Shown here one piece after another: positions 1 through 38,701 of a stretch of DNA of 38,701 nt. Under the pieces are notes generated by a model. That model ran no database searches. It saw only the letters and a list, made by a program, of their open reading frames with translations, and was not told the origin of the DNA. The translations under genes were made by a program, and so were the position numbers. The stretch is from Acidobacteriota bacterium (GTDB lineage: Bacteria > Acidobacteriota > Terriglobia > Bryobacterales > Bryobacteraceae): NCBI GenBank assembly GCA_003223115.1, contig QHXW01000288.1, positions 1 to 38,701 on the forward strand, written 5' to 3'. How positions within the stretch are numbered: position 1 is the stretch's first letter; the number at the start of each line of letters is the position of its first letter.

Positions 1-62
1 GGAAGCGCGAAGTGAAGGGCAGCCAGCTTCAAAATACAATTGTTAATTTACGCAATTAAGCA

Positions 63-1010
63 CTAGCTGCCGAGCCGGGAGGTTGCCGCAGCCTGTATCT
101 TTTCTACGTCCGCCGCTTCGCCGAATTTGATGCCCTTCAGGGACGAGTCAATGCTCCGCAGCAGCCCCGAAAGCACGCCGCCGGGTCCCACCTCGATGAA
201 GCGGTCTACCCCGCGTGACATCAGATGGCGAATGGTTTCGTGCCAGCGAACCGTGTTCGGTATCTGCTCGATCAGGCCCTGGCGGGCTTCCGTTCCCGTG
301 TGGATCTCGCGGGCCTGCCAGTTATTGACGAGCGGCCAATCGAGGTCGTCGAAGGTGACCGTCGACAGGTCGGCCAGCAGCCGCTGCTGCGCCGGTTTCA
401 TCAGAGGGCAGTGGAAAGGCGCGCTCACCTGCAGCAGCACCGCGCGTTTGGCGCCCGCCGCCTTGGCTAATTCAATAGCCCGGTTTATCGCGCCTGCGTG
501 ACCGGCGATGACCACCTGGTCAGGCGCGTTGAGATTTGCCGCGGTCACCACTTCGCCTTGCGCAGCCTTCTCGAGCACATCTTTCAAGCGCTCCGACTCG
601 AGCTTCAGTAGAGCCGCCATGGCGCCCGCACCCGGCGGCACGGCTTCCTGCATGTAACGGCCGCGCTTACGCACCAGTCGCAGAGCATCGCTGAACCGAA
701 TGCTGCTGGCCGCCACCAGCGCCGAATATTCTCCCAGGCTGTGGCCGGCCACATAATCGGGCCTCAAGCCCAGTTCTCGTAGAACCGTGAACGCCGCAAT
801 CGAGGCCGTCAGGATGGCGGGCTGCGTGTTCTCGGTGAGCTTCAATTGTTCTTCGGTACCTTTGGCGCAAAGAGCGGAAACAGACAAGCCTAGTGCCTGG
901 TCCGCCGATTCGAACACCAGCCGCGCGGCCGGATATGTCTCGGCCAGCGACTTACCCATGCCCGTGTATTGCGATCCTTGTCCAGGAAACAGGAATGCCG
1001 TTTTGCCCAT
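63..1010 (-). CDS. fabD: Malonyl CoA-acyl carrier protein transacylase FabD
   Basis: Moves malonyl groups from CoA to acyl carrier protein, the entry step of type II fatty acid synthesis in the cytoplasm. The 315 residues match the family's usual length. Visible motifs are the N-terminal FPGQGSQ, the nucleophile elbow GHSLGEYSAL with Ser91, the RGRYMQEAVP segment (about 116-125), His200 in APFHCPLM, and the late EVGPG..L motif. The frame stays open upstream to 1298, but the family begins at MGKTAFLFPG, so the ATG at 1010 is chosen. No Shine-Dalgarno precedes it; a TACAAT hexamer ends 8 nt upstream, which suggests a leaderless mRNA. Transcribed divergently from the aminotransferase gene. No other fab gene is in the window. 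Confidence 0.96.
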   Translation of the reverse strand: MGKTAFLFPGQGSQYTGMGKSLAETYPAARLVFESADQALGLSVSALCAKGTEEQLKLTENTQPAILTASIAAFTVLRELGLRPDYVAGHSLGEYSALVAASSIRFSDALRLVRKRGRYMQEAVPPGAGAMAALLKLESERLKDVLEKAAQGEVVTAANLNAPDQVVIAGHAGAINRAIELAKAAGAKRAVLLQVSAPFHCPLMKPAQQRLLADLSTVTFDDLDWPLVNNWQAREIHTGTEARQGLIEQIPNTVRWHETIRHLMSRGVDRFIEVGPGGVLSGLLRSIDSSLKGIKFGEAADVEKIQAAATSRLGS

Positions 1011-1018
1011 TGGATGAG

Positions 1019-1028
1019 ATTGTATGAT
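1019..1028. promoter_or_regulatory. Overlapping divergent -10 elements for fabD and argD
   Basis: The 24 bp between the two start codons contain ATTGTATGAT. Minus strand: TACAAT (1019-1024) lies 8 nt before the fabD ATG. Plus strand: TATGAT (1023-1028) lies 6 nt before the aminotransferase ATG. The hexamers share two bases, so polymerase could probably not occupy both at once. Any -35 element would fall inside the opposite gene's coding region; none is convincing. Confidence 0.55.
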
Positions 1029-1034
1029 GGTCCA

Positions 1035-2273
1035 ATGAGTTCCGCCACGCCCACCACTACGCCGACAGAGCAGATCATGGAGCTGGAGCGTGAATATCTG
1101 CTCCAGAACTATAGCCGCTACCCGCTGGCGCTCGAACGCGGCGAGGGCTGTTTCGTGTACGACGTGGAAGGCAACCGCTATCTCGATTTCATCGCGGGGA
1201 TCGGGGTCAATGCGCTCGGACACAATCATCCGCGCATTGTGAACGTGATTCGCGAGCAATCCGCGCTGCTGATCCACTGTTCCAACCTTTACTACCACCG
1301 TTACCAGGGACCACTGGCCAAGAAGCTGGCCGAGGTGAGCGGGCTCAAGCGTTCATTTTTTGCCAACAGCGGAACCGAGGCCATGGAAGGCGCGTTGAAG
1401 ATGATGCGCGCGCACGGCCGCAAGATCAACCCCGCGAAATTCGAGATTCTCTCTCTCGAGAACTCCTTTCACGGCCGCAGCCTGGGAGCGCTGTCGGTCA
1501 CGGGTCAATCCAAGTACCGGAACGATTTTGAGCCGCTGCTACCAGGAGTGAAATTTGTTCCACCTAACGATGTGTGGGCGCTTGAAGCGGCTTTCAGTGA
1601 ACGTACGGCGGGTATCGTGATCGAGTGGATCCAGGGCGAAGGCGGCATTTTCCCGATGACGGTTGAATACGCGCGCAGAGCGCGGGAACTGGCGGACCGC
1701 TACGACGCGCTGCTGGTGTTCGATGAAATCCAGTGTGGTGTCGGCCGCCCCGGTACCTGGTTCGGTTACCAGTTGGCCACACCGGTGGTGTTACCGGACG
1801 TCATGGTGGCGGCTAAGCCCTTGGCCTGCGGCCTGCCGCTGGGTGTGATTGTTGCGAATGAGCGGGCGGCTGCGGCGATCGCCCCCGGAATGCACGGGTC
1901 CACGTTCGGCGGGAGCGCACTCGCCTGCCGTGTGGCGCTCGAGTTTTTCGACATTCTGGATGAGCTGCTGCCGGCGATCCGGCGCGCCGGCGATTATTTT
2001 CGCGAGCGCCTGGGGGATCTGGGCCGTAAGCATAGTTTCATTCGCGAAGTCCGGGGCCATGGCCTGATGATTGGCCTGGACCTCGAGGTTCCAGGCAAGC
2101 AGATGGTGTTGGATGCGCAGGCGCGCGGTCTGTTGATCAATTGCACGCATGATACGGTGCTGCGTTTCCTGCCGCCATATATTGTGACGGAGAGCGAAGT
2201 GGACCAGGCCGTCCGGATTCTGGACGCGATTTTTGCCGCGCAGCCGCCAACCGCCGGGCCCTCCGCAGACTGA
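1035..2273 (+). CDS. argD: Class III PLP aminotransferase, acetylornithine aminotransferase-like
   Basis: A pyridoxal-phosphate aminotransferase of subgroup III, probably making N-acetylornithine in arginine synthesis. From the ATG at 1035 it has 412 residues. Visible are the substrate-domain start RGEGCFVYDVEGNRYLDF, the phosphate-binding NSGTEAMEGALK (111-122), Asp230 in LLVFDEIQCGVGR, and the Schiff-base lysine Lys261 in AAKPLACGLPLG. The lysine loop (KPLACGLPLG rather than the common KALGGGLPIG) is slightly atypical, so a GABA, ornithine or LysJ-like specificity cannot be excluded. No other arginine gene is adjacent. The start is backed by a TATGAT hexamer 6 nt upstream and no Shine-Dalgarno; an alternative in-frame ATG lies at 1077. 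Confidence 0.88.
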   Translation: MSSATPTTTPTEQIMELEREYLLQNYSRYPLALERGEGCFVYDVEGNRYLDFIAGIGVNALGHNHPRIVNVIREQSALLIHCSNLYYHRYQGPLAKKLAEVSGLKRSFFANSGTEAMEGALKMMRAHGRKINPAKFEILSLENSFHGRSLGALSVTGQSKYRNDFEPLLPGVKFVPPNDVWALEAAFSERTAGIVIEWIQGEGGIFPMTVEYARRARELADRYDALLVFDEIQCGVGRPGTWFGYQLATPVVLPDVMVAAKPLACGLPLGVIVANERAAAAIAPGMHGSTFGGSALACRVALEFFDILDELLPAIRRAGDYFRERLGDLGRKHSFIREVRGHGLMIGLDLEVPGKQMVLDAQARGLLINCTHDTVLRFLPPYIVTESEVDQAVRILDAIFAAQPPTAGPSAD

Positions 2274-2290
2274 AGTCCGCGCCGACTCTT

Positions 2291-3370
2291 TTACAGCAAA
2301 TCGTGGCGCTCGTTTAGCTCCAGCAACTTGACGATCTCACCGACTTGCTGCGCGCAATTCCGGTCCGCGATCAGCAGCGCGTCAGGGGTATCAACTACCA
2401 CCAGATTACTCACGCCCAGAATGGCGACGAGTTTGTCGCCGGCATCAATGAAGTTGTCCGTGCTTGCGTGAGAAACGATGGTCGACCGTGCCGCGTTTCG
2501 GTGCCGGTCCTTGGCATGCAGCTCGTAAACCGCGTTCCAGCTGCCGACGTCATTCCAACCGATCTCATCACATGCCAAACCCACAACGTTATCGGCGCGC
2601 TCGAGCACCGCGTAATCAATCGAGATGTTTTCGCACAGCGGGAACGCTTCGCGGAGTTTTTGATTGAACTGGCGGTGGCCGAACGCCGGCAGAGTGGCAA
2701 GAATACTGGCGGTCTTCGGCAGGTAGCGGCGCAAGGCGTCGATCACGACGCTGGCGCGCCAGAAAAACATTCCGGCGTTCCAGTAGAATCGCTTCGCGGC
2801 CAGGTATTTTACGGCGGTTTTGAGGTCCGGCTTCTCGCGAAAGCTCGAGACCGGCGCCGGTACCAGCGAACCGGGCTTCGCCCCGCGTAGAAGTTCGATG
2901 TATCCGTATCCGGTTTCCGGCCATCTAGGCAAAATGCCTAAAACGCCTATTTTCCCGCGATCGGCAGCGCCAAACGCCGCGCGCACGAACTGCAGATAAC
3001 GCGAGGGCCTGCCAATGACATGGTCGGATGGAAATACGCCCATCACGGCGTCCTGGTCCACTGATTTAAGAATATGAGCTGCCAGACCGATGGCCGGAGC
3101 CGTGTTTCGCTGCGCCGGCTCGGCCAAAATCTGCCGCTGTGGAACCGTTGGAAGCTGCCGCACGATGACGTCCCGGAGATGATCATTGGTCAGCACCCAA
3201 AGCCGCTCCGGCGGGATAGCGGGGCTCAACCGGTCCACGGTGGCCTGTATGAGTGTCCGGTCCCCCAGGATCGGCAGGACCTGTTTCGAATGCTTGCGGC
3301 GGCTGCGCGGCCAAAAGCGGGTACCGCGCCCTCCGGCCAAGATCAGGCCGTAATAGTGCGGCTTGGACAT
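2291..3370 (-). CDS. manC: Mannose-1-phosphate guanylyltransferase
   Basis: Makes GDP-mannose from mannose-1-phosphate and GTP, a precursor for polysaccharide and glycan synthesis. The 359 residues match the nucleotidyltransferase-only form of the family, without the C-terminal isomerase domain of bifunctional ManC/AlgA. Visible are the nucleotide-binding LILAGGRGTRFWPRSRRKHSKQ near residues 9-30, the metal-binding PSDH, the substrate loop ETGYGYIE, FREKPD, the FYWNAGMFFW segment, and ISIDYAVLE followed by GWNDVGSW. It starts 3 bp after the signal peptidase stop with no clear Shine-Dalgarno, so the two genes probably share a transcript. Confidence 0.93.
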   Translation of the reverse strand: MSKPHYYGLILAGGRGTRFWPRSRRKHSKQVLPILGDRTLIQATVDRLSPAIPPERLWVLTNDHLRDVIVRQLPTVPQRQILAEPAQRNTAPAIGLAAHILKSVDQDAVMGVFPSDHVIGRPSRYLQFVRAAFGAADRGKIGVLGILPRWPETGYGYIELLRGAKPGSLVPAPVSSFREKPDLKTAVKYLAAKRFYWNAGMFFWRASVVIDALRRYLPKTASILATLPAFGHRQFNQKLREAFPLCENISIDYAVLERADNVVGLACDEIGWNDVGSWNAVYELHAKDRHRNAARSTIVSHASTDNFIDAGDKLVAILGVSNLVVVDTPDALLIADRNCAQQVGEIVKLLELNERHDLL

Positions 3371-3373
3371 GGT

Positions 3374-4015
3374 TCACTGGATCGGATAGCCGTGAATCAA
3401 CCTGAAACTGCGTTTCCACCGCGTCTTGGTAAAGAAATGCTGAAGCAGATCAACCAGATGATCGATGCCGATGGCAGGGTTTGACAACGCTTCGGTGGGT
3501 GCGTCGTAGGACCAGTAAATAATCAGTGGCTTGCCGATGATGTTCTCACGCGGCACAAAGCCCCAGTACCGGCTGTCGAGCGATGAATCGCGATTGTCGC
3601 CCATGGCGAAATAATGGTCCTGCGGCACAACGATCTCACCATTCACCTGATTATTCTGAAGCATCTCCTGCGCCGGGGGATAGAGGCTGACATTCGGGGC
3701 GGACGGAAAGTTATCGCGGTATGAATCGACATACTCGGTCTTGTTGTACTTGTACGGTTCGTCAAGCTGATGGCCGTTCAGAAACACGCGCTTGTTTTCC
3801 ATGCGGATATGGTCGTTTGGAACCCCTATCACGCGTTTGACAAACGTCTGCCGGATGTCGATGGGGTAGCGAAACACGATGATGTCGCCGCGTTTGATGT
3901 CTTCGTAGGGCAGCAGATGCCGGGTGACGGCTCCCGGCGGTGCGTAGGCCAGTTTGTCAACCAGCAGGTGATCTCCGATCAGCAGCGTGTCTTCCATCGA
4001 GCCCGTGGGAATCAC
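3374..4015 (-). CDS. lepB: Signal peptidase I catalytic domain, membrane anchor missing
   Basis: Type I signal peptidase normally cleaves exported proteins at the periplasmic face of the inner membrane. The catalytic region is intact: Ser6 in IPTGSMED, Lys60 in FVKRVIGVPND, and the late GDNRDSSLDSRYWGFV box. The open frame starts at a GTG only five codons before the serine, so the N-terminal transmembrane segment that precedes IPTGSM in the family is absent. The hydrophilic N-terminal tail typical of these proteins does sit just upstream, in another frame (4012-4092). This points to an internal deletion of the anchor that is not a multiple of three. As it stands the protein would be cytosolic and probably useless. 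A second lepB elsewhere, or an assembly error, is possible. Confidence 0.85.
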   Translation of the reverse strand: MIPTGSMEDTLLIGDHLLVDKLAYAPPGAVTRHLLPYEDIKRGDIIVFRYPIDIRQTFVKRVIGVPNDHIRMENKRVFLNGHQLDEPYKYNKTEYVDSYRDNFPSAPNVSLYPPAQEMLQNNQVNGEIVVPQDHYFAMGDNRDSSLDSRYWGFVPRENIIGKPLIIYWSYDAPTEALSNPAIGIDHLVDLLQHFFTKTRWKRSFRLIHGYPIQ

Positions 4016-4092
4016 GGCGGAATATCGCTCTTTGACGTCTTCTTGATCTGCTCCGGAGCCTGTTCGGCTACGGTGGTGTTCTCTTGACTCAC
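4012..4092 (-). pseudogene. Detached N-terminal tail of signal peptidase I
   Basis: Starting at the GTG at 4092 this frame encodes 26 residues beginning (M)SQENTTVAEQAPEQ and continuing IKKTSKSDIPP, then stops. The charged, Gln/Glu-rich tail ending in lysines is what usually comes just before the transmembrane helix of signal peptidase I. Its TGA overlaps the GTG of the catalytic fragment in the sequence GTGA, so coupled translation of the two parts is conceivable. The simplest reading is that these are the two ends of one gene whose anchor-coding middle was deleted. Confidence 0.6.
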
Positions 4093-4101
4093 GATAAGAC
4101 C

Positions 4102-4107
4102 ATTGTA
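4102..4107 (-). promoter_or_regulatory. -10 element of the lepB-manC unit
   Basis: TACAAT on the minus strand, 9 nt before the GTG at 4092. No Shine-Dalgarno lies between them and no good -35 was found. It fits the -10-plus-start-codon pattern seen at other operon heads in the window. Confidence 0.45.
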
Positions 4108-4194
4108 TCGGAAACGAAAGGGGCGAATTGCCGGGAAATTGCTTGCGGCAGCATCACACCGGAATTGAGGCGAAAATGGGGTTCAGCCTGGTAT

Positions 4195-4210
4195 TGTGGA
4201 TCTGCTCACA
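4195..4210 (+). promoter_or_regulatory. CRP/FNR-like palindrome upstream of the EamA/SMR pair
   Basis: TGTGG-ATCTGC-TCACA has the 16-bp geometry of a CRP-family operator (TGTGA-N6-TCACA) with one mismatch in ten half-site positions; the palindrome extends one base outward as TTGTG...CACAA. It lies in the 159-bp gap between the divergent lepB and EamA/SMR genes, centred about 49 bp before the latter's start codon. No regulator gene is nearby, so the assignment rests on sequence shape only. Confidence 0.35.
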
Positions 4211-4238
4211 AAGAATCGTCCGAACCCGGCGGCTTTGT

Positions 4239-4244
4239 TATGCT
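4239..4244 (+). promoter_or_regulatory. Possible -10 element of the EamA/SMR pair
   Basis: TATGCT lies 7 nt before the GTG start at 4252. It matches the -10 consensus at the first three and the last position. The GAGG between it and the start is only 2 nt from the GTG, too close to act as a normal ribosome site. Confidence 0.35.
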
Positions 4245-4251
4245 GTGAGGC

Positions 4252-4653
4252 GTGGTACCATCCGCCGCCTCGACGGTTCCGATATACCATCGGCCGCTGA
4301 CGCGTTCTCAGTCGATCGCGCTTGTTTTTATGTGTACTTTGTTCGGCGCGGGCGCTCAAATGCTGATGAAGGTCGGCTTGAGCCAGATGACGCATTCTGG
4401 TCTGACCGGTTACCTCACCAGTCTGCCTTTGTTGGGAGGCTATTGCCTCTATGGGATGAATACCGTGCTGATGGTGTTCGCTTTGCGGGACGGCGAACTC
4501 TCGGTCCTCTACCCCATCATCGCGCTGACCTACGTCTGGGTGACCATTCTGTCGGTTATCTTTTTCCACGAATCCCTCAACATTTTCAAGGTTTCAGGTA
4601 TCGCGGTCGTGGTAGCGGGAGTGGCCGTGCTGGGCAGGCGAGGCGAAGAATGA
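4252..4653 (+). CDS. EamA/SMR-like four-helix membrane protein, first of a pair
   Basis: A 133-residue protein with four predicted hydrophobic helices: SIALVFMCTLFGAGAQMLMKVG, then LPLLGGYCLYGMNTVLMVFAL, LSVLYPIIALTYVWVTILSVIFF and VSGIAVVVAGVAVLG. This is the half-size EamA/small multidrug resistance architecture, also used by the ArnE/ArnF lipid-carrier flippase subunits. The G-E-L-S-V-L-Y-P motif before helix 3 is shared with its neighbour. GTG at 4252 is the first usable start in frame. The stop overlaps the next start as ATGA, so the two proteins are probably made in equal amounts and may form a heterodimer. The substrate is unknown; an undecaprenyl-linked or small cationic substrate would fit the family. 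Confidence 0.8.
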   Translation: MVPSAASTVPIYHRPLTRSQSIALVFMCTLFGAGAQMLMKVGLSQMTHSGLTGYLTSLPLLGGYCLYGMNTVLMVFALRDGELSVLYPIIALTYVWVTILSVIFFHESLNIFKVSGIAVVVAGVAVLGRRGEE

Positions 4654-5006
4654 AGACGCCGGTCATTTCAATGGTGATGGTGCTGGTGGCTTCATTCGTG
4701 GGATCCTTTGGCGCGGTGTTTCTGAAATCAGGCGCGCAAAAACTCCGGGACGGCCTGCGGTATTTGATTTTGAACAGCCGCCTGGCAGCCGGGGTGGCGC
4801 TCTTCTTGCTATCCTCGGCGTTCTACATTCTGGGTCTGAAGCACGGTGAAGTATCGGTGCTCTATCCCATGGTTTCGCTGGCGAACGTGTGGACGCTGTT
4901 CTGGTCCCGCCTGTTTTTCAAAGAGCCGATCACGCGCTCGAAGACGTTGGGCCTGCTGCTGATTGTGGTGGGCGTATTCTTGATTGGCCTAGGCGCCAAA
5001 TCGTGA
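4650..5006 (+). CDS. EamA/SMR-like four-helix membrane protein, second of a pair
   Basis: A 118-residue protein starting at the ATG that overlaps the previous stop. Four hydrophobic segments are visible: VISMVMVLVASFVGSFGAVFLKSG, LAAGVALFLLSSAFYILGL, VSVLYPMVSLANVWTLFWSRLFF and TLGLLLIVVGVFLIGLG. It is a diverged paralogue of its partner: both carry a G-E-x-S-V-L-Y-P turn and a late FF-x-E motif. The same frame is open for some distance upstream, but that part is antisense-like noise over the first gene. Paired, overlapping SMR genes usually encode obligate heterodimers with opposite topologies; that is the likely arrangement here. Confidence 0.8.
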   Translation: MKTPVISMVMVLVASFVGSFGAVFLKSGAQKLRDGLRYLILNSRLAAGVALFLLSSAFYILGLKHGEVSVLYPMVSLANVWTLFWSRLFFKEPITRSKTLGLLLIVVGVFLIGLGAKS

Positions 5007-5056
5007 CAAGGCAGGCGCCACGCAAGGCGAATCTTCACCTCCACCTCGGAGTTTTC

Positions 5057-5812
5057 CTAAGCCTTTTCCACTCGATCCAGGGCCAGAAACTCCTGGATGT
5101 GCGGATGACCCGATTTTTCAAGTTCTTTGGTGGGACCGAAATAGATGACGTGTCCCTGGTGGAGGAACACGACGTGGTCCGCGGCGCGATACATCAGGTC
5201 GAGATCGTGCGTCACAACGACTGAGGTGAGCTTGAGCTGGCGTTTGAGCCGAAGCATCAAGTCGGCCAGGTGATCGGACATGATCGGATCGACCATGGTG
5301 GTGGGCTCGTCATACAGAATGCACTGCGGTTGTGCGGCAAGCGCCCGCGCGATGGCTACGGCCCGTTTGTAGCCGGTTGAAAGATCGGCTGGATAGGCAT
5401 CCGGTGCTTCATAAATGTCCACCATCTTGAGTAGCCCGTTGACCACGTCTTCCTTGTTCTGCACGTCGTAGTCCTCGCGTAATTCAAGGGAAAATAGCAC
5501 GTTTTCGGCCACGGTCATGGAGTCAAACAGCGCTCCTGACTGAAATACCATGGTCACTTTTCTCCGGATGCGGCGCAGGTCCGATTCACCAAAGTCAGTA
5601 ATATCCTCGTGCGATACGATGACCCGGCCCTGGTCGGGCTTCAAAAATCCCATGATATGGGCCAGGGTGACGGATTTACCGACTCCGCTGCGGCCTATAA
5701 TGGCCACCGTTTGCCCGGCATCTACAGCAAAATTGCTGTCGACTAAAACAGGCTTGTCGAACGTCTTATATACGTGGCGGAATTCGATATAGTGGGGGAA
5801 CTCCTCAGGCAT
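5057..5812 (-). CDS. MlaF-type ABC transporter ATP-binding protein
   Basis: ATPase of the Mla/Ttg2 class, which powers phospholipid movement between inner and outer membranes. Of 251 residues, visible elements are Walker A GRSGVGKSV (40-48), the Q-loop segment FQSGALFDSMTVAENV characteristic of this class, signature LSTGYKRAVA (144-153), Walker B ILYDEP (165-170) and the switch His202. The signature has Thr where LSGGQ has Gly. The ATG at 5812 is preferred because MPEEF leads directly into the domain. The gene overlaps the end of mobA by 8 bp and so is translationally coupled to it. No MlaE permease or MlaD substrate-binding gene is adjacent, which is unusual. Confidence 0.86.
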   Translation of the reverse strand: MPEEFPHYIEFRHVYKTFDKPVLVDSNFAVDAGQTVAIIGRSGVGKSVTLAHIMGFLKPDQGRVIVSHEDITDFGESDLRRIRRKVTMVFQSGALFDSMTVAENVLFSLELREDYDVQNKEDVVNGLLKMVDIYEAPDAYPADLSTGYKRAVAIARALAAQPQCILYDEPTTMVDPIMSDHLADLMLRLKRQLKLTSVVVTHDLDLMYRAADHVVFLHQGHVIYFGPTKELEKSGHPHIQEFLALDRVEKA

Positions 5813-6368
5813 TGGAGTAACCCAGCCAATCCTGCCGCGTATTGAGATTATGAAAGTAACGCGCATCCGGTACGCGCCAGACATCCACTTTCAGCCGCGA
5901 GAGCCCGCTCATGACTTTAAATGTTCCAGCTTCGAGCGCATTGGTGATTTCCGTGAGAGACCGGCCATGGTACGCGGCGCACAGCGGTTCGGGATGGCCG
6001 TCCGGACCGGCGGGTATGACGGCATCAGCCGAGCCCGCTTCGGCGCGCGCGATCAGACGCTGCAGAAACTCTGCAGTGACTTCAGGCATATCGCAGGCGA
6101 CCACGAGATTCCATTGGGCGTGCGTGGCGCTCAAGGCCGCGTGAATGCCTCCGAGAGGGCCGCATCCTTTAAGAAGGTCCTCAACCACGGGGTAGCCGAG
6201 CGAGCCGTAAGTATCCACTTGGCCAATCAGTCGTACGTCGTTAGTTACTACCCGGAGCTGTTCGGCGACCTGTTCCGCCAGCGTTCGATTTCGAATATGC
6301 AGCAGCGCTTTATTACATCCCATTCTGGAGCTCTTGCCGCCGACCAGCACGAACCCCGCCCAATTCAT
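5805..6368 (-). CDS. mobA: Molybdenum cofactor guanylyltransferase MobA
   Basis: Transfers GMP from GTP to molybdopterin, the last step to the guanine-dinucleotide form of the molybdenum cofactor. The 187 residues show the nucleotide-binding LVGGKSSRMGCNKALL (about 8-23), the GCGPLGGIHAAL loop, the metal-binding VACDMP, the PEPLCAAY segment and the closing FHNLNTRQDW typical of the family. No molybdoenzyme gene is in the window. The start has a TATCAT hexamer 6 nt upstream and no Shine-Dalgarno. It heads a two-gene unit with the MlaF-like ATPase, an odd pairing with no obvious functional link. Confidence 0.93.
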   Translation of the reverse strand: MNWAGFVLVGGKSSRMGCNKALLHIRNRTLAEQVAEQLRVVTNDVRLIGQVDTYGSLGYPVVEDLLKGCGPLGGIHAALSATHAQWNLVVACDMPEVTAEFLQRLIARAEAGSADAVIPAGPDGHPEPLCAAYHGRSLTEITNALEAGTFKVMSGLSRLKVDVWRVPDARYFHNLNTRQDWLGYSNA

Positions 6369-6374
6369 GCAAAA

Positions 6375-6402
6375 ATGATAACATTATGATGAGATGTGTC
6401 AT
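6375..6402 (-). promoter_or_regulatory. mobA promoter with -35 and -10
   Basis: On the minus strand ATGACA (6397-6402; five of six bases of TTGACA) is followed after 16 bp by TATCAT (6375-6380), which ends 6 nt before the mobA ATG. This is the best complete promoter seen in the window. It implies transcription starts at or very near the start codon. Confidence 0.55.
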
Positions 6403-6413
6403 GATGAGATGTG
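6386..6413. repeat. Two direct 13-bp repeats in the mobA promoter
   Basis: ATGATGAGATGTG occurs at 6386-6398 and again at 6401-6413, a 15-bp period. The first copy lies mainly in the -35/-10 spacer of the mobA promoter and the second just upstream of it. Exact direct repeats in that position look like operator half-sites, but slippage in a purine-rich stretch is also possible. Confidence 0.6.
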
Positions 6414-6451
6414 CCCGATGGCGCAAATCGGGTAACAGATAAAACAAAATA

Positions 6452-7174
6452 ATGCGAATTTGTTCTATACTATTCCCGGTGATCACAGCAGGCAGCGCCA
6501 TCGCCCTGGCGGCTTCCGCCGGGAGCACCACCCGGGTCATGATGATCGTGCGCATCGACGCCCGCACGGGGCGGCTGCTGAGGGCCGTTGCTCCGCCGCC
6601 ACGCCAGTCGCCTGCGAAAATTTCTCGCACCACAGCTTCCGCGCCTGAGATTACGCTGCCGCCTGCGCCCGACCCGGCGCCATCCGCGATGCGGAACATG
6701 GTCGATCAGATCGCCCAGCGGCACGAAGTTGATAGGGATCTGGTGCACTCGGTAATTCGTATCGAAAGCAATTACAATCCTTACGCGATCTCGGAAAAGG
6801 GCGCGCTTGGTCTTATGCAGCTCGATCCTTCGACGGCGCGCCGGTTCGGCGTTTCCAATGCCATGAATCCCGCGCAGAACGTGGATGGCGGTGTTCGCTA
6901 TTTGAAGTATCTGCTGGAGCATTACAAGGGCGACCGTCATCTGGCGCTGGCGGCGTACAATGCCGGCGAAGGCAGTGTGGAACGTTTCGGCGGCGTCCCG
7001 CCATACCCGGAGACACGCAATTACGTCTATCAGGTAGGAAAGAAGTTGGACGAAGCCCAGGAAGCCAGAAAAAATGCCTCTCCCCCGGCAAACAAGTCCC
7101 TCACATCGGACGGACACAACCGCATCCATGCGTTCGTGGATGCCACGGGGCGAATCTCCTACAGGACACCCTGA
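6452..7174 (+). CDS. Lytic transglycosylase with SLT domain
   Basis: A secreted peptidoglycan lytic transglycosylase of 240 residues. The N-terminus MRICSILFPVITAGSAIALAAS reads as a signal peptide. After a proline-rich linker the SLT domain runs from about residue 85 to 190, with catalytic Glu105 in RIESNYNPYAIS, then GALGLMQL, the AAYNAGEGSVERFGG motif and YPETRNYV. The short tail (IHAFVDATGRISYRTP) is reminiscent of a DUF4124-type element. The ATG at 6452 gives the better signal peptide; a GTG at 6479, 7 nt after TATACT (6466-6471), could be a leaderless start instead. It lies 3 bp before the amidase, so two wall-cutting enzymes are co-transcribed. Confidence 0.9.
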   Translation: MRICSILFPVITAGSAIALAASAGSTTRVMMIVRIDARTGRLLRAVAPPPRQSPAKISRTTASAPEITLPPAPDPAPSAMRNMVDQIAQRHEVDRDLVHSVIRIESNYNPYAISEKGALGLMQLDPSTARRFGVSNAMNPAQNVDGGVRYLKYLLEHYKGDRHLALAAYNAGEGSVERFGGVPPYPETRNYVYQVGKKLDEAQEARKNASPPANKSLTSDGHNRIHAFVDATGRISYRTP

Positions 7175-7177
7175 TCC

Positions 7178-8773
7178 ATGACCGCGCGGCTCAGCACTAC
7201 TTTGGCTGTCTTGGCGATGACAGCAGTTGTGGGCCAGGCGCGGCGGTACGCGCCGCTCGAGGTGACTGCAATCCGGTACTGGTCGCTGCCGGATGTGACA
7301 CGGGTCGCCGTTGAAATCAGTGGAGAGGTTCGCCTGCGCTCCGACCACGTCCAGAATCCCGACCGTGTGTTCTTCGATTTTCTCGGCGCGAGCCCGATGA
7401 TCGACGGCCACCGGCTTTATACCACCGCAGTGGGCGACAAGCTTCTGAAGCGCATCCGCGCCGCTGAATATGAGCCAGGTGTGACGCGCGTAGTGCTCGA
7501 TCTGGAACCGTCGGTCGAGTACAAACTATCGCGGCTCGAAAATCCCAGCCGAGTCATCATTGAACTGCGATCGACCGGGGCCGCCTTGAAAGACCTGCCG
7601 CAGCGAACCGCTGCGGATCGGTCCGAGCCGCCGCCGGACTCTGCAAGTGCCGGCAAGCGAACCGCCGCTGCGACTGGCAATGCCGCAGGGACTGATCAGG
7701 GCACGGCCAAAACGGCTGTGATTCCAAATCGTGCAACGCCCCAGACCGAGCGCCGGCCAACAAGGCCCATACCCGTTCCCGTCCAACGCGCATCAGTAAC
7801 TGTTCCACCGCCGATCATTGCAGATCCTCCGCCGATTGCGGCGGAATCGTCGAAAACTCAAATTGCGGGGATGAACGGGAAGGTTGTGATTACGCCGACT
7901 TCCGTGATTCTCCCATTACCCGCCCCGCCAGCGGCGTCTCCGCCTTCAACGGAGTCATCCCCTTCCGATGCCGCCACAACGGCAAAAAGCGTTTCCGCGA
8001 GGCCCTCGCCCAAGACTGCGCGTTCCGCGTCTGATAGCGAGCGTTCACTCATCCGCGCACTGGGCCTGAAGATCAATCGCATTGTCATCGACCCGGGTCA
8101 TGGCGGAAACGACGAAGGAACCGTCGGGCGGCATGGCGTGTTGGAAAAAGATCTAGTGCTCGACGTCGCCAAACGCGTGGGCAAGCTGATCGAGCAGCGC
8201 ATGGGCAGCGAAGTGATCTATACCCGAAACGACGATACCTTCGTCCCCTTGCATTCGCGAACCGAGATGGCCAATCAGAAAAAAGCGGACTTATTTCTCT
8301 CGATTCACGCTAATTCTTCGGCACACCCCAGGATCGGCGGCATTGAAGTTTACTATTTGAATTTCACCAAGTCGCCAGAAGCGCTGGATGTGGCCGCCCG
8401 AGAGAACGCCAGTTCGGAGAACTCGGTTTTCGAGCTGCGCGATCTGATTCAGACCATCACGTTGAATGAAAAGATCGAAGAGTCGCGGGAGTTCGCCTCA
8501 AAGGTTCAGGGCGCGCTCCAGACCTTTGAGGTCCGCTACAACACAGCCGCCAAGAACCGCGGCATCAAGAAGGCTCCGTTCGTGGTGTTGATCGGTGCTT
8601 CCATGCCGTCTGTCCTGGCCGAAGTTGGATTCCTCAGCAATGCGCGTGAAGAAACGCTGCTCAAGCGCCCAGATCATCGCCAGAAACTGGCTGAGGCCTT
8701 GTACCAGGGTGTGTATCGCTACGCCCAATCGCTGAGTCATTTCCAGGTGGCGCAGCGCAACGCCACCGAGTAA
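7178..8773 (+). CDS. N-acetylmuramoyl-L-alanine amidase with AMIN domain
   Basis: A periplasmic zinc amidase of the AmiB/AmiC type that removes stem peptides from peptidoglycan, usually at division. Of 531 residues, 1-20 look like a signal peptide, about 27-130 form an AMIN domain (septal targeting), and 135-295 are a long Pro/Ala/Ser/Thr-rich linker. The Amidase_3 domain follows, with zinc ligands His308 (DPGHGG), Glu323 (VLEKDL) and His377 (SIHAN), and the catalytic Glu482 (AEVGFLSN). The inserted segment after the third motif, rich in Glu and Ser, corresponds to the autoinhibitory helix found in regulated amidases. The linker is unusually long. The gene sits immediately after the lytic transglycosylase. 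Confidence 0.93.
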   Translation: MTARLSTTLAVLAMTAVVGQARRYAPLEVTAIRYWSLPDVTRVAVEISGEVRLRSDHVQNPDRVFFDFLGASPMIDGHRLYTTAVGDKLLKRIRAAEYEPGVTRVVLDLEPSVEYKLSRLENPSRVIIELRSTGAALKDLPQRTAADRSEPPPDSASAGKRTAAATGNAAGTDQGTAKTAVIPNRATPQTERRPTRPIPVPVQRASVTVPPPIIADPPPIAAESSKTQIAGMNGKVVITPTSVILPLPAPPAASPPSTESSPSDAATTAKSVSARPSPKTARSASDSERSLIRALGLKINRIVIDPGHGGNDEGTVGRHGVLEKDLVLDVAKRVGKLIEQRMGSEVIYTRNDDTFVPLHSRTEMANQKKADLFLSIHANSSAHPRIGGIEVYYLNFTKSPEALDVAARENASSENSVFELRDLIQTITLNEKIEESREFASKVQGALQTFEVRYNTAAKNRGIKKAPFVVLIGASMPSVLAEVGFLSNAREETLLKRPDHRQKLAEALYQGVYRYAQSLSHFQVAQRNATE

Positions 8774-8781
8774 GCTTCGCG

Positions 8782-9489
8782 GTGCCGGTCCTGGTATTTC
8801 GTCACGTTCCTTTTGAACATCTCGGTTGGATTGCGGATGCGCTCGACGAGCACGGGCTCGAGTGGCGCTATGTCGATCTTCACGAATTGCCTGACGCGGA
8901 CGTCCGCCCTGCCGATGCCGATGCTTTGATCTTCATGGGCGGGCCGATGTCGGCGAATGATGACCTGCCTTACATACAACGCGAACTGGCGTTGATCGAG
9001 GAGGCCGCGACGCTCGGAAGGCCGCTGCTGGGTGTTTGCCTGGGCGCGCAATTGATAGCGAAAGCGCACGGCGCGAGCGTGTATCGGAGTGCCGTCAAAG
9101 AAATTGGCTGGCTGCCGGTCTCGTGGACCGCTGCTGCAAACGAAGACCGGCTCTTCGCGGGCTTAGGGAACCCTGAGACCGTGTTCCACTGGCACGGCGA
9201 AACGTTCGACCTGCCCCCAGGCGCGGACTGGCTGGCCTCTTCATCCGGCTGCCGGCATCAGGCTTACCGCATTGGCGACAGGATTTACGGGTTGCAATTC
9301 CACCTTGAGGTGACGCCACAAATGATCAGCCAGTGGTGCGTGGAGGACGCGAATTGCGGCGATATCCGGGAGGTGGCTGAGCCCATCGATCCGCACGCAC
9401 ACTCTGAGCGCATGAAAGACCTCGCGCGCCTGATTTTCGGCCGCTGGTGCAAGCTGATCGCGGAGTTTGTTAGAAGATGCGCCGCTTGA
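8782..9489 (+). CDS. Class I glutamine amidotransferase, GMP synthase-like
   Basis: A stand-alone glutamine amidotransferase domain of 235 residues. The catalytic triad is visible as Cys86 in LLGVCLGAQL, His174 and Glu176 in LQFHLEVTP; MGGPMSAND is the oxyanion-loop region. Proteins of this type are often labelled GMP synthase because they resemble the GuaA amidotransferase half, but no synthetase domain is present. The acceptor is unknown; release of glutamine or gamma-glutamyl groups from small molecules is possible. The start is the GTG at 8782, 8 bp after the amidase stop, so it belongs to the same run of genes. Its end overlaps the next gene by 13 bp. Confidence 0.88.
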   Translation: MPVLVFRHVPFEHLGWIADALDEHGLEWRYVDLHELPDADVRPADADALIFMGGPMSANDDLPYIQRELALIEEAATLGRPLLGVCLGAQLIAKAHGASVYRSAVKEIGWLPVSWTAAANEDRLFAGLGNPETVFHWHGETFDLPPGADWLASSSGCRHQAYRIGDRIYGLQFHLEVTPQMISQWCVEDANCGDIREVAEPIDPHAHSERMKDLARLIFGRWCKLIAEFVRRCAA

Positions 9490-10109
9490 TGCGAGCCGTG
9501 ATGCCGGCCGCGGGCGCCATTTTGCTGGCCGCTGGCGCTGCCTACTGCGCCGAAACCGTTCGACTTCATCCGTATCCGCAAAAGTTCCGGACGTTTTACC
9601 AGGTCACCAATCCACGTGTTCCTACCGAGGTGAAGGTCGCGCCTGGTGCGCCACCGCAAGGTGAGGCATGTTGCGTCGCGAGAGCCGGCGACGGGGCTCT
9701 GTGGCACGGCACGCGGCAAGGCGCCGTGCGTATCGACAACAACGCCAGTTCGCTCGATCGCCGCCAGTACTTTGCCGGCCTGCGCTACCTGCCCGACGAC
9801 GAGGTTCTCAATCTGGTTGCCGACAACGCTCGTGGCATCTGGGTGCGCACACGAACCGGCGTTTCGCACATCGAGCTGCGGGCGATGACGCTTGGTCAGA
9901 AGGCGGAGTTCTTCGAAAAGCGTATTCGCGAGCGCCATGACCGCTACGGGCTGGTTGCGTCGTCGCGCCTTGAAACACCCGGGGAGCTTGCGAGCAATCA
10001 GCTCGAGCCCAGCGATAATGACGGCCTCTGGTCGGCCATGTATGCCGCCGCGGAATGTTTTCGTTATGCCGTGACCCGCTCGCCCCAGGCACTGGCCAGC
10101 GCGAAATAA
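9477..10109 (+). CDS. N-terminal part of an interrupted secreted propeller/toroid-like protein
   Basis: 210 residues with a signal peptide (MRRLMRAVMPAAGAILLAAGAAYCAE). The middle carries two short repeats resembling two-component-regulator propeller blades: DGALWHGTRQGAVRID and ARGIWVRTRTGVSHIE. The end, DNDGLWSAMYAAAECFRYAVT, looks like the first helices of an alpha/alpha toroid. It stops at a TAA at 10107-10109, but the same frame continues without shift into the next entry, whose beginning completes the helical domain. The two are almost certainly one 537-residue protein (9477-11090) split by a single nonsense codon. Its function is unknown; a secreted glycan-active role is a guess from the fold. 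Confidence 0.75.
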   Translation: MRRLMRAVMPAAGAILLAAGAAYCAETVRLHPYPQKFRTFYQVTNPRVPTEVKVAPGAPPQGEACCVARAGDGALWHGTRQGAVRIDNNASSLDRRQYFAGLRYLPDDEVLNLVADNARGIWVRTRTGVSHIELRAMTLGQKAEFFEKRIRERHDRYGLVASSRLETPGELASNQLEPSDNDGLWSAMYAAAECFRYAVTRSPQALASAK

Positions 10110-10121
10110 TCGATCAATGCC

Positions 10122-11090
10122 GTGCTGTTCTTGGAGCAGGTGACCGGCAGGCCGGGATTTCCGGCGCGCTCCTACATTCGAAAGGGAGACTGGCGGCCGG
10201 CTGATGGCGTCTGGCATTGGACTCCGGACGGCAGGTACGAGTGGAAAGCCGACACCAGCTCGGACGAAATCGTGGGCCACTTTTTCCTTTTCGGTGTGGC
10301 GTGGGATTTGCTACCCGATGAAAACTTACGCGCGCGCATCCGGGTAACTGCTACGCGCATCATGGATCACATCCTGGCGCACGGCTACAACCTGACGGAC
10401 GTACACGGTAAGCCGACAACATGGGGCCGATGGTCCCGCGAGTACTTCGAGAGCAAGGCCGGCCGTTCTGACAGCGCCTTGAACGCGCTCGAGCTGCTGA
10501 GTTTTCTCAAGGCGGCAGCGCATATCAGCGGAGACCCAAAATACGAAAGTGAGTACCGGCGCTCCGCGGTTGACTTGAAATATCTGGACCAGAGCACCCG
10601 CTATCTCGAGCTGCGGGAGGAGATCAATTACTCGGATGAGGAACTTGCCATGTTGAGCTTCTACGCGATTTTCCGTTACGAGCAGGCCGCCCACTTTCTG
10701 GAATCCTACCGCCGCGCGGCCAGCCAGTGGTGGAACAATATCGAGCGCGAAAGGAACCCGCTCTGGACTTTCATTTATCTGCTGGCAAAACCGGCCCGGC
10801 CTGTGAGTATGGAAAATGCTGCGTGGGCGCTCTGCCGGATTCCCATGGACCTGATCGAATGGACGGTGAAAAACTCCGGACGCAGCGACGTAGCGATGGA
10901 CTCCGCAACGGATCGCTTTCATAAGCGGCAGTCGGTTCAATTGCTTCCACCCGATGAGCGGCCGGTGATGAAGTGGAACGGGAATCCTTTCCGGATTGAC
11001 GGCGGCAATGGCGGACGCGGAGAAGATGATGGAGCGTTTTTCCTGCTGCCTTACTGGATGGGCCGGTATATGAGAGTGCTAGCCGAGTGA
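10122..11090 (+). CDS. C-terminal part of the interrupted propeller/toroid-like protein
   Basis: 322 residues from a GTG at 10122, in the same frame as the preceding part and 12 bp after its stop. It has no signal peptide or ribosome site of its own. Helical segments such as DEIVGHFFLFGVAWDLL, NALELLSFLKAAAHIS and the Trp-rich RRAASQWWNNIERERNPLWTFIYLL suggest an all-alpha toroid, as in six-hairpin glycosidase-like proteins. The in-frame codons between the stop and this GTG (SINA) read as normal protein sequence. Readthrough of the TAA or recent inactivation are the options. Its end overlaps rnc, transcribed toward it, by 12 bp. Confidence 0.75.
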   Translation: MLFLEQVTGRPGFPARSYIRKGDWRPADGVWHWTPDGRYEWKADTSSDEIVGHFFLFGVAWDLLPDENLRARIRVTATRIMDHILAHGYNLTDVHGKPTTWGRWSREYFESKAGRSDSALNALELLSFLKAAAHISGDPKYESEYRRSAVDLKYLDQSTRYLELREEINYSDEELAMLSFYAIFRYEQAAHFLESYRRAASQWWNNIERERNPLWTFIYLLAKPARPVSMENAAWALCRIPMDLIEWTVKNSGRSDVAMDSATDRFHKRQSVQLLPPDERPVMKWNGNPFRIDGGNGGRGEDDGAFFLLPYWMGRYMRVLAE

Positions 11091-11837
11091 CGGCGGCCGC
11101 GTTTCACTGGCGGCTACCAGTTGCTCCAAAACTAATTCCGCCGCTTTTTGCGCCGCGTTTTTTTTGGAGTTGCCTTCGCCTTGCGCGAAGAAGTCCCGGC
11201 CCACCCGGGCCTCTACCATAAACGTCTTGGCGTGCTCGGGACCAGTCTCCTTCATGACGATGTAACGAGGCAGCGGGAGCCCCCGGGCACGAGCCAATTC
11301 CTGGAGGGCGCTCTTGAAATCCTTCGGAGACCCCTCGGCGAGCAGAGGTTCAAGCGCTGCCTCGCCCACTACGTGCTGCCTGACGAACTTCCGCGCAGGT
11401 TCCAATCCGCCTTCCAGGTAAATGGCGGCGATGAGAGCTTCGAGAGCATCCACCAGCAGCGTGCGTTTGGAACGGCCGCCACTCATCTCCTCACCGCGGC
11501 CGAGCTTAAGATACTGCCCCAGGTCCAGAATCTCGGCTACGTGGTAGAGGTGTACGGCGCTGACGATGTGAGCCTTTAGTTTCGAAAGATGGCCTTCCGC
11601 AAAAGCCGGGAAACGTTCAACCAGCGCCTCGCTGATGAGCAGCCCGAGAACGGAATCTCCCAGAAATTCGAGCTGTTCGTTATCGCGCGCCGGCTGCTGG
11701 CCCAAGACGGCGGATGTTTCGTGCGCGTGCGAGCTGTGCGTGAGAGCGCACTCTAGAATCGTGCGATTCCGGAAGCGATACCCGATCGCGTCTTCGAGAG
11801 ATTCAACCTCGGCGCGCATGCCGGCCCGGAACGCCAC
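11079..11837 (-). CDS. rnc: Ribonuclease III
   Basis: Cleaves double-stranded RNA, notably the rRNA precursor. It has 252 residues from the GTG at 11837, or 246 from the ATG at 11819. The signature NEQLEFLGDSVLG (53-65) carries the metal-binding acidic residues, and the second acidic cluster lies in LVDALEALIAAIYLEGG. A double-stranded RNA binding domain follows from about 168 (SPKDFKSALQELARARG) to 240 (KKNAAQKAAELVLEQL). The GTG has GAGG just upstream, whereas the ATG has nothing similar, so the GTG is slightly favoured. It is 9 bp downstream of a TPR gene and probably co-transcribed with it. Confidence 0.95.
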   Translation of the reverse strand: MAFRAGMRAEVESLEDAIGYRFRNRTILECALTHSSHAHETSAVLGQQPARDNEQLEFLGDSVLGLLISEALVERFPAFAEGHLSKLKAHIVSAVHLYHVAEILDLGQYLKLGRGEEMSGGRSKRTLLVDALEALIAAIYLEGGLEPARKFVRQHVVGEAALEPLLAEGSPKDFKSALQELARARGLPLPRYIVMKETGPEHAKTFMVEARVGRDFFAQGEGNSKKNAAQKAAELVLEQLVAASETRPPSLG

Positions 11838-11846
11838 GTCCTCGCT

Positions 11847-12659
11847 CTACTGCTTCTTGATCTCAACCTGCGGAGGGGTCGCTGCCGGCGCGGCCGGGGG
11901 CTTCGTGCCACCGTTCTTCAACTGGGTTGCCCGGACTTTCTCGGCCTGCGCGAATTGCCGGATTGTGGGATGCAGATCCTGCATGGCCATGACTTTATCG
12001 AGCAGGGTAAGAGCTTCGTCGGGCTTGCTGGTTTGGTTATAAACCTGCGCCAGCCGAACCATTGTGACCGCGTCGGGCGACTCCTCGATGGCCGTTTTCA
12101 TCTCCTCAATCGCCACGGGGAAGTTCTTGCGCGCCATGGCGGCGTATCCCAGCGCCTCGTGTGCTTGCGCGGCGAACTCCCGCTTTCCCTGCACCCACTG
12201 ATCATCGGTGATCTGCGGATTCGGCTTCGGAGCGTCTTTCAGGATCTCCAGAGCGTCCTTGGCGTATTTCTCCGCGCGTGTCAATTTCTCTTCCCGGTCG
12301 AGATCGAACTCGCGGGTACGCTGGGCAATACCTCTGGCCAGCATCAGCAACGCGGCATATTGTTTCGGATCAGCCTGCACGGAGCGCTCGGCGGAGACGA
12401 TCATTTTCTCGTAGTCATTTTTCTGCTGATACGACACAGCTTCCATGTAAAACGCAAGTGCCTTGAAATCCGTGTCCGCGAACTTTGTGACCAGATTCTC
12501 CGCGGCTTTGATTCTGGCGTCCGCGTCCGGCGCCTGAATCATGGCCTGCAAGGCGTCCATTTCTTCCTTGGATTTCGGCGCCGGTTGCTTCGCCTGCGCC
12601 CAGAGTCCAGCCACGGTCACGGTGAGCGCCAGCATCGTAATCATCAAAACTCGTTGCAT
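11847..12659 (-). CDS. Secreted TPR-like repeat protein
   Basis: 270 residues beginning with a signal peptide (MQRVLMITMLALTVTVAGLWAQ). Helical repeats with TPR spacing follow: ALAFYMEAVSYQQKNDYEKMIVSAERSVQADP, then AHEALGYAAMARKNFPVAIEEMKTAIEESPDAVTMVRLAQVYNQTSKPDEALTLLDK. The C-terminus is Pro/Ala-rich. Such proteins scaffold others in the periplasm; no specific partner can be named. A strong Shine-Dalgarno, AAGGAG, stands 7 nt before the ATG. It lies between another TPR protein and rnc in one probable operon. Confidence 0.8.
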   Translation of the reverse strand: MQRVLMITMLALTVTVAGLWAQAKQPAPKSKEEMDALQAMIQAPDADARIKAAENLVTKFADTDFKALAFYMEAVSYQQKNDYEKMIVSAERSVQADPKQYAALLMLARGIAQRTREFDLDREEKLTRAEKYAKDALEILKDAPKPNPQITDDQWVQGKREFAAQAHEALGYAAMARKNFPVAIEEMKTAIEESPDAVTMVRLAQVYNQTSKPDEALTLLDKVMAMQDLHPTIRQFAQAEKVRATQLKNGGTKPPAAPAATPPQVEIKKQ

Positions 12660-12665
12660 GCAAAA

Positions 12666-12671
12666 ACTCCT
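12666..12671 (-). promoter_or_regulatory. Strong Shine-Dalgarno of the 270-residue TPR gene
   Basis: AAGGAG on the minus strand, 6-7 nt before the ATG at 12659, in the 12-bp gap after the upstream stop. It contrasts with operon-head genes in the window, which mostly lack such a site. Confidence 0.6.
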
Positions 12672-14141
12672 TCAGTTTTCCTTTTTAAAAGTCTGATGGA
12701 TTCCCTTTTCGGCTGCTTGACGCGCTGCAGCCGATGCTCCATCTATCGCGAGCGCCAGTTGGTAATGATGCGTGGCCTCGTCGCGATTCCCAGAAATATC
12801 GGACAGCCTGCCCAGATAAACATGCGCCCAAGCAGCAACATAAGGGTCAGGCGAGGACTCCAGGGCCTTTCGGAAAAGCTGCTCACCCGTTTCCGCGTCA
12901 TTTTTCAACACAGCGATGCGGGCCAAACCATAATACGCCCGCGCGTGGAAGGGCTTCTCGCCGGTCTGTTCGAGCGCCTGCAGATAGGCTTGTCGCGCAC
13001 GCTCGTAATCGCGATTGCCGTAATGCCGCTCGGCCTGCTCCAGAGTTTTCAACACCGGGGACTCGACGCGAGGCTGCGCTTCGACCACACGCGCCGCACG
13101 CACTCGTTTCTCGGCCGCGAATTGCACACTGGCGAGCCGCTTGCTCTCATGGCCGACATCCAGTTGTTTCACCATCTCCGGAAAAAACAGGCGCATGGCT
13201 TCCTTCTGTTTTTCATACGCCGTGAGCTTTTCCGCAAAATATGGCGCCAGGATGTATCCTTCGCGCAGCGCTTCGTCCACACTTTCCGCGTGTCCAGGAA
13301 GCCGGGCCTCGATAGCTTTGATCAGAGAGTCGGTGGTCAGCAGCAGGTAATCGGACTTGTAAATTTCCTCGAGCGCCGGAGCCCCCTGGGCGTAATCGAT
13401 CAGCGACTTGCTCTCCAGGACCTCTTCGCCGTATTTGGTCGCCAGAGGATCCAGAAGATAGTGTAGGTAGGCATGCCGGATAGCATCGATTCGCGGGTCC
13501 GCTGAGGGCGTCACCACCACGAAATACTCGTTTCCGTAGCTACGTGTCTGAACCTGATTGGGCGGGCCGAGCAAATCGAGATAGATCTGGAAAGTGCGGC
13601 CCAGATAGCCCGAGGTGGGATTTCGCAGGTACGCGTTTACTTCCAGGATGGAGCGCGAAACCGGCGCGTGATACCGCTCGAGAGCATGCTCAAACGCGGG
13701 CTGCGACCGGTTCCACAACTCCGCGATATTGGCCTCGCGATAAAAGCGCACCAGGAGCGGACCCAACCCCTCGAGTGTTTGGGCGTCCGGTGGAACCTCG
13801 GTAGGCTTGTATCGAAACGTGAACTCCGGGGGACCGCTGGTGGCGAGGGCAAACGAGATGTACTGGCCCAGGTCCGCGCTGGCGTCTCGCTGGCGGTGTC
13901 CCTCATAGAATAGCTTTAACTCGGCCAGCACCGGCGCCTTTGACGCGCCCACCGCCTGGCGGATCTGTTCGCGCAACGGATCGTTATTCGGCGAGCCGGC
14001 GTTGATCTCGTAGCCCGACGCATTCATCGCCGCCATGACGGTGAATAATGAGGGGCTGAAATCTAGTTGGCCCTTGTCAGCCGCGTTGGTCCCCGCCGCC
14101 AGCACGGCGCAGAGGAAAGGTGCAAACAGAAATCGACTCAA
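12672..14141 (-). CDS. Secreted protein with degenerate zincin-like motif and C-terminal TPRs
   Basis: 489 residues. The N-terminus MSRFLFAPFLCAVLAAGTNAAD is a signal peptide. The central part (about 20-330) is mostly helical and contains DAIRHAYLHYLLDPLA near residue 216, which has the spacing of a zinc-protease HExxH helix with Ala in place of the catalytic Glu; a substrate-binding but inactive peptidase-like domain is possible. Residues about 360-480 hold three TPR units (LEQAERHYGNRDYERARQAYLQAL, ARAYYGLARIAVLKNDAETGEQLFRKALESSP, AHVYLGRLSDISGNRDEATHHYQLALAID). The start is a TTG at 14141 with AGGAG 3 nt before it. It heads the operon containing rnc. No function can be assigned. Confidence 0.75.
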   Translation of the reverse strand: MSRFLFAPFLCAVLAAGTNAADKGQLDFSPSLFTVMAAMNASGYEINAGSPNNDPLREQIRQAVGASKAPVLAELKLFYEGHRQRDASADLGQYISFALATSGPPEFTFRYKPTEVPPDAQTLEGLGPLLVRFYREANIAELWNRSQPAFEHALERYHAPVSRSILEVNAYLRNPTSGYLGRTFQIYLDLLGPPNQVQTRSYGNEYFVVVTPSADPRIDAIRHAYLHYLLDPLATKYGEEVLESKSLIDYAQGAPALEEIYKSDYLLLTTDSLIKAIEARLPGHAESVDEALREGYILAPYFAEKLTAYEKQKEAMRLFFPEMVKQLDVGHESKRLASVQFAAEKRVRAARVVEAQPRVESPVLKTLEQAERHYGNRDYERARQAYLQALEQTGEKPFHARAYYGLARIAVLKNDAETGEQLFRKALESSPDPYVAAWAHVYLGRLSDISGNRDEATHHYQLALAIDGASAAARQAAEKGIHQTFKKEN

Positions 14142-14237
14142 ATGCTCCTGCCCTGGATGTCTCTCAGTTTAGCCTATTTCGCCGAGCGAAGCTCTATCTT
14201 GCGTTGCGCCGGCCCTCCCAATGCCACTCGCTAACAT

Positions 14238-14268
14238 CGGCAGCAGCGGCAGCAGCCGGCAGCAGCGG
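14238..14268. repeat. Short CGGCAGCAG tandem repeat upstream of korA
   Basis: Three copies of CGGCAGCAG (14238-14246, 14247-14256 with one extra C, 14257-14265) followed by CGG. It lies in the 224-bp gap between the divergent 489-residue TPR gene and korA, upstream of the korA -10. Because the period is 9/10 it may be a slippage-prone spacer. Confidence 0.65.
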
Positions 14269-14297
14269 ATCGAGTGCCTGGCCGCCCGTTTGGAGCG

Positions 14298-14303
14298 TAT
14301 AAT
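14298..14303 (+). promoter_or_regulatory. -10 element of korAB
   Basis: A perfect TATAAT, 62 bp before the korA ATG. The -35 region (TGCCTG at 14275-14280) is weak. The leader would be about 55 nt. A stop codon (TAA, 14363-14365) directly before the ATG in frame rules out a longer korA. Confidence 0.5.
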
Positions 14304-14365
14304 TGTAAGGAAACGCAGGTGACCCTAAGGGCTTCAGCGCCCGATCATGAGGTTTTCGTACATAA

Positions 14366-16210
14366 ATGTCCACTATTGAGGCTTCCCCGGCCGCGCAGCG
14401 CTCGGGCGAATTCCAACAGCCGGTAGTCAACGATTTCAGCATACAGGTTGCCACAGTTAACGGTTCCGGCAGTCAGACTGCAAACAGCGTTCTGATGCGC
14501 GCCATTTTTCAGATGGGCGTCCCTGTTTCCGGGAAGAATATGTTCCCGTCGAATATCCAGGGGCTGCCTACCTGGTTCACCATCCGCGCCAGCAAACACG
14601 GTTACATCGGCCGCAAGAAGGAAATCGATTTTCTGGTGGCCATGAATCCGGAAACGGCCCGCGAAGACGTTATGAAGCTCGAGAGCGGCGCGGCCGTAGT
14701 TTATGACGAACCGCTCAAGCTCGATGCTCTGCGGTCTGACCTGCACTTTTACCCCGTACCATTCGACAAACTGGTAGGCCCGGTCTGTCCGGAAGCCAAG
14801 CTTCGCAAACTCGTCCGCAACATGATCTATGACGGAGTTGTGGCCAACCTGCTGTCGATCGAGATGGAGGAAATCCACCAGGCGCTGATCAAACAGTTCG
14901 GAAAGCGTAAGGCCAAGGCTGCGGATCTGAACTGGGGCGCCGCCAAGGCGGGCTACGATTTCGCCGAAAAGAATCTGGCGAAAACCGACCCGTTCCGGGT
15001 GGAACGCATGAACGCCACGGCCGGAAAGATCATCATCGACGGCAACTCAGCAGCGGCGCTCGGCTGCGTATTCGGCGGCGTGACGGTGGTCACCTGGTAT
15101 CCCATTACGCCCTCCTCTTCGCTGGTCGAGTCCATGATGGGTTACCTGAAGCGGTTCCGTATCGATCGCGAAACCGGCAAAGCCACTTACGCCGTGGTTC
15201 AAGCTGAAGACGAGCTGTCTGCCATCGGCATGGTGCTGGGCGCAGCCTGGGCCGGAGCGCGCTCAGTGACCTCGACGGCGGGTCCCGGGATCTCGCTGAT
15301 GTCCGAATTCATCGGCTTGGCTTACTATGCTGAAATTCCGGCGGTCATTTTTGACGTTCAGCGGGTGGGCCCATCTACCGGACTTCCCACGCGAACCGCA
15401 CAGGGCGATATCATTTCCACCGCACTGCTCTCGCACGGCGACACCAGGCATCCCCTGTTCTTCCCGTGCTCACCCGAAGAGTGCTTCAGCATGGCCGTGG
15501 ACGCGTTTGATTTCGCCGAACATTTCCAGACTCCAGTGTTCGTCATGACTGACCTTGATCTGGGGATGAATAACTGGATGGCCGACCGCTTTGAGTACCC
15601 GTTCAAGCCCATTAAGCGCGGCAAGGTGCTGACCGCGGTGGACCTCGAAAGGCTGGGCGGATTTGCCCGCTACAAGGATGTGGATGGCGACGGCATTGGT
15701 TATCGCACGCTGCCGGGAACCAATCATCCGCAGGCCGCTTATTTCACGCGCGGCAGCGGTCATAACGAAAAAGCTCAGTACACCGAGCGAGAAGACGACT
15801 ACGTGAACAACCTGGACCGTGTGGCGCGCAAATTTGAGACCATGCGCTCGTTTGTTCCAAAGCCGCAAGTGGAAAACAACAGCAAAGCCCGTATCGGCTT
15901 CGTTTGTTTCGGGACCTCGCATCACTCGGTGGGAGAAAGCCGTGACCAGCTCAAGAACGAGTACGGTGTCGAAACGAGCTATTTTCGCCTCAAAGCTTAT
16001 CCATTCACTCAGGAACTGACGGATTTCATCCACCGTCACGAACGCGTTTACGTCATTGAACAGAACCGTGACGCGCAGATACTGGGGTTAATGCGCCTGG
16101 AGCTCACGGCGCAGGACATCGCTAAATTGAGAAGCGTGAGATATTACGGTGGCCTGCCGCTCGATGCCAGGACGGTTACCGATGACATCGTCCGTCAGGA
16201 GGGATTATGA
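14366..16210 (+). CDS. korA: 2-oxoglutarate:ferredoxin oxidoreductase, fused gamma-alpha subunit
   Basis: The large subunit of a KorAB-type 2-oxoacid:ferredoxin oxidoreductase, which interconverts 2-oxoglutarate and succinyl-CoA using ferredoxin. Of 614 residues, about 26-200 are the gamma domain (VNGSGSQTANSVLMRAIFQMG, GLPTWFTIRAS). About 220-450 form the pyrimidine-binding alpha domain with WYPITPSSSLVE (244-255), the EDELSAIGMVLGAAWAGARSVTSTAGPG stretch and the VQRVGPSTGLPTRTAQGD loop. A C-terminal domain follows (RIGFVCFGTSHHSVGE). The YPITPSS-type loop and fused gamma-alpha layout favour the 2-oxoglutarate type over pyruvate enzymes. It overlaps korB as ATGA. Confidence 0.93.
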   Translation: MSTIEASPAAQRSGEFQQPVVNDFSIQVATVNGSGSQTANSVLMRAIFQMGVPVSGKNMFPSNIQGLPTWFTIRASKHGYIGRKKEIDFLVAMNPETAREDVMKLESGAAVVYDEPLKLDALRSDLHFYPVPFDKLVGPVCPEAKLRKLVRNMIYDGVVANLLSIEMEEIHQALIKQFGKRKAKAADLNWGAAKAGYDFAEKNLAKTDPFRVERMNATAGKIIIDGNSAAALGCVFGGVTVVTWYPITPSSSLVESMMGYLKRFRIDRETGKATYAVVQAEDELSAIGMVLGAAWAGARSVTSTAGPGISLMSEFIGLAYYAEIPAVIFDVQRVGPSTGLPTRTAQGDIISTALLSHGDTRHPLFFPCSPEECFSMAVDAFDFAEHFQTPVFVMTDLDLGMNNWMADRFEYPFKPIKRGKVLTAVDLERLGGFARYKDVDGDGIGYRTLPGTNHPQAAYFTRGSGHNEKAQYTEREDDYVNNLDRVARKFETMRSFVPKPQVENNSKARIGFVCFGTSHHSVGESRDQLKNEYGVETSYFRLKAYPFTQELTDFIHRHERVYVIEQNRDAQILGLMRLELTAQDIAKLRSVRYYGGLPLDARTVTDDIVRQEGL

Positions 16211-17250
16211 GCACAACACCGGCACCGCCACCCAAAAGAGTGAACCGCATCGGCCTCGAGGTGCTGAGCTACAAGGGCGCCAAGACAACCTTGTGCGCCG
16301 GTTGCGGGCACAATGCAATTTCCGAGCGCGTTATCGAAGCTTTCTACGAACTGGGCGTCCAACCCTGGAGCGTGGCGAAATTTTCAGGAATTGGCTGCTC
16401 GTCCAAGTCACCCGCTTACTTTTTGGGGCTGGCTCATGGTTTCAACGGCGTGCACGGACGCATGCCGTCCATCGCCACCGGCGCCATGCTCGCCAACCGC
16501 ACGATGCTAGGCATTGGTGTGACGGGCGATGGCGACACAGCTTCCATCGGTCTAGGCCAGTACATGCACCTGCTCCGTCGCAACCTGCCGTTCATCTATA
16601 TCATCGAAAACAACGGTGTTTATGGTTTGACCAAGGGCCAGTTCTCGGCCACGGCTGACCTGGGCTCGAAATTGAAAACCGGCACCGCGAACGATCTACC
16701 GCCGTTTGATTGCTGCTCTTTGGCGCTGCAGTGCGGCGCAACGTTTGTGGCCCGGTCATTCTCCGGCGACAAGAGGCAGCTTCAAGCGCTTCTGAAGACC
16801 GCGATCGTCCACAAGGGTCTGGCGGTGATCGACGTGATTTCGCCCTGCACAACCTTCAACGACCACGAGGGTTCGACCAAGAGCTACGCCTATATGAAGG
16901 AGCACGATGAGATGCTCCATGAGCTGGATTTCGTGCCCTTTTTCGAGGATATCTCGGTGGAAATTCCGGAAGGCGAGATCAAGTCAATCGAGTTGCATGA
17001 TGGTTCCACGCTCCGCATTAAGAAGCTGGGCCACGACTACGACCCCACTGACAAATTCACCGCGCTCAAGGCGTTGGACGAGGCCGAGCGGAAGGGCGAG
17101 GTCCTTACTGGCGTTCTCTACATCGACACCGGCAAGCCCACATTCATGGACGTGCTGAACATGGAAGACGCGCCACTGGCGACGCTGCCTGAATCCAGGA
17201 TCCGGCCGCCGAAAGAGGCGCTTCACGAAGCCATGGAAGAGTTGAGCTAG
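16207..17250 (+). CDS. korB: 2-oxoglutarate:ferredoxin oxidoreductase, beta subunit
   Basis: The thiamine-diphosphate and iron-sulphur subunit that partners KorA. Of 347 residues, Cys30 and Cys33 (LCAGCGHN), Cys64 (GIGCSSKSP) and Cys214 (SPCTTFND) are the four ligands of the single 4Fe-4S cluster. GDGD (107-110) with ENNGVYGLTKGQ (134-144) is the ThDP/Mg binding motif. The length matches the family's beta subunits. A GGAGG stands 5 nt before the ATG, and the start overlaps the korA stop, so both subunits are co-translated. No ferredoxin gene is adjacent. Confidence 0.95.
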   Translation: MSTTPAPPPKRVNRIGLEVLSYKGAKTTLCAGCGHNAISERVIEAFYELGVQPWSVAKFSGIGCSSKSPAYFLGLAHGFNGVHGRMPSIATGAMLANRTMLGIGVTGDGDTASIGLGQYMHLLRRNLPFIYIIENNGVYGLTKGQFSATADLGSKLKTGTANDLPPFDCCSLALQCGATFVARSFSGDKRQLQALLKTAIVHKGLAVIDVISPCTTFNDHEGSTKSYAYMKEHDEMLHELDFVPFFEDISVEIPEGEIKSIELHDGSTLRIKKLGHDYDPTDKFTALKALDEAERKGEVLTGVLYIDTGKPTFMDVLNMEDAPLATLPESRIRPPKEALHEAMEELS

Positions 17251-17273
17251 TTCAGTCCGGCTCAGGCCGCCGT

Positions 17274-18667
17274 CTAGACGCCCCAGAGCTCGTCAACCGG
17301 TCCGTAAACGTTCGTATCAGAAAACGGCACGTAATAGAAACCGCGCCCGAAGGGGTCGTCGTGCCGCACCGTGGTCCAATTGATTCCCATGGCGGAATAA
17401 ATGGTGGCCTCGATGTCCTCCGGTTTGATGTCCCGATTGCGCGACCAGCCATATTCCGCTGAGGCGGAGCCTTGGCCGTTGGTGGATCCGATGGTATGGC
17501 CGCCTTTGATCCCTCCTCCTGCGAAGACGGCAAACTGCTGCAGATAGTGATCGCGTCCCTGAGCTCCGGAAAGTTGGCCTACGGTGCGCCCGAACTCGCC
17601 GGCCATCACGAGCATGGTGTGATCGAACAGGCCGCTCGACCTCAGATCGTCAATCAGAGCCGAGAGGCCATCATCCAAAATCTTTCCAAGCGCAGGCAGA
17701 CGCCCGTAGATGTCGCTATGCATGTCCCAGCCGCCGAGCGTGATCTGGATAAAGCGCGTGCCCTGGTCCGCAGCGAGCACCTGTTTGGCCACCAGGCAGG
17801 CGTTGCCAAAACTGTTCTTGCCGTATCGCTCGCTGTCCGTATCTGAAAACGTGAACGCTTGACCGACGGCCGGGTTATACATCAGACCTTTTGCGGCGGT
17901 GTAGAAATTGTCGTAATCCTCCGGATCTTTACCGAAGGGAGAGTTGATGCGCAACGGGTCGTCGAGCGCGTGCAGCAGGTTCCAGCGGTTGTTAAAGCGG
18001 CCGGTGCCGTTAGGATCGGCGGGATGGGTGGTGTCGACGATACCCTGAGTCGAAGGCGTCACTTTGAATGCCGCATATTGCGCGGGAAAGTAGCCCGGTC
18101 CCGCGGCCGTGCCAGAATTAAGAGCCAGAAAGGTCGGGAACACCTGACCCGGCCGGCGTTCAGATTCCTTCTCGATGGCGACGACACTGCCGATATGCGG
18201 CGCGATGTTGCCCAACGCAGCCGCTGGGTTGCGCCCAATCTGCGTCCAGGTCTGCGCCAATGTATGCACCAGCGCCCAGGCGCGCACGGAGCGCACTATT
18301 GCTATGTCGGAAAGATGCTGTCCGATCCGGGGCAGCAGGCCCGCTGGCCACAACAGGCCGTTCATGGTGGTTGGGTTGAAGCTGGTGGGCGTGACGCCTG
18401 GCACCACTTTCAAATCGAAGGTATCGATGTGGCTGGGGGCGCCCGCCAACAGAATGAAGATGACGTTTTTCACCGTGTTCCGCGGCGTCGCCGAAGCTAC
18501 CGCGGTCTCATCCGCGGCGCGCAGCTTGCCGCACAGCCAGGATGCCGTAACGCCCGAGCCCGCGATTTCGAAGAACCGCCGGCGCGTGATGTGCGGCGGT
18601 CGAAGAAGGCCTTGTGCGGATGTGGATAGCGCTTCAAGAAGCGTTCGAATTTGTCCTGTCCTTCCAT
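17274..18667 (-). pseudogene. DUF1501 family protein, one frameshift near its N-terminus
   Basis: DUF1501 proteins are Tat-exported, sulfatase-like proteins that accompany DUF1549/DUF1553 proteins in Planctomycetes and Solibacteres. The open part (17274-18473, from a GTG) has the core VIFILLAGAPSHIDTFDLK, GGWDMHSDIYGRLP, MLVMAGEFGRTVGQLSGAQGRDHYLQQ and GGGIKGGHTIGSTN. The true start is the ATG at 18667, with GGAG just upstream, encoding MEGQDKFERFLKRYPHPHKAFFDR; this joins to PHITRRRFFEIAGSGVTASW (Tat motif) only after a frame change at about 18595-18603. A span of 1394 bp, one short of a multiple of three, fits one lost base. It lies 9 bp after its DUF1549 partner. Confidence 0.85.
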
Positions 18668-18676
18668 ATGCTCCGC

Positions 18677-20740
18677 CTAGTAATTGAAAACGAAGTCCAC
18701 TTTGTTATAAAGCGACCAGAGCAGGTCCTCAGCCGCTTGCTGACGGTTCGCTGCCTTCCCAAAACTGGCGAGTGCCATGTTTCTCTCTTGATCTGTTGGA
18801 TAACGCGAAAGCACCGCCAGGTACAGCGTGTGAATCAGTTCGTCGTCCGGCTGTTTGATATTTCGCGCGAGAAAGGCCAGTGCCTGGTCCTGTTGCGTGC
18901 ACGCGGCTGGCGACGAATTTGTCGTTCATGAGGTCGAGCGCCTGCAGGATCGAGCCCTCGGCGCGCCGCTGCTGATCATCGCGGTTGCCACGTAGAAAAT
19001 TATCCAGGAACTGACTGACCGCTCCATTCCCGTCCGGCACTCCCACCACGTCCGGAAACTGCAGGGCCCATTTGATTCGCCCAAAACCGGGGTAATCCGT
19101 CCCGTCAACCGTGGTGGCCTGGCTGAACCCGCGAATGTTGTAGCTGGGCACGATGCCGCTCGATTGCACGATGGCATCGTGAATCTCTTCAGCCCACAGC
19201 CGCCGCACCATCTTTCGTGCGAACAGGCTTTCCCAGGCGGGATTCCACGCTCCCCTATAGCGGGAGGAAAGCTGATAGACCTCGGAGTGTGTGATGTCGC
19301 GCATCAGCGATTTGAGATCGAAGCCGCTGTCGATGAAGCGCTGGGCCAGCGCGTTCAATAATTGGGGGTCTGACGGCTGAATGGTCCAGGGCGCGGGCGG
19401 CGGATTATTCGGATCGAGGCGCGCCAGGTCGAATTGGTTCGGAGGGTCGACAATTCCGCGGCCGAAGAATTGCGCCCAGATGTAGTTCACGGCGGCTTGC
19501 GCGAACTGCATGTCGGAAGTGACATAGAGAGCCAACGCCCCACGATAATCCTGACCTTGCGCGGGCGTTTCGCCGTTGAAGAAATACACGGGCGCTACCT
19601 TAACGATAGTGCCATTCGGCCGGCGCGGCGGACGATTGCCTGTGGTTGTGTTCAGCGGATAATCGTTCCGAAAACGCGGCACCTCATCCTGGACTGACCA
19701 ATGATACTTAGGCCCGTTTGCGTTCGCTGTGCGGACCCTCCGCGTGGCCGTATGCGAGAGAAAGGATGCGAACTGCCAGGCCTGGTACCGTGTAGTCCGG
19801 CTGCCCCACACGCTCAGTTGATCCAGATGTCCACGCCCGTTATGGCACAGCAAACAGTTCATGTGCGAGATGCCCAGAAAGGTCTCCGCGACATTCGCCA
19901 CCTGCTGGTCCATGATGTCCTGTACAGGGCCGCCGGTCACCACGCCACCCACTAGCCAATTGAGAGCACCCTGGTTCGGATCAAAGCTGTTTCCGCCTTG
20001 GGCCGAGATCAACTCGCGCGCCATCTGATCATACGGTTTGCCGGAGGCCAACGAATCATGAATCCACTGATAGAAAGCGTTCCGGCCCTCGGGATAACGG
20101 TTGATTTGCGTATTCCGAACGGTGTTCTTGAATAGATCGCCGAAATACAGGGTCCATCTGTCCACCCACGCGGGCGCGCCAAGCAGCTCGTCGACCATGC
20201 GCCGCCGCTTGTCGGGCGCGGTCTCTACGACAAAGCCCAAGACACGTTGAGGGTCGGGTATGCGGCCGGTCAAGTCGACCGTCGTCGCTCGGCGGATGAA
20301 TTCGAAATCGGTGGTCTTTCCGGCCGGCATGACGCCAGCGGCCTGCATATCAGCATAGAGATACGAATCGATCAGCTCCAGGTTTTGAGTGTTGGTGAAG
20401 CTGCTGAGCCGGTCAGTGCTTTGCAACCCGTTCAAGCGCCGGGTCACCTGATCGGTCAACGCGCTGAGAGTCGATTCTTTTCGACCGGCTGGACGGATGC
20501 GCTCTTCATCAATTGGGATGCCGACGCGTCGCGCGATTCGCCGAAGAAGCTACATTCGGCGTGTGCCACGGCCAACTGCTCACCGTCATCGGGCGGCTCA
20601 CTCGCTGGGTCGGCTGGCGTTCCACCGGTAACAGCCGCATGGGCCACAGGCTGCTGGGCGGCGATGTGTGCAACGCTGAAAATCATGACGCCGCACAAGA
20701 TCAGAATCGCTCCGAGCGTATGACTTCGTTGTCGATGCAT
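18677..20740 (-). pseudogene. DUF1549/DUF1553 family protein broken by two frameshifts
   Basis: Three pieces in different frames make one protein. Piece 1 (20740 to about 20470) has a signal peptide (MHRQRSHTLGAILILCGVMIFSVAHIAAQ) and ends VEKNRL. Piece 2 (about 20466 to 18887) resumes SALTDQVTRRLNG and holds the DUF1549 core (FEFIRRATTVDLTGRIPDPQRV, WTLYFGDLF, NCLLCHNGRGHLDQL) and the DUF1553 region (AVNYIWAQFFGRGIVDPPNQFDL, MRDITHSEVYQLSSRY). Piece 3 (about 18886-18677) ends with the family's LYLAVLSRYPTDQE and DLLWSLYNKVDFVFNY. The first shift coincides with CTCTC at 20466-20470, as if a CT were duplicated. The span is a multiple of three, so the shifts compensate. It lacks the heme domain of the 27.8 kb relative. 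Confidence 0.85.
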
Positions 20741-20909
20741 CAGGGGTCTTCATGGTTCACCCGCCGCCTGCGCGGCCGTCACGCAAATATCACTCAATGG
20801 GAACACGAGTTGATGCGAGGAGTTTCTGTCATTATCTTTAGTTTATTTTAGTTTAGTTAACTCCGTGAATCTAAATCATTCGAGCCGGGAATATCGCTAG
20901 AATGGCCTC
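20741..20909. other. Divergent intergenic region with AT-rich tract
   Basis: 169 bp between the DUF1549 gene and the TIGR03437 gene. It holds a TTTAGTTTATTTTAGTTTAG stretch at 20837-20856, clearly more AT-rich than its surroundings, and a -10-like hexamer at its right end. No small gene was recognised. Confidence 0.5.
20898..20903 (+). promoter_or_regulatory. -10 element of the TIGR03437 gene
   Basis: TAGAAT, 6 nt before the ATG at 20910, within CGCTAGAATG; the identical ten bases recur at 22821-22830 before the TPR gene, also 6 nt from its ATG. There is no Shine-Dalgarno at either. Confidence 0.5.
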
Positions 20910-22781
20910 ATGGCCGTACGCGCGGGCGCAGGTCTCGTTTTACTGTTTGTTCTTTTTGCTGCCGTGCTGGCAGCGCAGACCATCACCAACCATAACTTAA
21001 GTGGGAAATATTACTTCTGTCAGCTTCTGTTCAGCACCGATGGCTCGGAAAACATCACGGATATCCGCAGTCTCTCGGGCAGCATCAATTTCGATGGCGC
21101 TGGCAATTTTTCGTTCAACGGCCAGCAGTCGGTGGGCGCCGGCCAGCCCTCGGCATCTGGCGGAAACGGAACATACTCTGTCGATCCCGCTGGAATTGTG
21201 ACGCTCACTAATCCCCTGAGTGCGTTGCTCACCCTGAATGCGCGCTGGGGAGCGGTAGGAGGTAGCGAAGCCCTGGTGATCGGGTCGAGCACGGAAACGT
21301 CCGGCAGTACCTTCGACCTTTTCGTAGCTGTGCAGGCGCCTTTTACGCCCGCTTCAAACGCCTCGCTCAGTGGTAAATATTTTGTGGGGACGCTCGGATT
21401 TGCGCAAGGCCTGGGTACCACGGTGCGCGACTCCTTTTTCAGTTTGCAACCGACCGGGCTGGGTGGATTTTCGGACATCAGCGTGGCCGGACATGCGGCC
21501 AATGTCTCTAACGGCGCGCCGCAGAGTCAGACGATTAGTGGCGCGACTTACAATCTGCAGACCGATGGCAGTGGCACAGCGTTATTCCCGCTTGCCATTG
21601 GCACAGACTCAACCCAGCAACTGCTCGCCGGGAACGAGTCCATTTTCATCTCGTCCCGAGGCAGACTCATCCTGGGAACTTCGAGTGAAGCGGGCAGGCA
21701 CGATTTACTGATCGGCGTCAAAGCCGGTGATGGTCTGGCCTGGTGGGACAAATTCTGGAGCGCAGGGCTTCGATTTGAGACCGGCGGCCAGGCAAGCTCA
21801 TACAGCGGATCGCTTTTCTCTGATGCCACGGGTAACTTGACTTTCAGCCGCCGCGTGCACCAACTGCAACCCGCTGGAGCAGTGACCTACAACTTCACAG
21901 GCGCGAATTCATATCGCTTGCAGGTCAACAGTTCGGGAACGGCGGGATTAACGAGTGTGGCGCTAGGAGCCGATGGGAATGGCTTCGTAGGCGCCGGCGT
22001 GAATGCTCAAGAGTCCACCGTGTACGAGCTGTACCTGGGCATGCGGCTTCCAGGTCTTTCGGGGCCCGGAGTTTTTCTACACCCGCAAGGAATCGTGAAC
22101 GGCGCCAGCTTCGCGCCGCCCGGCGATCCCATTGGGCCCGGAGAATTCATCTCGCTTTTCGGGTCGAACCTGGCGCCGGCGACACATACAGCCGTGCCGC
22201 CGTATCCCCCGGTACTCGGCGGCGTCACCGTCACCATCAACAACCTGCCCGCCCCTATATATCTGATCAGTCCGAATCAAATCAACGCGCTGGTGCCGTA
22301 CTCCACAACCGGATCGACGGCAACCATCGTTGTGATTAATAACGGGCAGACATCGAATCCGGTCCAGGTACCGGTAGCACAGACAGCACCGGGTATATTC
22401 TCGCTGAGCCGTAACGGGATTGGAAACGGCGCCGTACTTCATTCCGACTATACACTTGTGAACTCGGCGAATCCAGCCAAGCGCGGTGAAACGGTGCTGG
22501 TGTATCTTACGGGCCTGGGAGCCGTGAATCCTCCCGTCTTCGATGGCACTGCGGGCGGCTCGAATCCTCCGAGCAAAGCCACGGCGGTGGTGAATGTGCT
22601 GATCGGTGGTATTCCGGCAACTGTTCCCTATGCTGGACTCGCGCCGCTGTTTCCGGGCCTATACCAGATCAACGTGGTTGTGCCCGGTGACATTCAGGTG
22701 ACGAAAACCACTCCGTTACCGTTGGCCGTGCAGACGCCGGATAGTTTTCACGATCAGGTGGACCTGCTGGTAAGCCCGTAG
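20910..22781 (+). CDS. Secreted protein with TIGR03437 C-terminal domain
   Basis: 623 residues: a signal peptide (MAVRAGAGLVLLFVLFAAVLAAQ), a beta-rich N-terminal part with two rounds of LSGKYYF/LSGKYFVGTL and GNFSFNG-like repeats, and from about residue 390 a domain matching TIGR03437. Its hallmarks are VNGASFAPPGDPIGPGEFISLFGSNLAP, LGGVTVTINNLPAPIYLISPNQINALVPY, APGIFS and GAVLHSDYTLVNSANPAKRGETVLVYLTGLGAVNP, ending PGLYQINVVVP. The domain is repeated in hundreds of Solibacter proteins and is thought to act at the cell surface, though its role is not established. It is the best taxonomic marker in the window. Confidence 0.92.
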   Translation: MAVRAGAGLVLLFVLFAAVLAAQTITNHNLSGKYYFCQLLFSTDGSENITDIRSLSGSINFDGAGNFSFNGQQSVGAGQPSASGGNGTYSVDPAGIVTLTNPLSALLTLNARWGAVGGSEALVIGSSTETSGSTFDLFVAVQAPFTPASNASLSGKYFVGTLGFAQGLGTTVRDSFFSLQPTGLGGFSDISVAGHAANVSNGAPQSQTISGATYNLQTDGSGTALFPLAIGTDSTQQLLAGNESIFISSRGRLILGTSSEAGRHDLLIGVKAGDGLAWWDKFWSAGLRFETGGQASSYSGSLFSDATGNLTFSRRVHQLQPAGAVTYNFTGANSYRLQVNSSGTAGLTSVALGADGNGFVGAGVNAQESTVYELYLGMRLPGLSGPGVFLHPQGIVNGASFAPPGDPIGPGEFISLFGSNLAPATHTAVPPYPPVLGGVTVTINNLPAPIYLISPNQINALVPYSTTGSTATIVVINNGQTSNPVQVPVAQTAPGIFSLSRNGIGNGAVLHSDYTLVNSANPAKRGETVLVYLTGLGAVNPPVFDGTAGGSNPPSKATAVVNVLIGGIPATVPYAGLAPLFPGLYQINVVVPGDIQVTKTTPLPLAVQTPDSFHDQVDLLVSP

Positions 22782-22823
22782 CCGATCCGGACCACGGTTG
22801 GCGCTCCAGAGCGTAGGCCTCGC

Positions 22824-22829
22824 TAGAAT
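22824..22829 (+). promoter_or_regulatory. -10 element of the TPR/coiled-coil operon
   Basis: TAGAAT, 6 nt before the ATG at 22836, in the 54-bp gap after the TIGR03437 gene. The AAGG between it and the ATG is too close to the start to be a normal ribosome site. Confidence 0.5.
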
Positions 22830-22835
22830 GAAGGT

Positions 22836-24053
22836 ATGTGGGCCGGCGCCGCAGCTTTGTTGCTTCTGTTCGCGCCCTCGACCGACTACCAGGCGGAAGG
22901 GCTCAGGGCGCTCGACGCCAAACAGTACGACCAGGCGGTTCAACTGTTCACCCAGGCTATTCAGGCTGACCCGAAGGATTACGGTGCGCATTTCAATCTG
23001 GCGCTGGCGTATAGCTTCCTCGGCAAGGATGTTGAGGCGATTCCCGAGTATCAGAAAACGCTCGAGCTGAAGCCGGGTCTGTATCAGGCGGAAGTGAATC
23101 TGGGCATCTTGCTGGTGCAGAACAAACAAGCCAAAGAGGCTCTCCCGCACCTGGAAGCTGCGGTTGAAGCCAAGCCGAAACAGTTCCGGGCCGAGCGTTA
23201 CCTGGCTGAAGCGTATCTGGCTTTGGGCGCGTTGCCCTCGGCGGAGCAGCATTATCAAGTGGCCGCGGAGCTCGATCCCAAGTCCGCTGCCGCACAGCTC
23301 GGCTTGGCCCGGGCCAAGGCCGGCCAGAACCACTTAACCGAAGCTGCCGAACATTTCCGTAAAGCCGCCGAATTGGATGCGGCGTACAACGATGCGCTGC
23401 TCGAGCTTGCCGGCCTTTACGAGAAGAATCACGAGCCAGCACAGGCCATAGCTATTTATCAAAAATTTCAGGACAACGTTGCGGCCCAGGAGCGTCTGGG
23501 CGAACTGCTGATCGAGAGCCAGCGTTTTTCTGAAGCCATTCCCTACCTCGAGAAGGCGGTGGCGCGCGATCCAACTGCCGCTAACCGGCTGGCGCTGGCG
23601 ACAGCCTATCGCATGAATAAGGAGCTCCAGAAAGCGCTCGATCAATTGAAACAAGCCGTGGCCACCGAGCCTCGAAGCTACGATCTGCGCATGACTTACG
23701 GGCGCTCTCTCCGCGATGAGCGTATGTTCATGGCCGCCGCGCACGAGTTCAGAGCGGCTGCCGAGGGTAAGCCGGATTCCGCGGAGGCATGGAACGAATT
23801 GGCCGGTGTGCTCACGCTGGCGGGGGATTACGGGAATGCCTTGGCTGCATTGGACCGCGTCAGGACCCTGGGCCGGGAGATCCCTGGCGATTATTTCTTG
23901 CGCGCCATTATTCTGGATAAGGCGCACGACTATAAACCGGCCCTCGAGAATTATGAAAAATTCCTCGCCACAAGCGTGGGGAAGAACCCCGATGAAGAAT
24001 TTCAGGCGCGCCAGCGGGTGCGCATCATCCAGCACATCTTGAGCAAACGATGA
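22836..24053 (+). CDS. TPR repeat protein
   Basis: 405 residues made almost entirely of TPR units, about ten, after a short hydrophobic N-terminus (MWAGAAALLLLFAPS) that may be a signal peptide. Typical units are YQAEGLRALDAKQYDQAVQLFTQAIQADPKDYGAHFNLALAYSFLGKDVEAIPEYQKTLELKP and AAELDAAYNDALLELAGLYEKNHEPAQAIAIYQKF. The late unit DYGNALAALDRVRTLGREIPGDYFLRAIILDKAHDYKPALENYEKFL is well formed. It probably scaffolds an envelope complex. Its stop overlaps the next start as ATGA, so it is the first gene of a three-gene coupled operon with two small secreted helical proteins. Confidence 0.87.
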   Translation: MWAGAAALLLLFAPSTDYQAEGLRALDAKQYDQAVQLFTQAIQADPKDYGAHFNLALAYSFLGKDVEAIPEYQKTLELKPGLYQAEVNLGILLVQNKQAKEALPHLEAAVEAKPKQFRAERYLAEAYLALGALPSAEQHYQVAAELDPKSAAAQLGLARAKAGQNHLTEAAEHFRKAAELDAAYNDALLELAGLYEKNHEPAQAIAIYQKFQDNVAAQERLGELLIESQRFSEAIPYLEKAVARDPTAANRLALATAYRMNKELQKALDQLKQAVATEPRSYDLRMTYGRSLRDERMFMAAAHEFRAAAEGKPDSAEAWNELAGVLTLAGDYGNALAALDRVRTLGREIPGDYFLRAIILDKAHDYKPALENYEKFLATSVGKNPDEEFQARQRVRIIQHILSKR

Positions 24054-24508
24054 AATTTCTGTGCGGCATTTGTTTTTGTACACTGGCGCTGGCTGGGGTC
24101 CCCGATAAGCCGATCGGGTCACCGGAAGACGACCTTGCACGCTTGGAATCTGAGCCGAATCTTGAGAAGCGCGCCCGAGGGGCTTTGGACAACGCCGTGG
24201 ATGCTTTGAAGGAGGCTGAAACTGCCTATAAGAAGGCCGACCTCTCGGCTACCGGCGCCAGGCTGCGGGAAGTGCAGCAATCCGTCGAACTTGTGGAGGT
24301 CTCGCTCAAGCAAACCGGCAAGAATCCCAGCCGCAGTCCTAAGAATTTTAAGCATGCCGAAATGAAAACCCGGGGACTGCTGCGCCGGCTGGATGGTTTT
24401 CGCGATCAGATGAGTGTGGTGGACCGACCTATGATCGAGCCGGTCATTACCAAAATCCAGCAGGTGCACGATACTCTGTTGGATGGAATCATGGGAAAAC
24501 GAAAATGA
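24050..24508 (+). CDS. Small secreted helical protein
   Basis: 152 residues with a signal peptide (MKFLCGICFCTLALAGV) and a mature part predicted to be long helices: RGALDNAVDALKEAETAYKKADLSATGARLREVQQSVELVEVSLKQTG, then KNFKHAEMKTRGLLRRLDGFRDQMSVVDRPMIEPVITKIQQVHDTLLDGIMG. No known domain was recognised. It overlaps both neighbours by 4 bp (ATGA at each junction), so it is translated together with the TPR protein and the following helical protein; a periplasmic complex of the three is likely. Confidence 0.75.
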   Translation: MKFLCGICFCTLALAGVPDKPIGSPEDDLARLESEPNLEKRARGALDNAVDALKEAETAYKKADLSATGARLREVQQSVELVEVSLKQTGKNPSRSPKNFKHAEMKTRGLLRRLDGFRDQMSVVDRPMIEPVITKIQQVHDTLLDGIMGKRK

Positions 24509-25140
24509 AAGTTTGGTTCATGCTGTTGTGTTTGTCTCTCAGCCCGCAATTGTTGGCGCAAAGGGATTTTCTGACCGCCGATGAGGCCGATCAGGTTCGC
24601 GTGGCGCAGGACCCCAACGATCGCATGCAACTCTATGTACTGTTCGCCAGGCAGCGCCTGAACCTCGCTCAAAACTGGCTTTCCAAAGACAAACCAGGCC
24701 GCTCCATCCTGGTGCACGATGCCCTTGATGACTTAGCCAACATCATTGACGCCATCGACACCGTGGCCGACGATGCACTCCAGCGCAAGATCGATATCAC
24801 AATCGGTATGCAGGCGGTGGCCAAAGGCGAGAAGGAGGTTCTGAAAAGTCTTGAGAAAATTCAGGACAGCCAGCCTAAGGACATGGCGCGTTACGAGTTT
24901 GTTCTGAAGCAGGCCGTCGAGAGCACTCGGGACTCGCTCGAGCTGTCGCAGGGTGATCTGACTGCCCGCGCGGCCGAGGTCCAGGCCAAAGAAGCCAAAG
25001 AGAAGAAAGTAATTGAGTCGGTCATGTCGGCGAAGGATCTGGAAGAGAAGAAAGCCACCGAAAAGAAGACCGCGCAGGGCGATCAGAAGCGGAAGGCTCC
25101 GACGCTGCGGCGGAAAGGCGAGACGCCGGACAAGCCGTAA
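24505..25140 (+). CDS. Secreted coiled-coil protein
   Basis: 211 residues: a signal peptide (MKVWFMLLCLSLSPQLLAQ), a helical core (MQLYVLFARQRLNLAQNWLSKDKPGRSILVHDALDDLANIIDAIDTVADDALQRK) and a strongly charged Lys/Glu C-terminal coiled coil (AAEVQAKEAKEKKVIESVMSAKDLEEKKATEKKTAQGDQKRK). No known family was recognised. It shows the same organisation as its upstream neighbour (signal peptide then helices) and closes the operon. Its basic tail might contact the cell wall or an anionic polymer; that is a guess. Confidence 0.75.
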   Translation: MKVWFMLLCLSLSPQLLAQRDFLTADEADQVRVAQDPNDRMQLYVLFARQRLNLAQNWLSKDKPGRSILVHDALDDLANIIDAIDTVADDALQRKIDITIGMQAVAKGEKEVLKSLEKIQDSQPKDMARYEFVLKQAVESTRDSLELSQGDLTARAAEVQAKEAKEKKVIESVMSAKDLEEKKATEKKTAQGDQKRKAPTLRRKGETPDKP

Positions 25141-25283
25141 CTCGGTCCAGCCGCTCACCAGCCGTTCCTACCCGGCCTACAGAGCCCTGACGCGTGGCAT
25201 CCAAGTGGCTTGTGAACCAAGAGTGCGACAGCGTCAGCCGCTCCGCTAAAGTTCCCGAGAATGTCCGCCGATGTTTGACGTAA

Positions 25284-26340
25284 TGCCGGGTTTACAGAAA
25301 GGCCGCCAACGAGGAATCCAATGCTCTCGCGCAGGACCGGGAACTGATCTCAGATTTCATTATGGAATCGAGGGAACACCTGGCCTCCATCGAGAGCCAG
25401 TCATTGACACTGGAGCAGCACCCGGGCGATCGCGAATCTATTCACTCGATTTTTCGCGGATTTTTCACACCATCAAAGGCTGGCCAGGTTCCTCGAGTTC
25501 GGTGCCATTCAGGCAGTTGCCCACGAAGTGGAAACCCTGCTCGATCTGGTCCGCGACGGCAAGGTGGAAGGTGGTCTTCACGCCGGCGGTCATTGATGTG
25601 CTGCTGGCGAGCGTCGACTATCTGAGCGGCGAAGTTTGCCGCGTGGAACGCGCGCTTCGCGGCGGAGAATGGGGAAACTCCATTGACGACCAGGCGCTGC
25701 TTGTCGCGGCTCGAGGCCTGATGGAGCAAGCTCTGGAAGGTGCCGTAGCGCCTGCACCGGCCGGAAGGATAACCGCAGGCCCGAGCGTGAGCTAGTCTCG
25801 AGGAGATTTGTCGCAGGCTATATCCGGCCATGAGCCTACGGAGCAAGAGATCGGAGTGAAACCCGCACCGGAAGCCAAGAGCGAGAAGCGGGCGCGAGCC
25901 GGCGATACGCGGTCGGTAAAAGTTGACATCGCTAAACTCGACTACTTGCTGGATATGGTGGGCGAGATGGTCATCGCCCAATCCATGATCCGGCACGATC
26001 CTGAAATAGAGAAGGTCAGCACTCCAAGGTTGCTGCGCAATTTTTCGCAACTCGAAAGCATTGCAGAACGGATCCAGAAAACGGCCATGTCCATGCGCGT
26101 GGTTCCGGTAAGAGTACTGTTTCAGAAAATGGCGCGTTTGGTGCGCGACCTGTCGCGCAAGCACCGTAAGCAAGTGGATTTCGAAACTAGCTAGCGGCGA
26201 TGACACCGAACTCGACCGCAACATCGTCGAGGAACTGTCCGACCCGCTCATGCACATGGTTCGTAATGCCATCGATCACGGCATCGAAGTCCCGGAGGCT
26301 CGCCGGACTGCGGGAAAGAATCCGGCGGCCAAGCTCCTTT
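25284..26340 (+). pseudogene. Remnant of a CheA-type histidine kinase
   Basis: The left part is an HPt domain spread over three frames: ELISDFIMESREHLASIE...SIHSIFRGF (to about 25462), FHTIKG with the phospho-accepting His codon at 25466-25468, LARFLEFGAIQAVAHEVETLLDLVRDGKVE (from about 25481), and FTPAVIDVLLASVDYLSGEV back in the second frame. Next, from 25808, comes the dimerisation domain (VKVDIAKLDYLLDMVGEMVIAQSMI...ERIQKTAMSMRVVPVRVLFQKMARLVRDLSRK). A stop at 26192 is followed, in another frame, by ELDRNIVEELSDPLMHMVRNAIDHGIEVPEARRTAGKNPAAKL, the N-box of the ATPase. The remaining ATPase and the CheW-like domain are gone. Clearly non-functional. Confidence 0.9.
26188..26195. repeat. 4-bp tandem duplication TAGCTAGC that breaks cheA
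   Basis: The kinase reads ETS up to GAA ACT AGC and should continue GGC GAT GAC (GDD). A second TAGC inserted here turns it into ACT AGC TAG, giving an in-frame stop and a frameshift. Removing one TAGC restores the reading frame into GDDTELDRNIVEELSDP. Confidence 0.8.
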
Positions 26341-26444
26341 GTTCTCCAGCTTAGTGCAAAAACATTGTTAAGAATTGCGCCCCTTCTGCCGATCTCTTCA
26401 GTGCAGCTCATAGAAGTGTGTTTGGTGGATTTGCGGGTATACGC

Positions 26445-27710
26445 ATGCAGCTACTGTGGATCTCGAACCTCGAAAGGCTCAGCCTGGAACTCGAATGAGT
26501 CTCCGAAGTCGGCGGCTTGGAAATTGAAACGGTCGTCAGCGGTTGGGACGCGCTCGAACGTTTGCGGGGCTCTGAGTTTGGAGTTGTCGTCGCCAGCCTG
26601 CCTCTACCCCGACTGGAGTGCGCCAGACTTGTCGGAGCAGATCCAGAGAGTCCGGCCTGAGGTTGCGGTTATCATTCGAACGCCGGGCAGTACGCTGAGT
26701 GAAGCCGTGCGGTTCGTCAAACTCGGGGCTTATAGCGTATTGAAACTGAGGAATCCCCGGTCACACTAGCTCTACTCATCGAGGAGGCAGCCGAATACCA
26801 GAAAAGCCGAGAGCTTGCGTCGCTCGGGTCGGCTCTTCAGGATGAGCCCCGGAGAAAATTTCTGGTGGGCGGCAGCGGTGCTATGCGGAATGTCGCGCGG
26901 TTGGTTCGTTGGATTGGACCAAGGCGCTCGACGGTTCTCCTTTGCGGAGAAACCGGGGCAGGAAAAGAGATGGTTGCCCGCGCCATTCATGCGGCCGGCA
27001 ACCGGAGCCATTTAGCGATGGTGGCGGTCAGTTGTAGCGCGCTGCCTGAGAACTGCTCGAAGCGGAGCTGTTCGGGCACGTCCGGGGCGCTTTCACGGGA
27101 GCCGCTAACCACCGGATCGGCCGTTTCGAGCAGGCGAACCACAGCACACTGTTCCTGGACGAGGTGGGCGATATGCCGCTCAACATGCAGACCAAGCTGC
27201 TCCGCGTGCTTCAGGAGCGTGAATTTCAACGCGTGAGCTCTGAAAATATCAAAAGTAGACGTGCGCGTGCTCGCCACGTCGAATGTCGATCTGGTGCAAG
27301 CGGTAGAGAAAGAAAAGTTTCGCGAGGACCTATACTATCGCCATTGCCGGCGAAACGTTAGGACGGCTGATGAGTTATTCCTGGCCGGGCAACGTGCGCC
27401 CATTAGAGAATGCCGTCGAAATGGCGGTCGCGCTTAGTGGAGATCGCGGGATGCTCTATGTGGGGGATTTTCCGTTACCTGCCGTTCTACCGTCGAAAAC
27501 GGTTTCCTCAAATTCCCCAGTGATTGCCCTACCGGACGAGGGCCTGGATTTCGAACAGATTGTCAGCCAAATGGAGCGTACCATTCTCGAGCAGGCCTGC
27601 GAAGAACCGGTGGTCACAAGGCACAAGCCGCGGAAATGCCAGCTGAAAGTCATACTGCCGAAGGCATCTCGGCTCCCCCATAACATGAGGGTCCAGCTAG
27701 AATCTCGACT
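26445..27710 (+). pseudogene. Remnant of a sigma-54 dependent response regulator (NtrC family)
   Basis: Broken pieces in domain order. Receiver: MQLLWISNLERLSLELE, an in-frame TGA (26496-26498), then VSEVGGLEIETVVSGWDALERLRGSEFGVVVASLPLP, with Ser where the phospho-Asp is expected; RPEVAVIIRTPGSTLSEAVRFVKLGAYSVLK follows in another frame. AAA+ domain: FLVGGSGAMRNVARLV, Walker A GETGAGKE (about 26946-26969), sigma-54 contact loop GAFTGA (27086-27103), Walker [40 protein letters not shown], then a jump to SYSWPGNVRPLENAVE, losing roughly 60 residues. A Fis-like tail (GGHKAQAAEM) is degraded. It sits directly after the cheA remnant, so kinase and regulator were probably cognate. Confidence 0.9.
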
Positions 27711-27821
27711 CGGAGAAAAGAGTCTTTCGGCGGCTCCTCAATTTTGAGCTCTCAGCTAGATCCCGCCGGACCGGGCGCTAGCTAGACGCCACTGGTGCGC
27801 GTGGGCGTACCGTTTCCGTCA

Positions 27822-27827
27822 TATAAT
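27822..27827 (+). promoter_or_regulatory. -10 element of the PSCyt1/DUF1549 operon
   Basis: A perfect TATAAT, 17 nt before the GTG at 27845, in the gap after the regulator remnant. It would give a leader of about 10 nt. No convincing -35 was seen. Confidence 0.5.
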
Positions 27828-27844
27828 CTGACACGAGAGTTCCG

Positions 27845-30457
27845 GTGCGTGTGATTAGCTGGTTGGCGGCAATATCTGCGTTAGTGGTGCTTGGTCTAGC
27901 CACTGGTGGTGAGATTTCCGCAGCCGAGCGCGTGTCATTCTCCAAAGATATCCAGCCAATTTTCGAGAGCACCTGCTGGAAGTGTCACGGTGAGGCTCTC
28001 CAGCTTTCTCAGCTTGATTTGCGCACCCGCGAGAGCGCGCTGAAGGGCGGCCAGCGCGGGCCGGCCCTGGTACCCGGCAGTGCGGATCAAAGCCGTATCT
28101 ACAGGCTGGTGGCAGGCCTTGAGAAACCGTCCATGCCCATGGACGGCACCAAACTTACGCCTGAACAGATCTCGGCCATCAAGGATTGGATCAACGCAGG
28201 TGCGCCATGGGACCCGTCGGCGGGCGGTGCATCGAGTTCGGCTCCAGCGGTTTTCGCCGAGACGCCCATTCCCGAGCAGGCGCGCCGCTACTGGGCGTTT
28301 CAAAAACCAGCGCGGCGTTCCGTTCCTATCGCGCGCGACCCACGCAACAAAGCCCACCCCGTCGACGCGTTTCTCGTACAGGCGATGGAACAGCAAGGGC
28401 TCGAGCCCGCTCCTGAAGCTGATCCGAGAACTCTGGTTCGACGCGCCTATCTCGACCTCACTGGACTTCTACCCACTCCCGCTGAAACGGCCGCGTATTT
28501 GAAGGATCAATCGCCGAATCGATGGGATGAGCTGATTGATCACTTGCTCGGCTCGCCACACTATGGTGAGCGCTGGGGGCGGCACTTGCTGGACGTGGCG
28601 CGATATGCCGATTCAAATGGTTTCGAACACGATTTCGACAGGCCCGACGCCTGGCGGTACCGCGATTACGTCATTCGCGCATTCAATCAAGACAAACCGT
28701 TCAATGTTTTTCTCGAAGAACAGATTGCGGGTGACGAGCTTGACCGGGTCACCAAAGAGAGTTTGATCGCTACTGCTTTCTTGCGCTGCCACGCCAAGGT
28801 GGGTTTCCGCGAGAAAGACAATCCGCAGTACCGGTATGACTACTTGGATGACATGATCGCAACAGTGGGGCGGGGCATTTTGGGCCTGACCATACAGTGC
28901 GCCCGCTGTCATGATCACAAGTTTGATCCGATCACGCAACAAGATTATTACCGGTTGCAGGCGTCACTGTTCGGTTACGTAGAAGTGGAACACCCGCTCA
29001 CGTCAACGAAAGAGTCGGAAGCCTATAACAAGAAGATTGTGAATATCGAACAGCGACTGAAGCCGCTTAAGGGCGAACTGAAACAGCTGGAGCGGCCGTA
29101 TCGAGACCGCCTGTTGCCGGAAAAATACAAGGAATTTCCAGAGAACGTTCAGATCGCAATCCGGACTCCGGAAGCTCAACGCACACCCGGCCAGGCGCTG
29201 CTGGCGGCGCAGGTGATTCGCACGACGGATGTATCGTCCAAAGAAATCGAGCGCCTTATGACGCCCTCAGACTTCGCGCGGAAGCGCCAGCTCCACGAAG
29301 CCATCCGCCGCCTCGAGCAGGAAAAACCGCCGCCGATTTCAGTAGCCATGGGAATCACCGACGGCGACTATCGGTTTGCGCCGGATGGCCCGGGTGATGA
29401 GCCAGAGCCAGGCAAGGGAGTCAAGCGCGAAGCCATTGAGGGAACATTTCTGCACCAGGGGCCCGGCCGCTACCAGGCGCCGCCCTCATATTTTCTGATT
29501 CGCGGTGATTATCAGAGCCGCGGTCCACAGATGCGGCCGGGCTTTCCCGCTGTGCTCACCTACGGGAATCCCCCGGTTGAGATTCCCGGAGCGGACGGCC
29601 ATACGTCGGGCCGCCGCCGCGCGCTGGCTGAGTGGTTGACCTCGACGGACAACCCGCTGACGGCACGCGTGATTGTCAACCGGATTTGGAATCACCACTT
29701 CGGGCGCGGCATCGTTGCGACGCTCGACAATTTCGGCAAAATGGGCGAAAAGCCCACTCATCCGGAACTGCTCGACTGGCTGGCCGTTGATTTCATGCGC
29801 CACGGATGGAGCATCAAATATCTGCACCGGCTCCTCATGTCTTCGGCCGCTTACCAGCGTGCTTCACGCTATGAGAACGCGGCGGACCTGGCGAAAGATC
29901 CCGAGGATATCTACCTATGGCGCTTTCGCATCCAGCGCCTCGATGCCGAAATCGTGCGCGATGTGATCCTGGCAGCCAGTGGCGCCCTCAACACGGAAAT
30001 GTTCGGGCCGCCGGTATTTCCGAAGCTGCAACCGGAAGTGCTCCACGCCATGACGAAGGGCATCTGGAACCAGGAACAGGATGGTCCGAAAGTGTGGCGT
30101 CGCAGCGTCTACGTGTATCGTAAGCGCGGCCTGCCGTTTCCTTTGTTCGAAGTATTCGATCTTCCGGACCAAAACCTCACCTGCAGCCGGCGCAATGTCT
30201 CTACGGTTCCGACTCAAGCTTTAACGCTGCTTAATGACGATTTTGTCCTTCGACAGGCTCAGTTGTTTGCCGATCGAGTTCGGGAAGCCGCACCCAGCGA
30301 CGCAACAGAACAGGTGCGGCTGGCCTATGGAATCTCGCTCAGCCGGCCGCCCACGGCCGAAGAGAGCCGCCTGGCAATGGAGTTTCTGAGGAAACAGAAG
30401 CTTGTAGATCTGACTCACGTGCTGTTGAATCTGAATGAGTTCGTCTACATGCGGTAA
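27845..30457 (+). CDS. PSCyt1-DUF1549-DUF1553 heme protein
   Basis: An exported multidomain protein of 870 residues, abundant in Planctomycetes and Solibacteres. From the GTG start: a signal peptide (ISWLAAISALVVLGLATGGEISAAE), then a planctomycete-type cytochrome c domain (FSKDIQPIFESTCWKCHGE) with heme ligands Cys44, Cys47 and His48, the DUF1549 domain (VDAFLVQAMEQQGLEPAPEADPRTLVRRAYLDLTGLLPTP...HYGERWGRHLLDVARYADSNG), a second CxxCH (Cys352, Cys355, His356 in CARCHDHKFDPI), and DUF1553 (ARVIVNRIWNHHFGRGIV, LLMSSAAYQRASRY). These proteins are thought to work with DUF1501 proteins in polysaccharide breakdown; the biochemistry is unproven. It is intact, unlike the relative at 18.7-20.7 kb. 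Confidence 0.93.
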   Translation: MRVISWLAAISALVVLGLATGGEISAAERVSFSKDIQPIFESTCWKCHGEALQLSQLDLRTRESALKGGQRGPALVPGSADQSRIYRLVAGLEKPSMPMDGTKLTPEQISAIKDWINAGAPWDPSAGGASSSAPAVFAETPIPEQARRYWAFQKPARRSVPIARDPRNKAHPVDAFLVQAMEQQGLEPAPEADPRTLVRRAYLDLTGLLPTPAETAAYLKDQSPNRWDELIDHLLGSPHYGERWGRHLLDVARYADSNGFEHDFDRPDAWRYRDYVIRAFNQDKPFNVFLEEQIAGDELDRVTKESLIATAFLRCHAKVGFREKDNPQYRYDYLDDMIATVGRGILGLTIQCARCHDHKFDPITQQDYYRLQASLFGYVEVEHPLTSTKESEAYNKKIVNIEQRLKPLKGELKQLERPYRDRLLPEKYKEFPENVQIAIRTPEAQRTPGQALLAAQVIRTTDVSSKEIERLMTPSDFARKRQLHEAIRRLEQEKPPPISVAMGITDGDYRFAPDGPGDEPEPGKGVKREAIEGTFLHQGPGRYQAPPSYFLIRGDYQSRGPQMRPGFPAVLTYGNPPVEIPGADGHTSGRRRALAEWLTSTDNPLTARVIVNRIWNHHFGRGIVATLDNFGKMGEKPTHPELLDWLAVDFMRHGWSIKYLHRLLMSSAAYQRASRYENAADLAKDPEDIYLWRFRIQRLDAEIVRDVILAASGALNTEMFGPPVFPKLQPEVLHAMTKGIWNQEQDGPKVWRRSVYVYRKRGLPFPLFEVFDLPDQNLTCSRRNVSTVPTQALTLLNDDFVLRQAQLFADRVREAAPSDATEQVRLAYGISLSRPPTAEESRLAMEFLRKQKLVDLTHVLLNLNEFVYMR

Positions 30458-30557
30458 CTTGCCACGGGGTGGGGCGGGAGCGAGAATAAGAGCGGATGAA
30501 CGAAGCGCAATTGATCCTTTCCGCCGTAACGATTTGCCGTCGTGCTCCCGAGTTTTC

Positions 30558-30695
30558 ATGGACAATCAGAGGCTGAACAGTATGGAGGTCCGCCTGGATG
30601 CTCGCATGACCAGCTTTGAAAACAAGTTCGATACGAAAATTGACCTGGTCACAGAGAACCGGCTCAGCCGCATCGAAGAGCACCTCCGAAGGTAA
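30558..30695 (+). CDS. 45-residue coiled-coil protein
   Basis: Encodes MDNQRLNSMEVRLDARMTSF followed by ENKFDTKIDLVTENRLSRIEEHLRR. Leucine, methionine, phenylalanine and isoleucine fall at heptad-like spacing among charged residues, so it should form one coiled-coil helix; proteins of the same MDxxRLxxLExRxD...RIEERL style are widespread small hypotheticals. It sits between the PSCyt1 and DUF1501 genes, ending 2 bp before the latter's start, which supports it being a real gene of this operon. The same frame is open further upstream (to 30435), but that part reads like non-coding sequence. No clear Shine-Dalgarno. Confidence 0.55.
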   Translation: MDNQRLNSMEVRLDARMTSFENKFDTKIDLVTENRLSRIEEHLRR

Positions 30696-30697
30696 GC

Positions 30698-32158
30698 GTG
30701 AGATCCCTCCGCTCGAGACGCGATTTCTTATTCCAGGCCGGCGGCGGCCTGAGCGGTTTGGCGTTGGCCTGGCTGCTCGATCAGCAGGGCCTGCTGGCGG
30801 CCGATCGCGCGCCTGCATCCGGTGCGTGCGCGGCAAATCGTTCCGGCCCGACGCCGTTCACTGCTAAACAAACTCATTTCACTCCACGCGCGACCAGCGT
30901 GATTTCCCTGTTCATGAGCGGCGGTGTCAGCCACGTGGATACGTTCGATCCGAAGCCACAGCTCGCACGTTACGCCGGCCAGCCGCTCACTGGCAAGGGC
31001 GAAGTCATCGTACGGCAAGGAAACCCCGGTCCATTGATGCCGAGCCCGTTCAGTTTCCGCAAGTACGGACAGAGCGGAATGGACATTGCGGAAATTTTTC
31101 CTCAACTTGCGCAGCACGCCGACGATCTGGCACTGCTCCGCTCGGCTTACGGCCAATCAAACGACCACGTACAGGCTCACTACCTGCTGGCGACCGGTAC
31201 CGTGCGCATGGGATTTCCCAGTGTGGGTTCGTGGATCACATATGGGCTTGGAACAGAGAATCAAAACTTGCCTGCCTTTGTGGTGATCTATGACGCGCGC
31301 GGCGGGCCTTTCGGTGGACCCGCGAACTGGAGCGCCGGGTTCATGCCTGCTGCCTATCAGGGCACGGTATTTCGCGCCTCGGATAATCCCATCATCGATT
31401 TGAAGCCACCGGCTTCTGTGACCCTTGAAGAACAGCGCGCCCGGCTGGATTTGTTGGCGAAGCTGAACGAACTCGATTTGCAAAAATATCCTTCGAGTTC
31501 GGAACTCGCCGCGCGCATTTCCTCTTATGAGCTGGCATATCGCATGCAGGGCTGCGCTCCGGAAGCCGTCGACGTGAGCCGCGAAACGGAGCCAACGCGC
31601 AAGCTTTACGGTCTCGATAATTCCACCACCGAACCTTTCGGTCGCCAGTGCCTGATGGCCCGACGGCTGGTCGAGCGCGGCGTGCGATTCGTGCAGGTCT
31701 ATCACGGCGGCTTGGGGAATCAGAACACCGACACCTGGGACGCGCACGACGACGTCAAGAAAAATCACACCACGCACGCGGCTGAGGTGGACCGGCCTAT
31801 CGCCGGTCTGTTGACGGATTTAAAGGCACGCGGTCTGTTCGATTCCACACTCGTTGTCTGGCACTGCGAGTTTGGACGGATGCCGATTTCTCAGCGCGGT
31901 GTGGGCCGCGACCATAACCCGGGCGCGATGAGCATGTGGATGGCGGGAGCGCGTATCAAAGGCGGCCAGGCGATTGGCTCGAGCGACGAGTTCGGATACA
32001 AAGCCGAGCAACAACCTGTTTCGGTTCATGATCTGCACGCGACGATTCTGCATTTGTTAGGCATGGATCATACCCGTCTCACTTATCTTTATAATGGCCG
32101 CCAGATGCGTCTCACCGACGTCTACGGCGACCCCGTCCCACAGATTACGCGGAGTTGA
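30698..32158 (+). CDS. DUF1501 family protein, Tat-exported
   Basis: 486 residues from the GTG at 30698. The N-terminus RSLRSRRDFLFQAGGGLSGLALAWLL has a twin-arginine export motif. The DUF1501 core follows: SVISLFMSGGVSHVDTFDPKPQL, LLRSAYGQSNDHVQAHYLLATG, FGRQCLMARRLVERGVRFVQVYHGG, TWDAHDDVKKNHTTHAAEVDRPIAGLLTDLKARGLFDSTLVVWHCEFGRMP and GAMSMWMAGARIKGGQAIGSSDEFG. The fold is related to alkaline phosphatase and sulfatase families, with Asp/His residues in the conserved blocks likely to bind metal. It is the intact counterpart of the frameshifted gene at 17.3-18.7 kb and pairs with the PSCyt1 protein upstream. Confidence 0.92.
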   Translation: MRSLRSRRDFLFQAGGGLSGLALAWLLDQQGLLAADRAPASGACAANRSGPTPFTAKQTHFTPRATSVISLFMSGGVSHVDTFDPKPQLARYAGQPLTGKGEVIVRQGNPGPLMPSPFSFRKYGQSGMDIAEIFPQLAQHADDLALLRSAYGQSNDHVQAHYLLATGTVRMGFPSVGSWITYGLGTENQNLPAFVVIYDARGGPFGGPANWSAGFMPAAYQGTVFRASDNPIIDLKPPASVTLEEQRARLDLLAKLNELDLQKYPSSSELAARISSYELAYRMQGCAPEAVDVSRETEPTRKLYGLDNSTTEPFGRQCLMARRLVERGVRFVQVYHGGLGNQNTDTWDAHDDVKKNHTTHAAEVDRPIAGLLTDLKARGLFDSTLVVWHCEFGRMPISQRGVGRDHNPGAMSMWMAGARIKGGQAIGSSDEFGYKAEQQPVSVHDLHATILHLLGMDHTRLTYLYNGRQMRLTDVYGDPVPQITRS

Positions 32159-32223
32159 ATCATCAAAGGTCGAAGCGCCTGTGCGTCCAACCCTGCCGCC
32201 CTTTCTTCGTCTTGACGTCCTGA

Positions 32224-32229
32224 CATAAT
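32224..32229 (+). promoter_or_regulatory. -10 element of the AMP-ligase/PlsC gene
   Basis: CATAAT (five of six consensus bases), 9 nt before the ATG at 32239. No Shine-Dalgarno precedes the ATG. The TTGACG at 32212-32217 is only 6 bp away, so it cannot be the matching -35. Confidence 0.4.
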
Positions 32230-32238
32230 TGAACTGGA

Positions 32239-34731
32239 ATGCAGACGCTTCTGGAACTCCTTTCGGAAATGCGCCAGTTGAGTGGCCGTGAAGCGCTGCG
32301 TTTTTATAACGGCTTTCGCACCTGGAAACTGACTTACGGTGAACTCTACGGACGCATCGGCGCGTGCGTGGCGTACCTTGATCGGCAAGGTATCCAAAAG
32401 GGCGACCGCCTCGTCATCTGGGGTGAAAATCGAACCGGGTGGGTCACGGTTTTCTGGTCCTGCGTTGCCCGCGGGATACAAGTGGTACCGGTGGATTATC
32501 GTTCGTCGCCCGAACTGGTGCGGCGCATCCATCGAGAGGTGCGCGCCCGCTTATTGGTTACCGGTGATCTGGTTGACGCCTCGGCGTTCGACGTCAAGCA
32601 GGTCTCCTTCTCGGAAGTTGAAACATTGCCGATTCAGCACGATCTTGAGCTTTCTGAGATTTCGCTTGATGATGTCGTTGAAATTGTCTACACGTCCGGG
32701 ACTACCGGCGAGCCGATGGGCGTTGTGCACCGTCACAAGAATATTTGCGCAAATCTCAATCCCATCGAGGGCGAGATGCACAAGTATGAAAAATTAGCCC
32801 GGCCTTTCCAGCCGGTGCGCATCTTGGACATGCTGCCGTTGAGCCATCTGTTCGGCCAGTCGCTCGGCCTGTTCACGCCGCTGCTGCTGGGTGGCGCGGT
32901 AGTTTTCATGACTGAGCTTCACGCGGGCGCCATTTTCGAAACCATTCGCCGAGAGCGCGTTTCGGTACTGGTTTCGGTGCCCAAGCTGCTTCTCAACCTG
33001 CAGCATGAGATCGAGCGCCGCTTTCATCCGCGGGACGTGCAGGCCCGCCGGAAGGGAATTCCAGGCATCATCGAGCGCTGGTGGCGCTACAGAAAAGTTC
33101 ACGCCGCGCTTGGTTTCAAATTCTGGGCGGTGATTGTGGGGGGCGCCGAAGTGAACGCCGACGTGGAAGCGTTCTGGACGCGCTTGGGCTTTCTGGTGAT
33201 TCAGGGTTATGGCCTTACAGAAACCAGCCCCGTGGTTGCGCTGAACCATCCCTTCAATGCGCGCCGTGGCTCCATCGGAAAGCCGCTGCCGGGACAGGAA
33301 GTGAAAATTGCTCTGGACGGCGAAATCCTGGTGCGCGGTGCGAGCGTCATCGAAGAGTACCTGGGAGCGCGTGCCAATGAGCAGAGGCGCCTGGAAGACG
33401 GCTGGCTGCATACCGGAGATATCGGCGAGATCGATGCCGAGGGCCGGCTCTATTACAAGGGTCGCAAGAAAGAAATGATTGTGACCGCTGAAGGACTCAA
33501 TGTGTATCCGCCGGACGTGGAAGCCGTGCTGAATGCGCTGCCGCAAGTAAGGGATAGTGCGGTCGTCGCGCTACGCAAAGGTGGCGAGGAACTGGTGCAT
33601 GCGGTCTTGATCTTGCGCGATCCCCCTGCCGATCCAGCCGCCCTCATCGCCAACGCTAACCGAGGGCTGGAATCACACCAGCGCATTCGCAGTTGGTCGG
33701 TGTGGCCGGAAGAGGACTTTCCGCGCACTCCCTCCACCATGAAGGTGAAACGCGGTGAAGTGGCGCGGCGCATTTTGCAAGGCGGGCCCGTGGGGCAAGG
33801 CGATGGAATCGAAAGCATCGTGGCACGCCTCCGGGGAGGCGGGGCGCACGCCGGCGAGGCCCTCGATATCTCGTCACTCGAGCGCGTCGAACTTCTTTCT
33901 GAGATCGAGAGCCACTATGGAGTGGAGGTTGACGAGGGCCGGTTTGCCGATGTTTCAACAATTGGCGATCTCAAGAACCTGCTGCGTGAGCAGGGCGATC
34001 TGCGTATCGAACAGGCGCGCATCTTACTGCCACGGTGGTCGCGCCGCTGGCCGGCAAACGCTCTGCGATGGCTGGCGCTAGAAGCTTTGATCCTGCCGTT
34101 TTTCCGGATCCTCGCCAGATTGCAAGTCGAAGGCACGGAGAGCCTCGCGAAGGTCGAGGCGCCGGTGCTATTTGCCTCCAACCACCAAAGCCATCTCGAT
34201 ACGCCGGCGATTTTCGCGGCGCTCCCACGTCGTTTGCGCCACCGGTTGGCTCCCGCAATGTCGCAAGATTACTTCCGGGCCTGGCTCCAGCCGCGAGGTG
34301 GTTCATTCGGAGAACGATTCTCGCAAATGTTGCAATATTTTCTGGCGGTTGGACTTTTCGGTGCATACCCGTTGCCCCAGCGCATGTCAGGCGTGCGCCG
34401 TGCCCTCAAATACACCGGCGAGTTGATTGACGATGGCCGCTGTCCGCTGGTGTACCCGGAAGGAAAGCGCACTCCGGATGGAACACTACAACCGTTCAAG
34501 AGCGGTATCGGTCTCATGGCGACGCGCCTCCATGTTCCGGTGGTGCCAATCTATGTCTCAGGGCTGTACGAGATCTATTCAATCCACGATGAGTGGCTGC
34601 ACTGGGGCACAGCTAAGGTGAAGCTCGGCCCGCCTTTGGACCTTGAAAATGAACCCGATGAACAGAGCGCCACGCGGACCGTGGAACAAGCGATTCACAA
34701 GATGGCCAGCCGGGGTGATGCGTCTACTTGA
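32239..34731 (+). CDS. AMP-dependent acyl ligase / acyl carrier / PlsC acyltransferase fusion
   Basis: An 830-residue three-domain protein. Residues about 1-500 are an adenylating ligase with YTSGTTGEPMGVVHRHKN (151-168), GYGLTETSPVVAL, DGWLHTGDIGEIDAEGRLYYKGRKKEMIV. About 530-590 look like a phosphopantetheine carrier: LDISSLERVELLSEIESHYGVEVDE, with Ser546 as the likely arm site, although the usual Asp before it is Ser. About 610-830 are a PlsC-type acyltransferase with the catalytic His649/Asp654 (NHQSHLD) and YPEGKRTPDG near 740. It could activate a fatty acid, hold it on its own carrier and pass it to a lysolipid, a self-contained version of the Aas reaction. The last 8 bp overlap the convergent subunit-3 gene. 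Confidence 0.9.
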   Translation: MQTLLELLSEMRQLSGREALRFYNGFRTWKLTYGELYGRIGACVAYLDRQGIQKGDRLVIWGENRTGWVTVFWSCVARGIQVVPVDYRSSPELVRRIHREVRARLLVTGDLVDASAFDVKQVSFSEVETLPIQHDLELSEISLDDVVEIVYTSGTTGEPMGVVHRHKNICANLNPIEGEMHKYEKLARPFQPVRILDMLPLSHLFGQSLGLFTPLLLGGAVVFMTELHAGAIFETIRRERVSVLVSVPKLLLNLQHEIERRFHPRDVQARRKGIPGIIERWWRYRKVHAALGFKFWAVIVGGAEVNADVEAFWTRLGFLVIQGYGLTETSPVVALNHPFNARRGSIGKPLPGQEVKIALDGEILVRGASVIEEYLGARANEQRRLEDGWLHTGDIGEIDAEGRLYYKGRKKEMIVTAEGLNVYPPDVEAVLNALPQVRDSAVVALRKGGEELVHAVLILRDPPADPAALIANANRGLESHQRIRSWSVWPEEDFPRTPSTMKVKRGEVARRILQGGPVGQGDGIESIVARLRGGGAHAGEALDISSLERVELLSEIESHYGVEVDEGRFADVSTIGDLKNLLREQGDLRIEQARILLPRWSRRWPANALRWLALEALILPFFRILARLQVEGTESLAKVEAPVLFASNHQSHLDTPAIFAALPRRLRHRLAPAMSQDYFRAWLQPRGGSFGERFSQMLQYFLAVGLFGAYPLPQRMSGVRRALKYTGELIDDGRCPLVYPEGKRTPDGTLQPFKSGIGLMATRLHVPVVPIYVSGLYEIYSIHDEWLHWGTAKVKLGPPLDLENEPDEQSATRTVEQAIHKMASRGDAST

Positions 34732-35254
34732 CTTCGTATCCTGCGAATTCCTGCAAATAAACGTTTCCCTTGTACTCCATCTCCTGATGAATACCGATTT
34801 TTGAGGTGTAATACGCGTACGCGGTATCGCGCTTGAGCCGATCGAAGAACTGCTCCTCGGGCAATTCCGGTTTTTGCTCATTTTTCGAGATGCGCTGGAG
34901 CACCGCCATCCGCTGATCCGGCGTCGCCTGCATGAAAGGCCTCCCATGCATTTCCTGCGAGATGGCGTCGATGCGCCTCAAGCCGTCACGCCACTTCTGT
35001 TTCGGCTGGTCTCCAAACGATTCCGCCAGACGCGCGTCGATGTATTCCGCCACTTGTGCCGCGCGCGCTCCGGGAGAGTGATCGTCGGTGGGAATAATCA
35101 GCTCCGTCAGCTCGTCCACCAAAGCAAATTCATCCTTCGTGAAGAACCGGGGAGCCTTCTCTGTAGCTTGAGAACTGGCGCCGGCCGTCGCCATGGCCGC
35201 TGCCGCGGTAATCTGAATCAGCTCGCGTCGAGTGAGGTTGTTGTCGTCGGCCAT
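34724..35254 (-). CDS. Gluconate 2-dehydrogenase subunit 3-like Tat protein
   Basis: 176 residues with a twin-arginine leader (NNLTRRELIQITAAAAMATAGASSQA) and a Gluconate_2-dh3 domain (FTKDEFALVDELTELIIPTDDHSPGARAAQVAEYIDARLAESF, KWRDGLRRIDA). In this class the small subunit carries the Tat signal and takes the folded flavoprotein partner across the membrane with it. A Shine-Dalgarno (AAGGAG) lies about 8 nt upstream and the ATG overlaps the partner's TGA by 1 bp (TGATG). The cytochrome c subunit of three-part gluconate dehydrogenases is not in the window. Confidence 0.9.
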   Translation of the reverse strand: MADDNNLTRRELIQITAAAAMATAGASSQATEKAPRFFTKDEFALVDELTELIIPTDDHSPGARAAQVAEYIDARLAESFGDQPKQKWRDGLRRIDAISQEMHGRPFMQATPDQRMAVLQRISKNEQKPELPEEQFFDRLKRDTAYAYYTSKIGIHQEMEYKGNVYLQEFAGYEVK

Positions 35255-37050
35255 CAGATCTCTCCTTTCCGGAACTGATCCGCCAAGTAATCACACGATC
35301 GCCAGGCCAGAGCCATGATGGTCCAGGTCGGGTTCTGGCAGGAGGCGCAGACGTGGCTGCTGCCGTCCACCACAAACAGGTTCTTCACATCGTGGGACTG
35401 CTGGAACTGATTGAGCACCGAAGTTTTCGGGTCCGAACCCATACGCGCAGTGCCCAGCTCGTGGATAGACCAGCCCTCGGTGAGCAGCTCGCGATCGACC
35501 TCGACCACTTCAATCTCCGCTTCCTCAAACATTTCCTGCGCCGTCTGTGCCATGTCTTTGGCCATTTTTTTCTCGTTATCGCCAAATTTATAATGGAACC
35601 GCAGCGCCGGAATGCCCCAATTGTCCTTTACGTCGGGATCGATATCGACGTAGTTTTCGTATCGCGCGAGGACTTCGCCAAATCCTCCCATCTCGATATA
35701 CGCTCCGGCGTAATCGCGCACCTGCTTCTTATACGTCTTACCGAATCCGGGCGTGCTGTACACGCCGCGCGGGAACATGCTATTGCCGCTCGAGCCCTCG
35801 AAGCCGTAACCGCGAATGAAATCCGGCTGGCGGTCGGACAAATTGCGAAATCGCGGTAGATAAAACCCGCCGGGACGGCCATCGTCCACTGTGCGGGGCT
35901 TGCCCACCATATTTTTCACGATCCCCGTGACGCTCGGCCCCATAATGTGCTCGCAGAAGTTATGACCTACGTGCCCGCTGGAGTTGCCGATGCCGTTCGG
36001 ATACAGCGTGGATTTCGAGAGCAGCATCAATCGCGCGGTCTCCAGTGTGGAGGCCGCCAACACAATGGCCTTTCCCTTGGCTTCGTAAGTCTTGCCGGTA
36101 TCCGTATCGATGAAAGTTACGCCGCGCACTTTGCCGCTGACGGGATCCACTGTAACTCCAGCGGCCGTCGAATTGGTGCGTATCGTGAGGTTGCCCGTAT
36201 CGAGCGCCGGGAAAATCAGGCCGGTTGGAGAATCGAATGCCGCATGAATATCGCAACCGCCGGTGCGCCGCTCGCATGCTCCACGTCCGAAACACCGGCT
36301 GCGGTATTTGTTGTGCTTCAGGCCATCGGTGGTCACGCCAGCACGGTAAGGAGTCAAGATGCGGCCCTTTTTGATGAGACTTTCGCGCAGCATCATCTCG
36401 GATTTTGTGAGCCGGATGGCGCGCTGGAAAATTCCGTCAGGCAGGTGCGGCAAGCCTTCTTTGTGGCCGGAAATGCCGAGATACAGATCGACCTTGTCGT
36501 AATAGGGTTCGAGATCCTTATAGGAGATGGGCCAATCTTCACCGAATCCGTCGCGGCTCTTGGCCTTGAAATCGTAATCGGAAAGCCGTAGCGCCAGCCG
36601 CCCCCAGATGTTGGTTTTGCCGCCGAGACAGCGCGCACGCACCCACGCGTATGGCGTCCCTGTGTACGGATTCTGTCTCTCCTCGACCACGATGTTCTTG
36701 CTGTAATCGGCGCCGTTCCAACCCTCGACATAGTTGTAGACGTGTTTGAACGGCATGCCATTGGCGTACGGACGCGGGCGAAGATTGTATTCATTCCGGC
36801 TGAGGGCGTGAGAATCGGGCGGCAGGCCTCCCCTCCGCGGGTGGTCATAGGGCCATTCCATCGACTTGAGTTCTTTGTTGATGTTGAGTCTTTTGCCGGC
36901 TTCAAGCAGCAGTACTTTCATGCCCTTCGCAGTGAGCGCGTGCGCAGCCATTCCCCCGGCCGCCCCTGAGCCCACCACGATCGCGTCATAGACGCGTATC
37001 AAGTCAACGTCATTTGCGGTCGGCTTGTCCGGAGAGAAGAAAAAACTCAC
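35254..37050 (-). CDS. GMC family FAD-dependent oxidoreductase
   Basis: 598 residues. A Rossmann FAD site opens the protein: YDAIVVGSGAAGGMAAHALTAKGMKVLLLEAG. GGKTNIWGRLALRLSDYDF is the FAD-linked loop, and the C-terminal catalytic region shows SIHELGTARMGSDPKTSVLNQFQQSHDVKNLFVVDGSSHVCASCQNPTWTIMALAWRS, with the His and Asn expected of GMC enzymes. There is no signal peptide; export probably relies on the Tat leader of the subunit 3 encoded next. It oxidises a sugar, sugar acid or alcohol; the substrate cannot be read from sequence. The start is GTG at 37050, overlapping the upstream stop as GTGA. Confidence 0.93.
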   Translation of the reverse strand: MSFFFSPDKPTANDVDLIRVYDAIVVGSGAAGGMAAHALTAKGMKVLLLEAGKRLNINKELKSMEWPYDHPRRGGLPPDSHALSRNEYNLRPRPYANGMPFKHVYNYVEGWNGADYSKNIVVEERQNPYTGTPYAWVRARCLGGKTNIWGRLALRLSDYDFKAKSRDGFGEDWPISYKDLEPYYDKVDLYLGISGHKEGLPHLPDGIFQRAIRLTKSEMMLRESLIKKGRILTPYRAGVTTDGLKHNKYRSRCFGRGACERRTGGCDIHAAFDSPTGLIFPALDTGNLTIRTNSTAAGVTVDPVSGKVRGVTFIDTDTGKTYEAKGKAIVLAASTLETARLMLLSKSTLYPNGIGNSSGHVGHNFCEHIMGPSVTGIVKNMVGKPRTVDDGRPGGFYLPRFRNLSDRQPDFIRGYGFEGSSGNSMFPRGVYSTPGFGKTYKKQVRDYAGAYIEMGGFGEVLARYENYVDIDPDVKDNWGIPALRFHYKFGDNEKKMAKDMAQTAQEMFEEAEIEVVEVDRELLTEGWSIHELGTARMGSDPKTSVLNQFQQSHDVKNLFVVDGSSHVCASCQNPTWTIMALAWRSCDYLADQFRKGEI

Positions 37051-37505
37051 CGGTTTGTTCCTCGGACCATAGCACTGAACGCTTCATATGAGCCCTGTTG
37101 TTTTTCATCCTCGATCATCGCTTTGGCGACAGTCTCAAGATTTTTTGCCAGTTTGGGATTTTTGTTGCCCTCGCGCACCGCTGGTACGATATCGCGGATG
37201 CGCTCCCAGACAAACAGAAGTTCACGATTATTTTGCGCGAAGAGTTCCTCATGCAGTACGCCACTAGTCACGAATGACGCCGCCATATCCCAATAGCTGG
37301 TGACCATGCGGTGATACGCGTGTTCTTGCGAACCATGCGGACACAACTTTCCGAACTCCTCAATGTTGCGCGCGTGAAAGTTCTTGAAAAACCAGTCACG
37401 GGCCTGTCGCAGCTTTTCCTCGCGCCGCAAATCATAAAGGCGCAGGATCAGGTTCGCGTCCTCGTGGGTTGCCGGTCTTTGCATTTGTGACGTCTTCGAA
37501 GCCAT
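37047..37505 (-). CDS. Small helical protein of the GMC oxidoreductase operon
   Basis: 152 residues without signal peptide or membrane helix and rich in charged helices (HEDANLILRLYDLRREEKLRQARDWFFKNFHARNIEEFGKLCP, YHRMVTSYWDMAASFVTSGVLHEELFAQNNRELLFVWERIRDIVPAVREG). No named family is recognised with confidence. It has a strong Shine-Dalgarno, AGGAGG, about 10 nt before its ATG, and is coupled to the GMC gene by a GTGA overlap. A chaperone or assembly factor for the flavoprotein before Tat export would fit its place, but this is inference. Confidence 0.78.
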   Translation of the reverse strand: MASKTSQMQRPATHEDANLILRLYDLRREEKLRQARDWFFKNFHARNIEEFGKLCPHGSQEHAYHRMVTSYWDMAASFVTSGVLHEELFAQNNRELLFVWERIRDIVPAVREGNKNPKLAKNLETVAKAMIEDEKQQGSYEAFSAMVRGTNR

Positions 37506-37514
37506 TGTGGTTTC

Positions 37515-37520
37515 TCCTCC
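37515..37520 (-). promoter_or_regulatory. Strong Shine-Dalgarno of the GMC operon
   Basis: AGGAGG on the minus strand just upstream of the ATG at 37505. It confirms the start of the 152-residue protein and contrasts with the SD-less heads elsewhere in the window. Confidence 0.6.
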
Positions 37521-37642
37521 TGATTTTTCAGTTTACCGCTAAGCGGGAGCGGCATCTCTTGTGGCTCCGATTCGGAACCAGGCACGAATCGAACGAGCGG
37601 ATGGCCGGTCAATGCGTCGGCCACACGATTACAAAACTGCCG

Positions 37643-38701
37643 CTAGAACAACCGTTCCTGCTTTTTAAGCGTTCCAAAACTGCCGATATTGGCGACGGCG
37701 AATGCCACACGGAATTGATTCTCGTTGCGTACTCCGAAGCTGAAGCGGCGATATTGGATGCTCAGCCCGCAACAATCCGTGTTATACGTTACCTGCGTGG
37801 TCGCGAACTGCATGACGCCGATGCGGTAATCATATATGGCGTCGAAACCAGCGTTCCATCCGCGGTGATTTTGGTCCCCATAGCCGATGCGTCCACGGAA
37901 TTGATTGGCGTTGGGCGAAAGAATCGTGGAGGTATTGCCCGCATACGTCACATCATGCACGAGGGTGTGTCCCGCCGAGATGAAAAACTGCCCGCGGCGG
38001 ATGTCACCGGTGAATCCACTGTTCATCAGCTTGTCTCGAAGCGGATCATAGTCCGCGCGCCATTCGAAACCAAATCCGGGCTTCGGGCTCGCACGCAACA
38101 CCGAAATTACGGGCGAATAATTCCGCGCTTGGTCTAGAAACGCATATGGCGTCAGATCCACCGAACTCATTACTACGTTGCGTTGTCCCGGAACAATGGC
38201 TCCGCCGAAAGTGGGATCGAAGTAACGGCGCTGCGACACCTGCCAGCTGAAAACCTCTGAAACGTCGTTTCCGCGCTTCGTGTACAGCCGATTGGTGAGG
38301 GAAATTTCGATTTCATTGGTGTTTGAGATCAGGTCCATTTCATCGAAGCGAATAATCTGGGAGAAATCCTCCACGCCGCTCACATAGCGATAGGAGGCCC
38401 TCGGCTCCACCACATGTTTGAGTTTGTCGCCCAGCCATGTCTTGCGGTTGAATGCGCGTTCGAACGAGGGCGCGATCATCTCGACCGTTACTGCACGGGA
38501 GTTGCGGTTGAAGCTTGTACCTAAGATGTACAGATCCTGCTGTATTTCACCGTAATGCGTCTCGCGAACAGAAAAGGCGGGCACAATGTGGAAGCCCTTC
38601 CAGCGAAACGCCGTCATCACGCGAGGAGCGAGATCGGCCCGTCCGGAAAATTGGCGCGTCTGGAACAACGGTTGCGTGCGCCTCAGCAAACCGATACTGG
38701 A
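37643..38701 (-). CDS. lptD: LPS-assembly protein LptD, C-terminal barrel (5' end outside window)
   Basis: The frame is open to the right edge, so the start is missing; 352 residues are visible. Alternating aromatic/hydrophobic strands read as an outer-membrane beta-barrel: FRWKGFHIVPAFSVRETHYG, LKHVVEPRASYRYVSGVEDFSQIIRFDEMDLISNTNEIEISLTNRLYTKR and VTYNTDCCGLSIQYRRFSFG. The HxxEPxxxYRYV segment and the late Cys-Cys pair in YNTDCCGLSIQY, close to the C-terminus, are LptD hallmarks; these cysteines form the disulfides to the N-terminal domain. LptD inserts lipopolysaccharide in the outer leaflet, so the organism should be diderm with LPS. The protein ends in phenylalanine, the usual last residue for barrel insertion. 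Confidence 0.88.
   Translation of the reverse strand, partial: SSIGLLRRTQPLFQTRQFSGRADLAPRVMTAFRWKGFHIVPAFSVRETHYGEIQQDLYILGTSFNRNSRAVTVEMIAPSFERAFNRKTWLGDKLKHVVEPRASYRYVSGVEDFSQIIRFDEMDLISNTNEIEISLTNRLYTKRGNDVSEVFSWQVSQRRYFDPTFGGAIVPGQRNVVMSSVDLTPYAFLDQARNYSPVISVLRASPKPGFGFEWRADYDPLRDKLMNSGFTGDIRRGQFFISAGHTLVHDVTYAGNTSTILSPNANQFRGRIGYGDQNHRGWNAGFDAIYDYRIGVMQFATTQVTYNTDCCGLSIQYRRFSFGVRNENQFRVAFAVANIGSFGTLKKQERLF

Follow-up and report, generated by a model that had tools for sequence, protein, structure and literature searches.

A signal peptidase I gene without its membrane anchor in an Acidobacteriota draft genome looks like a recently broken redundant copy or a consensus error

Introduction

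Is a signal peptidase I gene whose membrane anchor is missing, and whose remaining parts lie in different reading frames, a broken gene, an error of the draft assembly or the record of an enzyme that has adopted an anchorless form? The question is posed by a stretch of 38,701 nucleotides (contig C211 of an Acidobacteriota draft genome; hereafter the window), in which an initial annotation, made from the letters alone, had recognized such an arrangement. It touches on a function that can be indispensable: E. coli LepB is described as essential in PMC9360617. Here we confirm the observation and suggest that its explanation looks ordinary, namely that a redundant gene was broken recently or that the consensus is in error.

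Layout of the locus

The features relevant to the argument are the following:

2291..3370, minus strand: intact gene for a mannose-1-phosphate guanylyltransferase-like nucleotidyl transferase (manC-like; Pfam NTP_transferase and ManC_GMP_beta-helix)
3374..4015, minus strand: catalytic part of signal peptidase I, 213 amino acids with Ser6, Lys60 and GDNR 139-142, complete, anchorless and out of frame with the tail (ORF, Pfam and alignments)
4012..4092, minus strand: hydrophilic N-terminal tail with a GTG start and 26 codons, ending in a TGA after the deletion (translation; collinear with the tails of the same-genus genomes G002 and G001 up to the junction)
4016..4017, minus strand: deletion junction, 73 bases of both same-genus genomes missing between these two bases, the anchor in the relatives reading RGVIAEWTVTIILLLFGTTTLVQAF (alignments; L133:10399-10471 unmatched)
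4102..4107, minus strand: TACAAT, a -10-like hexamer 9 bases before the tail GTG and a possible, near-leaderless promoter (read in the sequence)
4252..4653, plus strand: small EamA-family transporter gene, divergent from lepB (domain match; G001 and G002 each have a counterpart in this position)

Examination of the window sequence and its translations shows, on the minus strand, a type I signal peptidase gene whose tail and catalytic part occupy different frames, at the positions and with the GTGA overlap that had been described initially. The tail opens with a GTG at 4092-4090, reads VSQENTTVAEQAPEQIKKTSKSDIPP in a frame other than the catalytic one, and stops at a TGA at 4014-4012, which overlaps the GTG of the catalytic part at 4015-4013. 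The catalytic ORF matches the Pfam Peptidase_S26 profile (PF10502) with an E-value of 4.5e-45; the match covers positions 28-168 of the 168 in the profile and so lacks its beginning. Its Ser 6 and Lys 60, which we take to be the catalytic dyad, and GDNR 139-142, presumably box E, are identical in 80 of 80 relatives. The presence of the Ser/Lys boxes in an S26 domain, supported by the Pfam match, the relatives and an alignment with the structure 1b12, identifies the gene as a type I signal peptidase (LepB, peptidase family S26), and what the window does not provide is a transmembrane anchor in frame with them. Upstream of box A the catalytic frame contains no hydrophobic stretch (the best 19-residue Kyte-Doolittle mean is -0.45), and translation recovers the anchor in none of the three frames at the locus, in agreement with the missing transmembrane segment noted at the outset.

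As the two frames abut, translational frameshifting or bypassing could be thought to link the tail to the catalytic part. However, none of the three frames encodes the anchor, so that joining the parts would not restore it, and both same-genus relatives encode it in a single frame; we regard such recoding as exceedingly improbable.

The window lepB is the orthologous copy

We recovered 302 relatives of the window locus and kept the best 80 for counts of anchors, flanks and conservation; these loci overlap in part with the other locus set used (e.g. L036 and L007). The anchor is in frame in all of the best 80, in each of which QAF precedes box A. Since the missing piece is precisely the anchor that every one of them has at that place, the observation is not due to chance. 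A wider set that includes paralogues comprised 174 distinct frames, with ten loci giving no match; once 23 frames without a recognized box A had been excluded, 150 of the 151 counted frames were anchored, and the sole exception is that of the window. Among the 23 uncounted frames many have an anchor on sight; decayed copies or fragments from L060, L106, L107 and L139 also belong to this group. As far as these sequences reach, the anchor loss is private to this genome among the relatives examined. The lesion thus occurs in one genome and the gene is intact in its close relatives, as expected of a pseudogene, in a comparison that took in a single genome of this species.

Several lines of evidence identify the closest counterparts of the gene. 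In the same genus, a lepB lies beside a manC-like gene both in G002 (contig C1, loci L007/L036) and in G001 (contig C528, loci L008/L037), i.e. the same gene with the same neighbours. Their products are 84% and 83% identical, respectively, to that of the window over 213 catalytic residues and have a similar hydrophilic tail; unlike the window, both have 73 additional bases coding for the anchor and are in a single frame. In a tree of 26 rows, the window lepB groups with these two copies with a support of 99/99. Moreover, the manC-like gene directly follows lepB on its 3' side in 52 of the 80 relatives (78 of which have more than 600 bases of 3' flank) and the window is collinear with G002 over a 14-kb stretch, which indicates that the window lepB is the orthologous copy.

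A single loss of 73 bases

Alignment with the relatives, by which the initial annotation had proposed to size the deletion, gives a gap of exactly 73 bases against both G002 and G001, after which the window sequence restarts at the Val of F-V-I-P-T-G-S-M. Likewise, blastn matches window positions 100-4016 to L133 14337-10472 and positions 4017-4114 to 10398-10301, leaving 10399-10471 of L133 without a counterpart in the window. The missing bases are 73 of the 75 that code for RGVIAEWTVTIILLLFGTTTLVQAF, so the loss takes in the anchor along with the Phe that precedes box A. The initial annotation had named, as evidence against its reading, relatives in which 20-35 anchor codons are intact at this site. 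Such relatives do exist: they have 25 codons here, and it is this stretch that the window has lost save for two bases.

Because 73 is not divisible by three, the loss puts the catalytic part in a frame other than that of the tail; hence one deletion event accounts for both the anchor loss and the frame difference that were noticed at first. The GTGA overlap likewise follows from the frame shift at an old Val codon: the codon preceding IPTGSM specifies Val in the relatives too, being GTG in G002, L038 and L040, GTA in G001 and GTC in L039. We also considered clean slippage between direct repeats, given that in G002 two copies of CGTGAT lie 69 bases apart at both ends of the missing stretch, the second copy reading CGTAAT in G001. 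Such slippage would remove 69 bases and keep the frame, and therefore cannot by itself fully account for the observed gap of 73.

Constraint in the catalytic part and the case for an anchorless enzyme

The catalytic part was inspected for signs of decay. Relative to three outgroups it has 4 lineage-specific residue changes, as against 7 in G002 and 12 in G001, and its end branch in the tree is the shortest of the three (0.078 versus 0.093 and 0.15). Among 114 columns conserved in at least 90% of 81 rows the window departs at 2, within a range across rows of 0-12. One residue, Asn where 80 of 80 relatives have Gly (G67N), stands out; since 10 of the 81 rows have a private departure of this kind from an otherwise invariant column, it is a weak sign of decay. 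The dN/dS ratios are rough, as synonymous sites are near saturation among the three genomes of the genus (dS 1.3-3.0). These comparisons point to hardly any general decay of the catalytic part, so that the deletion would have to be either very recent or an error of the assembly.

The same absence of general decay, with all catalytic residues kept, could be read as favouring a third explanation, which the initial annotation had raised as the adoption of an anchorless form: a signal peptidase I made by stopping and restarting at the GTGA, soluble or peripherally bound, and active after the loss of its anchor. Stop/start overlaps are a feature of translationally coupled genes, and the TGA/GTG overlap here resembles them. 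Furthermore, the E. coli domain without residues 2-75 is active in vitro. Yet the Val before IPTGSM is ancestral and it was the frame shift that brought the TGA to this codon; the overlap can thus be explained without selection. The cut also takes the Phe before box A, which plays a part in the substrate pocket and is found in every one of the 80 relatives, and it leaves no hydrophobic segment that could act as an export signal. None of the other classified frames has this layout, all 150 being anchored, and no natural anchorless bacterial signal peptidase I appears among the matches listed in the signal peptidase literature, as represented by titles and the beginnings of abstracts. We therefore find no positive support for this proposal and consider it highly unlikely.

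Other signal peptidase copies in the genome

The initial annotation had reasoned that the cell needs another copy and had suggested looking for a second lepB in the rest of the genome. A Pfam search locates S26 domains in six places: the window and contigs C522, C152, C124, C357 and C263. Three of the five others are full-length with an anchor on sight, namely those on C522 (264 amino acids), C124 (320 amino acids) and C152 (184 amino acids). The other copies are thus present, and their activity is a prediction. In the tree, the C522 copy clusters with the second copies found in G002 and G001 (support 92/76), on a branch below the tree program's starred level. This grouping suggests that two copies existed before the deletion, and hence that the redundancy in the genus, with its two close copies, is probably older than the deletion. 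Positions 1-283 of C522 hold the C-terminus of the second lepB, and a repeat of them on C467 suggests strain variation at a contig break.

Given three full-length anchored S26 copies, of which the one on C522 is akin to the second copy of the genus, loss of the window lepB need not be lethal. As would be required of a pseudogene that is tolerated, the copies on C522, C124 and C152 appear able to cover the function.

Real deletion or assembly error

The reading that we favour, at roughly an even chance, is that a lepB common to the window's bacterial family was recently broken by a single 73-base deletion. Broken tandem S26 copies beside an intact one, which also occur in L060, L106 and L107, were counted in favour of a real deletion. 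Its main competitor is that lepB is intact in the organism and that the draft consensus lost the 73 bases, e.g. through the misjoining of strain variants of a conserved stretch; this we hold to be possible rather than probable. The draft genome totals 9.14 Mb over 594 contigs, with estimates of 97.49% completeness and 4.8% contamination, and the start of C467 (L004) repeats C522:1-283 (L002) on the other strand with a small difference, as judged by eye. In addition, constraint on the catalytic part looks complete, the tail stays collinear with those of the congeners right up to the junction, and 57 of 61 genomes have S26 matches at an E-value of 1e-20 or better.

Against an assembly error, searches of the assembly return no second, intact version of the locus. 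The window DNA matches only the window itself, C522 and four short, weak segments, and the anchor peptide of a congener matches C522, C124, two pieces of the window and, weakly, C261. The alignment with the congeners further shows that the two sides of the junction have at most one base in common. Assemblers join reads on overlaps, and a junction of this kind is unlike what such joining needs.

General poor quality of the assembly was considered as a cause and rejected on the basis of a control. From G002 C1 we took 305 stop-to-stop ORFs of at least 150 amino acids, 68 of which had a counterpart in 21 pieces of G000 (367,465 bases) under a rule of at least 55% identity and coverage of about half of the ORF or more, a rule that badly shortened genes escape. 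Of these 68, 54 were clean, 2 had frame-break flags and 13 had in-frame stop flags, manC being among the 13. Split flags fell only on lepB and on manC, whose stop-to-stop frame extends back into lepB and was flagged for that reason. Of the other 12 stop flags, 6 concern stops confined to roughly the first eighth of the alignment and 3 concern stops confined to its first third; such early stops are expected where stop-to-stop ORFs overrun the true start. In the sole stop-flag case checked by position, a fabD-like gene of the window, all three stops lie upstream of the gene. Of the remaining flags, one belongs to an ORF spanning the window genes 9477-10109 and 10122-11090 and two (L218 and L225) lie well inside short ORFs; apart from these two, the compared genes are not split in the manner of lepB.

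The spanning ORF is of separate interest: the window genes 9477-10109 and 10122-11090 are adjacent and in the same frame (9477-11090, plus strand), and the single stop-to-stop ORF of G002 that covers both could represent a fusion or a missing stop in the relative.

Possible promoter and consequences of the deletion

At 75-260 bases upstream of box A, 34 of 80 relatives have a TAYAAT; of 388 control segments, drawn from farther upstream in these loci and not matched for coding status, 1 does. This enrichment, along with the TACAAT before the tail GTG of the window, hints that transcription of lepB may well be intact despite the deletion. A generic promoter scan of 3900-4400 returned no promoter. 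The position of the hexamer also raises the prospect that the lepB transcript of the window's family is nearly leaderless, with GTG as its start codon. Elsewhere, the window encodes two pairs of DUF1501 with PSCyt2/PSD1 (DUF1549/DUF1553) genes (17274-20459, minus strand, and 27845-32158, plus strand), the second of which also contains a planctomycete-type cytochrome C domain.

If the deletion is present in the DNA of the cell, use of the normal GTG start would yield a 26-residue peptide followed by a stop. A restart at the overlapping GTG would give a catalytic protein that begins one residue before Ile-Pro-Thr-Gly-Ser; having neither membrane anchor nor export signal, it would probably remain in the cytoplasm, away from its substrates. 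Little or no catalytic protein is probably made in any event. We infer that the function of this lepB would be lost and that secretion would depend on the anchored copies that remain, chiefly the one on C522.

A real deletion would capture the initial stage at which one among several redundant signal peptidase genes is lost. The case would chiefly counsel caution: when a draft genome shows an 'essential' gene as broken, the gene may have further copies or the consensus may be wrong. It would acquire a wider importance only if the unlikely reading as an anchorless enzyme were true.

Comparison with known signal peptidases

The catalytic part of the window aligns with that of E. coli signal peptidase I (LepB; 1b12 and 1t7d) with an E-value of 2.6e-28. 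According to PMC9360617, the periplasmic domain of the E. coli enzyme lacking residues 2-75 was successfully produced and its structure determined, a precedent that lends the anchorless reading some plausibility. In this form the membrane part is absent, as in the window, although it was removed on purpose, and the same paper places natural E. coli LepB in the inner membrane. In the 1b12 chain, ten residues precede the Ile corresponding to residue 2 of the window's catalytic part, so that a product started at the second GTG would be shorter at its N-terminus than the solved domain.

A further parallel is provided by the broken tandem S26 copies of L060 (about 3783-4318), L107 (3658-4328) and L106 (1243-1951), whose signal peptidase frames are broken like that of the window. 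In L060 the broken copy, too, has lost its anchor, together with box A. All three broken copies lie directly behind an intact one; in the window, by contrast, it is the copy in the conserved neighbourhood that is broken, and the spare lies on another contig.
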